Shown: piece by piece, positions 1 to 64,000 of the stretch | Layout of the letters: each line of letters begins with the position of its first letter | How positions within the stretch are numbered: the first letter of the stretch is position 1 | Assembly: GCA_020432045.1 (NCBI GenBank) | Contig: JAGQHB010000027.1 | Coordinates: 1-64,000 of the forward strand | Direction of reading: 5' to 3' | Length of the DNA: 64,000 bases | Source: Dehalococcoidia bacterium | Lineage (GTDB): Bacteria > Chloroflexota > Dehalococcoidia > Tepidiformales > Tepidiformaceae | Translations under genes and position numbers: made by a program | Notes under the pieces: model-generated | Databases searched by the model: none | Seen by the model: the letters and a program-made list of their open reading frames with translations, nothing else | Told to the model about the DNA's origin: nothing

Positions 1-262
1 GGGCGCCAGGCAACGCCCCACCGCTGAGGCCCCCAGCCAACCATCTCCGTCACCGCCAGAACCCCTTCTCCTCGCGGCAGCGGGAGAAGGGGCAGGGGAT
101 GAGGGCGCCAGGCAACGCCCCACCGCTGAGGCCCCCAGCCAACCGCCTCCAGCACCACCAGAACCCCTTCGCCTCGCGGCAGCGGGAGAAGGGGCAGGGG
201 ATGAGGGCGCCCGCAACGCGCCACCGCTAAGGCCCGCGGCCCGCGGCCAACCGCCTGCGGCG
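1..262. repeat. 102-bp tandem repeat with hairpins
   Basis: Two full copies of a 102-bp unit start at 1 and 103, and a decayed third copy starts at 205. Each full copy holds an inverted repeat (about 62-92 and 164-194) with a CCCCTTCTCC / GGAGAAGGGG stem around a short GC-rich loop; the second copy has one mismatch. The array lies just 3' of the minus-strand TIG gene, so the hairpins may end its transcript. No gene is visible here. The element may continue beyond the left edge. Confidence 0.8.
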
Positions 263-2935
263 CTATGGCCCCTGGCGCGTCGTCCAGTTCGTCTGCACCG
301 TGACCGCGATCCAGTACGCGCCGCCCCGTACCAGTACGGCCAGATTGTTCGCACCCGGAACACCGACCCCCGATGGGAAGTACCCGAGCCAGCACGCGCC
401 GCTCCCGGTGCAACCGGCGCCGTTCGCAGACCAGGCGAAGACCGCCGTTGTCGCAGCCGTCACGTTGTTGGTCGCCGGGAGGTCCGTCGGTGTCTCGATT
501 CCGCGCAGCGCGTCCCCAACACCGATGTTGTCCTTCCCGTCCCATGTGATCAGCGTGAACCGGACGTACAGGTTGTACGTCACCGTCAGCGTCGAACCCG
601 ACGGCGTCCCATAGGTGAAGTCGTTCCCCGAACCCACGATCGAGCTGGTCCCTGCGCCTGTCGTCACCGTCACGTCGACCGTCCCCGTCGTCGTTCGCAG
701 AGGCGCGACCGCCTTGATCGTCGTGCTGGTCAGCACCTGCACGCTCGTCGCAGGCTCGGTGCCGAACTTCACCGTCGCGCCCTGGGCGAAGTTCACGCCT
801 GTGATGGTGACTTCGACGCCTGACGTATTGATCGCCGTGCCTGAAGGTGAAAGTGCCGTCACCGCTGGTGCTCCGCCCGATCCCGTGAAGATGTACTGCG
901 TCTGCGTCCCGGCAACGCTCGTGCCTGCCGGGTTGGTTACGAACACATCGACCGTCCCCGCTGCCGCGGTACTCGGCGTCGCCACCGTGATCTCGGTCCC
1001 GTCGCCGTTCACGGTGAACACACCCTCGAGCGTGCCGAATTTCACGGCAGATGTCGCCGTGAAGTGCAGCCCGGTGATCTTCACGATCGTTGTCTGGCCC
1101 GCCACCGACGTGTTCGGCGTCAACGACGTGATGACCGGCAGGTCCGCGTACGTGTAGTCGTCCCCGTCGGTGTCCGGGTTGGAAACGCTGTTCACAGTCA
1201 CTCTGATGGAGATGGTCCCGGCGGGCCGCGCCGGCGCCACGACGGTCAACTGCGTGTTGCTCGTCACCGTCACCACGGTCCCCGGCGTCGCTCCGAAGAG
1301 GACCGTCACCGTCGCGCCGCCCGCCGGCGCGAACCCGGACCCGGTGATCGTCACCGTGTTCCCGCCCGCTGTCGGCCCTTTCACGGGACTTACGCTAGTC
1401 ACCTCGACACCGGCCGTGTACGTGAAGTCGTCCTTGGTCGCATCGGCCGGTTCTGGCGCGACCACGCTCCCCGATTGCACGGAGACATCGACCTTGCCCG
1501 CACCGTGCGGCGGCGCCGTCGCCTGCAGCGATGTGTCCGTGACGTTTGTAACGGTGGTTGCCGTCGCCGTCCCGAACTTCACGGTCGGCGTCCCCCGGAA
1601 CCCGCTTCCCGTGACCGTCACGACCGTCCCCGGCGGTCCCGCCACCGGCGAAACACTCGCAAGTGTGACGCCCACATAGGTGAAGTTGTCGTCACTTGTG
1701 TTTTGGCTGACGTTGACCCCCGTCGTCACGATGACATCGACCACGTGTGGTCGGGCCAACGAGGCTGGCGTCGGTGCGATCACGGTGAGCGTCGTTGCGG
1801 TGAAGCTCTGGACGGGGGCAGTGACCGCGTTAAACGCTACCGTTGAAGATGCGGTGAATCCCGTGCCAGTGATCACGACAACGGTTCCTTCGGGTCCGCT
1901 TGCCGGGCTTAGTGATGAAACCGTCAACGCTGCGTATGTGAAAGTTGGCCCGACTGTCGACGTGAAGCCGTTTGCCGTGACCGTGACGTTCACCGTGTGC
2001 GGCCGATCCGTGGTCACGGGCGTCGGGGCGGTCGCGGTAATCCTCGTCGGGCTCTGGATCGTGAATCCAACGGCATCGACCGTGCCAAACGTTACTTTTG
2101 TGGCGCCAGTGAATCCCGTGCCTAGGATCGTTACTGTCTCGCCCACCGGCCCACTCGAGGGCGTCACGCTCGAAACCGTTGGCGCACCTGGCGTCACATA
2201 CAGGTAGTCGTTCGCTGTTGCAGGCGTTGCCGTGCTCGCCCCATTCGCCGGATGCGTCACGACGATATCAACGGTCCCCGTGGCGTGAGCCGGTGCGGTC
2301 GCCGTCATGCTCGTGTCCCCCGACTTGGTACACGCGGTGGCTGGCGTCCCGCCGAACGTCACTGCTGTTCCCGGCGACGTGCAGTCCACCCCGGTGAACC
2401 CGCTGCCGTTAATCGTTACGACCGTCCCGCCCAGCGTCGTCCCGCTCGTCGGTGTGATGGACGTGATGTTCGGCGGCAGCGACTCATCATCGAGAATCGT
2501 CACCAATGCACTGTCTTGCGCGCCGATCACGCCGTCCTGACCGACGGACGTGATCGTCAATGTGAATGTCCGGTCGATGTTGGTGCCCGGCTCGTCAAGA
2601 ATGCTCACGGGCACCGTCAGCAGTGTTTCGCCCGCGCCGATTGTCGGCGCTATCGGGTTCGACGCCAGGGAATAGTTCGTCCCAAGGATCGCCGTGCCGT
2701 TCGTCGCCGTAATTACGATTGTGTGGGCGTCCGGGCCGCCTGGGCCGGCATTCGTCCTGGCGATCCTGATGTCGTGCGCCTTTCCGGCGCCTTCCAGCAC
2801 GTTATACGTCGCAGCGGTGAACGCGAACGAATCCCCCGAATGCGCCTCCACCTCCCCCACCCGCTGCGATCCCATCGCTACAATCAGAACCAGCGCCAGG
2901 GCAAACGCCAACCGGTACGGCGATATCCGTGTCAT
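263..2935 (-). CDS. Secreted protein with Calx-beta-like and seven IPT/TIG domains
   Basis: This 890-residue protein begins with a signal peptide (hydrophobic residues about 8-22, likely cleaved after VEA near residue 31). A Calx-beta-like domain follows at about 33-150. Seven IPT/TIG immunoglobulin-like repeats then run from about 153 to 770, each opening with a variant of 'V-x-S-x-S/T-P-x-x-G' and carrying 'ITGTGF' and 'V-x-F-G'. The last 120 residues are a separate unassigned domain containing a Cys pair (GCTGSGACW). No sortase motif or anchor helix is visible. TIG repeats usually form rod-like extracellular adhesion or scaffold structures; the ligand is unknown. The gene diverges from the sulfurtransferase at 3083 and ends against the 102-bp repeats. 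Confidence 0.85.
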   Translation of the reverse strand: MTRISPYRLAFALALVLIVAMGSQRVGEVEAHSGDSFAFTAATYNVLEGAGKAHDIRIARTNAGPGGPDAHTIVITATNGTAILGTNYSLASNPIAPTIGAGETLLTVPVSILDEPGTNIDRTFTLTITSVGQDGVIGAQDSALVTILDDESLPPNITSITPTSGTTLGGTVVTINGSGFTGVDCTSPGTAVTFGGTPATACTKSGDTSMTATAPAHATGTVDIVVTHPANGASTATPATANDYLYVTPGAPTVSSVTPSSGPVGETVTILGTGFTGATKVTFGTVDAVGFTIQSPTRITATAPTPVTTDRPHTVNVTVTANGFTSTVGPTFTYAALTVSSLSPASGPEGTVVVITGTGFTASSTVAFNAVTAPVQSFTATTLTVIAPTPASLARPHVVDVIVTTGVNVSQNTSDDNFTYVGVTLASVSPVAGPPGTVVTVTGSGFRGTPTVKFGTATATTVTNVTDTSLQATAPPHGAGKVDVSVQSGSVVAPEPADATKDDFTYTAGVEVTSVSPVKGPTAGGNTVTITGSGFAPAGGATVTVLFGATPGTVVTVTSNTQLTVVAPARPAGTISIRVTVNSVSNPDTDGDDYTYADLPVITSLTPNTSVAGQTTIVKITGLHFTATSAVKFGTLEGVFTVNGDGTEITVATPSTAAAGTVDVFVTNPAGTSVAGTQTQYIFTGSGGAPAVTALSPSGTAINTSGVEVTITGVNFAQGATVKFGTEPATSVQVLTSTTIKAVAPLRTTTGTVDVTVTTGAGTSSIVGSGNDFTYGTPSGSTLTVTYNLYVRFTLITWDGKDNIGVGDALRGIETPTDLPATNNVTAATTAVFAWSANGAGCTGSGACWLGYFPSGVGVPGANNLAVLVRGGAYWIAVTVQTNWTTRQGP

Positions 2936-3042
2936 GGGCCTGTTCCCCTCTCCCGTCGGTCACCAGCGGCCCCGAACCGCCTGCCGTTGCACATCATCGC
3001 CATTGCACCCTCTCCCGGGCAATCTCCCAGCCCACTCCCGCG

Positions 3043-3048
3043 TATACT
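3043..3048 (+). promoter_or_regulatory. Probable -10 element of the sulfurtransferase gene
   Basis: TATACT lies 35 bases upstream of the ATG at 3083 in the gap between two divergent genes. No convincing -35 hexamer is spaced correctly, so this is only a candidate -10. Confidence 0.35.
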
Positions 3049-3082
3049 CGGGCGTCCATCAACCTCGTCCGGAGTTGCTGCC

Positions 3083-3955
3083 ATGACCCTCCCCGGCTCC
3101 CTCGTCTCCACCGCCTGGCTCGCCGATCATCTCGACGATCCGGCCCTTCGTATCCTCGATTGCACCGTCTTCCTCCGCGCTCCCGCGCCTGGCTCGGACC
3201 GCCGCTCCTACGTCCAGCAGTCCGGCATCGAAGACTGGGCCAAGGGGCACATTCCCGGTGCAGGCTTCGCCGACCTCGTCCACGAGCTCTCCGACCCCGG
3301 CGCCAGCCTGCCGTTCATGATGCCCTCGCCCTCCCGTTTCGCTGACGCCATGGCCCGCTACGGCGTCGGTGACGATTCCACGGTCGTCCTCTATGACGCA
3401 TCCAGCACAATGTGGGCTACCCGTGTCTGGTGGATGCTTCGCGCCTTCGGTTTCGACAACGCCGCGATCCTCGATGGGGGCTGGAAGAAGTGGACGCTCG
3501 AAGGTCGCCGGGCCTCCATCGAGCCGCCGGCAATCACCCCGGCGACCTTCACTCCCCGGCCGCGCCCGGAACTGATCGCTTCAAAGGAAGACGTTCTCGC
3601 GGCGATCACCGGCGGTGGAGCCTGCGTGGTGAACGCCCTCACGCCGGAGCAGCACCGCGGCGACGTCGCTCCCTATGGCCGCCCCGGGCGCATCGCATCC
3701 AGCGTGAACGTCTCCGCCCGCGACCTGGTCGACCGCGAAACCGGCGCCTACCTGCCCCTCGAACGTCTCCGCGACCAGTGCGAATCACCTGGAGCCCTCT
3801 CCGCGGGCCGCGTCATCACCTACTGCGGCGGTGGCATCGCCGCCACCAGCACGGCCTTCGTCCTCACCCTGCTCGGCCACGAAAACGTCGCCGTCTACGA
3901 TGGTTCGATGTCCGAGTGGGGCCGCGACGAAAGTCTCCCGATGGAAGTCGGCTAA
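3083..3955 (+). CDS. Two-domain rhodanese-type sulfurtransferase
   Basis: The 290-residue product has two rhodanese domains (about 8-140 and 165-285), the layout of thiosulfate and 3-mercaptopyruvate sulfurtransferases. The second domain holds the active-site loop CGGGIA with the persulfide-forming cysteine at residue 248; the first is the inactive structural copy. The small-residue loop looks more like the mercaptopyruvate type (CGSGVT) than the basic loop of thiosulfate sulfurtransferase (CRKGVT), but substrate cannot be fixed from this alone. The ATG at 3083 was chosen because the rhodanese domain starts directly after it; upstream in-frame sequence overlaps the divergent promoter region. 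Likely a cytoplasmic sulfur-transfer enzyme. Confidence 0.88.
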   Translation: MTLPGSLVSTAWLADHLDDPALRILDCTVFLRAPAPGSDRRSYVQQSGIEDWAKGHIPGAGFADLVHELSDPGASLPFMMPSPSRFADAMARYGVGDDSTVVLYDASSTMWATRVWWMLRAFGFDNAAILDGGWKKWTLEGRRASIEPPAITPATFTPRPRPELIASKEDVLAAITGGGACVVNALTPEQHRGDVAPYGRPGRIASSVNVSARDLVDRETGAYLPLERLRDQCESPGALSAGRVITYCGGGIAATSTAFVLTLLGHENVAVYDGSMSEWGRDESLPMEVG

Positions 3956-4047
3956 CCGCGCTGCCCACCTGCGGAACCCGGGCCCTGCTGCCGTCTATTA
4001 CCCCATAGCGTGTCACCGCGCCGTTCGCGCGGGGGAGGGGATTTCAG

Positions 4048-5448
4048 ATGGCAGTACCCGTCAGGGCGCCCGGTTCAGCCGGCGGCCCTCCTGGGCGGCT
4101 GATCGAGTGGTACCGGCCTGATGGCGCCGACCTCCACGAGGGCGACCCCGTCGCCTGCGTCGAGTGCGACGATATCGTCTTCGATCTCGATGCAGAGTCG
4201 GATGGCGTCCTCCACCACCGTGCCGTTCCCGGTGATGCTCCCTTGCCCTCTAACGTCGTGGCGTTCATCGCCGCTCACGGCGAGGCGCCCCCTCTTGTGG
4301 CCGAACCGGACCCGGAACCCCCGGAGGTCACTCCTCCTCCGGCTGCGTTTGCTCCCCTCGAGGATCACGTGCCCGGCGCCCCGATCCCGTTGCGTCGTGG
4401 CGCTCTCGGTGCTCCCAAGGAGTTCACTCGTGGCGGGGCGTGGGATCGCGTCTTCGGGTCGTCGGACGATGGCCACATCGACGACCTCTGGCCGAACACC
4501 GATGCTGAGCACGTCCACCTTCACCCGGCCCGGGAGCACGACACCGCGGACCCAGGCCGGGTGGATTCGGCGCTCGATGCCGGGCAACAACCCCTCGAAA
4601 GCATCTCCGGTAGTACCCCTCCGCAGACCGGGGACGACACCATGCAACCGGTCGAAGAGTTCGCCTACTTCGACTCCGCCGCTGCCGGAGTCCAGGGCGA
4701 TCCCGTCGTCGACGCTCCAGCCGATACTGCGCCTCCAGTCACGGCGCCCGGCATCGAAGTCGCCCCGGCTGAGGTGTTTGGCTCTCACTACTGGCCCCAC
4801 GGGACCGTCGACGACGAGTCCATGCCCCTCGATACCGCCGGCTTCGAAGGGCCTGCGCCCTGGGGCGACCCCGCATCCGTTTACATCGCGCCTCCTCCAC
4901 TCGTCCTTCGCGGGACGATCAAGATGACCGAGGCACGTAAGCTCTGCGACCAGCTTGGTCGCGAGTGGCGCGAAGCGCCCGCACGCCCGGAAAACGAGGA
5001 CCTCGTCCTCCGCGCGATCGCCCGTGCAGCAGCCGAACGTGAATTGGCCGGGGACGACGGCGGAATCGCCGGCCTCGTCATTCCCCTCGCTGGCGGCGAT
5101 CGTATCGCCATCCTCCGCGGAGCCGCGCGAGGCTCGTTCAAAGAACAGGTCGCCCGCCTCGACCAGTCTTCTCGCGACGCTACCTACGCGGACTGCGAGG
5201 TCACCCTTGTCTCGTTCCGCCACTTTGGCATCGAGGAAGCCACGCCGTTCCTCCCGGAGGGCCACAGCGTTGCGTTCGCCATGGGCGCCCTTCGGCCGGG
5301 TACGAATCCCGAGGGTGATGTGCCGTTGCCCGTCATGGTCCTCACCATGGTGTACAACCCCGACGCCCTCTCGATGGGTGACGCCGCGCTGCTGTTCGCC
5401 CGTACAGGCGAACTCATTGAGGCACCGTACGCCCTCCTCGCCGACTAG
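4048..5448 (+). CDS. Degenerate 2-oxoacid dehydrogenase E2-like protein
   Basis: The 466-residue product has the E2 layout: an N-terminal lipoyl/biotinyl-like domain (about 15-76), a long Pro/Asp-rich linker (about 80-285) and a C-terminal domain (about 288-466) resembling the E2 acyltransferase core. In the lipoyl-like domain the usual ETDKA turn reads ECDDI (39-43), so the acceptor lysine is replaced by Asp42. In the C-terminal domain, segments equivalent to 'TxSNxGxFGI' (385-395) and 'PPQxAIxAxG' (403-413) are clear, but the catalytic HxxxDG motif reads YNPDALSMGD (436-445) with no His or DG pair. A GGGGGAGGGG ribosome site precedes the ATG. lipB follows 15 bases downstream, which suggests a role near lipoylation, perhaps as scaffold or regulator. 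Homology is read by eye; function is inferred. Confidence 0.72.
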   Translation: MAVPVRAPGSAGGPPGRLIEWYRPDGADLHEGDPVACVECDDIVFDLDAESDGVLHHRAVPGDAPLPSNVVAFIAAHGEAPPLVAEPDPEPPEVTPPPAAFAPLEDHVPGAPIPLRRGALGAPKEFTRGGAWDRVFGSSDDGHIDDLWPNTDAEHVHLHPAREHDTADPGRVDSALDAGQQPLESISGSTPPQTGDDTMQPVEEFAYFDSAAAGVQGDPVVDAPADTAPPVTAPGIEVAPAEVFGSHYWPHGTVDDESMPLDTAGFEGPAPWGDPASVYIAPPPLVLRGTIKMTEARKLCDQLGREWREAPARPENEDLVLRAIARAAAERELAGDDGGIAGLVIPLAGGDRIAILRGAARGSFKEQVARLDQSSRDATYADCEVTLVSFRHFGIEEATPFLPEGHSVAFAMGALRPGTNPEGDVPLPVMVLTMVYNPDALSMGDAALLFARTGELIEAPYALLAD

Positions 5449-5463
5449 ACTGGAGTCCAGGTC

Positions 5464-6153
5464 ATGAACGAACGAAACCTCCGTGTATACCAGCTCGGCA
5501 CGACCACCTACGAAGACGTCCACCGGCTGCAACAGCGGCTCCAGGAACAGCGTCGCCAGGGAGCCGGTGAGGACGCTCTGCTCCTCACCGAGCACCGCGC
5601 CGTCATTACCCTCGGCCGTGCCCATCCGGAGCCGTCACTTCGCGTCCCCTCGGAAGAAGTGGCTGCCCGCGGCGTCAGCATCGTGCAATCCGAACGTGGC
5701 GGTGATGTCACCTACCACGGCCCCGGCCAACTCGTCGCCTACGGCATCATCGACCTGCGCGCCTGGGATCTCGGCGTCGTCGACTACGTCACCGGCCTCG
5801 AAGAGACCGTCATCGGCCTCCTCGCCGACTGGGGACTGCGCGGCGAACGCGTGAAGGGCTCACGCGGCGTCTGGATTGCGGGCCGTAAAGTCGCATCTGT
5901 GGGTGTCCACGTCCGCGGCGGCGTCACGATGCACGGCATCGCCGTCAACGTATCGGACGACCTCAGCGGATTCGACCTGATCAACCCCTGCGGCATGCCC
6001 TCCGTCGAAATGACCAGTCTCAGCCGCGAGATGGGGAAGCCCGTCGCCGTCGCTGCCGCCGCCGAAGCGTTCATCTTCCATGCCGCCAGTGTCCTTTCCT
6101 GCACCATCGAAGCCGTCGATATGGAGCAGAAACGGGCTGCCGCTCTGGGTTAG
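5464..6153 (+). CDS. lipB: Octanoyl-[ACP]:protein N-octanoyltransferase LipB
   Basis: LipB moves octanoyl groups from acyl carrier protein onto the lipoyl-domain lysine of 2-oxoacid dehydrogenases or GcvH, the first step of de novo lipoate assembly. The 229-residue product has the family motif RGGDVTYHGPGQL (78-90), the catalytic lysine in GRKVASVG (Lys142) and the acyl-thioester cysteine in INPCGMP (Cys176). Length is normal. It starts 15 bases after the E2-like gene, with GGAG in the gap, so the two are probably co-transcribed. Its usual partner lipA is not in this window. Confidence 0.95.
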   Translation: MNERNLRVYQLGTTTYEDVHRLQQRLQEQRRQGAGEDALLLTEHRAVITLGRAHPEPSLRVPSEEVAARGVSIVQSERGGDVTYHGPGQLVAYGIIDLRAWDLGVVDYVTGLEETVIGLLADWGLRGERVKGSRGVWIAGRKVASVGVHVRGGVTMHGIAVNVSDDLSGFDLINPCGMPSVEMTSLSREMGKPVAVAAAAEAFIFHAASVLSCTIEAVDMEQKRAAALG

Positions 6154-6167
6154 AACATTCTGGCCGC

Positions 6168-6173
6168 TACAAT
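6168..6173 (+). promoter_or_regulatory. Candidate -10 element of the methyltransferase gene
   Basis: TACAAT, preceded by CGC, lies 28 bases upstream of the ATG at 6201. It resembles other -10 elements in this window (TGCTATAAT, TGCTACCAT). No clear -35 is present. Confidence 0.35.
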
Positions 6174-6200
6174 GGTGGCCCGGCCCGGCTGGGACGCACC

Positions 6201-6887
6201 ATGGCCTACACCCTCGAACAACTCGGAGAGCGCTACGGCGCCTGGTGGATCGACGCCCTCGGCGAACATAACCACATCGGCGGCCTCGATAGCACCCGTT
6301 GGCTGCTCGATCGCGCCGGGCTCAGGCCCGGTGATCGCATGCTCGATAGTGGCGCCTTCGTCGGCGCTGCCGCCCGCCATGCCGCGACCAGCATCCCTGG
6401 CCTTCGCGTTGTCGCCACGGACATGAACCCGGAATTCCTCCAGGCCGGCCGTGAAATGGAGGGCGGGCATGCCGTCGACTGGGTCACTGCTGCCACCGAA
6501 CGTCTCCCCTTCGCGTCGGCCTCATTTCAAAGTGTCTGGGCCCTCGACACGGCGATGCCGCCCCGCGAGCTTGCCCGCGTCGCCGCTCCCCGCGCTACCC
6601 TCTGTCTCTGCTGCGAAGCCCCCAATGACAATCGGGGCGGTGCCGAGGCCTTCTTCGAAGAATGGGAAGAGTACGGCTGGCGGCTGTCCGCGCATCGTGC
6701 CCTCAGCCTCGAAGCCACTAACACCTGGCGCAAAGCCGAGGCCGACGTTGTCTGGCGTCACACCTTCTATGAAGAACGCTACGGGAAGCGTGGTTATGGC
6801 GGCCAGCTCGACCTCCTTACCAGCCTCGTGCAGATGTATGAGCGCGGCGAAGCCGGCCACGGCCTCTACGTCTTCAGCCGCGGCTAG
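6201..6887 (+). CDS. SAM-dependent class I methyltransferase
   Basis: The 228-residue product has a Rossmann-like SAM-binding fold. Motif I reads MLDSGAFVGAAAR (about 47-59), a variant of the usual DxGxGxG; VVATDMNPEFL supplies the acidic residue that binds the SAM ribose, and LPFASASFQSVWALD is the motif II/III region of the Methyltransf_11 type. The C-terminal third is less conserved and presumably shapes the substrate site. The substrate is unknown. The gene converges on and overlaps by 14 bases the glycosyltransferase at 6874-7824. Confidence 0.78.
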   Translation: MAYTLEQLGERYGAWWIDALGEHNHIGGLDSTRWLLDRAGLRPGDRMLDSGAFVGAAARHAATSIPGLRVVATDMNPEFLQAGREMEGGHAVDWVTAATERLPFASASFQSVWALDTAMPPRELARVAAPRATLCLCCEAPNDNRGGAEAFFEEWEEYGWRLSAHRALSLEATNTWRKAEADVVWRHTFYEERYGKRGYGGQLDLLTSLVQMYERGEAGHGLYVFSRG

Positions 6888-7824
6888 CGTGCCGCGTCAG
6901 CACCTCGCGTAGCCTCCGGTCGATCGTGTCAGCCGCCGGCCCCGGCGCGTGCGACTCCGCCACCCAGCGCATCCCCGCTTCGTTCAGGCCGAGGTGGCCC
7001 TGGGCATGTGCATCGCGCAGCCTGGTGATCGCTTCCTTCACCGCCTCATAGTCCTGCGCTTGCACGACCCCCGGGAGCTCGTAGGAGTACACGGCGTGCC
7101 GCCCGCGTGATAGCGCCTCCAGGACCATGAACGGCATTCCATCGTGCGCCACCAGTCGCGCCAGCACGGTTGTTTCCCGGTACAGCGCGTCCATGTCCGT
7201 CACCCATCCCAGCGTTTCCAGGTTCGATGGCAAGGGCGCGGGGAGGCTTTCTGCTGGTGACGGGATCAACACGAACGCCACGTCGGGGAGTTCCCGCGGC
7301 AGCCGCAACATCGTCTCCATGTCGAATACTTCGCGGTCGAAGGCATCGACCGGCAGGTAAAAGAGCACGCGGAATGACGCCGGTAACGGCGGCGCCCCGG
7401 ATGCGATTCCGGGTACTGGGAGCGGCACAACCTCACTTCGGATCCCCATCTCCCGCAGCTCATCTACCAGCCACGGCGCGTCCGCCCAATGCAGCGCGCT
7501 GCCCGCGACGATTTCTGACAGCGCTCCCTTCCGGTATGCCTCACGCGCGATCAGCACGTCGGTTCCAACCCAGTGCACCACCGCCGGCACGCGCCACCAT
7601 CTCAGCAGCCGGTCGAGTGGCGACCCCCGCTCCCCCCGTGCACTCACCAGGTAGAGCACATCCGCCCTCGCCACTGCGGCGACCACGTCCAGCCACGCCC
7701 GCGGTGAGCGCCCTGGATGCGCAAGGAACCGTGCCTCCCAGCCGCGCTGCGCCAGCACCTCGGAAAGCATCGACCCGAAGTACGGCAATCCCAGGATCAG
7801 GACGCGCGGCCGGGCTTCAGTCAC
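6874..7824 (-). CDS. Glycosyltransferase, GT4-like
   Basis: The 316-residue product has the two-Rossmann layout of GT-B glycosyltransferases. The N-terminal half (VLILGLPYFGSMLSEVLAQRG) is the acceptor-side domain. The C-terminal half has the donor-domain pattern around LETLGWVTDMDALYRETTVLARL and HDGMPFMVLEALSRGRHAVYSY, where Glu in 'VLEALSRG' corresponds to the conserved E of the E-x7-E motif. It overlaps the end of the upstream acyltransferase gene by 8 bases and is probably translated with it. It likely adds a sugar to a surface polysaccharide or glycolipid; donor and acceptor are unknown. Confidence 0.75.
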   Translation of the reverse strand: MTEARPRVLILGLPYFGSMLSEVLAQRGWEARFLAHPGRSPRAWLDVVAAVARADVLYLVSARGERGSPLDRLLRWWRVPAVVHWVGTDVLIAREAYRKGALSEIVAGSALHWADAPWLVDELREMGIRSEVVPLPVPGIASGAPPLPASFRVLFYLPVDAFDREVFDMETMLRLPRELPDVAFVLIPSPAESLPAPLPSNLETLGWVTDMDALYRETTVLARLVAHDGMPFMVLEALSRGRHAVYSYELPGVVQAQDYEAVKEAITRLRDAHAQGHLGLNEAGMRWVAESHAPGPAADTIDRRLREVLTRHASRG

Positions 7825-8401
7825 GAGTGTCCAACACGGCCGCTCTCGGGCTCACCACCGTCTCCCCAGCGGCCACATCCTTTGCCACCAGCCCGTGCGC
7901 CCCCACGACCGCCGCCGCCCCAACCGTGACCCCATGAAGCAGCGTCGCCCCTGTGCCCAGGTAGGCGCCCGCTCCGATCCGGACCGGCGCCTGTTCGCGG
8001 CGCAGTCGTCCGCGCAGCGGTCCTGGGCCCACGTCAATATGCGTAATCAGCGTGCAGCGCATCGAAATGGTGGCCTCATCTTCGATCACCACGTGGTCCG
8101 CCAGGTCGATCAGCACATCCGCGCCCAGGTGCACACGGTCGCCAATCACCAGGTTCGAAAAGTCGCCGTCCGCGTTCACAACGTGCAGGGGCGTATAGAT
8201 GGAGCAATCGCTTCCGACCTGCGCCCCATACTCCCGCAGGATCTGGACGTGCTCGTTCGTCGTCGTCCGTAACTCCATCGCGATGCCCTCAATCCCGTAA
8301 CGGACGTAGCGCATCTTTCGCCGGGACCGCCCAAGCCAGGAGGTCCGCCTCAATACGGGCCTCGCAACCGGCGCCAGCATCGCTCTGCCTCGTTTTAACA
8401 T
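7817..8401 (-). CDS. Left-handed beta-helix acyltransferase
   Basis: The 194-residue product has hexapeptide-repeat sequence typical of O-acetyltransferases of the WbbJ/CysE/NodL group: turns such as CSIYTPLHV, LVIGDRVHLGADV, HVVIEDEATIS and VRIGAGAYLGTGATLLHGVTVGAAAVVGAH. Such trimeric enzymes usually move an acetyl group from acetyl-CoA to a sugar hydroxyl or amine. ATG 8401 was preferred to a further upstream in-frame start at 8524, because the first 41 residues of the longer form look unlike the family and overlap the promoter region of the divergent gene. The gene is coupled to the following glycosyltransferase by an 8-base overlap. Confidence 0.75.
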   Translation of the reverse strand: MLKRGRAMLAPVARPVLRRTSWLGRSRRKMRYVRYGIEGIAMELRTTTNEHVQILREYGAQVGSDCSIYTPLHVVNADGDFSNLVIGDRVHLGADVLIDLADHVVIEDEATISMRCTLITHIDVGPGPLRGRLRREQAPVRIGAGAYLGTGATLLHGVTVGAAAVVGAHGLVAKDVAAGETVVSPRAAVLDTRD

Positions 8402-8566
8402 CTGTGCCGATGCTCCGTCGTCCTTCGTCACGCCCCGGCGAACACACCGTAAAACGTCCGTAAACACTCTATCCGCGGCCTTCTCGCAGCGGTAGTTTCC
8501 TTGCCCTACCCCCACTCGCCACATACCCTCAACCTTGGGACGAGAATACGTTCCCGGGTGAGGACG

Positions 8567-9019
8567 ATGAACAAACGATTGCTCGCCGGCGCCCTGGTCG
8601 CCGGAACTGCTCTTCTGGCCCTCCCGGTCTCGGTGATGGCGCAGCTGCCCCCGAGCCCCCCATCTGCCCTGTTCTATGGGTCAGTGCAGGGGGCGTCCAC
8701 CGGTCAGGGTGTTGTCGCCATCGTTATTAACGGCAACAGGTCCACGACCTGCGGCGTCAGCAAGGTGGTCGACTCCGGTGGCCCCGTGTTTGCGCTCGAT
8801 CTACTCGCCGATGGACAGGTTCCTGGCTGCGGTAGCTCCGGCCGGACGGTACAGTTCTACATAACTCCATCATCGTCCGGCCCCGGCCGCATGGCGACGG
8901 AGTCCGCAACGGTACCGTCGTCGTTCCAGGCCGTCGCTCGCAACCTCACGCCTGGCGCACCCCTCACCATTAAGCGCATCGGTGTTCAGGTGGCCAACGA
9001 CGGCATCCCGGGCCAGTAG
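8567..9019 (+). CDS. Small secreted protein, paralogue of the next gene
   Basis: The 150-residue product starts with a classical signal peptide (MNKRLLAGALVAGTALLALPVSVMA, cut before QLPP). The mature part is a small beta-rich domain with two cysteines (TTCGVS and PGCGSS) probably joined in a disulfide. The segment FALDLLADGQVPGCG and the following VQFYI recur in the next gene, so the two are paralogues. ATG 8567 was chosen over an earlier in-frame codon because a GTGAGGA ribosome site precedes it and the signal peptide starts there. No known family or function is recognised. Confidence 0.7.
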   Translation: MNKRLLAGALVAGTALLALPVSVMAQLPPSPPSALFYGSVQGASTGQGVVAIVINGNRSTTCGVSKVVDSGGPVFALDLLADGQVPGCGSSGRTVQFYITPSSSGPGRMATESATVPSSFQAVARNLTPGAPLTIKRIGVQVANDGIPGQ

Positions 9020-9500
9020 CATTCCCGCCCGCGTCGCGTGGACAGCTCCAGCGGCTGCGCTCGTTGCGCTGGCCTTGGGCTCTCTTGCGCTCGCGCAATC
9101 GCCTCCCCAACCCGACTTCTTCTGGCCGTATGGCACCGTCCTCCATGGTGCTGCCAACCTCGATCCCGTCGATCAACCTCTTGTCTCAATAGTCAGGGGG
9201 CAGGCCTGCGGCGTTACACGCCCGCTCGTGGCAACCGCTCAGACCGGTACCCCCGCGGGCGACGTTGGCAAGACGGTGTACGCCATTGATGTGCTCGCGG
9301 ATGGCTCTGGCTCAGGTCAGATCCCGGGCTGTGGACGCACTGGCGATGCCGTGCTCTTCTACCTTCCCGCATCTGGCCTGGCCTCTACGCAGCAACCGCT
9401 CTTTCACGCGGGCGACGAGCGTGTCGACCTGACGATGGACAGATCCCTCGGTGTCCGCCTCGTCCTCCCCGTTATCTCCGACGACGGGCCGCTTCAGTAG
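8982..9500 (+). CDS. Small secreted protein, paralogue of the previous gene
   Basis: The 172-residue product starts at a GTG inside the end of the previous gene (38-base overlap, different frame). It has a basic N-region followed by a hydrophobic stretch (APAAALVALALGSLALAQ) that fits a signal peptide. The mature part shares a Cys pair (QACGV and PGCGRTGD) and the segment VYAIDVLADG...IPGCG with its neighbour. No better in-frame ATG or GTG exists downstream before the signal peptide, so the overlap seems real. Likely a co-translated duplicated pair of exported proteins; function unknown. Its 3' end overlaps convergent cofC by 29 bases. Confidence 0.6.
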   Translation: MFRWPTTASRASSIPARVAWTAPAAALVALALGSLALAQSPPQPDFFWPYGTVLHGAANLDPVDQPLVSIVRGQACGVTRPLVATAQTGTPAGDVGKTVYAIDVLADGSGSGQIPGCGRTGDAVLFYLPASGLASTQQPLFHAGDERVDLTMDRSLGVRLVLPVISDDGPLQ

Positions 9501-10134
9501 CCCTTCGCAGCCGTTCCGGCACCCCGGCACGCTGCAGCACTTCACCGGCTGCGGTCGCTTGCCATCCCGTCGCTGCTACGAATGTACGAAGGTCATCCTC
9601 CGTGTCGAGGTCCAGTGCCAGCTCGGGCGCCTCCACCTGCCGCGCGTCATACCCCGCCTCCATGGCCGCCGCCACATGCATCGCGTAACTATCGGTGCCG
9701 TACGACAGGGGGAATCCTCCTGCAGGCCGGAGCCGCATCGCATTCGTTCCTCCATCTCCGCTTCGCACTATCGTGATTCCCGGCTTGCCGATCGCGTCCA
9801 GCAGTACCCGCTCGATCGCGCTCGCAGTCGCCAGCGGAAGGTCTGCGTGGAGGATCAGTACGTCGGCGCTACCGGTAATGGCGCGCGTCAGCTGCCCGTT
9901 CAGGCCGCCGCCCAGTGCGTCCTCCGCGATGAAATCCGCTTCTATGTCTGCGTCCCTGAATTCTGACGGCACCGCTGTGAGTACCTCCGGGTGTAGCCCG
10001 GCCTCGCTCACGGCCACGACGACCGTCGCCAGCGTTGCCAGCATCAGCTCGCGCCGCTCCAGTGGCGTCAGAAATGGGTCCAGCCGCCCCTTCACGCGGT
10101 CCAGCCGGTTCATAGGGATGATGACCTTCGTCAC
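9472..10134 (-). CDS. cofC: 2-phospho-L-lactate/phosphoenolpyruvate guanylyltransferase CofC
   Basis: CofC (FbiD) activates 2-phospho-L-lactate or phosphoenolpyruvate with GTP, giving the donor that CofD attaches to Fo during coenzyme F420 synthesis. The 220-residue product has the nucleotidyltransferase N-terminus KVIIPMNRLDRVKGRLD, the metal-binding ILHADLPLA and SGDGGTNAMRLRP, typical of the family. The start is the GTG at 10134, which shares GTGA with the cofD stop codon; the family N-terminus begins right there. The longer in-frame extension reads into cofD and is rejected. Translational coupling to cofD is likely. Confidence 0.88.
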   Translation of the reverse strand: MTKVIIPMNRLDRVKGRLDPFLTPLERRELMLATLATVVVAVSEAGLHPEVLTAVPSEFRDADIEADFIAEDALGGGLNGQLTRAITGSADVLILHADLPLATASAIERVLLDAIGKPGITIVRSGDGGTNAMRLRPAGGFPLSYGTDSYAMHVAAAMEAGYDARQVEAPELALDLDTEDDLRTFVAATGWQATAAGEVLQRAGVPERLRRATEAARRRR

Positions 10135-11060
10135 GGCCGCCGTGCGGCTTCCAGTACGGTCGCTGCCAGCTCTCGCTTGCGGTTGTCGTCGGTCATCCAG
10201 GTGTTTGTGACAACGCACCGGATGCCAAGTCCCTCGATCTCATCTCGCAACGCTGCGTCTTCCGTGTCGATCACCATCGTGTCGATCAGTCCCTGGTAGA
10301 TCCGCGCAACGCCCACGGACGAGACCTCGTGCCCCAATGATGCCAGCATCTTCGCCGCCGGCCCCTTCACCGTCTTTCCGGCGATGATCGGGCTGATCGC
10401 GATGCGATGGGCTCGGCTCTCCCCGATCGCCCTATGGATGCCCGGCACCGCCAGGATCGGCCAGATGCTGACGAGCGGGTTGCTTGGCGCGAACACAACA
10501 ACCTCCGCCTCGCTCAGCGATTCAACGACGCCCGGTGCTGGCGCCGCCTGTTCGGCCCCTGAAAACTCAACCCCGCGCACATCCACTTCCGTGCGCAGCT
10601 TCACCATGTACTCCTGGAACGACATTGGCCCTTCCGGGCTCACGATTACTGTCCGCACCGGGTCGTTGCTCATCGGGATGATCTGGCAGGTCAGGCCCCA
10701 GTCCTTTGCCAGGCCGGCCGTCACTTCGTGCAACGGCATCCCCTCACGTAGCAACCGCGTCCGGTGGAGTGCCATCGCCAGGTCCCGGTCGCCGAGATTG
10801 AACCATCGCGGATAGCCGAAGCGCTGCAACTGTTCGACCACCGCGAATGTATCGCCCGCCAGTCCCCAGCCAGTCTCCGGGTTCACCGCGCCCGCTAGCG
10901 CGTACATCACGATGTCGGTGTCCGGCGAGATGTGCAGCCCAAACATTTCCACGTCGTCACCGGTGTTCGACACCACGACGACTTCACCCGGGTCGACAGT
11001 ACTCGCCAGGCCCTGGAGGAACCGCGACGCGCCAACGCCGCCCGAAAGAACGGTAATCAT
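10131..11060 (-). CDS. cofD: 2-phospho-L-lactate transferase CofD
   Basis: CofD (FbiA) moves the phospholactyl or phosphoenolpyruvyl group from its GDP-linked donor onto Fo to make F420-0 or its dehydro form. The 309-residue product opens with ITVLSGGVGASRFLQGL, the family nucleotide-binding loop, followed by VVSNTGDDVEMFGLHISPDTD and NLGDRDLAMALHRT, all hallmark CofD motifs. It precedes cofC with a 4-base overlap, forming a two-gene F420 unit just downstream of the O-antigen ligase-like gene. CofE/FbiB, CofG and CofH are not in this window. Confidence 0.95.
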   Translation of the reverse strand: MITVLSGGVGASRFLQGLASTVDPGEVVVVSNTGDDVEMFGLHISPDTDIVMYALAGAVNPETGWGLAGDTFAVVEQLQRFGYPRWFNLGDRDLAMALHRTRLLREGMPLHEVTAGLAKDWGLTCQIIPMSNDPVRTVIVSPEGPMSFQEYMVKLRTEVDVRGVEFSGAEQAAPAPGVVESLSEAEVVVFAPSNPLVSIWPILAVPGIHRAIGESRAHRIAISPIIAGKTVKGPAAKMLASLGHEVSSVGVARIYQGLIDTMVIDTEDAALRDEIEGLGIRCVVTNTWMTDDNRKRELAATVLEAARRP

Positions 11061-11064
11061 GCCG

Positions 11065-12510
11065 CTAGTCTACGGTCGGGGCCGCGGCGCGTCCGTCCAG
11101 CACCCGTGTCGCGGCCGGCTCGGGCCACCGTTCGACCGCCCGGGCGCTTTGAGCGTTCGCCCTCAGCACCCCGGACGCCACGCGCACGGTCGCCAGTGTC
11201 CGGCCACCCGTTTCCATCGCCACGAACATCGCCAGCAGGAACCAGAGGTACGGCTCGTCGAGGAGCCTCCCCTCGGATTGCGTATGCAGCAGAATGCCGA
11301 GCAGCGAAGCGCCAAGCCATCCCGTAATGAGCTTCTTGTACGGGTCGCCACTGCTCCTGAACGTCGATGTGATAGCGATCGCGATCCGTGCTGCCACGAA
11401 GGCAAATAGCGCACCGCCAACGATCCCCAGCTCCGCCAGGATCGAAACCGTCGATGTGTGTGACAGTGTCGTCCGTGCCCATGTCGGGATCAGGTCCAGG
11501 TAGCTCACCACCAGCGCGTGCTGGTAGTTCCCGGAACCAACCCCAATCAGCAGGTTGTCCCTCCACATCGCCAGGCCTGCCCTGATCAGAAATTCTCGCT
11601 GGCCAATCACCTCGACGCCGGACCAGAGCGTCTGCACACGCTGGGCATCCGCACCCCCCTGCACCATCAAGAGCGCCAGCAGCACCCCGACACCTGCGAA
11701 CGCTGCCACCGTCAGGGCCACCTTCGTGTACCGCGTCAGCGGCGACCACATCACCGCCAGGAATCCCACGACCAACAGCATCAACCAGCCCGACCGCGAC
11801 GCCGTCGCCACGATCCCGGCGAGTCCGAAAACACAGGCCGGTACCGCCAGGTACAGCGTTAGCCGCCGTGGCCCCGTCCCCAGGATCAGCATCACCGCCA
11901 GCGGAATCACCACGGCGAAGTACCGCGCAAGGATATTCGGGTCCCCGAACGTCGCATTGGAACGGTAGCTCACCTCATCCGACTGGATCAGGATCCCGCG
12001 CCAGTTGAAGACGCCAAATCGCTGGACGACTGCAATCATCGCCAGCACGATCGCGATTGCGAACATCGCTCCCCAGATTCGCTCGAAGTCCCGCCGGTCC
12101 TCTATCAAAGTCGGCGCCGCAAACACGAATGCGACGTACATCGGCAGGATCAGCAGGGAATTCGGCGGCAGCAATGAATCTGACCAGCCCAGTCCAATCA
12201 ACATCACGCTCATCAGTACAACGATCGGGAGCAGAACAGCGGAATCCGGCAAGAGTTGGCTGAGATTGTTCCGCGACCGCACAATGGCCACGACCACCGT
12301 CGCCAGCATCGCCGCTTTCCCCGGTACCAGCAGCGCACGGACAGCGCCAGCAACACCGCTCCCACCAAAGTCGTCCAACGTGACGGTGGCGAAATATTCG
12401 ATTGGCAGGCCCAGCACAACGATCGGAAGCAGCAGCCTTGGCTCCCGCAGCACCACCACCCCGGCCAGGAATAGCGCCGCAACGAAGCTAATGGCGGCAA
12501 GCTCAATCAA
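11065..12510 (-). CDS. O-antigen ligase/polymerase-like membrane protein
   Basis: The 481-residue product is a polytopic membrane protein with about 11-12 predicted helices and a larger periplasmic loop. It carries the Wzy/WaaL-family signatures ATASRSGWLMLLV (about 245-257), an Asn-rich loop (RSNATFGDPNILARYF) and GVGSGNYQHAL in the large loop. Members either polymerise repeat units or ligate polysaccharide to a lipid. It sits beside a divergent Wzz-like gene and several glycosyltransferases, which favours a role in surface polysaccharide assembly. cofD follows after only 4 bases, so the F420 genes may share its transcript. Confidence 0.85.
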   Translation of the reverse strand: MIELAAISFVAALFLAGVVVLREPRLLLPIVVLGLPIEYFATVTLDDFGGSGVAGAVRALLVPGKAAMLATVVVAIVRSRNNLSQLLPDSAVLLPIVVLMSVMLIGLGWSDSLLPPNSLLILPMYVAFVFAAPTLIEDRRDFERIWGAMFAIAIVLAMIAVVQRFGVFNWRGILIQSDEVSYRSNATFGDPNILARYFAVVIPLAVMLILGTGPRRLTLYLAVPACVFGLAGIVATASRSGWLMLLVVGFLAVMWSPLTRYTKVALTVAAFAGVGVLLALLMVQGGADAQRVQTLWSGVEVIGQREFLIRAGLAMWRDNLLIGVGSGNYQHALVVSYLDLIPTWARTTLSHTSTVSILAELGIVGGALFAFVAARIAIAITSTFRSSGDPYKKLITGWLGASLLGILLHTQSEGRLLDEPYLWFLLAMFVAMETGGRTLATVRVASGVLRANAQSARAVERWPEPAATRVLDGRAAAPTVD

Positions 12511-12540
12511 TCCCGTCGCCCTCCACCGAGCACCTCAATT

Positions 12541-12569
12541 TTGACCCCCGCCCCGGCCGCTCCTACCAT
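12541..12569 (+). promoter_or_regulatory. Promoter of the Wzz-like gene
   Basis: TTGACC (12541-12546) and TACCAT (12564-12569) are separated by exactly 17 bases. The predicted transcription start (about 12576) is at most 2-3 bases before the ATG at 12578, and no Shine-Dalgarno is visible, so the mRNA may be leaderless. Confidence 0.6.
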
Positions 12570-12577
12570 ACGGCCCG

Positions 12578-13675
12578 ATGCCCGGACTGACGAGTGGTCT
12601 TCAACGCGACATCAACCTCGTCCGCCGCCGGGCCTGGTTATTCATACCCTTCCTCTTCGTCGGCATCCTAGCGGCGCTCTTTATCGGTCGCCTGGCCGGC
12701 AATGCCAACGCCGTCGCGACCATGCAGCTCGAAACCGTCGTCAACGATGCCAGCATCGGCGGGGATCGCGGGCTCCGCATCTTTGAAGCCCAGTCGATGA
12801 CGTCTGATGTCGAGTTCCAGGCCATGGTCCTCGAAGCCATCGGCGACCCCGAATTCGATTACGCCCGCTTCTCCATCTCCCTCTTCCCGATCAGCATCGC
12901 CGACGGCGTCGCCCGCGGCATCCTCACGATGTCCATCAGCGATGCCTCGAAGGCAGAGTCTGAGCGGCTGCGCGATGCATGGGTGGCCGTTTTCGCTCGA
13001 GAGTACACCGAACCAGATGGCCTCTTCCGGACGCGCTTCATCCGTACAAAGCAGGCCGTCCTCGATCTCGCTGACAGTCAGTACAACGACAGTGTCGCCG
13101 CGCTTCGCGCCCTGCCCGCCGCGGAGGGCCTTCCTCTCGATGAAATCGTGCGCACGCCCGGCCTCGTCGGGAGCCTTGTCGCCGAACTCAACGTCCAGGA
13201 AGCCCGCATCCGCGCAGAAGGTGCCGAGGTCCAGGCCGCCCTCGCGTCGCCGCCCGTCTCCGGCATACAGGCCTCGGCCGTCCTCGGGTTTGCCGTCAGC
13301 GATGCCGAGGCCGGCCCGGCCCTCCGCGACCGCGCTCGCGTCCTCGATGGCGCGCTGCAGGCACTGGCTTCACGACGCCTCTCGCTTTCCGATTCGTCCC
13401 TCCCCCCGGATGTCCTCGACGCAGTCCTCCAGGTTCGTTCGTTCAACGCCCTTCGCAACGACGCGCAGCTTCGCCTCAACAACGCCGGCATTGCCGTGGC
13501 CTCCTCCCAGAGCAGCATCGAAACCTCCTACACCTCGTCCGGCGGTATCGCTGGCACCCTCTTCGGGAGAATAGCTGTCGTTGTGGCCGTCACGCTCGTC
13601 TTTGGGCTCATCGCCATCTACGTCTTCGAATGGCTGGCGCAGGTCCGGGCAGGCTCTCCGGCCGCGGACTCCTGA
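12578..13675 (+). CDS. Wzz-like chain-length determinant protein
   Basis: The 365-residue product has the two-helix topology of polysaccharide co-polymerases: a first helix at about 20-40 (RAWLFIPFLFVGILAALFIG), a long extracytoplasmic region with alpha-helical, coiled-coil-prone sequence (about 130-300), and a second helix near the C-terminus (IAVVVAVTLVFGLIAIYVF). No tyrosine kinase domain is fused. Such proteins control polymer length together with Wzy, and a Wzy/WaaL-like gene lies directly across the divergent promoter region. Sequence similarity to Wzz is weak and the call rests on topology and context. Confidence 0.65.
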   Translation: MPGLTSGLQRDINLVRRRAWLFIPFLFVGILAALFIGRLAGNANAVATMQLETVVNDASIGGDRGLRIFEAQSMTSDVEFQAMVLEAIGDPEFDYARFSISLFPISIADGVARGILTMSISDASKAESERLRDAWVAVFAREYTEPDGLFRTRFIRTKQAVLDLADSQYNDSVAALRALPAAEGLPLDEIVRTPGLVGSLVAELNVQEARIRAEGAEVQAALASPPVSGIQASAVLGFAVSDAEAGPALRDRARVLDGALQALASRRLSLSDSSLPPDVLDAVLQVRSFNALRNDAQLRLNNAGIAVASSQSSIETSYTSSGGIAGTLFGRIAVVVAVTLVFGLIAIYVFEWLAQVRAGSPAADS

Positions 13676-13692
13676 CGGGAGGCTGGCGCCAA

Positions 13693-14694
13693 ATGCGTAT
13701 CTGCGAAATCAACGACATCGCCTCCGTTGCCTCCGAGCTCTCTGCCTCGCTCCGGCAGCGCGGTCACACGGTCGAATTCATTCAACCACGCCTCGTTGGA
13801 GGCAGTCTCAACTGGGCCGTCAAGCCAATCGTCGGACCGGCCCGTGCCATCGAATGGGCCTATCTCATCCGCAAGGTCAAAGCCGGTAACTTTGACGTCG
13901 TTCACATCCACTACGCCTATTTGGGCATGCTGGGCGTGTTGGGGAAGTTCCCGTTTCTCCTCCACTGCCATGGCAGTGATATCCGTGAGATGACTCCCTA
14001 CACGCGCCCCATGGTCGGACGCGCACTCGCTGCCGCCGGGCACGTTTTCTACGCCACCCCCGACCTCCGCGATGCCGTCCTGCGCATGCGCGCCGATGCC
14101 GAATTTCTGCCCAACCCAGTCGATACCGCCATCTTTCGCCCGCTGGCGCCCGCCTCTGCGTCCTCCGGCGTCTTCCTTTGCAGCAGCCTGACCGATATCA
14201 AGGGTGCCGTCCGTATGCTTGCCGCGTGCAGCGAACTCGCCATCAGCCGCCCCGATATCCAGTTCACCGCGATTGCCGGCGGTGACTACACGGCCCAGTT
14301 CGCGGCCCTCCCGAACGTTCGTCTCATCCCTCATCAGCCGCGCGCGCAGCTCCCGCACATTCTCTCCGGCCATGGCGTGGTACTGGGGCAGGTGTTCCTC
14401 GGAGCGTTAGGCATGGCGGAACTCGAAGCGATGGCCACGGCCAGGCCGGTCGTTGCCTGGTTCCGCTTCGACAATGCCTACGCCGAACCGCCGCCTATGG
14501 TCCGCTCCGTTGACGGCCGGGACCTCGCCGCTGCCATCGCCCGCCTCGTCGACGATCCCGAGGCCCGTGACGACCTCGGCCGCCGTGCCCGTGCCTGGGT
14601 CGAACGGAACCATAGCCTCGATGCTGCCGCCCGTGCCGTGGAGACTGCTGCCACCGCAGTCGTCAGCCGCCGCTCGCTGGAGATGACCGCATGA
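13693..14694 (+). CDS. Glycosyltransferase, GT4-like
   Basis: The 333-residue product is a GT-B glycosyltransferase: DVVHIHYAYLGMLG and LLHCHGSDIREMTPY in the N-terminal domain, then FLPNPVDTAIFRP, and a donor-site region with GVVLGQVFLGALGMAELEAMATARPVV, where GMAELEAMA is the E-x7-E-type motif. GGGAGG precedes ATG 13693, and this start follows the Wzz-like stop by 17 bases. An in-frame start at 13630 would overlap the upstream gene and adds unrelated residues. It ends in an ATGA overlap with the GT2 gene, so the two are coupled. Likely a surface polysaccharide enzyme. Confidence 0.85.
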   Translation: MRICEINDIASVASELSASLRQRGHTVEFIQPRLVGGSLNWAVKPIVGPARAIEWAYLIRKVKAGNFDVVHIHYAYLGMLGVLGKFPFLLHCHGSDIREMTPYTRPMVGRALAAAGHVFYATPDLRDAVLRMRADAEFLPNPVDTAIFRPLAPASASSGVFLCSSLTDIKGAVRMLAACSELAISRPDIQFTAIAGGDYTAQFAALPNVRLIPHQPRAQLPHILSGHGVVLGQVFLGALGMAELEAMATARPVVAWFRFDNAYAEPPPMVRSVDGRDLAAAIARLVDDPEARDDLGRRARAWVERNHSLDAAARAVETAATAVVSRRSLEMTA

Positions 14695-15773
14695 TCATGT
14701 CCACCGGACGCCTCGACGTGTCTCCACTGACCGTCCCCGAACGGCCACTCGTCTCCATAGTCATACCGTGCCTCAACGAAGAGAACTACATAACAGCCCT
14801 TCTCGACTCGTTGGCAGCCCAGGACTACGGCCCTGGCGGCATCGAAATCCTCGTCTCCGACGGCGGCAGCAGCGATCGCACTCGCGAACTCGTCCGCGAC
14901 TATCCTTCGCCCTTCCGTCGCCTCGTGCTCGTCGATAATCCACGCCGCATCACCGTCGCGGGGCTCAACGAGGGCATGGCTGCCGCCACGGGCGATTGCT
15001 GGATCATCATCGGCGCCCACAGCTCCGTTCGCCATGACTTCGTCCGCCAGTCCGTCGAAGCACTCCGGCGCACTGGCGCAGCCTGCGTCGGCGGCCCGAT
15101 CGATACCATCGGTGAAGGCGTCACGCACCGCGCGATCGCCGCAGCCATGTCCTCCCCCTTCGGTGTCGGAAACGCTGCCTTTCGCTACGCCGGTTCCGAT
15201 GAGGCCGAACGCGACGTCGACACCGTCCCGTTCGGCTGCTACCACCGGCGTGTCTGGGAAGTCGTCGGACCCTTCGATGAAACCATCGACGGCGCCGATG
15301 AGGATAGCTACAACGCCCGTCTGATCGAAGCCGGCGGCCGTATCGTCCTCGTCCCCGCCATCCGTAGCAGCTACTTCCCTCGCCGCTCCCTCAAGGCCCT
15401 TGCGAAGCAGTACTTCGAATACGGCGCCGCCAAGGGTACGCTCCTCGCGCGCGGGCGCCCGCTCAGGCCCCGCCACTTTGTTCCTTCGGCGATGGTCACG
15501 GGCGGCCCCGCCCTCGCCATCCTCGGGATCTTCTTCGTCCCGGCACGGCTCCTCCTGCTCCTGCTCTCCGGCGTATACGCCGTCACGGGTTTCTATTTCG
15601 CCAGGCGCGCTGCGCACGCCGCCGGCGCCAACTCTCCCCTCACACTGGCTGCAATGGGGATCATGCATCTCACCTACGGCGCCGGCTTCATTGCTGGTGG
15701 CTGGCGGGAACATCGCCGGCTTCGCCATGCGCCAGCGCGGGTGTCGGAGCCCTTGGTAGACTCACCGTCGTGA
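14691..15773 (+). CDS. Family 2 glycosyltransferase with C-terminal membrane helices
   Basis: The 360-residue product has a GT-A domain: VSIVIPCLNEENYITALLDSL (about 21-41), VSDGGSSDRT, and GADEDSYNARLIEAGG, the ED motif of the acceptor side. Two hydrophobic stretches at about 268-330 (VTGGPALAILGIFFVPARL and LLLLLSGVYAVTGFYF) anchor it in the membrane. The layout resembles succinoglycan glycosyltransferases of the ExoA type. It overlaps its upstream neighbour by ATGA and the aminotransferase downstream by GTGA. Confidence 0.87.
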   Translation: MIMSTGRLDVSPLTVPERPLVSIVIPCLNEENYITALLDSLAAQDYGPGGIEILVSDGGSSDRTRELVRDYPSPFRRLVLVDNPRRITVAGLNEGMAAATGDCWIIIGAHSSVRHDFVRQSVEALRRTGAACVGGPIDTIGEGVTHRAIAAAMSSPFGVGNAAFRYAGSDEAERDVDTVPFGCYHRRVWEVVGPFDETIDGADEDSYNARLIEAGGRIVLVPAIRSSYFPRRSLKALAKQYFEYGAAKGTLLARGRPLRPRHFVPSAMVTGGPALAILGIFFVPARLLLLLLSGVYAVTGFYFARRAAHAAGANSPLTLAAMGIMHLTYGAGFIAGGWREHRRLRHAPARVSEPLVDSPS

Positions 15774-16921
15774 CTGAGCTTCGTATCCCATTCTTCCGCC
15801 CTTCGATCGACGACGACGATGTCGAAGCGGTTGCCGGTGCCTTGCGAAGTGGCTGGCTCACATCCGCCGGGAATGTCCGAGCCTTCGAACAGGAACTTGC
15901 AGACGCCTCCGGTGCCAGCCACGTCAACGTCGTGAACTCCGCCACCGCTGCCATGCACCTCGCGCTTGCTGGATGGGGGCTCGGCCCCGGCGATGAGGTG
16001 ATCACGACTCCCTACACATTCGTTTCGACCGCAACGGTCATTCTTCACACGGGCGCGTCCGTCGTCTTCGCCGACATCCGCGACGCCGACTTCAATATCG
16101 ACCCGGCGGCGATCGAGCGAGCCATCACCCCGCGCACGAAGGCGATCGTTCCCGTCCACTTCGCGGGCGAGCCCTGCCAGATGGACGAGATCATGGCGCT
16201 CGCGAAAGTGCATGACCTCAAAGTCCTCGAAGACGCCGCCCACGCCATCGGCTCCGCCTACCACGGCCGCCCCATTGGCAGCATTGGCGACGCCACCGCC
16301 TTCAGCTTCTACGCCACGAAGAACATCACCACCGGCGAAGGCGGCGCCCTCGCTACCAACGACACCGAACTCTCCGACGCCGTCCGCCAGCTCACGCTCC
16401 ACGGCATGACCCGGGACGCATGGAACCGCTACGGCCCGGGTGGCAGCTGGCGATACGACATCGTCAACCTCGGATTCAAAGACAACATGACGGACTTCGC
16501 CGCCGCCCTCGGCCGCAGTCAGCTCCGCAAGATCGATCAGCTCCGCGACGGCCGCACCCGCGCCGTCATGCGCTACTTCCAGAACCTCCGCCACGATGAA
16601 CACCTCCAGCTGCCCGCCTTCGACCCCGCGAATCAGCAGGCCTGGCATCTTTTCGCCGTCCGCATCCGCCCGTCAGCCCCCGTCCAGCGCGACGAAGCCG
16701 CGAAGCGCATGGCCGAAAAGGGCATCGGCGTCTCCGTCCACTTCATCCCCGTCCACACCTTCAGCGCCTACCGCGAACTCGGCCCCTGGGGCCCCGGCGC
16801 CTTCCCCGTCGCCGAAAATGCCTTCCGCGGCGCCCTTAGCCTCCCGCTCTTCCCGTCCATGACCGAGGCAGAAGTCGATGAAGTCTGCGAGGCCCTCCAC
16901 GACTCCATCCGCGGTGTCTGA
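15770..16921 (+). CDS. DegT/DnrJ/EryC1/StrS aminotransferase
   Basis: This 383-residue PLP enzyme converts nucleotide-linked keto-sugars to amino-sugars. The PLP lysine lies in SFYATKNITTGEGG (Lys184); LEDAAHAIGS (about 153-162) supplies the cofactor-binding Asp; TTPYTFVSTATVI is the phosphate-binding region. Length and motifs match ArnB/WecE/PglE-type sugar aminotransferases. The GTG start shares GTGA with the stop of the upstream GT2 gene. It is the last gene of the run from 12578, so the polymer probably contains an amino-sugar; the exact sugar is not known. Confidence 0.92.
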   Translation: MTELRIPFFRPSIDDDDVEAVAGALRSGWLTSAGNVRAFEQELADASGASHVNVVNSATAAMHLALAGWGLGPGDEVITTPYTFVSTATVILHTGASVVFADIRDADFNIDPAAIERAITPRTKAIVPVHFAGEPCQMDEIMALAKVHDLKVLEDAAHAIGSAYHGRPIGSIGDATAFSFYATKNITTGEGGALATNDTELSDAVRQLTLHGMTRDAWNRYGPGGSWRYDIVNLGFKDNMTDFAAALGRSQLRKIDQLRDGRTRAVMRYFQNLRHDEHLQLPAFDPANQQAWHLFAVRIRPSAPVQRDEAAKRMAEKGIGVSVHFIPVHTFSAYRELGPWGPGAFPVAENAFRGALSLPLFPSMTEAEVDEVCEALHDSIRGV

Positions 16922-16926
16922 CGAGC

Positions 16927-18516
16927 TTATTTGTCCGGTGTTGGCGTCGGCGTAGGGACCTGCGCTGGGCTGAACGGCGGCCTGGCCACAACAGCGTCGA
17001 GCGGCGCCCCGCCACACGCGTCCTGCCCGCCTCTGCCGAGGAACAGCACGGGCGGGAAGCTCCCGCCCGCCGCGTCACGACGCACCCACGCGAATGTATA
17101 CGCCCACATTGCCTCAATCCGCGCTGCCGCCGTAGTGCCACCCGGGAACTGCCACTCCATCAAGCCCGGCTGCGAGATTGCGATTCTTGGAAGCCTGGCT
17201 GCGGGCGTTGTCGACGTCGGGTAGGGCACGAGCTTCCCCGCGGGGATCTCTACCATCGACCCCGGCCCGCCCGGCAGTGCGTTTGTCGTCATCCAGCCGA
17301 TGTCCAGGCATGCACCAACGTTGTACAGCCGTAGGATCTCCCTGCCGTTCGACGTATCGATCACCGAAGTCGCCTTCTGCCCTTCGGTGGAGATGTCCAT
17401 CGCTACGAATGCATCATCCGGCGACCACGAGGGGAATGTTCCGCTCCGTTCGAGCGGGATCCTGCTGCCGCTATCGAAGTCGTAGATCGCCGGATTGTTC
17501 CCCGTTACTGCCAGCCTGAGGCCCGAATGCGCCCAGTCCGCCATCCCGTCCGAAGCAATCCCTCGCTCGATGCCGTCGATCAACACCTCGGTGCGGGAAG
17601 TGGTGGCGTTGTATCGACGCAATGCCACCCCGCGACTATCGCTCGACCAGACAGCCTCCGCGCCCAACTCTCCGGCGATCGCCGCGAATCCTGCGAGTCG
17701 CTGGCCATCGTTGCGGAAGAGCGCCGCCTCTTTGTCCGTATGCACGACCACCGCCGAATCGTCAGGCGCGAACGACGCCAGTCTCACACCGCCATCGATC
17801 GCCAACTTCGTCCTCGTCCCCGTCCACGCATCAATCAATTCTGATTCGAACACGAAGTAGCGCCCCCCGGGTGAGACGCCGGCCGGCGCGAGGTATTGCG
17901 GAAGCAGCCACACCTCGACGCCACCCGTGTTCGGATTGCCGAAGACCAGGCCGTATCCGCCGGTGATCGTCGCCCCCCGGCTCACGCTTTCGCGTGTAAC
18001 CGTGCTGACTTCGGGAAACGGCGTCAGTACCGGCGCAGGAGTGCTCGAAGAGTCCGTCGTTGGCGTGGCAGACGTCGCGCTCGCATCCGGCGTCGTGGCC
18101 GTCCCGCTCGCACCCGGCGTCGCGGTCACAGTCCCCGGATCTCCCGCAAGCGGTCCCTCGTCGTCCCCGCCCAGCACGCTGACCAGGATCAGGGCAGCTA
18201 CTGCCCCGGCCGCGATCACGGCAGTTCCAGCAGCGACCCACTTTGGGCCCGCGCCGCCGAAAATCCCGCCGCCAATACGCGAGAACCGCATCCGCAGGCC
18301 GTTCCGGTACTGCCAGTACTCGGCAGCCTCCTCCCGGCTCTGTACCTGCAACTTGCCAAGGATCTCTGAGACATGGAACTTCGCACCCTCGAGTCCGATG
18401 CCGAGCTGCTGGGCGATTTCACCGTTGGTGTAGCCCCGTACAAGGAGGTCCAGCACCTCTCGCTCCCGGGGCGTCCAGTGCGGGTCGATCTCAGGAAGCC
18501 GTAACCGCTGACTCAT
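16927..18516 (-). CDS. LuxR-type DNA-binding domain / TM helix / extracytoplasmic beta-propeller protein
   Basis: The 529-residue product joins three parts. Residues 13-68 form a LuxR/GerE helix-turn-helix (TPREREVLDLLVRGYTNGEIAQQLG...VKFH-like segment AKFHVSEILGKL). Residues about 93-115 form one membrane helix. A Ser/Thr/Pro-rich linker (about 120-175) then leads to a C-terminal region with WD40/TolB-like repeats such as ASFAPDDSAVVVHTDK, AVWSSDSRGVALRRY and PSWSPDDAFVAMDIS. The protein ends in a TPTPTP tail. This gives a membrane-tethered one-component regulator, like ToxR/CadC in plan, that could sense a signal outside and bind DNA inside. No receiver or kinase accompanies it. Confidence 0.83.
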   Translation of the reverse strand: MSQRLRLPEIDPHWTPREREVLDLLVRGYTNGEIAQQLGIGLEGAKFHVSEILGKLQVQSREEAAEYWQYRNGLRMRFSRIGGGIFGGAGPKWVAAGTAVIAAGAVAALILVSVLGGDDEGPLAGDPGTVTATPGASGTATTPDASATSATPTTDSSSTPAPVLTPFPEVSTVTRESVSRGATITGGYGLVFGNPNTGGVEVWLLPQYLAPAGVSPGGRYFVFESELIDAWTGTRTKLAIDGGVRLASFAPDDSAVVVHTDKEAALFRNDGQRLAGFAAIAGELGAEAVWSSDSRGVALRRYNATTSRTEVLIDGIERGIASDGMADWAHSGLRLAVTGNNPAIYDFDSGSRIPLERSGTFPSWSPDDAFVAMDISTEGQKATSVIDTSNGREILRLYNVGACLDIGWMTTNALPGGPGSMVEIPAGKLVPYPTSTTPAARLPRIAISQPGLMEWQFPGGTTAAARIEAMWAYTFAWVRRDAAGGSFPPVLFLGRGGQDACGGAPLDAVVARPPFSPAQVPTPTPTPDK

Positions 18517-18610
18517 TGTTCGAGCCTAGCAGCGCCGCCGGCGCTAAACCCTCCCCTATGGTAAAGATGCTGCTCAGTGATATGGCCGGCATCGGTGTGC
18601 CGTCTTGCCG

Positions 18611-19780
18611 TCAGCTCGCGAGCCCGTGCAGCCGGTTCAAATCCCTGTACCGCCCGGGGTCGAGGTCACGCCCCGCCAGCCCCGAATAATCAGGCCCGTA
18701 CCGGTAGGCCCGGTACACCCAGCTCAGCCGCGTATCTCCCCGCGTGAAGTGGACCGGGTTGATCCACTCCCAGGCGACCTCTTTCGCCGGTGTCACCTCG
18801 AAGATCCTGCCGCTCGTCCCTTCGCAGATCAGCGTGTTGCCGTTCGGCAACCGGTGACACCCGGAAATGTGCCCGCTAAAGAACTGCTGCGGCGGGTTCG
18901 ACTCATACTGCCAGGCGACCGAACTATCCTTCGGGTTGACCTCCACCGCACGCGAAAATGGTGTCGCTTGGACCCTGTTCATGCCGTTGTCAAAGATCAG
19001 CACATTACCGTTTGGCAGTGCTGTCGCGTGATGCTGGTAGAACGTGTCCGGCGCCCCATACTTCCAGGTCAGCGCTTTTGCTTTCCGATCGATGATCCCC
19101 ACCCGGCTGTTCGTCCTGCACGAAAACAGCAATCCCGCATCGCCGGTAAGGTCCACGCTGTTCGTATGCGTCCATTCCCACCTCCGCTCCAGCGGTCCGA
19201 TCGGGTCCTTCGCCGGGTCGAGCAGTTCCCACAGGTGGATCCGGTCCACCACCGACCCCGTTCGGTCGACCTCGATGAAGTCGTCGCTGGTCAACGTCGG
19301 CAGCTTTTCCCCGCGGATGCGCGTTCCACCCCGTACCTTCGCGGCGAGGTCGGCCGGCACCTCGACAAACTCTGGGAAAATTACATTCCCGTTTTCAAGC
19401 GGCGCGAAGTCGTGGTGGATCCCCAGGTTCGAATACCGCCAGGCGACCGTGCCGTTCCATTCCAGTTCCAGCAGGTCAGTTGCTGCGCCGCCGATCAGCC
19501 GGTAGATATCCGGTCTCCCCGGTGGAGCTTCACCTGGCTTCGGGTTCGTCGGGCGCTCGATGCTCTGATCGGTGCAAAGTGCTAGCAGCTGCCCGTCCGG
19601 CATCAGCTTCGGACAGAACACTGTGAACCCCGGCGTCCGCCAGCGATGCACGATGCGCCCATCCATGTCGAGCAGATATGCCGAGTCTCCCCCAACCGGC
19701 GCCAGCAGCGTGTATCCCTTAAACGAAAGTCCCGGATCGTGGTGCGTCAGGCCCGTCGGCCGGAACGGCGACCATCCCAT
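18611..19780 (-). CDS. Arylsulfotransferase-like beta-propeller protein
   Basis: The 389-residue product resembles the arylsulfotransferase (ASST/Arylsulfotran_2) propeller family: repeated blades with His- and Asn-Gly-Asn-containing turns, such as IHHDFAPLENGNVIFPE, WEWTHTNSVDL, YQHHATALPNGNVLIFDNG and HISGCHRLPNGNTLICEG. True ASSTs move sulfate between phenols and act in the periplasm with a catalytic His. This protein has no signal peptide (it starts MGWSPFRPTG), so it is either cytoplasmic or belongs to a non-sulfotransferase branch. It stands alone between the LuxR-type regulator and the ABC transporter. Confidence 0.68.
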   Translation of the reverse strand: MGWSPFRPTGLTHHDPGLSFKGYTLLAPVGGDSAYLLDMDGRIVHRWRTPGFTVFCPKLMPDGQLLALCTDQSIERPTNPKPGEAPPGRPDIYRLIGGAATDLLELEWNGTVAWRYSNLGIHHDFAPLENGNVIFPEFVEVPADLAAKVRGGTRIRGEKLPTLTSDDFIEVDRTGSVVDRIHLWELLDPAKDPIGPLERRWEWTHTNSVDLTGDAGLLFSCRTNSRVGIIDRKAKALTWKYGAPDTFYQHHATALPNGNVLIFDNGMNRVQATPFSRAVEVNPKDSSVAWQYESNPPQQFFSGHISGCHRLPNGNTLICEGTSGRIFEVTPAKEVAWEWINPVHFTRGDTRLSWVYRAYRYGPDYSGLAGRDLDPGRYRDLNRLHGLAS

Positions 19781-19864
19781 CGCAAAATCCTCCTCACGCC
19801 GGTTTTCCTCCTATCTACGCCGCCATGTGGCGCAATGCGAGCAACCGGCGCCCGAAAACGCCAG

Positions 19865-22567
19865 CTATCGCGGGTCCTTCCGCCGCTGGACCACATACGT
19901 CCCGCCGATCACGACCACGATGATCGCCAGCATCGCGCCCCAGGTCACGGCCAGGTCCGGTGCCCAGACCTCCCCGTACCGGTCCTCAAGCGGCTTCACC
20001 GCCACCTGCCGCTTCTCCTCCGTGTCGAAGTCTCCGAACCCCGGCAGCGCGCACCCTGTCAGCGACTCGCCCTCGCACTCCGACCCATCGATTCCCGTCG
20101 ACGCCATCACGGCCCGGAAACCCCAGTTGGTGCTCGTCGCTGAACCGATTACCTTCCCCGCGATGCCCGTATCGCCAAGCGGCAGGATCCCTCCGGAAAA
20201 CACGATCTGCACGATGATCAATCCGATAGCGAAAAGGATCGCCTGTTCCTCCCGCGGTGAAATCGCCGAGATCAGCAGCCCCAGGACCGACCCCGACAGC
20301 AGCACCAGGAACACCGACACATAGACCTTCAGGTAGTCCGCAAAGTCCGCGCCGGGAAAGTCGATCCCCAGCGCCCAGAACACCGTCAGTGCCAGCGCGT
20401 GCCACAACGAAAGGACGGCCACCACCGCCACCTTTGAACCCACATACGGGCCAACGCGCAGGCTCACCGCTCGCTCCCGAAGGTAGACCGGCGCCTCTTT
20501 CACGATCTCCCGCGTCGCTGAGACCGCCCCGATGATGAATGGCATCAGCGACACCAGGAATGCCATCACAAACGCCCGCGAAGGGTCTCCGCTTTGGTAG
20601 TCCAGCACGTCTCGCGGCCACGCCACGAGGAAGATCATCCCGATCACCGGCGCAATCAGCGCGAGGATCGCGAAGTTCAACCGGTCACGCCGCACGATGT
20701 CGAGGTACCGTTCGCTCAGGACCCAGAACTGCCGTATCCACGACGCCCCGCGCCGCCGCTCGACGGCACTCCCGGTCGCCGCTGCTTCTGCTGATCGCTC
20801 GATTGCCGGTCTGGAGAACGCCGCGAACGCCGGTGACTCCATGTACTGCGCAGCCCAGGCCTCCGGCGTCATCTCCCCTTCCAGCCGGTCATAGATGCCG
20901 TCAAAATCCTCAACGCCGAAGTGCACCAGCGCATCCTCAGGCGGGCCGTAGAACACCAGGTACCCGCCCCGCGCCAGGAACGCCACCTTGTCGCACATCA
21001 TCACGTTCTTCGTCGCATGCGTGATCAACACAACTGTGTGCCCGTCGTCTGCCAGCTGCCGTAGCTGGCGCATGAGCTGGCCCTCCGTGCCCGGATCGAG
21101 GCCGGAAGTCGCCTCGTCCAGGAAGAACAGCCCCGGGCGCGTCAGAAGCTCGGCCGCGATCGAAACGCGCTTCCGCTGCCCGCCGCTGAGCTTCGAACTC
21201 GGCACCTCCGTGCGGTCGTCCAGGCCGAGTGCGGTGATCACGGATGCCACGCGTGCCGCCCGTTCCGCCCGGGACGTGTCTTCCGGAAGCCGTAACGAGG
21301 CGGTGTACTCCAACGCCTTCCGCACCGGAAGTTCCTTGTGCAGGATGTCGTCCTGCGGCACGAACCCCACCATCGACCGGAATGCTTCCGGGTGTGAATA
21401 CAGGTCCACCCCGTCGATCAGCACGCGGCCACCGGATGGCCGCTTCATCCCCGCCAGCGCCTTCAATAGCGTGGTCTTCCCCGCGCCGCTCACCCCCACG
21501 ATCGCGATGAACTCCCGTGGCCGCACGTCCAAAGAGATGTCCTGCAGCAGCGTCACGCCCTTGCCGGCTTCCTGGCGCAACGCCGCACCGGTCAGCGATA
21601 GGCCAACATCCGGGTCACGAAACCAGCCCCCCGCCTGGACCTCCAGCGTCAGTGGGCCGACTCGCACGCTGCTTCCTGGTGCTGCCACTGCCGGTGCGCC
21701 CGGCATCACCTGGTTTCCTTCCACGAATGTGCCGTTGGCTGAGCCAAGGTCCTCAATCAGCCGGCTCCCGTCTTTCGCCGGCGACCCCAGCCGCGCGTGT
21801 TTTCGTGAAATCGCCGGATGATCCAGCACGATGTCGCAATCCGCGTCCCTGCCCACCAGCAAGGCGTGGTCCGATGGCGCGATCACGCCTGAGGCGCCTG
21901 CCACGGGTGGCGCCTCGGCATCTTCCGCCCGGAATACCACGGTCACTGTCTCGCCGATGGACAGCGAGTCACCGTCCACCAGCTGCCGAAGCCTGATCCG
22001 TTCGTCGCCGAGGTACGTGCCGTTCGCGCTTCCCAGGTCCTCGAACAGGTGAGTGTCGCCGCTCCGCCGCACGACCGCGTGGCGCTTCGAGACCACCGGC
22101 TCCGGGATCACCATCTCGTTGTCGCTCGATCGGCCAATGTGGACCACGTCGTCCGCAAGTCGATAGCGGATCGTCCCCGCCGGCGTTGTCACTTCCAGCC
22201 ACGGGTGTGCTTTCTGTCCAGCTCGCGCCATACCGCCCGCCCCAGGCGCAAGCACCACTGTTGCCGATCCCGGTCGTGGTTCCACCGCCCGGATCGTGAA
22301 CCCGCCGATCGCCACAACGTCGCCCGCTGTCAGAGGCGTAATTGCCCGCGGCTCGATCTCGCGGCCGTTGACCGTCGTCCCGTTTGCACTGCCCAAGTCT
22401 ACGACTCGTACATCATCGCCAGCGCGGTCAAAACGCGCGTGACGGCGGGAGACGGCCGGGCCGTCGAGCACGATGTGGTTGTCCGCCGCCCGGCCCACAT
22501 AGACCGCGCCGTCCACGTCGTACTCGTCGACCGTACCGGCACGGGTTACGGCCAGCTGCAAGGACAA
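19865..22567 (-). CDS. Triple-FHA ABC transporter (ATPase and permease fused)
   Basis: The 900-residue product has three FHA phosphothreonine-binding domains (about 5-95, 125-212, 230-312), each with the GR...SxxH...NGT signature (for example GRAADN/SRRHA/SANGT). An ABC ATPase follows (about 325-545) with Walker A GVSGAGKTT (358-366), the signature LSGGQRKRVSIAAELL and Walker B LFFLDEATSGLD. An ABC-2-type membrane domain with about six helices fills about 620-895. The half-transporter layout is that of ABCG proteins and of mycobacterial Rv1747, which carries FHA domains and is controlled by Ser/Thr kinases. Regulation by threonine phosphorylation is therefore likely, but no kinase gene is nearby. 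Substrate unknown. Confidence 0.92.
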   Translation of the reverse strand: MSLQLAVTRAGTVDEYDVDGAVYVGRAADNHIVLDGPAVSRRHARFDRAGDDVRVVDLGSANGTTVNGREIEPRAITPLTAGDVVAIGGFTIRAVEPRPGSATVVLAPGAGGMARAGQKAHPWLEVTTPAGTIRYRLADDVVHIGRSSDNEMVIPEPVVSKRHAVVRRSGDTHLFEDLGSANGTYLGDERIRLRQLVDGDSLSIGETVTVVFRAEDAEAPPVAGASGVIAPSDHALLVGRDADCDIVLDHPAISRKHARLGSPAKDGSRLIEDLGSANGTFVEGNQVMPGAPAVAAPGSSVRVGPLTLEVQAGGWFRDPDVGLSLTGAALRQEAGKGVTLLQDISLDVRPREFIAIVGVSGAGKTTLLKALAGMKRPSGGRVLIDGVDLYSHPEAFRSMVGFVPQDDILHKELPVRKALEYTASLRLPEDTSRAERAARVASVITALGLDDRTEVPSSKLSGGQRKRVSIAAELLTRPGLFFLDEATSGLDPGTEGQLMRQLRQLADDGHTVVLITHATKNVMMCDKVAFLARGGYLVFYGPPEDALVHFGVEDFDGIYDRLEGEMTPEAWAAQYMESPAFAAFSRPAIERSAEAAATGSAVERRRGASWIRQFWVLSERYLDIVRRDRLNFAILALIAPVIGMIFLVAWPRDVLDYQSGDPSRAFVMAFLVSLMPFIIGAVSATREIVKEAPVYLRERAVSLRVGPYVGSKVAVVAVLSLWHALALTVFWALGIDFPGADFADYLKVYVSVFLVLLSGSVLGLLISAISPREEQAILFAIGLIIVQIVFSGGILPLGDTGIAGKVIGSATSTNWGFRAVMASTGIDGSECEGESLTGCALPGFGDFDTEEKRQVAVKPLEDRYGEVWAPDLAVTWGAMLAIIVVVIGGTYVVQRRKDPR

Positions 22568-22659
22568 TGCGGCCTCCCCATGCCGAGCGTCGCGCGCCGG
22601 ATTGTACCATCAAGGTCGCGCTGGCCCAGCAGTGCTATCGCCGTTACCATCCCTTACCG

Positions 22660-23106
22660 GTGGACAACGACTATACGATTGACGCTGACGACATCGCCGC
22701 GACCATCCGTTCTTCTGACGTGGTCGTCCTTCGTTTCGTTGCCGTAGGACAACGGCTGCTTCTTGACTTGCGAACGTCCGAATCCGAAGGCCCGCTGATC
22801 CGCGTGGTCCGCCCCGTCTCTTCGGTACAGGAGCGCTACAAAGACCTCCGCCGCCTCCGTCCTCGCTTCGCACTCCCCGAACGCATCGTTGCCCTCTGGT
22901 GGCCCCGGTTCGCCCGGTCGCTCGCCGCAAGCGATGTCTGGTCCGAAGTCGTCGCCCGCCTGCACACCTCCGGCCATCCATCCGCCGTCGCAGGAGCTTC
23001 CGCTGCCATTGATGAGCTGGTCCGCCTCGAACGCTGTGCCACCCTTGATGCCATCGCCGGAGAAGGCTACAGGACCCTCTGGAGCGCCTCCGCCCGCCGG
23101 AGGTAA
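22660..23106 (+). CDS. Conserved hypothetical protein
   Basis: The 148-residue product is soluble, alpha-helical in prediction and rich in Arg and Ala, with no cysteine motif or known family I can name. The GTG at 22660 is the first usable in-frame start after the divergent ABC gene. Its stop TAA overlaps the GGAGGT ribosome site of the following zincin gene, so the two are one operon and probably act together. The N-terminal part (RSSDVVVLRFVAVGQRLLLDLR) is beta-rich; the C-terminal half (HPSAVAGASAAIDELVRLERC) is helical. Confidence 0.55.
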   Translation: MDNDYTIDADDIAATIRSSDVVVLRFVAVGQRLLLDLRTSESEGPLIRVVRPVSSVQERYKDLRRLRPRFALPERIVALWWPRFARSLAASDVWSEVVARLHTSGHPSAVAGASAAIDELVRLERCATLDAIAGEGYRTLWSASARRR

Positions 23107-23111
23107 ATACG

Positions 23112-23480
23112 CTGGAACGCGCGCGCTTCCGGCGTCTCGTCCGCGAAGCGGTGGCAACGCTGCCCCGTGAACTCCTCAACCGTGTGCAAAACGTCGACAT
23201 CGTCGTCGAACGCCGCCCTTCGCTGACCGACCGCCGTCTCGCAGGGATCGGGCCAGGACATACCCTCCTTGGCCTCTACCACGGCATCCCTCTCACCGAG
23301 CGCGGCGAGTACTACAATCTCGTCCTCCCGGACCGTATCTCCATCTACCAGGAACCGATCGAGTCCATCTGCTCAGACGACGATGAAGTCCGTGAACAGG
23401 TGCGACGTACCGTGCTCCATGAACTCGGCCACTACTTCGGCATCGACGACGACCGCCTCGACGAGCTCGGCATGGGCTAG
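23112..23480 (+). CDS. Small zincin-like metallopeptidase (DUF1025-like), CTG start
   Basis: The 122-residue product matches the small 'possible Zn peptidase' family (PF06262-like): a short N-terminal helix, the core NVDIVVERRP and the metal site HELGHYFGIDDD, an HExxHxxGxxD zincin motif. A GGAGGT Shine-Dalgarno at 23099-23104 overlaps the previous gene's stop, and CTG at 23112 lies 7-8 bases after it. This adds LERARFRRLVREAV, which fits the family's usual N-terminal 'F-x-x-L-V-x-x-A-L' segment. A GTG at 23151 is the conventional alternative but would cut that helix and has no ribosome site. Likely a cytoplasmic protease or metal-binding protein. Confidence 0.72.
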   Translation: MERARFRRLVREAVATLPRELLNRVQNVDIVVERRPSLTDRRLAGIGPGHTLLGLYHGIPLTERGEYYNLVLPDRISIYQEPIESICSDDDEVREQVRRTVLHELGHYFGIDDDRLDELGMG

Positions 23481-23482
23481 AT

Positions 23483-24580
23483 TCACGGGCCGTACGCCTG
23501 CTCAAAAAAGTCGAATGCAAGCAAAGAAAGCGACTGTCCGAGTGGGATGTCTCCGTACTTGTACGGCACAGAATCGCTGAAAAACGAGATCACGTAGGCC
23601 CATCGTTCGCCGCCCCGCTCCACCTGCACGATCCCGAAGTCGTTGTCCACCCAAGTCTCGTCCATATTCGGGAAAAACCCATTCTTGTGGCTGACCGTCC
23701 CGTACGGTACCCACGCCACGAGGTAGTTGAGCCCCGCCTTCACCTCCATCATCTGTTCAAGCAACTGGGTTCGGAACGGCTCTTCGATCGCACTCCCGTC
23801 GTAGAGCGCGACCAGCGCGGCATTCGCGTCCAGGGCCGTGATCCAGTTGTTTCCGTCCGCCGTTTCCTCGATCTTCGGCGTTTCGCCGTCTCCCGATTCG
23901 ACCACATAGGTCAGGTCCTCGGCGCCGCCGAAGGCCGGTGGATGGTCGATGATGGTGGATTGCAGCCCCAGGCGCTTGATAACCAACTGGACCTTGTCAA
24001 CCCCTGCCTGCACGTCCCCCAGCCCCGTAATCCCGTACAGCTCAAAGGCCGTCTGAGCGTTGCTGCTCCACAGCGTGGCGGCGATCAGGTCGTCGACCAC
24101 GTCCGCGCCATACAGCCCGTCCCGCACATCCAGCATCGCGGAAAGCAGCACGAAGAAGTTCACAACGCATCCCGCCAGCTGGGCCTGGTCGCCGTTCGCC
24201 GAAACAGTCAGCCCGGTTTGCAGGTCCGTTACGGCTACCGCATACCGGCCAGGGACGCCGTAGCTGTCCACCGCCTCTTGCATGCTCAGCTCGAATTCGG
24301 CCCAGCCGTCCGGCGGAGCTGGTGCCGGCGTGCTGGTCAGGCTGGGCGTTGGTGTTGGCGTAGAAGTCGCACGCGGTGACGGCGTCCGTGTTGGCGGCGC
24401 GGCTGCTGTAGCGCTCGCCGCCGCGGTGCGGCTCACAGTCGGTGTCGGCGTCCCCGGGTCACTGCCCTGCTGCGAGCAAGCTGTCGCCGTCAGCATCATG
24501 GCGAGCACGGCCCCGACCGTCGCCCAGCCTTTCGCCCGCTTGACTCCGCTGACCAGCCAAACACCGCGCACGCTGCCCAT
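23483..24580 (-). CDS. Beta-lactamase-fold lipoprotein with altered active site
   Basis: From ATG 24580 the product has 365 residues: a lipoprotein signal with lipobox TATAC (Cys35), a Thr/Pro-rich linker (about 44-92), then a class A beta-lactamase-like domain. The usual S-x-x-K reads CVVN (Cys138, Asn141), within AGCVVNFFVLL, which aligns with the family's ASxxKxxVLL. The SDN motif reads SSN (172-174), and KTG reads KNG in SHKNGFF (299-301). With both Ser and Lys changed, normal beta-lactamase chemistry is unlikely; a peptidoglycan-binding or scaffold role, or a Cys-based activity, is possible. An upstream start at 24625 is in frame but less like a lipoprotein signal. Confidence 0.7.
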   Translation of the reverse strand: MGSVRGVWLVSGVKRAKGWATVGAVLAMMLTATACSQQGSDPGTPTPTVSRTAAASATAAAPPTRTPSPRATSTPTPTPSLTSTPAPAPPDGWAEFELSMQEAVDSYGVPGRYAVAVTDLQTGLTVSANGDQAQLAGCVVNFFVLLSAMLDVRDGLYGADVVDDLIAATLWSSNAQTAFELYGITGLGDVQAGVDKVQLVIKRLGLQSTIIDHPPAFGGAEDLTYVVESGDGETPKIEETADGNNWITALDANAALVALYDGSAIEEPFRTQLLEQMMEVKAGLNYLVAWVPYGTVSHKNGFFPNMDETWVDNDFGIVQVERGGERWAYVISFFSDSVPYKYGDIPLGQSLSLLAFDFFEQAYGP

Positions 24581-24708
24581 GGCCGTTCCAACGCTACTCG
24601 ATTGGTTCCGGTTCCATCGGACCACCGGATGGAAACTCTTGATGAACTACACCTCTGTCTTGCCCGGTTAATTGACGCAGCGGCGTGCGCTGGATAGTTT
24701 CGATTTTC

Positions 24709-26151
24709 ATGGTCAGCCGCGCCGAGTCGCGCTCTCTCCGTTCTGCCTCCCGCGCACGGCACATCCCGCACCCGGCCGGGGCCCTTGCTGGCCGGCGCCA
24801 GCGTGGATTCTTCGCCCTCTCTGTCCTCGTCTTCGGGATTGCCTGTTTCTACATTGCCCTTACCACGCTCACACGGATCACACCCGAGTTGGCCCGCGGC
24901 CAGGACTTCCAGAACCTCCCGATCGTCTCCAACGTCGCTTCGTTGATTCCGGACCCAGTCCTCCCTGCGGCGCCGGGCGAAAACAGCTCCTTCAACCGCC
25001 GCATCAACCTGCTCGTCATCGGCGTCGATAAACGCCCCGATCAGCCCGACGATGCTGCCGGGTACAACACCGATACCATCATGGTCCTCACCATGGACCC
25101 TGTTTCGAAAACCATCAGTGCGCTCAGCTTCCCTCGCGACATGGTCATCGATATCAAGTACCCCGATGGGTTTGTCGGTCAGGACCGCATCAACACCTCG
25201 TACGGCGTCGGCTTCCAGGATTCGAACCATTCCATCGCCGCCGGCGCCAAACACCTCGCCGCCGATATCGAGTCAAATTTCGGCATCAAGATCGACAACT
25301 GGATCTGGATGGACTTCAAAGGCGTCGAAAAGCTCATCAACACCGTCGGCGGCGTAACCGTCGATATTCCCGAGGAACTCGCCGTCTACGACTGGTACTA
25401 CACCGATGACGACTTTACGGACCCTCACTACGAGACATTCCCTCCCGGCCTGAATCAGCTCAACGGCTATCGTGCCGTCGCCTTCGGCCGCTACCGCAAC
25501 GACAGCGATCTCTACCGCGTCAAGCGTCAGCAGCTCGTCTTGGAGTCGGCCCTCGCTGCTGTGTTCTCCCGCAAGATCCTCGATGCAGCGCCCACTGACC
25601 TCTGGGACTCGTACAGCACCATCGTCCACCACGACATCCCCCTGGCCGAGATGATCAGCTACCTTCCACTCCTCAAGGCCACCGGCGGAACGATCAACCT
25701 CTTCTCCGTCGGTGACCCCGTGAATGGCGTCGATACCATGCTCCCGTACACCGCTCCATCGGGCGCCGCCCTTCTCGACTGGAACCGCGAGAACGTCCAG
25801 TACTGGATAAACCAGGCATTCACCAAGTCGCGTTACGCGAAGTCAACCGTTGAGGTGCAAAATGGCGCCGGACCCACCGGCATCGATGACGCCGAAGCAC
25901 TCGCACAGTACCTCCGCTTCGACCAGTACCTCCCGATTGTCTACATAGGTCCGGATGTCGCGGTCCAGCCCACCAGCTCGATCCTGCTCTACACGGAGAA
26001 CCGTCGCCCGATGGCAGAAGACATCGCCGACTGGCTCGGCATTCCACACAGCGCCATTACTGTCAGGCCACGGCTCACAGCCACGGACCCCGATATCGTC
26101 ATCATCACCGGGCGATCCTTCGACCCCGCGAAGCTCCAGACGCCCCGTTAG
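24709..26151 (+). CDS. LytR-CpsA-Psr (LCP) family cell-wall polymer ligase
   Basis: LCP proteins attach lipid-linked polymers such as teichoic acids, capsule or arabinogalactan to peptidoglycan or other acceptors at the outer face of the membrane. The 480-residue product has one N-terminal membrane helix (about 35-56), the LCP domain (about 98-260) with NLLVIGVD, YNTDTIMVLTM, LSFPRDMVIDI, INTSYGVG, VGGVTVDIPE and AFGRYRNDSDLYRVKRQQLVL, and a C-terminal LytR_C domain (about 380-475). The Arg and Asp residues that hold the pyrophosphate are present. ATG 24709 is chosen; GTG 24685 is an in-frame alternative. Context fits surface polymer assembly. Confidence 0.9.
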   Translation: MVSRAESRSLRSASRARHIPHPAGALAGRRQRGFFALSVLVFGIACFYIALTTLTRITPELARGQDFQNLPIVSNVASLIPDPVLPAAPGENSSFNRRINLLVIGVDKRPDQPDDAAGYNTDTIMVLTMDPVSKTISALSFPRDMVIDIKYPDGFVGQDRINTSYGVGFQDSNHSIAAGAKHLAADIESNFGIKIDNWIWMDFKGVEKLINTVGGVTVDIPEELAVYDWYYTDDDFTDPHYETFPPGLNQLNGYRAVAFGRYRNDSDLYRVKRQQLVLESALAAVFSRKILDAAPTDLWDSYSTIVHHDIPLAEMISYLPLLKATGGTINLFSVGDPVNGVDTMLPYTAPSGAALLDWNRENVQYWINQAFTKSRYAKSTVEVQNGAGPTGIDDAEALAQYLRFDQYLPIVYIGPDVAVQPTSSILLYTENRRPMAEDIADWLGIPHSAITVRPRLTATDPDIVIITGRSFDPAKLQTPR

Positions 26152-26166
26152 ACCCCCGCCCAAACC

Positions 26167-27402
26167 CTATTCGGCCGCTTGGGGCGCCTCGGCTGGCTCG
26201 GCCAGCACAGTCCGCGCCAGCTGTTCAATCGCGCGGTCCTCGATCGGAGGGTTATGCAGCCCGGCGCGTACGTCCCGGTAGTAACGTTCGATGGGCCGCC
26301 GCTTCTGCAGGCTGACGCCTCCAACGACCCGCATGCACAGGTCCACCGCCTCGATACAGTTGTTCAGCGTGTCGGCCTTCGCCGCGACGATCCGGTCCGT
26401 CACCGCCGTCCCCCCGCCATCCTCGTCACGCCTCTCCCATGCCCGAGCCGCGTCGTACACCATCGCCCGGCTTCGGATCAGTAGCAGCTGCGCTCTTCCG
26501 ATCCGGCTGCGTACGCCCGGGTACTCCATGATCGTCCGCTGGCTGTTTGGGGTCCGCTCACGCGCAAACGCCGCCGCGTAATCCAGTGCCGCCTGAGCGA
26601 CTCCAATTGTCGTCGCCGAAACCCCGAGCGCAAACCAGGCCGTGCCGGCCGCCCCGCGTGCGTCCCCGCTGCCGACGGTCCGCCGCGTCGCGATCCGTTC
26701 CGCCGGCAACCGCACGCGCTCAAGAACCATGTCGTGGCTTCCGGTCGCACGCATGCCCAGGCTGTCCCACGTCTCCTCGATCCGCACGCCCGGGTCGTCG
26801 CGGTACACCACAAAGTTCGCCAGTTCCGCGGGCCCTCCCCCGGGATCGTCGATCCGTGCCAGCACGATGAAGTAGTGCAGCAGTGGTGCCATCGTCGTGA
26901 ACGTCTTGCGCCCATCGAGGACCCAGTTCTCATCCCGTTCGACGGCGACGGTATCAGGGAGTCCCCCGCCCGCCGGGCTCCCAAGGCCTTCCTCGGTCGC
27001 CACTGTGTTGCAGGTCCAACCTTCTTCCACCGCCCCCCGGCAGAACTCCGCGAACCAGTGCTCCGGATAGGCTGGACCATCGCGCTGCTGTCCGAACAGC
27101 TTGGCGTGCATCATGAACGCCAGCGCCGTCGATCCGTCCCCACGTGCCAGCTCTTCCTGCACCCGGAGATACGTCTCTAGCGGGGCTTCATATCCCCCAA
27201 ATACTGCTGGCACCGTGATTCGCATGAACCCCGCGTCCTTCAGCTCGCTGAAATTCTCGAAGGGAAAGCTGCCCTCACGGTCGTGCGCTGCCGCTCGCTC
27301 CGCGAACCTGCCCGCGAGCACCGTCGAGAGCTTGATCCATTCGTCGAGCCCTCGGCTCTCACCGGTTGTCCCGTTCATCGTGCCTGTCGATTTCACCACC
27401 AA
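26167..27402 (-). CDS. Acyl-CoA dehydrogenase family flavoprotein
   Basis: The 411-residue product has the three ACAD regions: an N-terminal helical domain (FPFENFSELKDAGFMRITVPAVFGGYEA), the middle beta-domain with the flavin-contacting TCNTVATEEGLGSP and WVLDGRKTFTTMAP, and a C-terminal four-helix domain with RAQLLLIRSRAMVYDAA and CMRVVGGVSLQKRRPIERYYRDVRAGLHNPP. The C-terminus matches the 'type 2' branch, where some members are flavin monooxygenases rather than dehydrogenases. The Glu used as base in standard dehydrogenases near the end is not obvious. FAD dependence is likely; substrate unknown. Divergent from the DUF169 gene. Confidence 0.82.
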   Translation of the reverse strand: MVVKSTGTMNGTTGESRGLDEWIKLSTVLAGRFAERAAAHDREGSFPFENFSELKDAGFMRITVPAVFGGYEAPLETYLRVQEELARGDGSTALAFMMHAKLFGQQRDGPAYPEHWFAEFCRGAVEEGWTCNTVATEEGLGSPAGGGLPDTVAVERDENWVLDGRKTFTTMAPLLHYFIVLARIDDPGGGPAELANFVVYRDDPGVRIEETWDSLGMRATGSHDMVLERVRLPAERIATRRTVGSGDARGAAGTAWFALGVSATTIGVAQAALDYAAAFARERTPNSQRTIMEYPGVRSRIGRAQLLLIRSRAMVYDAARAWERRDEDGGGTAVTDRIVAAKADTLNNCIEAVDLCMRVVGGVSLQKRRPIERYYRDVRAGLHNPPIEDRAIEQLARTVLAEPAEAPQAAE

Positions 27403-27488
27403 ACCCTAGCCCATTCCTGGGATCCGGGGCATCGCTTCCCTGCTCCATCTCGCCTATGCTCCCACCACGTTTCGCTCAGGAGGCACGC

Positions 27489-28298
27489 ATGTCCGACACC
27501 ATCGCACTCGATGAGATCGCCGTTGATGAGCCAACCAGCTATGACTGGCCCGCCCTGGTCGATCAGCTCAATCGGGTGCTCCGCCTCAAGACCACGCCGA
27601 TCGGCATGAAGATGTTCGCCACCGTCGAAGAAATGCAGGCTGTTCCGAAGATCAGGCGCCCGTCTGCAATCCACACCACCGACCAGATCGTCGCCATGGC
27701 TGCCCGCCTCAACCAGACCGTAGGCATCACCGTGGAAGACCTGGTTGGCACGCAGTGCAGCTCAGTCATCGGGCTTTCGCCGCGCGACGAGCGCTTCCTG
27801 TCGGGCAAGAATATGGCCGGAGTCTGGTTCGAGACCATCGAGGATTCCGCTGCCCACCAGGCGGCCATGGATCTCCCCGAGTTCGGCAACTGGCAGGCCA
27901 TGGCGGTATCTCCCCTCGCCGGCGGACGTCTCGATCCGCCGGATATCTGCCTCATCTACGCCACGCCCGGCCAGATGATCATCCTCATCAACGGCCTCCA
28001 ATGGTCCGGTTATCGGAAGTTCGACTGGAGTGTTGTTGGCGAGTCTTCCTGTGCCGATTCCTGGGGCCGTGCCCTGAAGACGGGCGAGCCCAGCCTCTCG
28101 ATCCCCTGTTTCGCAGAACGCCGCTACGGCGCCGTGAACGACGACGAGCTGCTCATGGCGCTCCCTCCCCGGTACCTTCCGAAAGCGATTGCCGGAATGG
28201 AACGCCTTGCCCGCAACGGCCTTCGCTACCCCATCGCCCAGTACGGCATCCAAACCGATGCGCGCGCTGGCCTCGCGGTTAGCTACGGCGACCGCTAA
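27489..28298 (+). CDS. DUF169 family protein
   Basis: The 269-residue product belongs to DUF169, a widespread family of unknown function. Recognisable parts are TTPIGMKMF near residues 36-44, cysteines in VGTQCSSVIGL, VGESSCADSWG and LSIPCFAERRYG, and the tail GMERLARNGLRYPI. The conserved cysteines suggest a metal or Fe-S site, but this is inference. AGGAGGC lies just before ATG 27489. An upstream in-frame start at 27366 would run into the divergent gene and is rejected. A strong hairpin terminator follows at 28322. Confidence 0.85.
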   Translation: MSDTIALDEIAVDEPTSYDWPALVDQLNRVLRLKTTPIGMKMFATVEEMQAVPKIRRPSAIHTTDQIVAMAARLNQTVGITVEDLVGTQCSSVIGLSPRDERFLSGKNMAGVWFETIEDSAAHQAAMDLPEFGNWQAMAVSPLAGGRLDPPDICLIYATPGQMIILINGLQWSGYRKFDWSVVGESSCADSWGRALKTGEPSLSIPCFAERRYGAVNDDELLMALPPRYLPKAIAGMERLARNGLRYPIAQYGIQTDARAGLAVSYGDR

Positions 28299-28321
28299 CG
28301 GCGCATCACATCCTACCAACA

Positions 28322-28361
28322 GCGAAGGCCCCTTCCGCCAAATAGCGGAGGGGGCCTTCGC
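28322..28361 (+). terminator. Hairpin terminator after the DUF169 gene
   Basis: The 17-base arms 28322-28338 and 28345-28361 pair with one mismatch or wobble around the loop CAAATA. The hairpin ends the plus-strand DUF169 gene and lies 24 bases before the 3' end of the minus-strand MMPL gene, so it may work in both directions. No long T-run follows. Confidence 0.75.
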
Positions 28362-28384
28362 TTGCGTTATGCGGCCGGTGTGCG

Positions 28385-30577
28385 CTACCTGCCCCCGGCC
28401 GGGCTTGGAGCGTCTTCGAATCCCGTCTCAGGCGCCTCCAGGTGGATCTCCGGCATGATTCTTCCTAGCCAGGCTGGCATCCACCAGTTCGCCTTGCCGA
28501 GCAACTCCATCGTCGCCGGGACAAGCAGTAGTCGCACCACGGTCGAGTCAACGAAGATCGCCGTGGCCAGGCCGATCCCGACTACCTTCACCACCCGGTT
28601 GTCTCCCAACACAAACGCCAGGAACACAGCGACCATGATTGCGGCCGCTGCACTGATCACCCGCGCCGTCGCAGCCAGCCCTTCCGCCACGGCCGTCCCG
28701 TTGTCGCCGGAGTGCGCGTAGATCTCCCGGATCCGGCTGATCAGGAACACCTCGTAATCCATCGAAAGGCCGAACAGGATCGCGAAGAACATCATCGGTA
28801 GGAACGGTTCGATCGGGCCCTTGTCGACCCCCAGGATCCCCGCGCCCCAACCCCATTGGAAGACCGCGACGATGACGCCGTATGCTGCCCCGATCGAAAG
28901 CAGGTTCATCAGCGCCGCCTTCAGCGCCACCAGCACCGAACGGAACACGGCCATCAGCAGCAAGAAGCTGAGCCCGATCACGCCCACGAACAGGAACGGC
29001 ATGCGTGACGTGATCCGGTCCTGGATGTCGATGTCCACCGCGTTAAACCCCGTGACTGAGACCTCCGCCCCCGTGCCGTCGATCGCGGCCGGCAGCGCCA
29101 CGTTTCGCAATGTGTGGACTAGCTGCGAGGTTTGCTCGTCCTGGGGGCTCGTCCTGGGATAGATGGTCACGATGGCCGTGTCACCCGCCGGGTTCGAAAC
29201 CGGGTCGTCGACACTGGCAACATTCGGCAGGGCCCGGGCAGCTTCCGCCACCTTCGTAGCCACTTCGCCGGCGGCGTCCTCCGTACTGTCTACCACGGCT
29301 ACCAGTGGCCCGTTGAAGCCAGGTCCGAAGCCTTCCGTCAGCAGGTCGTAGGCGCGGCGCGTGTGGTAACTCGTCGGATTGTTCCCCGCGTCGGTGAAAC
29401 CGAGTCGCATGCTCAACACTGGTGCAGCGAGCGTGACCAGCAGCACCGCGGCGCCGATCGCGTACGGCAACGGCTTGCGCTGGATCATTCGGCTCCAGCG
29501 GTACCAGATGCTCCCGCGGTCAACGCCTTCCGTCTGGTGCAGGAATGGCACCTTCAGGCTGTCCACCCGGCGGCCCACCACGGAGAGCAGCGCAGGCATC
29601 AATGTAATCGAGACGAGGACGGCCACCAGCACGATCACCGCCGATCCGACCCCGAGATAGCCGATCGCTGGCAGTCCCATCGCAATCAGCCCGAGGAACG
29701 CGATCGCCACCACGGTCCCCGCGAAGATGACCGAGCGTCCTGCCGTCGCCACTGCGATGGCCGCCGCGTCTTCGACCGAGTTTCCCCGGTGGAGTCCTTC
29801 CCTGAATCGCGTCACGACAAGCAGGCTGTAATCGATGCCCACGCCGATCCCGATCATCGCTGCAAACTGGGCAGTGAAGTCCGGAAAGCCCATCACGTTC
29901 GCGAGCAACGCCACGAGCGCCGTCCCGACACCGATCCCGAACAGCGCCGCGGCGATCGGCAGGCCCATCGCAACCACCGAGCCGAACGCGACAAAGAGGA
30001 TCACGACGGCCGCCAGCAATCCCAGCGCCTCTGATCCGAACGCTTCCTGTTCCGATAGCTGCACCACCCGGCCGCCGGTCTCTACGCGGAATCCATCCGT
30101 GTTCGCCGCATCAACCACCGCCACGTAGGCATCGATGTTCGCCGTTGGCACATCGGGAGCCTGCACATCCCAGCGCACGACCCCCCGGGCGATCGTCCCG
30201 CTCTCCCCGATGTAATCGGCCCGGTCATATGGCGATTCCACGGCGACGATGCTCGGCAGCTTCGCAATCTCATCGACCAGCCTCGTGACTTGCGCTTTCA
30301 CCGCTGGGTCGTCGAAGCCCGCTGGTGCCTCAAACACCAGGTCGGAGAGGTCTCCCGCCCGCTGTGGGAACCGCGCCTCCAGCAGGTCCAGGCCTCGCTG
30401 AGACTCCGATCCTGGGAGCGTGAAGTTGCTTTGAAACGGCGCGCCCGCAGTCATTGCAAGCGCCACCAACGCCACGAACCCCAGGAACCAGCCCAGGATA
30501 ACAAGCCCCCGGTGCCGGTAGGTAAACCGTGCCCACCGCTCCAGCCCGGACTGCGGGCGGACGATCTTCTTTTCCAT
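28385..30577 (-). CDS. MMPL/RND-superfamily membrane transporter
   Basis: The 730-residue product is an MMPL-type exporter with about 12 helices in two halves, each preceded by an extracytoplasmic domain. Motifs include IGIGVGIDYSLLVVTRFREGL in the first half and LFGLSMDYEVFLISRIREIY in the second, the GxxxDY-type signature that carries the proton-relay Asp. ATG 30577 is preceded by GAGAGG; a longer in-frame version reads through the operator and is rejected. The gene diverges from a TetR regulator with a 34-bp palindrome between them, so drug- or lipid-inducible control is likely. Substrate could be a lipid or a toxic compound. Confidence 0.9.
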   Translation of the reverse strand: MEKKIVRPQSGLERWARFTYRHRGLVILGWFLGFVALVALAMTAGAPFQSNFTLPGSESQRGLDLLEARFPQRAGDLSDLVFEAPAGFDDPAVKAQVTRLVDEIAKLPSIVAVESPYDRADYIGESGTIARGVVRWDVQAPDVPTANIDAYVAVVDAANTDGFRVETGGRVVQLSEQEAFGSEALGLLAAVVILFVAFGSVVAMGLPIAAALFGIGVGTALVALLANVMGFPDFTAQFAAMIGIGVGIDYSLLVVTRFREGLHRGNSVEDAAAIAVATAGRSVIFAGTVVAIAFLGLIAMGLPAIGYLGVGSAVIVLVAVLVSITLMPALLSVVGRRVDSLKVPFLHQTEGVDRGSIWYRWSRMIQRKPLPYAIGAAVLLVTLAAPVLSMRLGFTDAGNNPTSYHTRRAYDLLTEGFGPGFNGPLVAVVDSTEDAAGEVATKVAEAARALPNVASVDDPVSNPAGDTAIVTIYPRTSPQDEQTSQLVHTLRNVALPAAIDGTGAEVSVTGFNAVDIDIQDRITSRMPFLFVGVIGLSFLLLMAVFRSVLVALKAALMNLLSIGAAYGVIVAVFQWGWGAGILGVDKGPIEPFLPMMFFAILFGLSMDYEVFLISRIREIYAHSGDNGTAVAEGLAATARVISAAAAIMVAVFLAFVLGDNRVVKVVGIGLATAIFVDSTVVRLLLVPATMELLGKANWWMPAWLGRIMPEIHLEAPETGFEDAPSPAGGR

Positions 30578-30588
30578 CGATACCTCTC

Positions 30589-30622
30589 GCTCGTAAGCGG
30601 AATGAATGTTCCGCTTACGAGC
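30589..30622. promoter_or_regulatory. 34-bp perfect palindrome, probable TetR operator
   Basis: Arms GCTCGTAAGCGGAA (30589-30602) and TTCCGCTTACGAGC (30609-30622) are exact reverse complements around a 6-base spacer TGAATG. The palindrome starts 12 bases upstream of the MMPL start codon and lies 65 bases before the TetR start, where a repressor would block the transporter gene and could also act on its own gene. Confidence 0.8.
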
Positions 30623-30686
30623 GTGCAGTGCCTTCTGGAAACAGTCAACGCGCCACCGCGTACTATTCGCCCAAGGTTGACCGGCC

Positions 30687-31268
30687 GTGAGTACCAACCC
30701 CTCCACCCGTAGCGATGCCCAGGCCAATCGCCATCGATTGGTTGATGCAGCCCGTTCCGTCTTTCGAGAACGCGGCGCCGCTGCCGACATAAAGGAAATC
30801 GCTGAACGCGCCGGCGTTGGCGTTGGGACCGTCTACAGGAACTTCGCCACGAAAGACGATCTCCTCGCCGCGATCGTCCAGTCCGTCATGGCCGAGGTGC
30901 GGGACCTCCTCGCGCCAAGCTTCGATGTCAACGACCCCGTCGCCTCAATCTCTGCCATGCTGCGCCTCGCCCTCGCCTATGCGGAAAGCGAAGGTCCCCT
31001 CCTGCTCGCACTCAGAGAGGTGTCCCACGACGGCGAGTTCGAAGGCGATCCGCGTGCCCTGCTCCGCGATGCGCTCGCTGCCGGCGTCGCTCGCGGCCAA
31101 TTCCGGCGCGACATCCGGATCGAGATCCTGACCGCGTTCATGGAAAGCCACTTCCCTCTCTATCTCGACCTCAGGTCCAGTTTCTCCGGCGAGGAAGCGA
31201 GCGAAGCCGTTGTCGCGCTCGTGCTCTCCGCCATCTCCTTCCCCGTTGGCGAACATCCGTCCACTTAG
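30687..31268 (+). CDS. TetR/AcrR-family transcriptional regulator
   Basis: The 193-residue product has the TetR DNA-binding domain at about 17-63: HRLVDAARSVFRERGAAADIKEIAERAGVGVGTVYRNFATKDDLLAAI, where VGTVYRNF is the recognition helix. The C-terminal helical domain binds an unknown ligand. The start is GTG 30687. It faces the MMPL transporter across the 34-bp palindrome and probably represses that gene until ligand binds. Its stop overlaps the convergent rmlB stop region by 4 bases. Confidence 0.93.
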   Translation: MSTNPSTRSDAQANRHRLVDAARSVFRERGAAADIKEIAERAGVGVGTVYRNFATKDDLLAAIVQSVMAEVRDLLAPSFDVNDPVASISAMLRLALAYAESEGPLLLALREVSHDGEFEGDPRALLRDALAAGVARGQFRRDIRIEILTAFMESHFPLYLDLRSSFSGEEASEAVVALVLSAISFPVGEHPST

Positions 31269-32290
31269 GAGCCCGCGAGGCGCTCACGGTACTGCTGTTC
31301 ATACCACGCGCGGAACGCCCCGCTCTTGATCGGCCGCCACCACTCCTCGTGCTCCGCGTACCAGCGGACCGTCACTGCAATCGCTGCGTCAAACGCGAAT
31401 TGCGGCTTCCAGCCCAGTGAGCGCAGCTTCGAGGTATCAAGTGCGTAACGCCGGTCATGTCCCGCCCGGTCCGTTACGTGGCGAACGAGCGACGCTGGCC
31501 GTCCCAGTGCTTCGAGCACCGTGCGTGCCATCTCGATGTTCGCCGTCTCAACACCCGTCCCAACGTTGTATGCCTCGCCCACCACGCCCCGCTCCAGCAC
31601 CGCAAGGATCGCGGCACAGTGGTCGTCGACGTGCATATAGTCGCGCACCTGCAGCCCGTCCCCGTAGATCGGCAGGGGTTCGCCGTCGATCGCGTTGGTA
31701 ATGAACAGGGACGCCGCCTTTTCCGGGAACTGGTGCGGCCCGATCGTGTTCGACCCCCGCGTCACCGTCACCGGCAGCCCGTAGGTCGCACCATACGCGT
31801 GGACCAGGTGCTCCGCCGCCGCTTTCGTCGCCGCATACGGGCTGCGCGGTGCAAAGGCGTGGTCCTCGCTGGAACGTCCCGGACTCGCGACGTGGCCATA
31901 CACCTCGTCTGTCCCGACATAATGGAAACGTTCGATACCTGCCGCCCGTGCCGCCTCCAGCAATACCTGTGTCCCGCGTACGTTCGTTTCTGTGAACACA
32001 TACGGGTTCACGATTGACTGGTCTACGTGACTCTCTGCCGCGAAGTGCACGATCGTGTCCGCTCCCCCATCGCGCACACACCCCGCCACCACTCGCTCGT
32101 CGCAGATATCGCCGCGGACGAACTCGAACGACTCCTTCGACGATTCCAGACCCGCGAGGTTCTCCTCCCGGCCGGCGTACGTGAGCTTGTCCAGCACCGT
32201 TACGTGCCACAGCGGCCGCTGCTCTCGCAGGTACCGGACGAAGTTCGAACCGATGAAGCCCGCCCCGCCCGTCACGAGCAGTCGTTTCAT
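31265..32290 (-). CDS. rmlB: dTDP-glucose 4,6-dehydratase RmlB
   Basis: RmlB turns dTDP-glucose into dTDP-4-keto-6-deoxyglucose, the branch point to rhamnose and other deoxysugars. The 341-residue SDR enzyme shows the NAD loop TGGAGFIGSNF, the catalytic TDEVYG (Asp-Glu pair beside the active Thr) and YAATKAAAE (Tyr/Lys pair). It overlaps the upstream rmlA by ATGA and is translated after it. RmlC and RmlD are not found in the window, so the final sugar cannot be named. Confidence 0.95.
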   Translation of the reverse strand: MKRLLVTGGAGFIGSNFVRYLREQRPLWHVTVLDKLTYAGREENLAGLESSKESFEFVRGDICDERVVAGCVRDGGADTIVHFAAESHVDQSIVNPYVFTETNVRGTQVLLEAARAAGIERFHYVGTDEVYGHVASPGRSSEDHAFAPRSPYAATKAAAEHLVHAYGATYGLPVTVTRGSNTIGPHQFPEKAASLFITNAIDGEPLPIYGDGLQVRDYMHVDDHCAAILAVLERGVVGEAYNVGTGVETANIEMARTVLEALGRPASLVRHVTDRAGHDRRYALDTSKLRSLGWKPQFAFDAAIAVTVRWYAEHEEWWRPIKSGAFRAWYEQQYRERLAGS

Positions 32291-33393
32291 TTCTGAAATG
32301 CCGCGCGGTTCAGGAACACGCGCGAGTAGTCGCCGAGCTCCAGGCTCAGCGAACGTCCATTCTCCATCGGCGCGTGCTCGTCACGCGTGGTTACCAGCGC
32401 CGACCGCCCGATAATCGAATCCCGGATGCACGCCGGCACGTCCAGGATCTCTGACCGCTCAAGCACGATCGCGTGCTCCACCTCGCTATTGATCACCTGC
32501 ACATCGTGATAGATCGATGTCCCCGGTCCAATGCGCGAATTCAGGATACGTGCGCGCTCACCGATGATCGCCGGCCCCGTGACCACGCTATTGATGATCT
32601 CCGCACCCCTGTCAATCCGCACGAGCCCCTCGATCCGGCTCTCGCCGTCCACGCACCCGAGCACTGCCGGTTCTATCTCGCTCAACACGCAGTCGTTCGC
32701 CGTCAGCAGGTCCATCGGCTTCCCGGTGTCGATCCACCATCCCTGGTGAAGGTATGGGTGTACCGATTTCCCATGGTCGATGAGCCACTGGATCGCGTCC
32801 GTAATCTCCAGTTCGCCGCGTGTTGACGGCACGATCGACCGCACCGCCTCTGCGATGGAGTGGTCGAACATGTAGATCCCAACGAGAGCGAGGTTGGAAC
32901 GTGGTTCCGCGGGCTTCTCAACAAGCCGCTCTATCCGCCCGTCGTCGCCCAGCTCTGCCACGCCGAACTGCCGCGCGTCCGCGACCTCTTTCAACACGAT
33001 CTGGCTATTCCACTCGCTGCTGGCGAATGCCTGGATCAGCGGCGCAATCCCGCCCTGCAGCACGTTGTCCCCAAGGAACATCACGAATCGGTCGTCGCCC
33101 AGGAACGTCAACGACTCTCGTACCGCGTGCGCCAATCCGAGCGGTGCGCTCTGCCGGATGTACGTCAGCTCCACGCCCCAGCGGGACCCGTCCCCCGCGG
33201 CCGCCTTGATCTCGTCCGCGGTGTCGCCCACGACGACGCCAATCTCGCGGATTCCGGCATCACGGATCGCGCGGATCACACGGAACAGCACCGGCTCGTT
33301 CGCAACCGGGATCAGCTGCTTCGCACGCGTGTAGGTCAGAGGGTACAGGCGGGTCCCCTTGCCCCCGGCAAGGATCAGGCCCTTCATCGTCAT
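32287..33393 (-). CDS. rmlA: Glucose-1-phosphate thymidylyltransferase, long form
   Basis: This enzyme makes dTDP-glucose from dTTP and glucose-1-phosphate. The 368-residue product has the nucleotidyltransferase signature LILAGGKGTRLYPLTYTRAKQLIPV, then MFLGDNVLQ and WWIDTGKPMDLL. Unlike the 290-residue RmlA of E. coli, it carries a C-terminal left-handed beta-helix (about 245-350: VVTGPAIIGERARILNSRIGPGTSI), the StrD/long-RmlA type also common in archaea. ATG 33393 is chosen because AGGAGGGG lies 9 bases upstream; ATG 33387 is an alternative. It is the first gene of the rmlA-rmlB pair. Confidence 0.9.
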   Translation of the reverse strand: MTMKGLILAGGKGTRLYPLTYTRAKQLIPVANEPVLFRVIRAIRDAGIREIGVVVGDTADEIKAAAGDGSRWGVELTYIRQSAPLGLAHAVRESLTFLGDDRFVMFLGDNVLQGGIAPLIQAFASSEWNSQIVLKEVADARQFGVAELGDDGRIERLVEKPAEPRSNLALVGIYMFDHSIAEAVRSIVPSTRGELEITDAIQWLIDHGKSVHPYLHQGWWIDTGKPMDLLTANDCVLSEIEPAVLGCVDGESRIEGLVRIDRGAEIINSVVTGPAIIGERARILNSRIGPGTSIYHDVQVINSEVEHAIVLERSEILDVPACIRDSIIGRSALVTTRDEHAPMENGRSLSLELGDYSRVFLNRAAFQK

Positions 33394-33493
33394 GCCTGTG
33401 TGCCCCTCCTTAATTCTAACAACGGCGATCCTCCGGCCTGCGGCAGGGTCCAAATGGGGCAACGGCAAGCTTAACCGCGCCGGTATCGATGCT

Positions 33494-33502
33494 TGCTATA
33501 AT
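33494..33502 (+). promoter_or_regulatory. Extended -10 promoter of the MoxR operon
   Basis: TGCTATAAT is a perfect -10 hexamer (33497-33502) with the extended TG. Transcription would start near 33509, giving a leader of about 50 bases before the TTG start at 33559. No standard -35 is visible, as expected for extended -10 promoters. Confidence 0.65.
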
Positions 33503-33558
33503 CCGCGCACTGTGGCGTGTGCTCTACCGCCCTGTTCACACAACCTCCGGAGTGCGCC

Positions 33559-34509
33559 TTGGAAGACCCCAGGATCGTTGCCGAACGTATCATCAACAAT
33601 ATTGAAAAAGTGGTCATCGGCAAGGACCGTGAGCTTCGTCTCGCGGTCACGGCACTCCTCTGCGGCGGTCACATGCTTATTGAAGACGTCCCTGGCGTCG
33701 GCAAGACCATGCTCGCTCGCGCCATCGCGGTCTCCACCGGCTGCTCCTTCCGCCGCATCCAGTTCACGCCAGACCTCCTCCCCAGCGATGTTACTGGCGT
33801 GTCTATCTACAATCAGAAGTCGGGCGATTTCGAGTTCCGCCCAGGACCAATCCTCTCCCAGGTCGTCCTTGCCGACGAAATTAACCGCGCGACTCCGAAG
33901 ACGCAGTCGGCACTCCTCGAAGCCATGGAAGAGCGTCAGATCACCGTTGACGGTGTCACCCACCGCTGTCCCCAGCCCTTCCTCGTGATGGCCACCCAGA
34001 ACCCGATCGAATACGAAGGCACATTCCCTCTCCCCGAAGCGCAACTCGACCGCTTCCTCATCCGTATCCATCTTGGCTACCCGTCCCGCACCGATGAAAT
34101 CCTTGTACTGGACGCGCAGCAGACGCAGCACCCCGTCGACACCATCGCCCAGGTCACCGAAGAGACCGAGATCCTCCAGCTACAGCGAGCCGTCAAGGAA
34201 ATTTACGTCGACCCGCTCATCAAGCAGTACATCGTCGAACTCGCAACCGCGACCCGCGAACACGAGGCCGTCTACCTCGGGGCCAGCCCCCGCGGCTCCC
34301 TCGCACTATTCAGGACCTCCCAGGCCAGGGCCCTCCTCGACGGCCGCGATTTCGTGACGCCAGATGACGTCAAAGAGCTTGCACTCGTCACCCTCGGCCA
34401 CCGTGTCATCCTGAGCCCTGGCGCCAAAGTCAAAGGTTCCACTGTCGCCGATGTCGTCGGTGCCTGCCTCGCCCGCGTGCCCGTGCCCGGCGCACGGGCA
34501 CGGGCCTGA
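33559..34509 (+). CDS. MoxR-type AAA+ ATPase
   Basis: MoxR ATPases work as chaperones that mature or assemble partner complexes, often with DUF58/VWA proteins encoded next to them. The 316-residue product has Walker [13 protein letters not shown], Walker [25 protein letters not shown], sensor [24 protein letters not shown] and the AAA lid domain. TTG 33559 is preferred because GGAG lies 6 bases upstream and the family N-terminus starts there; a GTG at 33517 would add 14 residues. It heads a MoxR / DUF58 / transglutaminase-like operon, starting 10 bases before the DUF58 gene. Confidence 0.93.
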
Positions 34510-34519
34510 GAGCCGGCCG

Positions 34520-35773
34520 ATGCGGACGCTCATCCGGACAGCACTTCATCCCGAGCACCGCACCCTCACGCTCGTCGTCATCATGCTCCTGGTCGCCGCG
34601 TTCGTTGCCTTCGGCACCGGGTTCTGGGTCCTCTTCCGCGTCTCATACCTTTTTGCGCTTTCCATTCCTGCCGCCTTCCTCGTCGCCTGGTACAACACCC
34701 GTCACCTCGATGTGTCCGTTGACCGCAAGACGGATCGCGGTCAGGTCGGCCAGGAAGCCCAGGAAATCATCGAGGTCCGCAACCGCTTTTGGCTGCCCAA
34801 GCTGTGGATCGAAGTCGAAGACCCCAGCGATATGCCGGGCCACCGCTCGCGCCGCGTGATCGTCGTCCCTCCGCGTCGAAGCCGCAGCTGGATCGTCGAG
34901 ACCCGCCTCCTTCGCCGCGGACTTTTCGAATGGGGCCCGCTCACCGTGACTGCTACCGACCCCTTTGGCCTCTTCCGTCGCCGCCGCAAGTTCGGCGAAG
35001 CCCAGCAAATCCTCGTCTACCCACCGGTCGTTGACCTGCCCCATTTCGAAGCACCGCCGGCCAACCTCCCCGGCGAAGGACGATTCCGCCGCCGCACTCA
35101 CTACGTCACCCCGAACGCCTCTGGTATTCGCGAATACGCCCCCGGTGATGCCTTCAACCGTATCCATTGGCCCTCGACCGCTCGCTCCGGGAAGATGATG
35201 GTGAAGACGTTCGAGCTGGACCCCGCCAGCGACATTTTCATCGTCCTCGATCTCGAACGGCGCGTGCACCACGGCCAGGGCGATGAAAGCACCGAAGAGT
35301 ACGCCGTCCGCGCCGCTGCAAGCATCGCCCGCCACTACCTCACCCAGAATCGCTCCGTCGGCCTCATCTCTTTTGGGCGGCTTCTCCGCGTCATCGAACC
35401 CGAACGCGGGCAAAATCAGATGACACGAATCCTCGAATCGCTCGCCATGGCCAGCGCCGTCGGCGATGCCGCCCTCGGTAACATCCTTCTCGAAGAACAG
35501 CGCCGCTTCGGCCGCCACACCACGCTCGTTGTAATCACATCGTCCTCTGAGGACCATTGGCTTACGCCGATTCAGTCGCTCACCCAGCGCGGTGTCCGCG
35601 CCGCCGTGATCCTCGTCGACCCCAGCACGTTCTCGTCCGCCGCCGCCAGTCCGTTGGTCCTTTTCGGCGAGCTTACCGCCAGCGATATCCTTACCTACGT
35701 GGTCCGTCGCGGCGACGACCTCGGCCTCGCACTCAGCCCAACTGTCTCGGGAGTGTCGTCATGGCAGGCATGA
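34520..35773 (+). CDS. DUF58 domain membrane protein
   Basis: The 417-residue product has two N-terminal helices (about 18-60) and a DUF58 domain with the core motif REYAPGDAFNRIHWPSTARSG. That segment and the following DIFIVLDLERR lie in a von Willebrand A-like fold; the first Asp of DIFIVLDLE would be part of the MIDAS-like site. DUF58 proteins are steady partners of MoxR ATPases and transglutaminase-like membrane proteins. The ATG at 34520 is 10 bases after the MoxR stop. The C-terminus overlaps the next gene by 13 bases. Exact function unknown. Confidence 0.9.
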   Translation: MRTLIRTALHPEHRTLTLVVIMLLVAAFVAFGTGFWVLFRVSYLFALSIPAAFLVAWYNTRHLDVSVDRKTDRGQVGQEAQEIIEVRNRFWLPKLWIEVEDPSDMPGHRSRRVIVVPPRRSRSWIVETRLLRRGLFEWGPLTVTATDPFGLFRRRRKFGEAQQILVYPPVVDLPHFEAPPANLPGEGRFRRRTHYVTPNASGIREYAPGDAFNRIHWPSTARSGKMMVKTFELDPASDIFIVLDLERRVHHGQGDESTEEYAVRAAASIARHYLTQNRSVGLISFGRLLRVIEPERGQNQMTRILESLAMASAVGDAALGNILLEEQRRFGRHTTLVVITSSSEDHWLTPIQSLTQRGVRAAVILVDPSTFSSAAASPLVLFGELTASDILTYVVRRGDDLGLALSPTVSGVSSWQA

Positions 35774-38046
35774 ACCCAACCCTCCAGCGAACTGCGTCCC
35801 AGCGCGTCAATGCCGCCATCAACGCGCCTCGCTGGCTCATGAGTTGGGAAGACTGGCTGACCTTTGCCGCGGCGCTCATCACGTTCATCGCAATCGCCGT
35901 CTCCATCCAGCAGGCGCGCTGGGTCCCTGATATGCCGGCCGTCGTCCCGACGATGGTAGGCGGCCTGGTCATTGGCCTGGTCGCTGCCCGCGTGCGCTTC
36001 CCGTCCGCGGTCGTCCACCTCGCAGCATTGGCCCTCGGTGTCGCGGTGGTCGCATTCATGGTCCAGCAGTACGCCGATGGGACCACCATCGCCGACCGCC
36101 TCGCGGACACGCGCCTCCGTCTCGTGGATTGGTGGCATGTCGTCCGTGCCAACGAAATCAGTAACGATCGACTTCCATTCGTCGCGATCGTCCAAACCGT
36201 TTCGTTCCTCGCCGCCTATCTTGCCACCTACGTTATCTACCGCTGGAACAACCCCTGGCTCGCGATCCTCCCCGGCGGCATCGTCCTCCTCGCGAACGTT
36301 GCCCTCCAGAAAGGTGAGCCAACCGCTGCTCTCCTTGTCTTCCTTTTCGGGGCCATGTTCCTCATCGCCCGCTCCCACCTGCAGCGTCTGCAGCGTGGCT
36401 GGCGGCGGGACCGCGTCGACTACCCGGAGTTCATCAGCCTCGATGCCGGCCAGCTGACCCTTGGCATGCTCCTCGCAGTGGTCGCCGTCGCGTGGATGCT
36501 CCCCGAAGCCAACAAGGCTGGAGCCGTCGCCAACGCCTATGATGCCGTCACCGCTCCATTCACCGGCCGTTCTGGCGCCTTTGACCGCCTCTTCAGCAAT
36601 ATCAGCGGCAAGAGCGCCAACCGCCTCCACGATTTCAGCGACTTCCTCCCGATTCGCGGCGACATCAACCTCGGCAGCAAACAGCTCTATGAGGTCAAAG
36701 CACCGGAGCCCGGACTGATCCGCGGCACAAGCTACGATGAGTACACCGGCGTCGGTTGGAAATCGAGCGACCGCCAGAAGACTCGCGTCGAAGGTGGCGA
36801 CCTCGCAGCATCCCCAGAAGCTGCGACCTACAAGTCCCGAGTTGGCGTCGTCATTCAGGTGACTGCTCTCGATCCGGATCGTGCCATCCTCTCCGCCGGT
36901 GTCCCCCTCGGCACTAACGAGACGAGTAATGCCTACTCGCCCGACGGCTTCCGCGGTGATATTGAACAGCTCGCTGCTGCTCGTGGCCTGCGCCAGGGCG
37001 ACACCTATAACTCCCTCGGGTCCGTCAGCGTCGCCACCCCCGAAGAACTAGCCTCCGCGGGTGCCAACTACCCCGGCTGGGTCACAAACCGCTACCTGCA
37101 GCTCCCCCGCAGTCTCCCCGATCGTGTCGGTGCTGAGGCGAGCCGGGTCGCGGGCGATGCCTCGTCGCCGTTTGACGCCGCCTCTCGCATTGAGGCGTTC
37201 CTCCGCGAACTCCCGTACGACCCCACGGTCCCTGCGGCCCCGCACAACCGCGATGCTGTCGATTACTTCCTCTTCGACCTCAAAGGCGGCTATTTCGACT
37301 ACTCAGCCTCCGCCATGACTGTGATGCTCCGCACCCTCGGCATTCCTGCCCGCCTCGCAGTCGGGTATGCGCTGGATCCTGCCGACGGCAGCGAAACCAC
37401 CTACACCGTCCGCAAGAACGACGCCTACTCCTGGGTTGAAGTCTTCTTCCCCGAGTACGGCTGGGTCCCCTTCAATCCCACGCCTGACCGCGCCGCCGGC
37501 GGCGGAGGTGGCCTCAGCGGTGGCGGTCTCTTCGAAGGCGGCATCGACCCCGAGCCCAACCTCGATGAGCTCTTCGCTGAAATCGGTGGCTACGAACCCG
37601 GCATTTCCGACGCGGCTGACGCGCTAAACGCCGAGGTGACACCGCACAACGATCCGCCCTGGACGCTGATCTATTCCCTCGTTGGTGCGCTCGTTGCCAT
37701 CGTCGCCGTTGTCTTTGCAGGGCGCCTCACCTGGAACTGGGGCCTCTCCGGCCTCGACGGACCAGCAAAAATGTGGGCTCGAGTCCAGCGTCTTGCCGGT
37801 TGGGCGAAGCTTGGCGGCGACGAAGCTGAAACCCCGAGAGAATGGGCGCGCCGCGTTGGCCCCGCTACCGCTCGCGAAAACGATGCTGCCGTGATGGCCA
37901 ACGCATTCCAGCACGCCCGCTACGGCCGGCCCGACAGTCCGGCCCCAGACTCGCCCGAAGGCACTGACGAGGCGTACCGGGGCCTTCGCAATGCCCTCCT
38001 CAAACTCGCGCCAAAAGTCCGTCTCCCCGGCCGAAAACAACCTTGA
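35761..38046 (+). CDS. TgpA-like membrane protein with inactive transglutaminase domain
   Basis: The 761-residue product has about 6-7 membrane helices in the first 250 residues, a periplasmic transglutaminase-like domain (about 455-580), a Gly-rich linker and a final helix (about 640-660) before a cytoplasmic tail, the plan of TgpA-type proteins. The fold signature KGGYFDYSASAMTVMLRTLG is clear, but the catalytic Cys is Phe512, the catalytic His is Tyr556 (in DAYSWVEVFFP) and the Asp of 'FDPTP' is Asn572. All three triad positions are lost, so it should be a pseudoenzyme. It overlaps the DUF58 gene by 13 bases and completes the MoxR operon. Confidence 0.85.
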   Translation: MAGMNPTLQRTASQRVNAAINAPRWLMSWEDWLTFAAALITFIAIAVSIQQARWVPDMPAVVPTMVGGLVIGLVAARVRFPSAVVHLAALALGVAVVAFMVQQYADGTTIADRLADTRLRLVDWWHVVRANEISNDRLPFVAIVQTVSFLAAYLATYVIYRWNNPWLAILPGGIVLLANVALQKGEPTAALLVFLFGAMFLIARSHLQRLQRGWRRDRVDYPEFISLDAGQLTLGMLLAVVAVAWMLPEANKAGAVANAYDAVTAPFTGRSGAFDRLFSNISGKSANRLHDFSDFLPIRGDINLGSKQLYEVKAPEPGLIRGTSYDEYTGVGWKSSDRQKTRVEGGDLAASPEAATYKSRVGVVIQVTALDPDRAILSAGVPLGTNETSNAYSPDGFRGDIEQLAAARGLRQGDTYNSLGSVSVATPEELASAGANYPGWVTNRYLQLPRSLPDRVGAEASRVAGDASSPFDAASRIEAFLRELPYDPTVPAAPHNRDAVDYFLFDLKGGYFDYSASAMTVMLRTLGIPARLAVGYALDPADGSETTYTVRKNDAYSWVEVFFPEYGWVPFNPTPDRAAGGGGGLSGGGLFEGGIDPEPNLDELFAEIGGYEPGISDAADALNAEVTPHNDPPWTLIYSLVGALVAIVAVVFAGRLTWNWGLSGLDGPAKMWARVQRLAGWAKLGGDEAETPREWARRVGPATARENDAAVMANAFQHARYGRPDSPAPDSPEGTDEAYRGLRNALLKLAPKVRLPGRKQP

Positions 38047-38086
38047 CGCGACAGCATCTGTCGGCCACTGGGAGCAGGATTCGCTG

Positions 38087-38614
38087 ATGGTCGCGGTGCT
38101 GCTGTCCATCGTCGTGGTCGAAACTGCGCTCGGATGGGCTGGTGTCGCTCTTAGCCCCGGCGGCATCCGCCATGCCACCCTCTTTCATGCCTCCCGCACG
38201 TCCTGCGAGGCCGAACTCATGGCTGCCGGCGCGGAAGTCGTGGAGTCCGGGCCGCGTGCGGAAGAAATAGCACGGCTGCTCACCGGCTATGCCCGTGGCG
38301 AAGGTGCCCTGCTCGACGAATATCCCGTCGATCTCCCACCCTGCACGCCACTCCAACGCAGCGTCTGGCTCGCCCTTCGGCATGTCCCCTACGGCCAGAC
38401 CCGCAGCTACGGCTGGCTTGCGAACGAGGTTGGCGCGCCCGGCAAGGCTCGCCCTGTCGGCTCCATCAACGGCGCGAATCCCATACCCCTCTGGCTCCCC
38501 TGCCACCGCATCATCGGCGCCGACGGTTCCCTCGTTGGCTATGGCGGCGGACTCGAAATGAAGCGACAGCTCCTCGAACTCGAAGGCGCGCTCCCACGTT
38601 CCATGTTCGGCTGA
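38087..38614 (+). CDS. ogt: Methylated-DNA-[protein]-cysteine S-methyltransferase
   Basis: Ogt removes alkyl groups from O6-alkylguanine by moving them to its own cysteine in a single-turnover reaction. The 175-residue product has the acceptor motif LPCHRIIG (Cys139), the DNA-binding helix QRSVWLALRHVPYGQTRSY and the Asn hinge SINGANPIPLW. The N-terminal domain (TALGWAGVALSPGGI) matches Ogt/Ada. ATG 38087 follows GGAGCAGG; an upstream in-frame start would overlap the transglutaminase gene. It ends 9 bases before the convergent ychF stop. Confidence 0.92.
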   Translation: MVAVLLSIVVVETALGWAGVALSPGGIRHATLFHASRTSCEAELMAAGAEVVESGPRAEEIARLLTGYARGEGALLDEYPVDLPPCTPLQRSVWLALRHVPYGQTRSYGWLANEVGAPGKARPVGSINGANPIPLWLPCHRIIGADGSLVGYGGGLEMKRQLLELEGALPRSMFG

Positions 38615-38623
38615 ACCCGCTGC

Positions 38624-39721
38624 CTACACGTTGAACAGGATGTTGAGGATGTCTCCGTCCTGGACGATGTACTGCTTGCCCTCCGTGCGGACCGCGCCCC
38701 GCTTCTTCGCTTCCGCCTCGCTCCCCGCCGCCACCAGGTCTTCGAACCGCACCACTTCCGCGCGGATGAATCCACGCTGCAGGTCGCTATGGATCTTGCC
38801 CGCTGCTTCCGGTGCCGAGGATCCCGTACGCACCGTCCAGGCCCGGCATTCGTCGGGCCCGGCCGTCAGAAAGCTCAACTGTCCGAGCAGCGCGTAGCTC
38901 AGCCGGATCGCGTTCGCCATCCCGCTCTCCGTCACGCCCGCGGCCTCGCGGAATTCCGCCGCCTCCTCCGCGTCCAGCTCGTTCAGGTCCATTTCGAACT
39001 TGCCCGCGAAGACCGCCACCTCGCGGTTTGGCCCCCCGAAGCGTTCGCGCAGCGTCTGCTCCAGGTCTTCCCGCCGTCCCAGATCTTCCTCGCCGATGTT
39101 CACGAGCACGAGCATGGGTAGCGCTGTCAGAAACTGTGTCCCTTCCAGCAACCGCCACTCGTCCTCGCTGATCGTCTGTGCCCGCACCGGTGTGTCCGAT
39201 TCGAGCCCCGCCTTGATCCGGCCGAGAAGTTCGCGGAGCCGTTGTGGCCCTTCCCGTTCCCCGGCCTTCATCGATCGAATCTCCGAATCTAACCGGCCGA
39301 CCCGCTTCTCGATCTGCGCCGCGTCCGCGAACGTCAGCTCCAGGTCCATCGTCGCGATGTCCCGCTCCGCGTCCACCGTTACCTCTGGGTGCGGCACTGC
39401 TTCGTCTTCAAACGCCCGTACGACATGGATCAACCCATCCATCCGGGCCAGCTCATTGAGGAACTTCCCGCCCGGCCCTTCGCCCTTTCCGAACGACTCG
39501 CCCGCCGCCGGGAAGTCCACGTACTGGATCGTCGCGTACGTCACCTTCTTCGGGTGGTACACCTCGGCTAGCCGGTCGACCCGATCGTCTGGCACCATCA
39601 CCACGCCCATGTTCGGCTGCGTCCCGCTGCTGTACGTCCCCACCTGCGCCGTCCCGCGCGTGACTGCATTGAAAACGGTCGTCTTGCCCGCGCGGGCGAG
39701 GCCGATAATCCCTAGCTTCAT
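38624..39721 (-). CDS. ychF: YchF/OLA1-family P-loop NTPase
   Basis: YchF is a ribosome-associated, Obg-related ATPase linked to translation and oxidative stress responses. The 365-residue product has the P-loop GLARAGKTT (family usually GLPNVGKST), the altered G3 region YVDFPAAGES, the G4 variant VNIGEED with Glu instead of Asp (as in YchF, which prefers ATP) and a C-terminal TGS domain (about 285-365) ending in QYIVQDGDILNILFNV. P-loop and switch regions diverge from E. coli YchF, but the layout and length (363 in E. coli) fit. Confidence 0.85.
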   Translation of the reverse strand: MKLGIIGLARAGKTTVFNAVTRGTAQVGTYSSGTQPNMGVVMVPDDRVDRLAEVYHPKKVTYATIQYVDFPAAGESFGKGEGPGGKFLNELARMDGLIHVVRAFEDEAVPHPEVTVDAERDIATMDLELTFADAAQIEKRVGRLDSEIRSMKAGEREGPQRLRELLGRIKAGLESDTPVRAQTISEDEWRLLEGTQFLTALPMLVLVNIGEEDLGRREDLEQTLRERFGGPNREVAVFAGKFEMDLNELDAEEAAEFREAAGVTESGMANAIRLSYALLGQLSFLTAGPDECRAWTVRTGSSAPEAAGKIHSDLQRGFIRAEVVRFEDLVAAGSEAEAKKRGAVRTEGKQYIVQDGDILNILFNV

Positions 39722-39786
39722 ACCCTGAGCCTAATCTACCCGCGCCTTGAGCGGCATGCTCCCGCCTGTGCCGAAGCGACGCGGCC

Positions 39787-40833
39787 TCAGCCGTCCGCGC
39801 GGACCTCGCCCTTCCGCGCATGTCGCTCGACCGTTTCGGCCAACTCCCTCCGGAAGCTCTCGTCCTTCAACCGCTCCAGCCGTGGTCCAACCTCCGGCAC
39901 GAATCGCCGCACGGGCTCGTTGCCCCGGATGAATACCTCGGTAAACGTCCACGTATTGTGCAGTACCGATTGCCACCACTGTTCGACGGCCATTGTCCCC
40001 TCCCCCGGCTGCAGCGCCACGCGCCTGCAATACCCTGACAGGTAGTCGTCCACGCCGCCGTCCGCCAGCAGCCCGGTGAAATCCAGTGCCCTCACCAGTT
40101 GAAACGCCCGCGGCAGTACGCGGATCCGCTCCCAGTCCACGACGGCCGCTACCCGGCCGCGCCCGTCAAAGATCACGTTTCGTTCGTGAAAGTCGCCGTG
40201 TTCGAGCTGCCTCGGCATTGAATCGAAGTCGGCAGCCGGGCGCGGCTCGCCCGACTCCAATAACCCTAGCTGTATCCGCAGGGCGGCCTGCGCCGCCAGT
40301 TGGTCGTCCGGTGGTGCCGGATAGTAACGGATCAGGTCGTCCACCCGGCTCAGATCAGCGATCGACTGCGTCGTGTCCCAGTCCGTCTCGCCAGGCGCCC
40401 GTGCTTCGAGCACATCGTCGTGATACGTGGCCAACGCTTGCACCGTCCGCCCATGCACATCCCCGATCGCCTGCGCTTCGACCGCCGTGAGGGAACCCCG
40501 CTGGGCGGTCCGTCCTGCGATCCATGGGAACACCGCCACGAGGTTGCCACCGATGCTCGTCACGGTCCCTCCGCCGGGCATCTTCCGCGCCAACGCCACC
40601 GGGACACCCTGCTCATGTACGTGCACGAGCGCTCGGTGCTCAGCCTCCACAGTCGCACGCGTCCGTTTCTTCTGGACGAACCGCGCGAACCACGTCCCGC
40701 TCGCCGTCTCCACCCGGTAATTCTCGTTCAGTACGGATTCCGCCACGGCCGCGACAGCCCTCACATCGCCCAGCGCGAAGCGCCCCGCGACTACTTCGAT
40801 GTCCGCTCTCCGGTTCGCCGAAACATCAGCCAT
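39787..40833 (-). CDS. Phosphotransferase family protein (homoserine kinase II-like)
   Basis: The 348-residue product is an aminoglycoside phosphotransferase/choline kinase-like protein. LEHGDFHERNVIFDGRGRVAAVVDWE carries the catalytic HGDxHxxN and the metal-binding Asp (in VVDWE). The N-terminal lobe (SVLNENYRVETASGTWFARF) resembles the SrkA/ThrB-II/MPH2 group. The substrate is unknown; a homoserine, choline or peptide kinase role is possible. ATG 40833 follows AAAGGTGG; a GTG at 40845 is an alternative. It overlaps the end of the glycosylase gene by 8 bases. Confidence 0.82.
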   Translation of the reverse strand: MADVSANRRADIEVVAGRFALGDVRAVAAVAESVLNENYRVETASGTWFARFVQKKRTRATVEAEHRALVHVHEQGVPVALARKMPGGGTVTSIGGNLVAVFPWIAGRTAQRGSLTAVEAQAIGDVHGRTVQALATYHDDVLEARAPGETDWDTTQSIADLSRVDDLIRYYPAPPDDQLAAQAALRIQLGLLESGEPRPAADFDSMPRQLEHGDFHERNVIFDGRGRVAAVVDWERIRVLPRAFQLVRALDFTGLLADGGVDDYLSGYCRRVALQPGEGTMAVEQWWQSVLHNTWTFTEVFIRGNEPVRRFVPEVGPRLERLKDESFRRELAETVERHARKGEVRADG

Positions 40834-41500
40834 CGATTGAGCCACCTTTCAGCCCGTTCGCCCGCCTGAACGCGCACGTCTCTCGGAATCCGCATTCCGT
40901 GCACCGTGGTGCCCGCTTCCGGCAAAGGTGTTTGCAGTGCAGCACGATCAGCGCGTGCAGCCGGGCGTACGTTTCACGGTCTGTTGGAAGCCGGTCCAAC
41001 ATCCATCGCTGCCACGCTTCATAGCCCGCCCCGCCCGGTCCGTGCCCGAGTCGCGTGAACAACCGCGCCGTGTATGTGTCCACTACGAGTGCCGGCTGGC
41101 CGCTCGCATAGCAGACGATGCAATCTGCCGTCTCTGGGCCGATACCCCACGTGTCCAACAGCCGCTGACGAAGCACGCCCATCTCCAGCGCTAGCAATCG
41201 TTCGAATCCGCCCTCGCGCTCGGCGGTGTCGATGAACGCCCGGAGCTTCTTTGCCTTCTGACGGTACTGCCCGCTCGGCCGCACGAGTTCTTCCAGTTCG
41301 GCAAGCACCAGCCTGGCCATCGCTCGAAAATCGAGTGCTCCCGCCTCCCGCAACCGCGTCAGCGCCCGTTCGACGTTCATCCATGACGTGTTCTGCACCA
41401 GGATCGCACCCACACACACCTCGAACGGATCACCGTCCGGCCACCAGTGCCAGCCGCGCCACGCGTGCATCCGGTCGAGCGTCGCATACACCGCCGCCAT
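40826..41500 (-). CDS. Endonuclease III-like DNA glycosylase with [4Fe-4S] cluster
   Basis: The 224-residue product has the HhH-GPD fold: CVGAILVQNTSWMNVERAL near the N-terminus, the hairpin TWGIGPETADCIVCYA and the catalytic Asp in LVVDTYTARL, then a C-terminal cluster loop HCKHLC...APRCTECGFRETC. The lysine that makes endonuclease III a lyase (GxGxKTA) is Glu here (GIGPETA), so it should be a monofunctional glycosylase, as in MpgII-like enzymes that remove alkylated purines. ATG 41500 fits the family N-terminus; GTG 41548 is an overlapping alternative. Confidence 0.83.
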   Translation of the reverse strand: MAAVYATLDRMHAWRGWHWWPDGDPFEVCVGAILVQNTSWMNVERALTRLREAGALDFRAMARLVLAELEELVRPSGQYRQKAKKLRAFIDTAEREGGFERLLALEMGVLRQRLLDTWGIGPETADCIVCYASGQPALVVDTYTARLFTRLGHGPGGAGYEAWQRWMLDRLPTDRETYARLHALIVLHCKHLCRKRAPRCTECGFRETCAFRRANGLKGGSIDG

Positions 41501-41507
41501 CGCCTGC

Positions 41508-42440
41508 TCATCCAATCGGGATGGCCTCCACCGCCCCCGGCTTGCCACGGTCGCTCACGACTGCCCGCACCAGTACTGCTGCCACGATGATCGCCCCGCC
41601 CGCGATTGCCCAGCGCCCCGGCTGCTCCCCGAGCGCTAGAAACACCCACACGGGATTCAGCACAGGCTCCAACATCCCGATTAGCCCCGCTTCCAGCGCC
41701 CGGATCCTCGCGATGCCGAACGAAAACACGACGTATGCGAGGCCGATCTGTACGACGCCGAGGAACAGCAGCCCCGCCATGTCTCCCGCCCCCGGCCGGA
41801 AGCTCTCTCCCGCTCCCGTCGCGACGTTACATGCCAGCGCCGTCGCGGCGAGGACGATGCTCCCCAGCACCATCGAACGTGGCCGCGTCTCGGCCTTGCA
41901 CTCCGGCCGCCTCAAGAGTGTGAAGAACGTTGCGAAGGCCAGCCCCGACGTCAGCGCCGCCAGGTTCCCCCACGTGTCGGCTGCGTCCAGCCTCCCCACG
42001 AAGAACAGGGCCATGCCCCCGAACGCCGTTGCCAGGCAGATCAGGTCGAGCCGGCGTGGCCGCTCATCGAGGAACAGCCGCGAGAGCCATAGCGTGTGAA
42101 GCGGGGCCGTGTACTGAAGGAAGATCGCGTTTGCCGCCGTCGTCAGTTTCGTCGCCACGACAAAGAACAGCAGCATCAGCGCGTAGCTCAGTGCCACGCC
42201 CCACTCGAACCGGTTTGAGCGCCGCAGCACGCCAAATCCGGCGCCGCTTACGATTCCTATCGTTACGCCGGCGAATAGCGCCCGCCACATCGTGACGCCC
42301 ATCGCATCGAGCGAAACCCACTTGATAAAGAGCCCGCCCGTGCTCCACATCCCGGCAGCCAGCAACACCGCCAGCAATCCTTGCCGATGGTCCGGCAGGG
42401 CCGCGAACCGTGTCCGCCATGGGTTCGCCTGCGAGGTCAA
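41508..42440 (-). CDS. EamA/DMT-family transporter
   Basis: The 310-residue product has ten predicted helices in two EamA repeats, the usual plan of drug/metabolite exporters. Signature stretches are LAAGMWSTGGLFIKWVSLDAM at the start, FLQYTAPLHTLWLSRLFLDERP at the end of repeat one and GLIGMLEPVLNPVWVFLALGEQP near the end of repeat two. Substrate cannot be told. It lies upstream of the glycosylase gene with 7 bases between them, probably in one minus-strand operon. Confidence 0.85.
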   Translation of the reverse strand: MTSQANPWRTRFAALPDHRQGLLAVLLAAGMWSTGGLFIKWVSLDAMGVTMWRALFAGVTIGIVSGAGFGVLRRSNRFEWGVALSYALMLLFFVVATKLTTAANAIFLQYTAPLHTLWLSRLFLDERPRRLDLICLATAFGGMALFFVGRLDAADTWGNLAALTSGLAFATFFTLLRRPECKAETRPRSMVLGSIVLAATALACNVATGAGESFRPGAGDMAGLLFLGVVQIGLAYVVFSFGIARIRALEAGLIGMLEPVLNPVWVFLALGEQPGRWAIAGGAIIVAAVLVRAVVSDRGKPGAVEAIPIG

Positions 42441-42473
42441 TCTGTAGCCCGGCTCCCGGCCGCGTGTCCCGGC

Positions 42474-42686
42474 CTAGTGGTTCGCTGGTGGGCCACCATC
42501 GCCCTTGTCCGGGAACTGCCGCTCGAGCATGACGATGCCGAAGTTGAACGCGATACCTACCACCGCACTGATCACGACGCCAAGCAGCACCTTGTCCGCG
42601 TCGAAACGCACAAACAGGTACACGACGAAGGCGACGACGAAGCCCACGAGGAAAACGGTGAGCTGCTTACGAAGGAAGGCATACAT
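42474..42686 (-). CDS. Small two-helix membrane protein
   Basis: The 70-residue product starts MYAFLRKQL, has two hydrophobic helices (about 8-26 and 33-50) and ends with a charged tail ERQFPDKGDGG. ATG 42686 is used; an earlier in-frame codon at 42728 adds residues that overlap the upstream gene. No family is recognised. It is probably in the same operon as the DMT transporter, 33 bases upstream of that gene. Confidence 0.65.
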   Translation of the reverse strand: MYAFLRKQLTVFLVGFVVAFVVYLFVRFDADKVLLGVVISAVVGIAFNFGIVMLERQFPDKGDGGPPANH

Positions 42687-42728
42687 GGCGCGCTCAGTAT
42701 TCGGGCACTTCGTCAACCTGTAAAGCAA

Positions 42729-43271
42729 TCACTCGCCCCACAGCCCCAGTCGCCGCTCCTCCGCCTCAACGTTGTCGATGATGTGCCGGTAGCGGCTCAA
42801 CACCTCCAGCCGTGCCTTCTGTGCGCGCACCGCGTCCCGGCCCGTCACGATTCCCGATTGTCTCAACCGTTCAAGCTCGTCCGCGTCCTCTTCGTGCACC
42901 GTCCCGTCCGCCAGCACCCACCAGTCCAGGACAAGGTCACGAAACGTCAGTGCGTCCTCCCCAACATCTACCGCGCCCACGGCATCGAATCGGTGAGCCA
43001 GGATGGCGCCTCCTGGCCCGCGCATCCGGTACAGGCTGTACGGACGCTTCTCCCAGAACCAACCGTCCGAAATCGTCCCCGCTGGCAACTCGACTGGCGC
43101 AGGGAACATTCCGGCTCGCGTCATCACGAAACGCACCACCGTGAAGCCCTTGCCCCGGTGTACGAGTGTGCACGGGAACTCCTGCACGCTTCCGTCTGCC
43201 TTGACCTTCCGTTCCGTAATCTTCGGGCCACTCGCGTCTCCATTCCGGGCCGACGTATCCTCAACGCTCAT
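42729..43271 (-). CDS. DUF402/FomD-like protein
   Basis: The 180-residue product matches DUF402 (PF04167-like) with ISDGWFWEKRPYSLYRM and LTFRDLVLDWWVLADGTVHEEDADELERL, where the D-L-x-L-D and D-E-D-E-L acidic motifs bind metal. Characterised relatives are nucleoside di- and triphosphatases (Ntdp) and FomD, which hydrolyses a CMP-linked intermediate. ATG 43271 was chosen over an upstream TTG. It diverges from the enoyl-CoA hydratase gene at 43298 with 26 bases between. Confidence 0.8.
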   Translation of the reverse strand: MSVEDTSARNGDASGPKITERKVKADGSVQEFPCTLVHRGKGFTVVRFVMTRAGMFPAPVELPAGTISDGWFWEKRPYSLYRMRGPGGAILAHRFDAVGAVDVGEDALTFRDLVLDWWVLADGTVHEEDADELERLRQSGIVTGRDAVRAQKARLEVLSRYRHIIDNVEAEERRLGLWGE

Positions 43272-43297
43272 CGCTGGAGCCAACCCGGAGGGTAATC

Positions 43298-44077
43298 ATG
43301 GATTTCGAGACCATCCTTTACGAAAAGCGTGGCCAGGTCGCGCTCATCACTGTCAATCGTGAACCCCAGCTCAATTCCATCAACAGCCTCGCGTCCCGCG
43401 AAATGCAGGCCGCCTGGGAGGATTTCCGTGACGATACCGGCCTTCGCGCCGCCATCCTCACCGGTGCTGGCCGCAAGGCATTCTCTACCGGTATGGACCT
43501 CGTCGCCACGTCCCAGGGCGAGAACCAGTTCGCCGCTGGACCCCAGGCGCCCTTCGGCGGCTTCACCAAGCGGATGCCCATCTACAAACCGATCATCGCC
43601 GCCATCAACGGCTACTGCCTCGCCGGTGGGCTCGAACTTGCCCTCGCCTGTGACATCCGCCTCTGCACGCCTGAATCGCGCTTCGGCCTCCCCGAAGTAC
43701 GCTGGGCGATCATGCCCGGTGCCGGCGGTACCCAACGGTTGCCGCGCGCCATCCCTCAGGCCTGGGCCAACTACATGATCCTCACCGGCGAACAGATCGA
43801 CGCCGAAACCGCCAGCCGCATCGGCCTCGTCTCCCATGTAATCCCCGGAGACGAACTCCTCGACAAGGCCTTTGAAATCGCCCACACCGTCTGCGAGCGC
43901 GGCCCTCTCGCCGTTGCGGCAGCGAAGGAAGCCATCATTCGCGGCCAGGACATGCCGCTTGAGAACGGCCTCGCCTACGAGGACATCGCCCTCGGCCGCC
44001 TCATGACCACTGCCGACGCGCAGGAAGGCCCCCGCGCCTTCGCCGAAAAACGCAAACCCGTCTACTACGGCCGCTGA
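43298..44077 (+). CDS. Enoyl-CoA hydratase/isomerase (crotonase) family protein
   Basis: The 259-residue product has the crotonase oxyanion-hole segments KAFSTGMDL (about 60-68) and CLAGGLELALACDIRL (about 107-122), then FGLPEVRWAIMPGAGGTQRLPR, which holds the catalytic Glu in LPEV and the PGxGGTQRL signature of hydratases. Both Glu positions of classical hydratase (about 113 and 133) look kept. Likely a 2-enoyl-CoA hydratase for fatty-acid or related acyl-CoA breakdown; substrate range unknown. GGAGGG precedes the ATG. Confidence 0.92.
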   Translation: MDFETILYEKRGQVALITVNREPQLNSINSLASREMQAAWEDFRDDTGLRAAILTGAGRKAFSTGMDLVATSQGENQFAAGPQAPFGGFTKRMPIYKPIIAAINGYCLAGGLELALACDIRLCTPESRFGLPEVRWAIMPGAGGTQRLPRAIPQAWANYMILTGEQIDAETASRIGLVSHVIPGDELLDKAFEIAHTVCERGPLAVAAAKEAIIRGQDMPLENGLAYEDIALGRLMTTADAQEGPRAFAEKRKPVYYGR

Positions 44078-44088
44078 TAGGAACGACG

Positions 44089-45468
44089 ATGACCGCAGTC
44101 CGGCCTCGTGGCCCACACCCCTTGCTCACGGGGCTGGTTGCTGTCATCGGCGTCCTTTTCGCTTCCTGCGGAGGTGGGGGCGAGAAAATTGATCCGCGCA
44201 TCTCCTCCGCCCAGGCTACCCGCGACTTCGAAGGGCCCACGGCCCCCGGCCTTACCAGCACCGTCCGCGTCCGTTTCAACGTCGCCGTTGAACCGCCCGA
44301 TCGTGAACTGCCGCTCACGTCATATTTCGAGGTCCGTGTCTCCGACCCCCTCGAAAAGAAGCCTGAGGATCGCGTCTTCGTCCAGGCAGCGGAGGTCGTC
44401 GAAGGAAACACCCGCACGGTGGACCTCCATTTCGCCCGGCTTGTCCCCGATCAGGCTGAACTGCGCGTCTCGCAGTCACTCTTCAAGAAGGGCGCCACGG
44501 GCGAAATCACCGCCTCTATCAGCTCCGACCTCAGCCCCATCCAGTCGCTGCTTGCCGCTGGCCCGCTGGTACTCACTGACCCCTCGATCATCGAGACGGG
44601 CGCCTTCACCGAAGCCACCGCCGCCGACCGCGACTCCGCCGCTGCCCGCGCTGACCTGGAACGTCATCTCGATGCGCGTGGCACTGTCAACGAGGCGCGA
44701 GACCTCGCCCTCGCCCGCTTTGATGCGATGCCCGAGGACATCATCCCGTCCCCCAAGCTGCGCGCCGTCCTCTCCGGACTCACCGGTACCTTTGCAGACC
44801 CGGCGGTCGAAAATCTGCTGACATCCAACAACTGCACCGGCAAGCCCATAACGCTCATGGCATTTCAGGATCCACCGGACCTGCCGGGCCTGTTCGCCCG
44901 CGTGACCCACACACCGGATGGTGGCCGCATCATCTCGGTCAGCCCTCGCCTCGAAGGTGCGCCGATCGAACTCCTCATGCCGATCATCGCCCACGAGGCC
45001 ATCCACTGCGACGAGGAGGATGGGATAGTCGAAGAAATCGCGGCCACCTCGTTCGACACCCTTCTCTATTTGCAACTCCTTACCGCTGTGCCGGACGTAG
45101 CCCGTTCGGGCTCTCCCCTCGCCCGTGAACTCAACGTCGATGCGATCGCGATGATCAACAGCGGGCGCGCCCTGCCCGAATCGCTCGGTATTCTGCCCAG
45201 CCCAGGCGTCCAGCAGATCCTCCCCGGCAGCGACTCCGATGTCACCTCGTTCGCGGAACTCGTTGCCGGCGCCTACGCCGGGAGCCCGGATACGTCACCA
45301 ATCGAGCCACTCGCGCAGGCCTATGCCGGTATCCTCGCCGGCTTCGTCGGGCTCCCGGGCGGTGATCCGTTCGACCTCGTTTACCTCGATTCCCTCCTCG
45401 GCCGGGTCCTCAGTCCCGATGTCCTCCTGGTCGCCCTCGTTGTGCTCGGTCTTCAGCCTCCGGGCTGA
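44089..45468 (+). CDS. Lipoprotein with HExxH motif, putative zinc peptidase
   Basis: The 459-residue product has a lipoprotein signal (LLTGLVAVIGVLFASC, Cys27) and a long, unassigned N-terminal half. The HExxH motif HEAIH lies at residues 302-306, followed by CDEEDGIVEEIAAT, whose Glu315/316 could supply a third metal ligand, the arrangement of gluzincin-type peptidases. The C-terminal segment (LARELNVDAIAMINSGRALP) is helical. Known families were not recognised, so peptidase activity is inferred from the motif only. It starts 11 bases after the enoyl-CoA hydratase stop. Confidence 0.68.
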   Translation: MTAVRPRGPHPLLTGLVAVIGVLFASCGGGGEKIDPRISSAQATRDFEGPTAPGLTSTVRVRFNVAVEPPDRELPLTSYFEVRVSDPLEKKPEDRVFVQAAEVVEGNTRTVDLHFARLVPDQAELRVSQSLFKKGATGEITASISSDLSPIQSLLAAGPLVLTDPSIIETGAFTEATAADRDSAAARADLERHLDARGTVNEARDLALARFDAMPEDIIPSPKLRAVLSGLTGTFADPAVENLLTSNNCTGKPITLMAFQDPPDLPGLFARVTHTPDGGRIISVSPRLEGAPIELLMPIIAHEAIHCDEEDGIVEEIAATSFDTLLYLQLLTAVPDVARSGSPLARELNVDAIAMINSGRALPESLGILPSPGVQQILPGSDSDVTSFAELVAGAYAGSPDTSPIEPLAQAYAGILAGFVGLPGGDPFDLVYLDSLLGRVLSPDVLLVALVVLGLQPPG

Positions 45469-45525
45469 GCTGGGCTTCACGGTTGACCATGCTCCCCGTA
45501 CCATCGGTTTCTCGGGGAGGCCAAC

Positions 45526-45999
45526 ATGCGAACCATCGGAACGGTCGTCGCTGCGGCGATCCTGCTCCTGTTGCTGTACATCGGTATCAGCATCGTCGTC
45601 GCCTACGCCGGCGGCGATATCTGGGTCCTCCCCACCAACGACTCATGGGCGCTACCCGATTCTTGGTCCGAATGGCGCGATGTCGCCATCGTCCTCTCAG
45701 CCGGCTTCTGGGCGTTTGCGGGCGTCGTCATGATCGCCCTTCTCGGCGTCCTCGTCTGGCTGATCCTCGAGATCCGCAAGCTCCTCAAGTACAACGTTGC
45801 CCCTGCTGTCGACTCGCTCAAGGGCACGCTCGATAACGTCCGCGGCACCACGGAGTTCGCTGGCGAAACCGTTGCCTCGCCGCTTATCCGCGCCTACTCG
45901 GTCGTCAAAGGTGTGCGGACCGGCATTGGCGCCGTCAAAGGCTTCCCCGGCAACGTGAAGGGCCGCAAGGGCAAGAAGAAGAAGGGCATGTTCCGATGA
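45526..45999 (+). CDS. Two-helix membrane protein
   Basis: The 157-residue product has hydrophobic helices at about 4-26 and 56-80, a short extracytoplasmic loop rich in Trp and Asp (GGDIWVLPTNDSWALPDSW), and a basic cytoplasmic tail ending [21 protein letters not shown] site precedes the ATG. The segment between the second helix and the tail (about 85-130) could be amphipathic helix. No family is recognised. It overlaps the next gene by ATGA. Confidence 0.72.
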   Translation: MRTIGTVVAAAILLLLLYIGISIVVAYAGGDIWVLPTNDSWALPDSWSEWRDVAIVLSAGFWAFAGVVMIALLGVLVWLILEIRKLLKYNVAPAVDSLKGTLDNVRGTTEFAGETVASPLIRAYSVVKGVRTGIGAVKGFPGNVKGRKGKKKKGMFR

Positions 46000-46265
46000 C
46001 CTCCCCGGATCCAGGCGAACCGGTCGTAGGAGCAGAAGATCCCGGCGCCGCGCCGCCACTGCCTGCGGCTGCTCCTCCCGGGCGCTCTCGCACCGATCGT
46101 GATGATGACCACCCGATCATTAGCTGGGCCAGGGCGATCGTCGGTGGCCTCTCCGATACGGCCCGCGAAGTCCTTGATGAGGGCCGTCGCGGCGCTGCCG
46201 AGGCCTACGACGAAGGCTGGCGCCGCTTCGATGGCAAGACCCGTTTCCGTCGCCGTCAGCCCTGA
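45996..46265 (+). CDS. Small Pro/Ala-rich soluble protein
   Basis: The 89-residue product has a Pro/Ala-rich first third, then a charged helical part ([22 protein letters not shown]) and a basic tail. The start ATG lies inside ATGA shared with the stop of the upstream membrane protein, so the pair is translationally coupled and may act together. No family or function is recognised. Confidence 0.62.
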
Positions 46266-46295
46266 CTCGTCCCGCGTAGCGACAAACAACCGTCC

Positions 46296-46304
46296 TGCTA
46301 CCAT
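46296..46304 (+). promoter_or_regulatory. Extended -10 promoter of tRNA-Ser
   Basis: TGCTACCAT lies 30 bases upstream of the first base of the tRNA and has the same TGC plus TA...T pattern as promoters of the MoxR operon, fabD and the amidohydrolase. No clear -35 is seen. Confidence 0.55.
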
Positions 46305-46333
46305 GAACGCCGCCCAACGGGTGAAGGCGCCGC

Positions 46334-46423
46334 GGAGAGGTGCTGGAGTGGTTGAACAGGCACGCCTGGAAAGCGTGTAGAGGCGCAAGTCTCTCGTGGG
46401 TTCGAATCCCACCCTCTCCGCCA
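46334..46423 (+). tRNA. tRNA-Ser (anticodon GGA), CCA encoded
   Basis: The acceptor stem pairs GGAGAGG (46334-46340) with CCTCTCC (46413-46419), followed by discriminator G and an encoded CCA (46421-46423). The anticodon loop CTGGAAA sits in a CACGC/GCGTG stem, giving anticodon GGA at 46368-46370 (reads UCC and UCU). The variable arm is long, as in class II serine tRNAs, and the T-loop GGTTCGAATCC is standard. Length 90 with CCA. Confidence 0.97.
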
Positions 46424-46489
46424 TGCAACCATACTGACGAACCTGTGAGGACCGATTTGTTCCAACCCCCGTTTGGTCAGCTTCACCGG

Positions 46490-46963
46490 CTATCTCGGCA
46501 AGTCCTCCGCGTGAAGCCCGAATAGCGGTGGCGGTTCTAGTCCCATCTGCCGCAGGTACTCACACAGCTGGCTACGGTGATGCGTCTCGTGCTCGATCAG
46601 TCCCGCGATCACGCGCCGCCACGCCGGCAAAGTGTGCCCATCCGCCGCCGGGATCACCTGCTCCAAGTCCGCATCGACCAGCCCCGCGATCGTCTTCTTC
46701 CCTGTCCGCAGAATGAGCTGACGCATGGTGAGCACGTTCGTTCCAGGCCGCACGGTGTGCCCTTTGTAGCGCAATCTCCCTGTCTGCAGGCTTTCGGTGT
46801 TCATTACGCGGCTGTTGGCGATGTGCGTCACGAGCTCCCCTGTCGTGAATTCACCCGTACCGGGTTGCCAGGCCAGGTCCTCGTCTCGCAGTCTCTCCAC
46901 TGCCTCGTACGTCCGTGCGTGCACCCCCGTTACGTATCTGATCAGGTCGTCCGCGTTGAGCAT
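46490..46963 (-). CDS. DinB-like four-helix metal-binding protein
   Basis: The 157-residue product belongs to the DinB/YfiT-like superfamily, small four-helix proteins that bind a metal with three His; several act as thiol S-transferases. The C-terminal GLIEHETHHRSQLCEYLRQMGLEPPPLFG fits the family's HExxHRGQ-like motif, and LVTHIANSR supplies the first His. ATG 46963 gives the normal family length; upstream in-frame codons add residues without similarity. It lies alone on the minus strand between the tRNA and the small transcript. Confidence 0.83.
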   Translation of the reverse strand: MLNADDLIRYVTGVHARTYEAVERLRDEDLAWQPGTGEFTTGELVTHIANSRVMNTESLQTGRLRYKGHTVRPGTNVLTMRQLILRTGKKTIAGLVDADLEQVIPAADGHTLPAWRRVIAGLIEHETHHRSQLCEYLRQMGLEPPPLFGLHAEDLPR

Positions 46964-47103
46964 CGGCGGAGTATCACCGTTCCTCGAGTCCCTTCCAACC
47001 AGACGGGTCTCGGCAGCGCCGATCCCGTTCATCCGGCGGGTTGCCAGTCCCTCCGGCGTAACCATTTTGGTCCGAATGGCCCCTGCTGCCTCCTCCCAAA
47101 GAG

Positions 47104-47112
47104 TGCGATACT
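47104..47112 (+). promoter_or_regulatory. Extended -10 promoter of the small transcript
   Basis: TGCGATACT forms an extended -10 (TG at 47104-47105, hexamer at 47107-47112). Transcription would start near 47119, 52 bases before the small ORF. No -35 consensus is present. Confidence 0.5.
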
Positions 47113-47170
47113 ACTGATAGAGAACAGTGGCACAGTCGCCCGCGGCAGAGCCACAAAGGAGGTACGGAAG

Positions 47171-47245
47171 ATGCGCATCGCCATTCACGTCCTCAATGGG
47201 GTCTGGCAGGTTGATAGGACCTGCGGGATGGGCCGCTCCCGCTAA
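47171..47245 (+). CDS. 24-codon small ORF with perfect Shine-Dalgarno
   Basis: ATG 47171 opens a 24-codon frame, MRIAIHVLNGVWQVDRTCGMGRSR read in two parts as MRIAIHVLNGVW and QVDRTCGMGRSR, ending TAA at 47243. AAAGGAGGT (47155-47163) is a complete Shine-Dalgarno with the core GGAGG 8 bases from the ATG. The peptide has one Cys and a basic C-terminus, no membrane helix and no known family. Its last codons lie in a hairpin (47223-47228 pairs with 47237-47242). It sits between an extended -10 and a strong terminator, in a region with no other gene. It may be a microprotein, a leader peptide or part of a dual-function RNA. Confidence 0.55.
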   Translation: MRIAIHVLNGVWQVDRTCGMGRSR

Positions 47246-47366
47246 CGCCTCCGCAACAGCGCCGGCAACTGTCCGCAAATGCGGCGCCCGGGCTCCCGTG
47301 ATGGGTACCGCGAAGGCCGTTCGCAGGAATGGTTCAAAACCCGGATCTAGTAAACAGCACAGTGGG
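47246..47366 (+). ncRNA. Untranslated 3' part of the small transcript
   Basis: About 120 bases between the small ORF and the terminator hold no gene but can fold: GCGAA (47310-47314) pairs with TTCGC (47320-47324), and CCGCA/TGCGG forms a short hairpin at about 47273-47284. The stretch could be a regulatory RNA domain. It does not match a riboswitch class I can recognise. Confidence 0.35.
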
Positions 47367-47397
47367 ACGGGCTTCGTGGAAACGAAGCCCGTTTTTT
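47367..47397 (+). terminator. Strong intrinsic terminator
   Basis: ACGGGCTTCGT (47367-47377) and ACGAAGCCCGT (47382-47392) form an 11-bp perfect stem around GGAA, followed by six T residues. It is the clearest Rho-independent terminator in the window. It ends the small transcript and isolates it from the fabD promoter downstream. Confidence 0.93.
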
Positions 47398-47456
47398 CGT
47401 CTGCCACGGCCAACGTCCCGGTATGCACCGAGTTTGCTCGCCCGTCCCTGTGATGG

Positions 47457-47465
47457 TGCTATCAT
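47457..47465 (+). promoter_or_regulatory. Extended -10 promoter of the fatty-acid cluster
   Basis: TGCTATCAT lies 45 bases upstream of the fabD ATG and downstream of the strong terminator, so fabD has its own promoter. The transcription start would be near 47472. Confidence 0.55.
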
Positions 47466-47510
47466 CTAAAGGCCTGCATCCGCGGGAAACTTTTGTGTCG
47501 AGGAATCAGG

Positions 47511-48500
47511 ATGGACCAGGCCGTCCAATCATGGCGGCGAGCTACGCTCGTATTTCCGGGCCAGGGCTCGCAACACAGCGGTATGGCTGCTCGCCTCGTG
47601 CAGATGTCGCGCGCAGCCGCCGATATCTTCCGTCGAGCTGACGATGTCCTCGACATGCACCTTTCGCGCCTCTGCGTGGAAGGCTCGGATGCCGAACTCG
47701 AAGACACCGCCGTCCAGCAGCCCGCCACGTTCGTCACTTCAATCGCCTGGTTGGCCGCTCTCCAGGAACGGTGGGAATCGCTCGACCGCAAGATCGAGCC
47801 CTACCTTCTCGCCGGGCATTCCATGGGCGAATACACGGCCGCTGTCGCCGCGGGTTCCATTTCCTTCGAAGAAGGTTCGCTGCTCGTCAAAGAACGCGGC
47901 CGCCTAATGGAAGAAGCCGGCCGCGACAATCCCGGCGGCATGGCCTCCATCCTCGGGCTCCCCGAGGCCACCATCGAAGAAATTTGCGAGCAAGCCTCCT
48001 CCGAGGGCTACGTCGGCCTCGCTACCTCTAACTGCGAAGGCCAGAGCGTCGTCTCCGGTGCCATCGCTGCCGTCCGCCGCGCCATGGAGCTCGCCGAAAA
48101 GGCGCGGGCCCGCCGCGTCGTTCGCCTCCCGATTTCCATCGCCGGGCATTCGCCCCTCATGGCTCGCGCCAGCGAGGGTATGGGCCGCCTCCTGCAGCGA
48201 CTCAGTATCACCGACCCGCGCCAGCCGCTCATCGGCAACACCCGTGCCCAGGTCATCAACACACAGCCGGAAGTCCTCGAAGAGCTCCGCGACCAGATCA
48301 TCATGGGTGTCCGCTGGCAGAAGTCCGTCGAAGCAATGATCGCGCGCGGTTCCGATCTGATCATTGAGGTCGGTCCCGGGAGCGTCCTCACCCGTGTCGT
48401 CCGCCGCATCGACTACTCCATCCCCAGCCTCAGTATCAGTGACGAAAACGAGGGCCTCTTCTCCGACAAATTCCGGGAGCTCGAGGCCGCCGCGCTGTGA
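47511..48500 (+). CDS. fabD: Malonyl-CoA:ACP transacylase FabD
   Basis: FabD loads malonyl groups from CoA onto acyl carrier protein for fatty-acid elongation. The 329-residue product has FPGQGSQ (15-21), the nucleophile motif GHSMGEYTA (Ser104) and the catalytic His in IAGHSPLM (about 207). GAGGAATCAGG precedes ATG 47511; an in-frame start at 47493 is less likely. It heads fabD-fabF-fabF-acpP and overlaps the next gene by GTGA. Confidence 0.96.
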   Translation: MDQAVQSWRRATLVFPGQGSQHSGMAARLVQMSRAAADIFRRADDVLDMHLSRLCVEGSDAELEDTAVQQPATFVTSIAWLAALQERWESLDRKIEPYLLAGHSMGEYTAAVAAGSISFEEGSLLVKERGRLMEEAGRDNPGGMASILGLPEATIEEICEQASSEGYVGLATSNCEGQSVVSGAIAAVRRAMELAEKARARRVVRLPISIAGHSPLMARASEGMGRLLQRLSITDPRQPLIGNTRAQVINTQPEVLEELRDQIIMGVRWQKSVEAMIARGSDLIIEVGPGSVLTRVVRRIDYSIPSLSISDENEGLFSDKFRELEAAAL

Positions 48501-49738
48501 CCCGGCGTGTCGTCGTCACCGGCGTCGGAGCCGTCTCCTCGGCCGGTCATTCGGCCGAAGAAACCTGGCGCTCCATGGTCGAAGGCCGTAGCGGCGTCGG
48601 CCCCATCACGCTGTTCGACCCCGAGCCGTTCCCCGTACGAATCCAGGCAGAAGTTCGCAACTGGTCGCTCGGCGACCGCGTTGATCCGAAACAGCAGCGC
48701 CACATGAACCGCGGTGTCACCTTCGGCATGGGTGCTGCGCTCGATGCCCTCCAGGATAGTGGCCTCCAGATTACCGACGAAAATGCTGAGGATGTTGCCG
48801 TCGTCTTCAGCTCCGGCGGCGGCGGCACCGACCTTGTCGTCGAATACCAGAAAATCCTCGATGAAAAGGGCCCGCGCCGCATCACGCCCTTCCTCGTTGC
48901 AAACTTCATCCCAGACGCGATCAGCGGTCACATCGCCATCGCCACTGGCGCCCGCGGCATCAACCACTCCGTTGTCAGTGCCTGCGCCACCGGTGCCGCC
49001 AGCATCGGCGAAGCCTCTGAAGTCATCCGCCGTGGCGACGCCGTTGCGGCCATCGCCGGCAGCTCAGAGTCCGTACTTCAGCCCATCTACCACGCCACCT
49101 GGACCTCGATGCGTGCCCTGGCCAACAACAACGAGCACCCAACCGAGGCTCAGAGGCCCTTCGACCTGAATCGCGATGGCTTCGTCCCCGGCGAAGGCGG
49201 CGCCGCCTTCATCCTCGAAGAGTACGAAGCCGCCCGCGAGCGTGGCGCAAATATCTACTGCGAGGTCATCGGCTACGGCAGCTCCAACGATGCCTACGAC
49301 ATGATTGCTCTCCACGAGTCTGGTCGCGGCCTCAATCGCGCCATGTCGCTCGCCATCCGTAAGGCCGGTATCGACCCCGCGGCGATCGACTACATTAACC
49401 CTCACGGCAGTGCCACACCCCAAAACGACCGCGTCGAGACCATGGTCTTCAAGCAGATCATGGGAGATGCCGCGAGGCGCGTCGCTGTGAGTTCCGTGAA
49501 GCCTATCGTCGGGCACTGCATGGGTGCTGCCGGCTCCGTTGAAGCACTTGCCTGCGTGTTCGCCATCCGCGACCGCAGGCTTCCGCCGACCATCAACTAC
49601 CACACGCCAGACCCTGATTGCGACCTCGATTACGTGCCCAACACGGCTCGCGACCGTGATGTCGATATCGCGGTCTCCACCTCTGTAGGCCTCGGCGGGC
49701 ACAATTCGTGCGTTATCTTCCGCCGGGTGCAAGAGTAG
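48497..49738 (+). CDS. fabF: 3-oxoacyl-ACP synthase II (KAS II), first copy
   Basis: This elongating condensing enzyme joins acyl-ACP and malonyl-ACP. The 413-residue product has the Cys-His-His set at the E. coli FabF positions: Cys163 (SACATGAAS), His303 (NPHGSATP), His340 (VGHCMGAAG) and Lys335. The gatekeeper loop, GFGGTN in E. coli FabF, reads GLGGHN (398-403), so the usual Phe is Leu399. The GTG start overlaps the fabD stop. A second KAS II gene follows after 30 bases, so the pair may differ in substrate range. Confidence 0.94.
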   Translation: MTRRVVVTGVGAVSSAGHSAEETWRSMVEGRSGVGPITLFDPEPFPVRIQAEVRNWSLGDRVDPKQQRHMNRGVTFGMGAALDALQDSGLQITDENAEDVAVVFSSGGGGTDLVVEYQKILDEKGPRRITPFLVANFIPDAISGHIAIATGARGINHSVVSACATGAASIGEASEVIRRGDAVAAIAGSSESVLQPIYHATWTSMRALANNNEHPTEAQRPFDLNRDGFVPGEGGAAFILEEYEAARERGANIYCEVIGYGSSNDAYDMIALHESGRGLNRAMSLAIRKAGIDPAAIDYINPHGSATPQNDRVETMVFKQIMGDAARRVAVSSVKPIVGHCMGAAGSVEALACVFAIRDRRLPPTINYHTPDPDCDLDYVPNTARDRDVDIAVSTSVGLGGHNSCVIFRRVQE

Positions 49739-49768
49739 GCATCCCGGATTTCTCCGGCGGGGGCTCGC

Positions 49769-51004
49769 TTGAAAGCAGTTATTACCGGCGTTGGCGCCGT
49801 CACTCCCGTGGGTCTCACCGCCACGGAAACTTGGAACAACCTCGTTGCAGGAGTCTCTGGCGCCGGCCCGATCACCCGCTTTGATGCCTCCATGCTCCCC
49901 GTTCAGATCGCTGCAGAGGTCAAAGGCTTCGACCCCGCGCCCTACATGGACGTTAAAGATGCCCGCCGCATGGCCCGCTTTGCACAGATGGCGGTCGCTG
50001 CCGCGCGCCAGGCCGCCGAAGACGCGGCGCTGGTCCTCTCCGATGCCGAACGCCCCCGTGCGGCTGCCGCGATCGCTACGGGCGCCGGTGGCTTCTTTGA
50101 TGGCGTCGCCGAGTTCGATGTCTATCGTGAGCGTGGTGCTAACCGCGTCAGTCCCTTCTACGTGCCGCTTATCGCCCCGAACATGGGTGCCTGCCACGTC
50201 GCCATGCAGTTGGGCCTCCGCGGGCCCGCCCTCGCCACCGTCGCCGCTTGTGCCGCCGGCCTCTATTCGTTCTTCGAAGCAAAGGCACTCATCGATGCCG
50301 GTCTCGCCGACGTGGTCTTCGCTGGCGCCGCTGAGTCATCCATGCACCCGTTGCCCGTTGCGTCGCTTGCCAACATGAAGGCCCTCAGCCGCCGCAACGG
50401 CGACCCGACGCGTGCAAGCCGTCCCTTCGACCGCGAGCGCGACGGCTTTGTCTTTGGCGAAGGCGCCATCGTCATGGTCGTCGAGTCCGAAACACGGGCC
50501 CGTGCCCGGGGTGCCCGCGTCTACGCTGAAGTGGCCGGCGCCGGGCTCAGCTGTGACGCCCACCACATCACCGCCCCGCTCGAAGACGGTACAGGCGCCG
50601 AACAGGCGATGACCCAGGCCATGCTCGCCGCCGGCGCCGCACCGTCAGACATCGATTACATCGCCGCACATGGCACAAGTACTCCGCTCAACGACGCGAC
50701 CGAGACCCGCGCGATCAAGCAGGCGTTTGGCCAGGCCGCTCCCGGCATCGCCATCAGCTCGCCGAAGTCCATGGTCGGCCACCTCATGGGTGCGGCCGGT
50801 GCCGTCGGCGCATTTACCGCCGCCATGGCCTGCTACTCCGGCGTCATCCCGCCCACCATCAATCTTGAAAATCCCGACCCCGAGTGCGACCTCGACTACG
50901 TCCCCCAGGTCGCCCGGAAGCGCGTCGTCCGGGCTGCCGCCGCAAACGGATTTGGGTTCGGTGGCCAGAATGGCTGCATCATCTTTCGCAAGTATGCCGG
51001 CTGA
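49769..51004 (+). CDS. fabF: 3-oxoacyl-ACP synthase II (KAS II), second copy
   Basis: The 411-residue product is a second KAS II with a full active site: Cys161 (VAACAAGLYS), His301 (AAHGTSTP), His338 (VGHLMGAAG) and Lys333, and the standard gatekeeper loop GFGGQN. It differs from the first copy around the active-site Cys (AACAAGL against SACATGA). It starts at TTG 49769 after GGCGGGGG, 30 bases after the first copy, and acpP follows 46 bases later. Likely to work with FabD and ACP in chain elongation. Confidence 0.93.
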   Translation: MKAVITGVGAVTPVGLTATETWNNLVAGVSGAGPITRFDASMLPVQIAAEVKGFDPAPYMDVKDARRMARFAQMAVAAARQAAEDAALVLSDAERPRAAAAIATGAGGFFDGVAEFDVYRERGANRVSPFYVPLIAPNMGACHVAMQLGLRGPALATVAACAAGLYSFFEAKALIDAGLADVVFAGAAESSMHPLPVASLANMKALSRRNGDPTRASRPFDRERDGFVFGEGAIVMVVESETRARARGARVYAEVAGAGLSCDAHHITAPLEDGTGAEQAMTQAMLAAGAAPSDIDYIAAHGTSTPLNDATETRAIKQAFGQAAPGIAISSPKSMVGHLMGAAGAVGAFTAAMACYSGVIPPTINLENPDPECDLDYVPQVARKRVVRAAAANGFGFGGQNGCIIFRKYAG

Positions 51005-51050
51005 AGGTAGCATGGCCGGAGCCTCGTGCTCCGGGGCAGGAGGGTTTGGC

Positions 51051-51299
51051 ATGGCTCTGCTAGAACGCGTTCGCGAAGTCGTTGTCCGTCAGCTCAAGGT
51101 GGATCCGTCCGAAGTCACTGCCGGGGCCAACCTCGTCGATGACCTCCGTGCCGATTCCCTCGACATCGTCGATCTCACCATCGCCATCGAAGAGGAATTC
51201 GCTCCCGCTGGCGAATTCGAACTCCGCGACGAAGACGCGGAAAACATTCGCAGCGTGCAGGACATCCTTGATTTCCTCGAAAGCAAAGGCGTCGCTTAG
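51051..51299 (+). CDS. acpP: Acyl carrier protein
   Basis: The 82-residue product carries LRADSLDIVDLTIAIEEEF with the phosphopantetheine serine at residue 36 (DSL motif) and an acidic helix II that docks partner enzymes. Length and charge are normal for ACP. AGGAGGG lies just upstream. It ends the fatty-acid cluster and meets the convergent cysteine desulfurase with a 4-base overlap. ACP also donates the octanoyl group to LipB. Confidence 0.96.
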   Translation: MALLERVREVVVRQLKVDPSEVTAGANLVDDLRADSLDIVDLTIAIEEEFAPAGEFELRDEDAENIRSVQDILDFLESKGVA

Positions 51300-52483
51300 C
51301 CGCCCTCGCCCTGCCAACCCCCGGCCAGTGCCCGCAGCCGCTCCACGATCCCGGGCAGCACGTCCAGTACCCGGCTCATCTCGTCATCTGAGTTCCCAGC
51401 CCCAACCGTCAATCGTAGCGACGCGTGTGCCAGGTCGCCATCCACACCCATCGCCGTCAGCACATGGGATGGTTCTAACGATCCGGTCGTACATGCGCTC
51501 CCTGAACTCGCTGCGATGTCCGCCAGGTCGAGGGCCAGCAGCACGCTCTCGCCCTCCACACCCCGGAAACAACAGCTGAAGTTGTTCGGTAGACGCCCAT
51601 CTGGATCGACCGGGCCGGTCACCACGGTGTCGGGGATCCGTTCCGGCAGCTCGTACAGCAGCCGGTTCCGAAGGGCCCGGCTGTGGGCGTTCCGTTCGTC
51701 CGCCTCGCTCCATGCCAGTCGCATCGCTTCTGCCAGCCCCGCTATCCCTGCCACGTTTTCTGTTCCTGCCCGTCGCTCCTTCTCCTGGCTTCCGCCGAGA
51801 ATCAGCGGCTGCCACGGTGTCCGGCTCCGCACGTACAGCAGGCCCACCCCCTTGGGTCCGTACAGCTTGTGGGCGGCGAGGCTCAGCAGGTCCACTCCGG
51901 TCGCCTTGGGTGAGATGTCTACCGCGCCCGCCGCCTGCACCGCATCCGTGTGAAATATCACCTTCGCGTTCTTCGCCTTCGCCACCCGCACCGCCTCCGC
52001 TATTGGCTGAATGGTCCCGACCTCGTTGTTCGCCGTCATGATCGAGACCACCGTCGTCTCCGGCCCGACTGCCTCGTCCAGTGCCGCGAGGCTGACGACG
52101 CCGTCGCCGTCGACCGGCAGGTACGTTGTCCGGTAGCCTTCGCGCTCAAGCTGCTCCACCGCATGCAGCACCGCGTGATGCTCGATCTGCGTCGTGATGA
52201 TGTGGTTGCCTCGCCCACGCGCTTTCGCCGCCGCCGCCGCCCCGCGGATCGCCGCGTTATCGGATTCCGTCCCGCCACTGGTGAATAGCACCTCCCGTGT
52301 CGAGACGCCGAGCAGATCCGCGCACGTCTTTCGTGCTTCGTCCAGGACCCGGCGGGCCTCCTGTCCCTCCAGATAGATACTCGAAGGGTTGCCCCACGTG
52401 CTCGTATATGCTGGCCACATGGCTTCCAGCACCCGCGGGTCCGGGGGCGTTGTTGCAGCGTGGTCGAGATAGATCCGGGGCAT
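51296..52483 (-). CDS. Cysteine desulfurase (NifS/IscS type)
   Basis: This PLP enzyme takes sulfur from cysteine for Fe-S clusters and other sulfur products. The 395-residue product has YLDHAATTPPDPRVLEAM, the PLP lysine in SLAAHKLYGPKG (Lys206) and the persulfide cysteine in SSGSACTTGSLEPSHVL (Cys331). The short loop after the Cys matches the IscS/NifS group. AGGCAGGA precedes the ATG. It diverges from the Fe-S carrier gene at 52598, with overlapping promoter elements in the 114-base gap. No IscU or IscR is seen nearby. Confidence 0.95.
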   Translation of the reverse strand: MPRIYLDHAATTPPDPRVLEAMWPAYTSTWGNPSSIYLEGQEARRVLDEARKTCADLLGVSTREVLFTSGGTESDNAAIRGAAAAAKARGRGNHIITTQIEHHAVLHAVEQLEREGYRTTYLPVDGDGVVSLAALDEAVGPETTVVSIMTANNEVGTIQPIAEAVRVAKAKNAKVIFHTDAVQAAGAVDISPKATGVDLLSLAAHKLYGPKGVGLLYVRSRTPWQPLILGGSQEKERRAGTENVAGIAGLAEAMRLAWSEADERNAHSRALRNRLLYELPERIPDTVVTGPVDPDGRLPNNFSCCFRGVEGESVLLALDLADIAASSGSACTTGSLEPSHVLTAMGVDGDLAHASLRLTVGAGNSDDEMSRVLDVLPGIVERLRALAGGWQGEGG

Positions 52484-52509
52484 CTTCCTGCCTTTTTCTG
52501 TAGAGAGGG

Positions 52510-52538
52510 TTGGATTCGAGTGGCTCCTTCACTATACT
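52510..52538 (+). promoter_or_regulatory. Promoter of the Fe-S carrier gene
   Basis: TTGGAT (52510-52515) and TATACT (52533-52538) are spaced by 17 bases, a good sigma-70-type match. The -10 lies in ACTATACT, which reads AGTATAGT on the other strand, so TATAGT (minus strand, 52536-52531) may serve the divergent desulfurase gene. Confidence 0.7.
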
Positions 52539-52597
52539 TTGAATAGTGGCCGGGTACCCGCCGGTCGTTGAACACTCACCTTCCGAGGAGAATCCCC

Positions 52598-52978
52598 GTG
52601 GAATCAACCGTCGCAACACCCCTCGTCACCATTTCTGACAAGGCCGCCGAAAAGGCCAAGGCCCTGCTCGAGTCCCGCGAGCTTCCCGAAGGCGCCCTTC
52701 GCGTCTTTGTTGCTGGGGGCGGCTGCTCCGGCTACCAGTACGGCATGGCCCTTGCACGCGGCGTGGAAGACGACGATGTCGTCTTTGAACAGCTCGGTGT
52801 GCGCATCGTCGTCGACCCCGAAAGTGCCCAGTACCTGGAGGGCGCCGAGATCGACTACGTCGACGACATCATGAAGAGCGGCTTCAGCATCTATAACCCC
52901 AACGCCACCAAGAGTTGTGCTTGCGGCTCCAGCTTCCAGACCGCCGATGGTAGCGGCGCCCCTCGCGCCTGCTGCTAG
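52598..52978 (+). CDS. erpA: A-type iron-sulfur carrier (ErpA/IscA family)
   Basis: A-type carriers pass Fe-S clusters to target proteins. The 126-residue product has the three conserved cysteines, GGGCSGYQYGM and SCACGSSF (C-x-C), and the family core VFVAGGG...VVDPESAQYLEGAEIDYV. Two extra cysteines close the C-terminus (APRACC). The GTG at 52598 is preceded by GAGGAG; a TTG at 52568 would lie before the ribosome site. A terminator hairpin follows 17 bases after the stop. Confidence 0.93.
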   Translation: MESTVATPLVTISDKAAEKAKALLESRELPEGALRVFVAGGGCSGYQYGMALARGVEDDDVVFEQLGVRIVVDPESAQYLEGAEIDYVDDIMKSGFSIYNPNATKSCACGSSFQTADGSGAPRACC

Positions 52979-52995
52979 GCCTCCAGCTCAAACCA

Positions 52996-53033
52996 ATGAA
53001 TGAAGGGGTGGCGTATGCCACCCCTTCATTCAT
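52996..53033 (+). terminator. Hairpin terminator after the Fe-S carrier gene
   Basis: A perfect 17-bp stem (52996-53012 and 53017-53033) closes a GTAT loop. It lies 17 bases after the stop codon at 52978. No T-run follows. Confidence 0.8.
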
Positions 53034-53091
53034 GTCCGCCTGGCGGGCCGATCGTGAACCCTTCTGCTGATAAAGTGCCTGCGGGGGGGCT

Positions 53092-53454
53092 GTGGAGACC
53101 GTTTCGGAGTCGTTCTTAGTATTCGGACGCGCCAGCCTCGGTGCCACCATCGGCCTCGCCATAGGCTGGCCTACACAGCACGAGCGCCACTCGCGCTACG
53201 TAGTCGCGCTCGTCCTCGCCGGATACTTCATCGGTTGCCTTGCGATGCTTCCCGATGCTGGTGCAGCCGCTGCCGCGATCATTCTCGTTGTGCCCGCGTC
53301 ACTGATCGCGTTTGTCGGGATGATCGGGGGCGCGCTGACTCTCGGCGATCGTGAGGACTGGTGGATCCGTAGCTGGGGCTTTGCCGCCTTCATCGCCGGG
53401 TACCAGGCCCTCACACTCGTCGCAGGCGGAATTGTCGACCGGATGGACGGGTAG
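53092..53454 (+). CDS. Four-helix membrane protein
   Basis: The 120-residue product has about four hydrophobic helices (about 8-26, 36-53, 57-80, 92-115) with short loops. The GTG start at 53092 follows a G-rich stretch. Small loops and a Trp-rich motif (DREDWWIRSWG) are visible, but no family is recognised. It converges on the alpha/beta-barrel gene at 53465 with 10 bases between. Confidence 0.7.
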   Translation: METVSESFLVFGRASLGATIGLAIGWPTQHERHSRYVVALVLAGYFIGCLAMLPDAGAAAAAIILVVPASLIAFVGMIGGALTLGDREDWWIRSWGFAAFIAGYQALTLVAGGIVDRMDG

Positions 53455-53464
53455 CCGGGCGCGA

Positions 53465-54118
53465 CTACAGAAAGCTGCGGAAGATCTGCACCTGGCTCGT
53501 CTGGAACACCATCGATTCGCGCGTCGCTCGCCGCAGCCGTCCGAACTCCTGGTCCTGGGCCGCCAGTTCGTCGAACTGCTCAAGTTCACCAAGCGTGTCG
53601 AACTCGCCCACGATCGCTACGCCGTTCGTCGCACCCGTCATCGACGACCACACGCTCGTCGTCGCATCGATCCCGCGCTGCTTCTGGTATTCCAGCGCCT
53701 GTGAGATCGATAGCACGAATTCCCGCTGTCGACCCGGCTGCACGTCTCCCGTCAGGATTCGCATGAACTTTCGCGGTGCCGTCGCCTCTTCGCTCGAAAT
53801 CAGGCCTTCCGAGTGGTAGGCGAGCCGGTGGATCGATACCGTTGCCGAGTCATAGACCATCTGCTCACGAACCGCTCGACGCATGGTCGCAAACGCTGCA
53901 TCCACCGCCGCAAGTTCCGTGAACTTCTCAAGCTCGGAGAGCGTGTCGAAATCACTTGCGATCAGGACCCCATTCGTGTGGCTCGTCATCGCGCCCCAGA
54001 TCGTTGTGCGTGCCCGGATCCCGCGGTCGTCCTGGTGATCTCGTGCCTCGCGCATGGCGCTGAGGAAGCTGGCAGTTTTGCCCTGGCCGATCATCCCGGT
54101 GAAAAGGCGACGGTACAT
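53465..54118 (-). CDS. Tandem-duplicated dimeric alpha/beta-barrel-like protein
   Basis: The 217-residue product is an internal duplication. Repeat one (about 3-98) and repeat two (about 118-215) align along their whole length: both open with R-L/I-L/F-T-G, carry TNGV followed by FDTL-x-ELE-x-F-x-ELAA, and end with an R-A-x-RE-x-MV segment. The pattern resembles NIPSNAP/ABM-type dimeric alpha/beta-barrel proteins, so one chain could form the two-domain barrel alone. No catalytic residues or cofactor site are evident. Confidence 0.72.
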   Translation of the reverse strand: MYRRLFTGMIGQGKTASFLSAMREARDHQDDRGIRARTTIWGAMTSHTNGVLIASDFDTLSELEKFTELAAVDAAFATMRRAVREQMVYDSATVSIHRLAYHSEGLISSEEATAPRKFMRILTGDVQPGRQREFVLSISQALEYQKQRGIDATTSVWSSMTGATNGVAIVGEFDTLGELEQFDELAAQDQEFGRLRRATRESMVFQTSQVQIFRSFL

Positions 54119-54263
54119 GTGAACTCCCGTTGTCGGTTAGCGGACGCGCTGGCCCTCTGGCGGCCTCAGTCTACCAGAGCACTCGCTCCCCGCACGGCGC
54201 CCATCGGCCACTCCATGGCTCACCGTCCAGCACGGCCTATCGCCTGCCGTCACGTACACCAGG

Positions 54264-54695
54264 TTATTCGTCCGCTGCGAGTGCCTCTGTAACCGGCTCC
54301 GTCCGTATTCGCCCATGCGAAGCGTGCCATACCGGCTCACCGTGCCTCAATACGATCGCCTGCGGCGATTCATGCCGGATGCCCGTCCTCGCCTGGATAC
54401 CGCGCCCCAGGCCCGAATGCGACGAAACATCAATGAGGTGGATGGTCGCCTCCACCCGTTCCATCTGCTCGTATGCGGAACTACTGATCGGGCAGAACGG
54501 GTCGTGCAGGAACAGCAGGACGGTCTCGGTGTTTCCCAGTGCGAAGGCGTTGTCCAGTGCCACCTCGGAATCGACCGGCAGGAAAGACGCCTTCCGTACC
54601 GGCCGATCTCGCAGGATTTCGTCGTCTCGTTGAAAGAAGCGTGCCAATGAGAAACCCATGTACTTCATGATCGGCTGATGCCGCTGTGTAAGCAT
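54264..54695 (-). CDS. YtxJ-like monothiol bacilliredoxin-type thioredoxin-fold protein
   Basis: The 143-residue product has a thioredoxin-like fold with the motif FCPISSSA in LFLHDPFCPISSSAYEQM, matching the CPIS-type monothiol site of YtxJ/BrxC proteins, and a cis-Pro segment ESPQAIVL. YtxJ-like proteins are tied to bacillithiol-dependent thiol repair in Bacillus. Whether bacillithiol is made here is unknown. It starts 22 bases after the priA stop on the same strand. The 145 bases to 54118 hold no gene I can see. Confidence 0.72.
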   Translation of the reverse strand: MLTQRHQPIMKYMGFSLARFFQRDDEILRDRPVRKASFLPVDSEVALDNAFALGNTETVLLFLHDPFCPISSSAYEQMERVEATIHLIDVSSHSGLGRGIQARTGIRHESPQAIVLRHGEPVWHASHGRIRTEPVTEALAADE

Positions 54696-54717
54696 CCTGC
54701 ATTCTCAGGCTTGTCGG

Positions 54718-57180
54718 CTAGAGCAGGCTCGCTGGGTCCACATCGATTGCCCATCGATCGCCCAGCCGGATCCGTTCGACCAGCCGGCCAGGCGCCCGCC
54801 CGCGCAGCAGAATCTGCCACCGGTACTCGCCTCGAACCCGCGCGATGAACGCGGGTGTCGGCCCCAGCACGTCCGGCTCCGGCGCACCCATGACGTCGCG
54901 TTCCATCCGCAGGTCTGCAGCGACGCGCGTCGCTTCTTTCAACGCTGCCGCTTCATCTCTGCCCCGGTGCAGCAGCCGTACCAGGCGGCTAAACGGCGGA
55001 TACCCCGCTCGCCTCCGGTGTGCGATTTCGTGCTCATAGAAGGAACGGTAGCCATGCGCTGCCGCCGCCACGATCGGCGGTGCCTCCGGTTCGTATGTCT
55101 GGATAAATACGAACCCCTCCCGTTCCCGCCGTCCGGCTCGCCCCGAAACCTGCGACAGCAGCTGGAACGCACGCTCGTGCGCGTGGAACTCCGGCAGGCT
55201 AAGCCCAACATCGGCATCCACCACACCGACGACCGTCATCTGCGGCAGATCGAGTCCTTTCGCCAGCAGCTGCGTCCCTACGAGGACATCGATTTCCCTC
55301 GCCTCCAGCGCCTGCACAATGCGCTCATGGGCGCCCTTTCGGCTTGCCACGTCGCTGTCCCACCGTGCCACACGTGCCCTCGGGAACTCCTTCCGCGCCT
55401 CCGCCTCCACCCGCTGCGTGCCTACGCCGAAGGGCCGGTACTTTCCGCTTCCGCACGATGGGCACCCATCCTCCAGGCGCCGTTCTCGCCCGCAGTGGTG
55501 ACAACGAAGGCGTGCGTGGACGGTTCCGGCCTGGTCCAGGCTCATCGCTAATTCGCACGCCGGACAGAGCGGCACGTGCCCGCACGCCCTGCACAGCATG
55601 AATCGCGCGGCTCCTCTGCGGTTCACAAAGAGAATGCTCTGCTCTCCGCGCTCCAGCGAAGTGCGGATCGCTCGCCCCAGGGCCCTGCTGAAGATGCTCC
55701 GGTTGCCCGTCCGAAGCTCCTCCCGCATATCCACGATCTTCGTTTGGGCATGACGGCCCGCCATCAGCTCGCCGGTTGGCGTCGCGACGACCCGCTCCCG
55801 CAGCTCAACCCGTTCGAATTCCCCGGTCTCCGAGCCGTAATACGTGACGACATCCGGGGTGGCGCTGCCCAGCACCAGTGTCGCGCCCGTTAGCCGGCAC
55901 AGCTCTCGTGCTGCTTCGCGGGCGTGGTACCTCGGCTGTGGGTCGACCTGCTTGTACGTCCATTCGTGCTCCTCATCAAGGATCACCAGCCCCAGTGAAC
56001 CTACCGGTGCAAACACGGCGCTCCGTGAGCCAATGATGACCCGCGCATCGCCTCGTTTCGTCCGCCACCACTCGTCATAAAGCTCGCCAGCCCCGAGCCC
56101 TGAGTGGAACACTGCCAGCGTATCGCCGAATCGCTCCCCATACCGCCGAATCGCCTGTGGTGTCAGCGCAATCTCTGGCACGAGGACGATCGCTCCTTCC
56201 CCTCGTTCCAGCGCCCGCTGTACCAATGTCAGGTATACCTCCGTCTTGCCGGCCCCCGTGACGCCGTGCAGGAGGTACGCCCCGCCGGGTTTCATACGGT
56301 CTGCTGCCGCCGCCTGCTCTGGCGTAAGCTCCGGTGGCGGCCGCCGCTCAAACGCGTAGTCCCGCAGTGGATCCCGCGTGACCTGTGCCTCGTACTGTTC
56401 CAGCCAGCCTCCCTCGGAAAGCTGTCCCATCAGCCTGACGGTTGCCCCCGCTTCGCGTAGGTCGGCGAGCGGTCGATCGCCATCAGCTTCCAACAGCCGG
56501 AGCAGACGGGCAGCCACGGCGTTCGGCCGCTCCGCTGCCAGCCGGGTGGCCTCAGCTGCCGTCTCCGCCGCGCTTCTAAGCCGTTTTACCCGCCGCTGCA
56601 GCTTCACGTGGCCGGCGGGGCGTGCCAGGCCCTGTACCACCGTCAGGTGCCCATCCCGCTGCAGGCGCTGAAGCCGCAGGGTCGTTGCACCGCGCACCGT
56701 CGCCCGCAACGTATCGAGCGGTGTCCGCCCGTGCCGGGCGAGGTATGCGAGGATCTTCTGGTCCTCCGGGTATACCGGCAGCAGCGGCGGGATATCCACC
56801 GGCGACACCATCGTCACGGCCTTCTGGCCGTATCCGTTTGGCAGGCAGGTCGCGATGCACTCCCACAACGGCGCCAGGTACTCGCCGCTCATCCACCGCG
56901 CCAGCGAGATGTGTGTCGCGTCTAGGACCACCGCGTCGTCCGCGACGGCGGTCAGCGGCCGGACGTCGTCGATCTCACTGGCAGCAGTTCGTTCCAGCAC
57001 CACTCCCTGCAGCACCCGCGGTCCGTACGGCACGAACACGGCCTGCCCAGGCACCACGCGGTCCAGTGCAGCGGGGACTGCGTACGTAAACGCCCGTCGC
57101 GTCGGCTGACCGGCGTTCACAGCTACCTGTGCGAACGGCAAGGCCTGGCTCTTCGAGCCGGTTTCTTCCATCGTGCTCAT
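54718..57180 (-). CDS. priA: Primosomal helicase PriA
   Basis: PriA reloads the replisome at stalled forks. The 820-residue product has the N-terminal 3'-DNA-binding domain (about 15-115), Walker A HGVTGAGKTEVY (about 308), the DEEH box (VILDEEHEWTYKQ), the zinc-binding cysteine cluster CRACGHVPLCPAC...CHHCGRERRLEDGCPSC (about 532-577) and helicase motif VI SQVSGRAGRRERE. GGAGGGGG precedes the ATG. It lies 30 bases after the MFS gene and 22 before ytxJ, so the three form one minus-strand operon. Confidence 0.96.
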   Translation of the reverse strand: MSTMEETGSKSQALPFAQVAVNAGQPTRRAFTYAVPAALDRVVPGQAVFVPYGPRVLQGVVLERTAASEIDDVRPLTAVADDAVVLDATHISLARWMSGEYLAPLWECIATCLPNGYGQKAVTMVSPVDIPPLLPVYPEDQKILAYLARHGRTPLDTLRATVRGATTLRLQRLQRDGHLTVVQGLARPAGHVKLQRRVKRLRSAAETAAEATRLAAERPNAVAARLLRLLEADGDRPLADLREAGATVRLMGQLSEGGWLEQYEAQVTRDPLRDYAFERRPPPELTPEQAAAADRMKPGGAYLLHGVTGAGKTEVYLTLVQRALERGEGAIVLVPEIALTPQAIRRYGERFGDTLAVFHSGLGAGELYDEWWRTKRGDARVIIGSRSAVFAPVGSLGLVILDEEHEWTYKQVDPQPRYHAREAARELCRLTGATLVLGSATPDVVTYYGSETGEFERVELRERVVATPTGELMAGRHAQTKIVDMREELRTGNRSIFSRALGRAIRTSLERGEQSILFVNRRGAARFMLCRACGHVPLCPACELAMSLDQAGTVHARLRCHHCGRERRLEDGCPSCGSGKYRPFGVGTQRVEAEARKEFPRARVARWDSDVASRKGAHERIVQALEAREIDVLVGTQLLAKGLDLPQMTVVGVVDADVGLSLPEFHAHERAFQLLSQVSGRAGRREREGFVFIQTYEPEAPPIVAAAAHGYRSFYEHEIAHRRRAGYPPFSRLVRLLHRGRDEAAALKEATRVAADLRMERDVMGAPEPDVLGPTPAFIARVRGEYRWQILLRGRAPGRLVERIRLGDRWAIDVDPASLL

Positions 57181-57210
57181 CGTTACGCCCCCTCCGGCCG
57201 GTGGCCAGCC

Positions 57211-58437
57211 TCAGGTTGCTTCGGGCGCAGGCTCCGCGGATGGCACGTGCGAGCCATGGACTACGTCTTCATTCACTCGCAACCCTCGGGTCATAACCGC
57301 GAAGATCGCCGCGCCAAATCCAAGCGCCACCGCCCCAAAATAGAACGCGGCCGGTGTCCCATAGAGGTCCTTCATCAGCCCGCCCACCAGCGAACCGGTG
57401 ACAATCCCGACTCCGTTTCCGAACGAAAACAGCCCCAGCATCGTTCCCATCCCAACCCGTCTGCCTGCCACGACCTGGATCGCACTCCCCGCCGAGAACG
57501 AGACCGTGTTCACGGCCCCCATCGTCATGAGTACCGCCATCACGAGCCAGAACGATTCAGCCAGGCCCAGCACAACCATCAGGCAGGCCGTCAGGGAAAG
57601 CCCGATCGTGACCATCGCCCTCCGGCTCCATCGGTCCGCCAGGGTTCCCGAGATTGGCTGAAACAGTCCGCCCGCCAGGTCCTGTGCTGTGAACGCCAGC
57701 CCGATCAACGCGGGGGTGGCGCCCAGGTCGTCTTCCAGCCGGAGTGCCAGGAAGCTCAAGGTCGCCCCGAACGAGAGCGACGTGAGTGCCGAAAACAGCG
57801 TCAGCGCAGCCACCAGCCGGTTTGTGATCGCAGTTCGGAACGGCACCTCCGCCGCGCGGCTCGTGCGCTTCTCGTGCTCAGTGCGTGGTGTCTGGTTTGG
57901 AAGAAACACCATTACGATGACCGTGGAGATTGCCATCATCGCTGCCATGGCGACGAAGACGGCATCAAACCCGATGAACTGCCGAACCAACCCTGCCAGC
58001 ACGGGCCCTGATCCAAATCCAAGGATGTCCGCCGTCTGGAACGTCCCCAGCCAGCGGCCCTCGCGGCCTGCAGGCGTCATGTCCCCGATGTACGCACGCG
58101 CCACCGAAAAGATCGCACTCGTCCCGAACCCGCTAAACGCCCGGAATCCGATCACCTGGTAGAAATTGTCCGCCGTCAGGTAGCCGAGTGCAGCGATCAG
58201 GTACACCACAAGCCCAATGACGATAAACGGCTTCCGCGCGTACCGGTCCGAAATACGCCCAATCCCGGGCCCCGCGATCGCCTGCACAATCGCAAACGAT
58301 GAAAATGTCAGCCCGAGCCAGATGCCGTTTGCGCCGAGGTCCTTCGCATAGACCGGCAACAGCGGGCTCACCATGGAAATCCCCATCGTCGCCACGAACA
58401 CGCACAGATAAAGGACGATGAACGGACGCGACAGCAC
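57211..58437 (-). CDS. MFS transporter
   Basis: The 408-residue product has 12 predicted helices and the MFS motif A GIGRISDRYARKPFIVIG between helices 2 and 3. The matching segment in the second half, GTLADRWSRRAMVTIG, is also clear. It resembles the DHA1 (drug:H+ antiporter) group, such as the tetracycline/multidrug exporters, but the substrate is not known. GTG 58437 fits the start of the first helix; earlier in-frame codons overlap the divergent amidohydrolase promoter. Confidence 0.88.
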   Translation of the reverse strand: MLSRPFIVLYLCVFVATMGISMVSPLLPVYAKDLGANGIWLGLTFSSFAIVQAIAGPGIGRISDRYARKPFIVIGLVVYLIAALGYLTADNFYQVIGFRAFSGFGTSAIFSVARAYIGDMTPAGREGRWLGTFQTADILGFGSGPVLAGLVRQFIGFDAVFVAMAAMMAISTVIVMVFLPNQTPRTEHEKRTSRAAEVPFRTAITNRLVAALTLFSALTSLSFGATLSFLALRLEDDLGATPALIGLAFTAQDLAGGLFQPISGTLADRWSRRAMVTIGLSLTACLMVVLGLAESFWLVMAVLMTMGAVNTVSFSAGSAIQVVAGRRVGMGTMLGLFSFGNGVGIVTGSLVGGLMKDLYGTPAAFYFGAVALGFGAAIFAVMTRGLRVNEDVVHGSHVPSAEPAPEAT

Positions 58438-58506
58438 GCCGGTTAGGCTACAGGAGCCACGCTTAGGCGAAGCACCATCGCGATGGATGGCCCAACATGC
58501 CCCCCA

Positions 58507-58515
58507 TGCTAGACT
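58507..58515 (+). promoter_or_regulatory. Extended -10 promoter of the amidohydrolase gene
   Basis: TGCTAGACT lies 25 bases upstream of ATG 58541, giving a short leader of about 19 bases. It shares the TGC-TA...T form with other promoters in the window. Confidence 0.5.
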
Positions 58516-58540
58516 CGTTAGAACCTCTCTGGGCGTCGTC

Positions 58541-59425
58541 ATGACCAAGATCTTTGATATTCACATCCACTTCCCGCGTGATTGGGACAATCCCGAAGCC
58601 GACCGTGAACCAATGGTCGACCGCCTCGCCGAGATCGCCCGCAGCCTGGGCATCTGGAAAGGCTGCGTTCTTACCGGCGGACGTTTCGGTCCAACCTATG
58701 AACGCGGCATCGAAATCCTCAACAAGTACCCGGACATCTTCATTCCCGTCGCTGTCATAGACCCGGAGGAGATTCGCGGCGCCGATGTCCATCGCCTTTA
58801 CGACCTCGGCTACCGGGGACTCAAGATCATCGGCACCGCGCGCGACTACGACGAGCCCGACTATTTCTCCGCCTACTCCAAGGCTGAGGAACTGAAAATG
58901 CCGATCCTCTTCCACATGGGCGTTATCGGCGGCGGCCTCGACTACTCCCGCACTCACCCCCGGCGTGATCCCAGGGCGGCCGAAACATATCACCGCATGA
59001 TGGCGATGCAGGGCGCCTTTGGGCCTCGCAACGTCTCCGCGCTCCGGATGAGCCCCCTGCACCTCGATACGATTGCCAGTCGCTTTCCTCAGCTCCGCAT
59101 CATCGGAGCCCACCTCGGCAACCAGGGCAACTACGAGTACGCCGCCTCCGTCGCACGCTGGCGTCACCACGTCTGGCTCGACATGAGCGGCGGCGAAACC
59201 ATTGAGCAGCATGCAGTCGAGCGAAACCTTATCGGCGGCGAGATCGGGATCGAAAAACTCGTCTTCGGTTCTGATTGCCCCATGGACGAAATCCACGAGC
59301 ATCTAGAACGATTCCATGTCATCTACGACCAGTTGGGACTAAGCGATGACGACCGCGAACGCCTCTGGTGGCGCAACGGCGCCGAGATCTACGGCCTCGA
59401 AGAACCCACCTTCGCCCGCGAGTAG
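58541..59425 (+). CDS. Amidohydrolase-2 family metal-dependent hydrolase
   Basis: The 294-residue product has a TIM-barrel amidohydrolase site: DIHIHFP (HxH near residue 6), LFHMGV (His on strand 5), IIGAHLGN (His on strand 6) and FGSDCPMD (catalytic Asp on strand 8). This group includes decarboxylases of aromatic acids (ACMSD, gamma-resorcylate) and lactonases. Which one cannot be told. ATG 58541 fits the domain start; an upstream in-frame start at 58418 overlaps the divergent MFS gene and is rejected. Confidence 0.88.
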   Translation: MTKIFDIHIHFPRDWDNPEADREPMVDRLAEIARSLGIWKGCVLTGGRFGPTYERGIEILNKYPDIFIPVAVIDPEEIRGADVHRLYDLGYRGLKIIGTARDYDEPDYFSAYSKAEELKMPILFHMGVIGGGLDYSRTHPRRDPRAAETYHRMMAMQGAFGPRNVSALRMSPLHLDTIASRFPQLRIIGAHLGNQGNYEYAASVARWRHHVWLDMSGGETIEQHAVERNLIGGEIGIEKLVFGSDCPMDEIHEHLERFHVIYDQLGLSDDDRERLWWRNGAEIYGLEEPTFARE

Positions 59426-59477
59426 CCGGCAGTTCAGCGGCCCCGGCCGCCTCGCTGCCGGGCCGGCCATCCGCATC

Positions 59478-60215
59478 GTGATGCTCTCCTTCCTCGTGCT
59501 TGTAGGGCTTCTCGCGTACCTCGGTCTTCGCCCCCACCAGTCCTGGCTCCTATGGCTCACTGCCGCGATTGCTGGACTTGGGACCGACGGCATCGTTCGC
59601 TGCCATCCCGCCTGGCACGATCGCCGGGCCGGGGCCTCGCTCCTTTACTTCGGTCTCCCTGCCCTCGCAGTGTTCGGGTCCGGCCTTTTCATCCACGAAG
59701 CGCTGAACGGCTATTCCCGCCCCCTGGCCGCCATCCCGCCGTCGCTCGCAATCGGCCTCATCGCTCATGCTGAATACCAGACCGTTGACTTTACAGCCCG
59801 TCGCTACGGTGCCCTGCGCCTCGGCCTTGCCGTGGCCGCATATCTGTCCGCCTTTGCCCTCTATTCGATGCTTATGCGCCCCGAAGTCGACGTCCTGTTT
59901 AGTGCAGCAGCCATCATGCTCGTCTCGGGAGTGCTGACTCTCGAGCTCTTGCGCGAAAACCGCCTCTTCGGCGAAGGCGCGATCTTGCTCGCAATCGCTG
60001 TCGGCCTCTCCATCGCTGAACTTCGCCTCGTCCTCTACTTCTTTCCGCTCGATTCCCTGCTCGGCGGAGCGTTGCTCGTCATTGGTTTCTACCTCGCTAC
60101 CGGGCTCGTCCACCACGTCCTCGACCACGACCTTGAGTGGAACACCGCTGCCGAATACGGAGTCGTTGCCGTTGCCGCCGCCGCCGCCGTGATCGTCACC
60201 CGCCTTCTCGTCTGA
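59478..60215 (+). CDS. Polytopic membrane protein (DUF5656-like)
   Basis: The 245-residue product has about seven hydrophobic helices with short loops and resembles DUF5656-type proteins; this family call is tentative. The GTG at 59478 (or ATG 59481) begins at the first helix, VMLSFLVLVGLLAYLGL. An in-frame start at 59346 would overlap the amidohydrolase by 80 bases and add low-complexity residues. No ribosome site is clear for either. Function unknown. Confidence 0.65.
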   Translation: MMLSFLVLVGLLAYLGLRPHQSWLLWLTAAIAGLGTDGIVRCHPAWHDRRAGASLLYFGLPALAVFGSGLFIHEALNGYSRPLAAIPPSLAIGLIAHAEYQTVDFTARRYGALRLGLAVAAYLSAFALYSMLMRPEVDVLFSAAAIMLVSGVLTLELLRENRLFGEGAILLAIAVGLSIAELRLVLYFFPLDSLLGGALLVIGFYLATGLVHHVLDHDLEWNTAAEYGVVAVAAAAAVIVTRLLV

Positions 60216-60236
60216 TATCACCTCCGTGGAGGGAAT

Positions 60237-61022
60237 GTGAAAACCACCATTTGCTCCTGGAACGTCAACGGCCTTCGCGCCACCCTCCGCACCGGAGACC
60301 TCCGTGCCTGGCTCGAACGGGACCAGCCCGATGTCGTGGGCATGCAGGAGGTCAAGGCTACCCCGGAGCAGGTGGACCCTTCCGCCTGGCGTGAACTCGG
60401 TTACCAGGACTTCTGGCACACCGCAGAGCGCCCCGGCTATAGCGGCGCCCTCCTTCTTTTCAAGCACGCACCGGCTGCGCTCAGGGCGGGCCTTGGTATC
60501 GCCGAATTCGACGCCGAGGGCCGCGTCATCGAAGCCGACTTCGGCGACCTCACCGTCGTCACCGCTTACTTCCCCAACGGCGGAAAAAAGGGCGAACGCT
60601 TGCCCTTCAAACAAGCATTCTTCGAAGCCTTTCTCATGCGGATGGATGCCCTTCGCGCTGCTGGTCGCAAGGTCATCTTCATGGGCGACCTCAACGTCGC
60701 ACGGCTGGACATCGATGTCGCCCGCCCTGCTGAGGCTATCAAAGGCACCGGCTTTCTCCCCCAGGAACGTGCCTGGCTGGAAGGCTTCGCCACCTCCGGC
60801 TATGTCGATAGCTTCCGTTCCATGTACCCCGATGCTCGAGATGCGTACACCTACTGGGAACCCTGGCGCGAACGCCGGGCTCGCAACATTGGCTGGCGCA
60901 TCGACTACGTGTGGATCTCGCCAGACCTCATCCCGAACCTCCAAAGCGCCTTCATCTGCTCGGATGTCATGGGTTCTGACCACTGCCCCGTCGGAGTCAC
61001 GCTCGACCTTCCGGATGCATGA
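60237..61022 (+). CDS. xth: Exodeoxyribonuclease III
   Basis: This enzyme cuts at abasic sites and degrades DNA from 3' ends in base-excision repair. The 261-residue product has the EEP motifs SWNVNGLRA (Asn7-type), QEVKATPEQ (metal Glu), GDLNVARLDIDVARP (catalytic Asp and Asn) and the final SDHCPVGV (Asp-His pair), plus WRIDYVWIS. Length matches E. coli XthA (268). GTG 60237 follows GTGGAGGG. A terminator hairpin follows. Confidence 0.95.
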   Translation: MKTTICSWNVNGLRATLRTGDLRAWLERDQPDVVGMQEVKATPEQVDPSAWRELGYQDFWHTAERPGYSGALLLFKHAPAALRAGLGIAEFDAEGRVIEADFGDLTVVTAYFPNGGKKGERLPFKQAFFEAFLMRMDALRAAGRKVIFMGDLNVARLDIDVARPAEAIKGTGFLPQERAWLEGFATSGYVDSFRSMYPDARDAYTYWEPWRERRARNIGWRIDYVWISPDLIPNLQSAFICSDVMGSDHCPVGVTLDLPDA

Positions 61023-61029
61023 CATGCAA

Positions 61030-61055
61030 CGAGGCCGCCCATGTGGGCGGCCTCG
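61030..61055. terminator. Bidirectional terminator between convergent genes
   Basis: CGAGGCCGCCC pairs with GGGCGGCCTCG around an ATGT loop (61030-61055). It lies 8 bases after the exodeoxyribonuclease III stop and 28 before the end of the minus-strand zinc-ribbon gene, so it can serve both. Confidence 0.75.
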
Positions 61056-61082
61056 CAAAGTTCGGAACGGGTGTCCGGGCGT

Positions 61083-61319
61083 TTAGACCGTAGCCGGTTC
61101 TGCCTCGGCTCCCTTGGCCGGAATGACATCCTCGCGCTTGAGTTGGAGGAGAGCGTCAAGTGTGAATCCAAGGTCGCCCGCTTCGCATAGCGAACCGCAG
61201 TACGTCATCTTGAGTGTGCTCGGAGACTTCCGCCAGTCATAGCGGAGTCCGCAACGCACGCAGACCTTTATGTTTGTGAGGCTAATCCCGGTCGGGCCGG
61301 GGCCGATGGGCGCTTCCAT
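61083..61319 (-). CDS. Small zinc-ribbon-like protein
   Basis: The 78-residue product has four cysteines in a pattern like a zinc ribbon: KVCVRCGLRY then TYCGSLCEAG. ATG 61319 follows GGGAGGAAT at a good distance; an upstream start at 61376 lacks one. The rest is low in features. It may bind zinc and take part in a complex; no family is recognised. The 116 bases upstream to 61436 contain its promoter region and no gene. Confidence 0.68.
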   Translation of the reverse strand: MEAPIGPGPTGISLTNIKVCVRCGLRYDWRKSPSTLKMTYCGSLCEAGDLGFTLDALLQLKREDVIPAKGAEAEPATV

Positions 61320-61435
61320 TTGATTCCTCCCTGGGTATTGCTCCGGGTCCACCCGGTTGCATCCCCCTGATCCCACCTTAGATCCTGCTCACCCACCATG
61401 CCAGCAGTTTCTTTACCTTGGACCCGCGATGCTCG

Positions 61436-62722
61436 CTAGGGTGCGTGCTCCCAATCGAGCATCATCACCGTGATCTCGTCCCCCGGCTGTGCCGCGGCGA
61501 GGTCCTCGGGAATTACCGTCAACGCGTTCGCCGCGCTCATGCTCGTGAGGATCCCACTCCCCTGGGGCCCCGTGAGGTCGGCGTACCACTGGCCTTCGTC
61601 GCCCTTCGTCACGATGCACCGGGCGTAGAATCGCCGTCCGTCCGTGTTCCGGACTTCATCACGCGTGATCGCGCGCAGCGTTGGCCGCTCCCAATCGTCG
61701 CGTCCCAGCATCGTGAACAGCGCCGGGCGTCCGAACAGTTCGAACGCCACCATCGAACTCACGGGGTTGCCCGGGAGTCCGAGGTGCGGCACCCGTCGCC
61801 CGTCCGGCGCCGTAAATGCTCCGAATGCCAAGGGCTTCCCCGGCTTCATCCGCACCGTCCAAAAGTCGATCGACCCCTCGCGCGCCAGTACGTCCTTCAC
61901 CACATCGAAGTCCCCGCGTGAAACCCCCGCGCTGGTCACGATCATGTCCGCCGCGAGCCCCTCGCGGATCTTCGCCGTCAGGTCCTCGACCGTGTCCCGT
62001 GCGATCCCTAGCAGCTTGGGGATGCCGCCGCATTTCCGCACCAGCGCTGCCACGCTATACGCGTTCGCGTCATAGATCCGACCCGGGAGCAGCGGCTTCC
62101 CCGGTTCCGTAATCTCATCGCCCGTCGAAAGGATCGCCACCACTGGCCGCCGGTACACGGCAACTTCCGCAACGCCCAGGCTCGCGAATACGCCAACTTC
62201 CGAAGGACGCATGACACGGCCCGCCTGGATCACTGTGCTCCCCTGCTGCACGTCCTCTGCTCGAAACCTGATGTTCGCGGCGGGTTCGGCGCCCTTGAAC
62301 ACCTGGACTTCGCCCGTCTTAACCGGGAGCTCCCCCGGTTCCCGCAATGGCTCATCCGTCTCTTCAAACGGCACCACCGCGTCCGATCCCGGTGGCATCG
62401 GTGCCCCGGTCATGATCCGTACCGCCTCGCCCGGGCCAATCTCGCGCTCGTACACATATCCGGCGGCGAGGTCCCCAATGACCCGTAGCGTTCGCGGCGC
62501 CGCCTCGGTCGCTCCGGTCGTATCCGCCGCCCGCACCGCGTATCCATCCATCGCCGTGTTATCCAGCGGCGGAAGATCGAACGGCGCCACCACGTCTTCG
62601 GCAAGCACCTGGCCCAGTGCGTCGAGCAGCGGCTTTCGTTCCGCTGGCAACCTGCTGAAGAAAGACAGGATGCGCCCTCGCGCCTCCTCCACACTGATCA
62701 TTGCTGACACAGGAAACGTCAT
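61436..62722 (-). CDS. moeA: Molybdopterin molybdenumtransferase MoeA
   Basis: MoeA inserts molybdate into adenylated molybdopterin, releasing AMP. The 428-residue product has the MoeA domain order: domain I/II start SVEEARGRILSFF, PPLDNTAMDGYAVRAAD (metal-site region), then the MPT-binding domain III with AILSTGDEI, SAGVSRGDFDVVKDVL and LGLPGNPVSSMVAFELF, and the C-terminal domain IV. ATG 62722 matches the family start, with GGTGGAT just upstream. Its molybdopterin-synthesis partners are outside the window. The Lrp-like gene starts upstream on the same strand, 67 bases away. Confidence 0.94.
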   Translation of the reverse strand: MTFPVSAMISVEEARGRILSFFSRLPAERKPLLDALGQVLAEDVVAPFDLPPLDNTAMDGYAVRAADTTGATEAAPRTLRVIGDLAAGYVYEREIGPGEAVRIMTGAPMPPGSDAVVPFEETDEPLREPGELPVKTGEVQVFKGAEPAANIRFRAEDVQQGSTVIQAGRVMRPSEVGVFASLGVAEVAVYRRPVVAILSTGDEITEPGKPLLPGRIYDANAYSVAALVRKCGGIPKLLGIARDTVEDLTAKIREGLAADMIVTSAGVSRGDFDVVKDVLAREGSIDFWTVRMKPGKPLAFGAFTAPDGRRVPHLGLPGNPVSSMVAFELFGRPALFTMLGRDDWERPTLRAITRDEVRNTDGRRFYARCIVTKGDEGQWYADLTGPQGSGILTSMSAANALTVIPEDLAAAQPGDEITVMMLDWEHAP

Positions 62723-62789
62723 CTGGAATCCACCGAAATTCAGGAACCCTGCCTCGCCAACTGCTGCGCGCGTTCGGCGAAGGTCAGCC

Positions 62790-63089
62790 CTAGCTCTTTC
62801 GCACTGCCAGGCAGGTCGTCGTCCGCTGCACACCCGAAATGTTCTGCAGTGTTTCCGTTAGCGCCTCGCCCATCGCATCCAGGTCATCAGCTTCCAACTG
62901 GACGATTACATCAAACGGTCCAGTCACGGTGTCGACCGCGACGACCCGCGCATGCGTAGAGGACACCTCGCCGATTGCGGTGCTTACGGCCCGCGCCTTC
63001 CCAACTTCCGTCTCGATCAATACGTATCCACGAACTGCCACAGCATTTCCCTCGGGCGCGAAAGTCAGGGCATCGTCGGCTGGGCTCAT
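62790..63089 (-). CDS. Stand-alone Lrp/AsnC ligand-binding (RAM) domain protein
   Basis: The 99-residue product matches the C-terminal RAM domain of Lrp/AsnC regulators: AVRGYVLIETEVGKARAVSTAIGEV, then THARVVAVDTVTGPFDVIVQLEADDLDAM and the ending TLQNISGVQRTTTCLAVR. There is no helix-turn-helix, so it cannot bind DNA alone. Such single domains form dimers or octamers and bind amino acids. ATG 63089 lies 16 bases after the NHL-protein stop on the same strand; earlier in-frame codons read into that gene. Confidence 0.85.
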   Translation of the reverse strand: MSPADDALTFAPEGNAVAVRGYVLIETEVGKARAVSTAIGEVSSTHARVVAVDTVTGPFDVIVQLEADDLDAMGEALTETLQNISGVQRTTTCLAVRKS

Positions 63090-63105
63090 TCGCCTGTCAA
63101 GAAAA

Positions 63106-64000
63106 TCAACGACCGTCCGCCGGCAGCACGTACGCCAGTGTGACATCCCCGGCACTCGCTCCGGCCGTAACCCGTACCGGCACGACAACTTCAGCCTGCT
63201 GGATGAAGCACAGTGCCTCCTCGCCCTCCCGGCAGTAATACGCCTCCACCACGGCCGTCACCGTCGTCTCTCCAGGCCCCAGCGACACCGGTACCGGAAA
63301 CGCGACACTCGATCCGTCCGTCTGCCACGTCAGCGATGCTTCGCTGATCTCGACCACGGAGCCATCCCCCGTGGTCAGACTCATCCGCCCGGGCGCAAGG
63401 CTGTTCAGGTGATACCCAGCCGGCGTTGAAATGCTCACCTGCAGCGTCCCGACGCCCGGAGCCACGTCCGCCTGTGTTAGTTCCACCCGCGTCAGCCTGC
63501 CCGGCAGCCTCGTCATCGCGACCGCGAGGTTCGTCAGAGCCAGCGTTCGCGTCTGTCCCGTTACCCGGTCCACCAGCCGGATCGACTGGTTGTTGGTGTC
63601 TGCCACGTACACCGTCGATCCCGCGACGCTCAGTCCCGATGGCTCGTCAAAACGCGCCTCGTCGCTTTCACCATCGGCACGGCTGCGGTCGCTTCCGGCC
63701 AGCGTCTCGACCTCCAGTCCCGGGAGTGTGACCGACTTCACCTTGTGGTTGTATGTGTCGCCGACGAATAGCCGCCCGTCGGCGAAGGCGAGGCCCTGCG
63801 CATGCTGGAGCTTCGCATCTTTGCCTACGCCATCATCGTCGCCGTAGTCGAACAGGCCCGTGCCGACGAGCGTTTCGACCGGCCCCGACCCGTCGAGCAG
63901 CGTCCGCCTCACGGAGCTGGATTCTGGGTCCACCCAGAACAGGTAGTTCCCGTCCGTCGCGATACCGCTTGGCTGTGCCAGCGTCGCACTCGTGCGCCGT
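63106..64000 (-). CDS. NHL-repeat protein, NHLRC2-like (5' end outside window)
   Basis: The visible 297 codons end at TGA 63106 and stay open to the window edge, so the start lies beyond 64000. Two NHL blades are clear (LFVGDTYNHKVKSV and VYVADTNNQSIRLV), followed by a C-terminal beta-sandwich with YHLNSLAPG and a Cys pair in YYCREGEEALCFIQ. This order matches NHLRC2-like proteins, which also carry an N-terminal thioredoxin-like domain that would lie outside the window. Probably in one transcript with the Lrp-like and moeA genes. Location and role are unknown. Confidence 0.75.
   Translation of the reverse strand, partial: RRTSATLAQPSGIATDGNYLFWVDPESSSVRRTLLDGSGPVETLVGTGLFDYGDDDGVGKDAKLQHAQGLAFADGRLFVGDTYNHKVKSVTLPGLEVETLAGSDRSRADGESDEARFDEPSGLSVAGSTVYVADTNNQSIRLVDRVTGQTRTLALTNLAVAMTRLPGRLTRVELTQADVAPGVGTLQVSISTPAGYHLNSLAPGRMSLTTGDGSVVEISEASLTWQTDGSSVAFPVPVSLGPGETTVTAVVEAYYCREGEEALCFIQQAEVVVPVRVTAGASAGDVTLAYVLPADGR

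Follow-up and report, generated by a model that had tools for sequence, protein, structure and literature searches.

An E2-like protein without the lipoyl lysine or the catalytic histidine is encoded beside lipB in the Tepidiformaceae

The pseudo-E2 gene and its neighbors

The window analyzed here is a stretch of 64,000 nucleotides from the Tepidiformaceae, a family of Chloroflexota (class Dehalococcoidia) that comprises bacteria from hot springs and their relatives. Immediately before lipB, which encodes the octanoyltransferase that begins lipoylation, it carries a gene for a protein that resembles the E2 subunit of 2-oxoacid dehydrogenase complexes (the pseudo-E2). The features of the locus are as follows.

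4034 to 4040, + strand: ribosome-binding site GGAGGGG, 7 nt before the ATG (7-13 nt upstream span), read from the sequence
4048 to 5448, + strand: pseudo-E2 gene, 466 aa, ATG start, TAG stop (open reading frame, orthologues)
4048 to 4293, + strand: lipoyl-like domain, residues 1-82 (Pfam in 17/18 orthologues, fold Z about 10)
4162 to 4176, + strand: hairpin ECDDI, residues 39-43, in which codon 42 (4171-4173) places Asp at the lipoyl lysine position (alignment)
4294 to 4884, + strand: disordered Pro/Ala/acidic linker, residues 83-279, without a peripheral-subunit-binding domain (pLDDT, PF02817 absent)
4384 to 4461, + strand: linker linear motif IPLRR...AWDRVFGS, residues 113-138, family form [VIL]P[FL].RR ... 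W..xPGD (conserved)
4885 to 5445, + strand: E2-core-like domain, residues 280-466 (Z 24, rmsd 2.1 A, 184 residues)
5356 to 5376, + strand: lost catalytic segment, residues 437-443, NPDALSM for DHRxxDG, with Pro438 at the catalytic His (alignment)
5419 to 5445, + strand: C-terminal EAPYALLAD, residues 458-466, counterpart of the intertrimer knob of E2s (strongly conserved)
5464 to 6153, + strand: lipB, octanoyltransferase, 229 aa, with the RGG loop, Lys and Cys of active LipB (NCBIfam, sequence)

The original prediction, made from the letters of the window, described an intact gene with a good ribosome site 15 bases before lipB, and the 466-codon frame, the GGAGGGG and the 15-nt spacing between the pseudo-E2 stop and the lipB ATG at 5464 agree with it. 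A scan for sigma-70-type promoters found none, and the sigma-70-type model is uninformative in this phylum. The product of lipB matches NCBIfam PRK14345 (E 5.3e-54, above the curated cut-off) and carries the motifs RGG, RKVASVG and NPCGM; the roles of the LipB active-site residues have been described (PMC9307952). Elsewhere in the window, positions 263-2935 (- strand) encode an 890-aa secreted-type protein with Calx-beta and seven IPT/TIG domains.

Two E2 folds with both functional sites lost

The N-terminal domain of the window protein gave only a sub-threshold match to Pfam Biotin_lipoyl as a single sequence (residues 18-61, E 0.035), and the same family was found in 17/18 orthologues (best 1.4e-7). 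In an AlphaFold2 model built on an 18-sequence alignment, residues 1-80 are confidently placed (pLDDT about 93), and the domain modeled alone matches the lipoyl/biotinyl fold with Z about 10 over 69-84 residues. The domain thus has the lipoyl/biotinyl fold, a flattened beta-barrel. The core, residues 280-466, is modeled with similar confidence (pLDDT about 90) and superposes on E2 cores with Z 20-24 at 2.0-2.7 A over about 180-186 residues, the best match reaching Z 24, 2.1 A and 184 residues; the lack of a structural match here had been named as an outcome that would count against the prediction. Pfam 2-oxoacid_dh is matched by 9/18 orthologues. At the level of the whole protein, the profile of 18 orthologues aligns over almost its full length with human PDHX/E3BP (E 1.3e-24), and E2 chains also match. 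The proposed E2 plan of lipoyl-like domain, linker and acyltransferase-like core thus stands on a profile match and on two confident domains with matching folds; chance resemblance to E2 is excluded by the same profile and fold matches.

In an alignment of 19 pseudo-E2s and 29 genuine E2s from the same class, the acceptor lysine is present in 29/29 genuine E2s and 0/19 pseudo-E2s. Its position holds Phe in 11/19 pseudo-E2s, with Asp, His, Ala or Asn among the others; the window protein has Asp42. Around the lost lysine, Glu39 (lysine -3), Gly26 (-16) and Gly53 (+11) are kept in 19/19, and Trp21, Gly32, Ala49, Gly78 and Glu79 are also kept. Older mutagenesis work identified Gly-16, Glu-3 and Gly+11 as recognition determinants of lipoylation, although these residues may be kept for the fold alone. 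In the core, the catalytic His of all 29 genuine E2s is replaced by Pro (12) or Ser (7) in the 19 pseudo-E2s, its partner Asp in HxxxDG gives way to S, P, G and others, and the DEGLxxPV and INPPxAILG loops are likewise missing. Ala323, Ala327, Gly405 and Pro460 are kept, as is the C-terminal EAPYALL (P460 19/19, E458 17/19, L463 17/19), which corresponds to the helix, or knob, that plugs the neighboring trimer in E2 shells (PMC9681731). The two genuine E2s of the window genome carry ETEKI/ETDKA and DHRAVDG/DHRVTDG. Both losses claimed for the window protein, Asp42 at the lysine in ECDDI and Pro438 at the catalytic His, were therefore confirmed by the alignment, and no orthologue that keeps the lysine and HxxxDG was found, both sites being lost in 19/19.

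The linker is disordered, with pLDDT under 50 over most of its length in the AlphaFold2 model. The peripheral-subunit-binding domain PF02817 was found in 0/18 pseudo-E2s at E <= 0.1, whereas genuine E2s from the same genomes carry one or two such domains; in genome G000, PF02817 is present only at C57 and C1. The pseudo-E2 linkers have motifs of their own: a basic motif, [VIL]P[FL].RR, in 13/18 (shuffle mean 0.10), W..PGD, often after it, in 8/18 (shuffle mean 0.05), and GxxPGLPLW in 6/18, from Tepidiforma and one other genus.

Distribution, linkage to lipB and origin

Pseudo-E2 orthologues occur in 23/38 Tepidiformaceae genomes, spanning 13 genera and including Tepidiforma flava (NZ_CP115149.1, locus L046); Tepidiforma sp. 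KatS3mg064 (L047) is also among the relatives. Fourteen family genomes, of genera g7, g9, g11, g12 and g15, have lipB without a pseudo-E2; in g12, thyX (annotated by eye) precedes lipB, and in the other four genera different genes stand there. One further assembly (G007) yielded neither gene. Across 393 genomes from the class and 400 from the phylum, core-profile searches gave scores at the pseudo-E2 level (E <= 1e-40) in the window's family only, and a pattern scan of genome contigs with the single window protein gave no match. The matches outside the family that were inspected are genuine E2s with HxxxDG, with one exception. That exception, at 6400-7611 (- strand) of locus L150 (= L146; G269:C1), is an independent dead E2 from another family (f21) of the class that has lost the lysine (VATAQG) and HxxxDG and retains a subunit-binding domain, a plan closer to E3BP; its neighbors, by eye, are an LLM-type oxidoreductase, a hydrolase and an acyl-CoA carboxylase, not lipB. 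A pseudo-E2-lipB pair in PQAJ01000177.1 (L057), labeled 'Holophagae bacterium FeB_10', groups with the window's family (E 2.7e-128) and probably comes from a misnamed metagenome bin. The original prediction of a kept pseudo-E2 beside lipB is strongly supported. It described one odd gene; the clade spans a family, has its own linker motifs and lacks the peripheral-subunit-binding domain.

In every carrier checked (22 family genomes and the window itself), the pseudo-E2 immediately precedes lipB and shares its strand; the gap measured at 19 loci is about -4 to 76 nt and varies with the lipB start that is chosen. This short or overlapping spacing suggests that the two genes are translationally coupled. 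The other window neighbors rarely recur at 20 loci (rhodanese 0, methyltransferase 3, glycosyltransferase 2), so that the conservation of the pair goes far past that of the genes around it. Among these neighbors, the methyltransferase-like gene after lipB (6201-6887, + strand) is found near lipB in L036, L040 and L042, an apparent homologue lies near lipB in L097, which has no pseudo-E2, and the gene may be a looser member of the neighborhood. Each carrier has a single LplA/LipB-family protein, except for one incomplete genome (G009) with a second fragment, and LipB is thus the sole means of octanoylating proteins found in the carrier genomes; lipA is located elsewhere.

Where did the gene come from? 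In a tree with 29 genuine E2s, the pseudo-E2s form a single clade apart from all of them (support 100/100), joining between the family's AcoX-type E2a and the remaining E2s. E2a is closest to the pseudo-E2, with mean identities of 43% (lipoyl) and 26% (core), and in the window genome it lies within E1a-E1b-AcoX-E2a-E3. With the names E1a, E3 and AcoX read by eye from sequence at these loci, the family's sister on the LipB tree has the order AcoX-E2-E3-lipB (L108), another genome (G170, L154) has E1-E1-AcoX-E2 upstream of lipB with a gap between, and a third family has E1a-E1b-E2-lipB (L107, L109). Because genuine E2s adjoin lipB in these other families of the class, the pseudo-E2 probably arose through duplication within an E2-lipB operon. 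The simplest history would be the duplication of an E2 in such an operon, inactivation of the copy on the lipB side and a few later gene losses; the LipB tree, weakly resolved inside the family, requires four presence changes.

Selection and candidate functions

Among four Tepidiforma species, dN/dS is 0.04-0.15 for the lipoyl-like domain, 0.08-0.21 for the core and 0.27-0.57 for the linker, and both folded domains are under purifying selection. A sequencing error or a decaying pseudogene is accordingly very improbable: by far the most copies, across 13 genera, are intact, dN/dS is well below 1 in both domains and the identical losses are found everywhere, although frameshifts do occur in two relatives. 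In L044 (G034, 6178-7285), a linker frameshift splits the pseudo-E2. In L048 (G029, about 6221 to 8068, reverse strand), a frameshift near the end runs the pseudo-E2 frame into lipB (621 codons), and this joint frame is either a sequencing error or a natural fusion. The shared losses, the E2 fold, purifying selection and a lipB linkage that is universal among carriers all uphold the view of a pseudo-E2 that is kept.

Across genera, the lipoyl-like domain (mean identity about 0.47) is better conserved than the core (about 0.35), whereas the two halves are equal in genuine E2a. Across 15 genomes, the lipoyl-like domain and LipB give correlated pairwise distances (r 0.71, partial 0.63 given LipA); in the 8 genomes with E2a, the values are 0.79 (partial 0.70) for the lipoyl-like domain and 0.38 (partial -0.10) for the lipoyl domain of E2a, the samples (8-15 genomes) being small and the permutation ignoring the tree. 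Core distances follow those of LipB more weakly (partial 0.52 and 0.37). These correlations are compatible with a lipoyl-like domain that contacts LipB, and we weight them lightly; neighboring genes have a common history and a common local mutation rate, and this can look like co-evolution.

In total, the computational evidence establishes that both E2 folds are retained, that the lysine and the catalytic His and Asp are erased, that the binding domain is absent and that the order with lipB is fixed; it shows a dead, folded E2 paralogue that is under selection and coupled to lipB. Based on these observations, we posit, with a probability of about 0.4, that the pseudo-E2 is a dead paralogue of an acetoin-type (AcoX-associated) E2, which arose by duplication beside lipB at the base of the family or close to it and has been retained by selection as a non-acceptor partner of LipB. 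The role in regulating or scaffolding lipoylation that was originally suggested from sequence is plausible, on the evidence of gene order and of the distance correlation between the lipoyl-like domain and LipB. In such a mechanism, the lipoyl-like domain would keep the shape of an acceptor and dock at the acceptor face of LipB without being open to octanoylation, and the E2-like core would form a trimer or larger shell, or join genuine E2 cores via the C-terminal knob. As an adaptor or a brake, the pseudo-E2 might then retain LipB, the single octanoyltransferase of the genome, set its position with respect to the genuine E2s that it serves, or throttle it. Against a LipB partner stand the 14 family genomes with lipB and no pseudo-E2, which imply that LipB does not need it in general, and the adjacency could be a relic of shared expression in ancestral E2-lipB operons. 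We speculate further, and only tentatively, that the protein is a bacterial lipoylation adaptor, a self-assembling E2-shaped scaffold whose unmodifiable lipoyl domain delivers LipB to, or withholds it from, genuine 2-oxoacid dehydrogenase cores.

The main rival, which we consider unlikely, is a structural subunit like E3BP, whose dead core co-assembles with E2a and alters geometry or stoichiometry, the adjacency to lipB reflecting operon descent. PDHX/E3BP is the best full-length profile match (E 1.3e-24), the E2-core fold and the knob are retained, and E2a, the nearest relative, is also present in most carriers; moreover, the longest pseudo-E2 branches (1.69 and 1.41) belong to the two genomes without an E2a-type match in the family search (G013 and G015), as would be expected if the constraint came from E2a. 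The pseudo-E2 nevertheless persists in those two genomes, its lipoyl-like domain is more conserved than its core and tracks LipB rather than E2a, and the absence of the peripheral-subunit-binding domain in 18/18 and of the lipoyl lysine makes E1/E3 recruitment and acyl transfer in the style of E3BP impossible. A simple identity with E3BP fails on the binding domain and the lysine. Could the lysine-less domain instead be a decoy that fills the acceptor site of LipB and keeps octanoylation low while genuine acceptors are in short supply? An acceptor-like hairpin with Glu-3 in 19/19, Phe in 11/19 at the lysine position, a hydrophobic residue that could enter the octanoyl pocket, and spacing suggestive of translational coupling with lipB would all suit an inhibitor, but other members, that of the window included, have Asp, His, Ala or Asn there, and no need for such a brake is known; we regard this as rather improbable. 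Less probable again is a different activity, with a new ligand for the core or a partner recruited by the linker motifs, and only an indirect link to lipoate metabolism. The active-site loops DEGLxxPV and INPPxAILG, remodeled so that other residues are now conserved there (Gly405 in 19/19), and the linker motifs [VIL]P[FL].RR (13/18) and W..PGD (8/18), far above shuffles, would fit, but no new domain match accompanies them and the linkage to lipB is left unexplained.

Several known systems resemble the pseudo-E2 in part. E3BP, or protein X (PDHX), of mitochondrial pyruvate dehydrogenase is likewise an E2 paralogue with the E2 domain order and a dead catalytic site, and it has a lipoylated domain; the pseudo-E2 core matches a PDHX-type structure (6h60) with Z 21.0 over 180 residues. 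PDHX is eukaryotic and has a peripheral-subunit-binding domain for E3 (PMC10156792). In contrast, the pseudo-E2 is bacterial, lacks the lipoylated and E3-binding domains and has its gene tied to lipB. Acetoin-type (AcoX-associated) E2s are the nearest genuine relatives and share one neighborhood with lipB in other families (L108; with a gap in L154), but genuine E2s retain the lysine, HxxxDG and the subunit-binding domain or domains, all of which the pseudo-E2 lacks. Actinobacterial OdhA/KGD, which has no lipoyl-like domain, contains an E2 core domain (Z 16-19 to the pseudo-E2) without the classical E2 role in its own chain. That domain forms a fusion with E1 and is active in catalysis (PMC10415282). 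In the sHdr pathway of sulfur oxidation, LbpA is, like the pseudo-E2, a protein of lipoyl fold whose gene is accompanied by its own genes for lipoate attachment; it carries lipoate (PMC6067878), whereas the pseudo-E2 domain has no lysine to carry it.

The original prediction knew of no described system of this form, and a search of openly accessible literature likewise found no description of a pseudo-E2, a lipoyl domain devoid of its lysine or a partner of LipB. To our knowledge, E3BP is the only well-known dead E2 paralogue, and it is eukaryotic and retains a lipoyl group and an E3-binding domain; the pseudo-E2 is a dead E2 paralogue to be filed apart from it. Kept across 13 genera and locked to lipB, the pseudo-E2 indicates that E2 folds can be retained for something beyond acyl transfer or the tethering of E1 and E3. 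Direct testing is feasible, given that Tepidiforma species grow in culture and that assays for lipoylation are well established. Should the pseudo-E2 act on LipB, we would know of no earlier partner or regulator of an octanoyltransferase, and the adaptor, if true, would represent protein-level control of cofactor attachment of a kind not described before.
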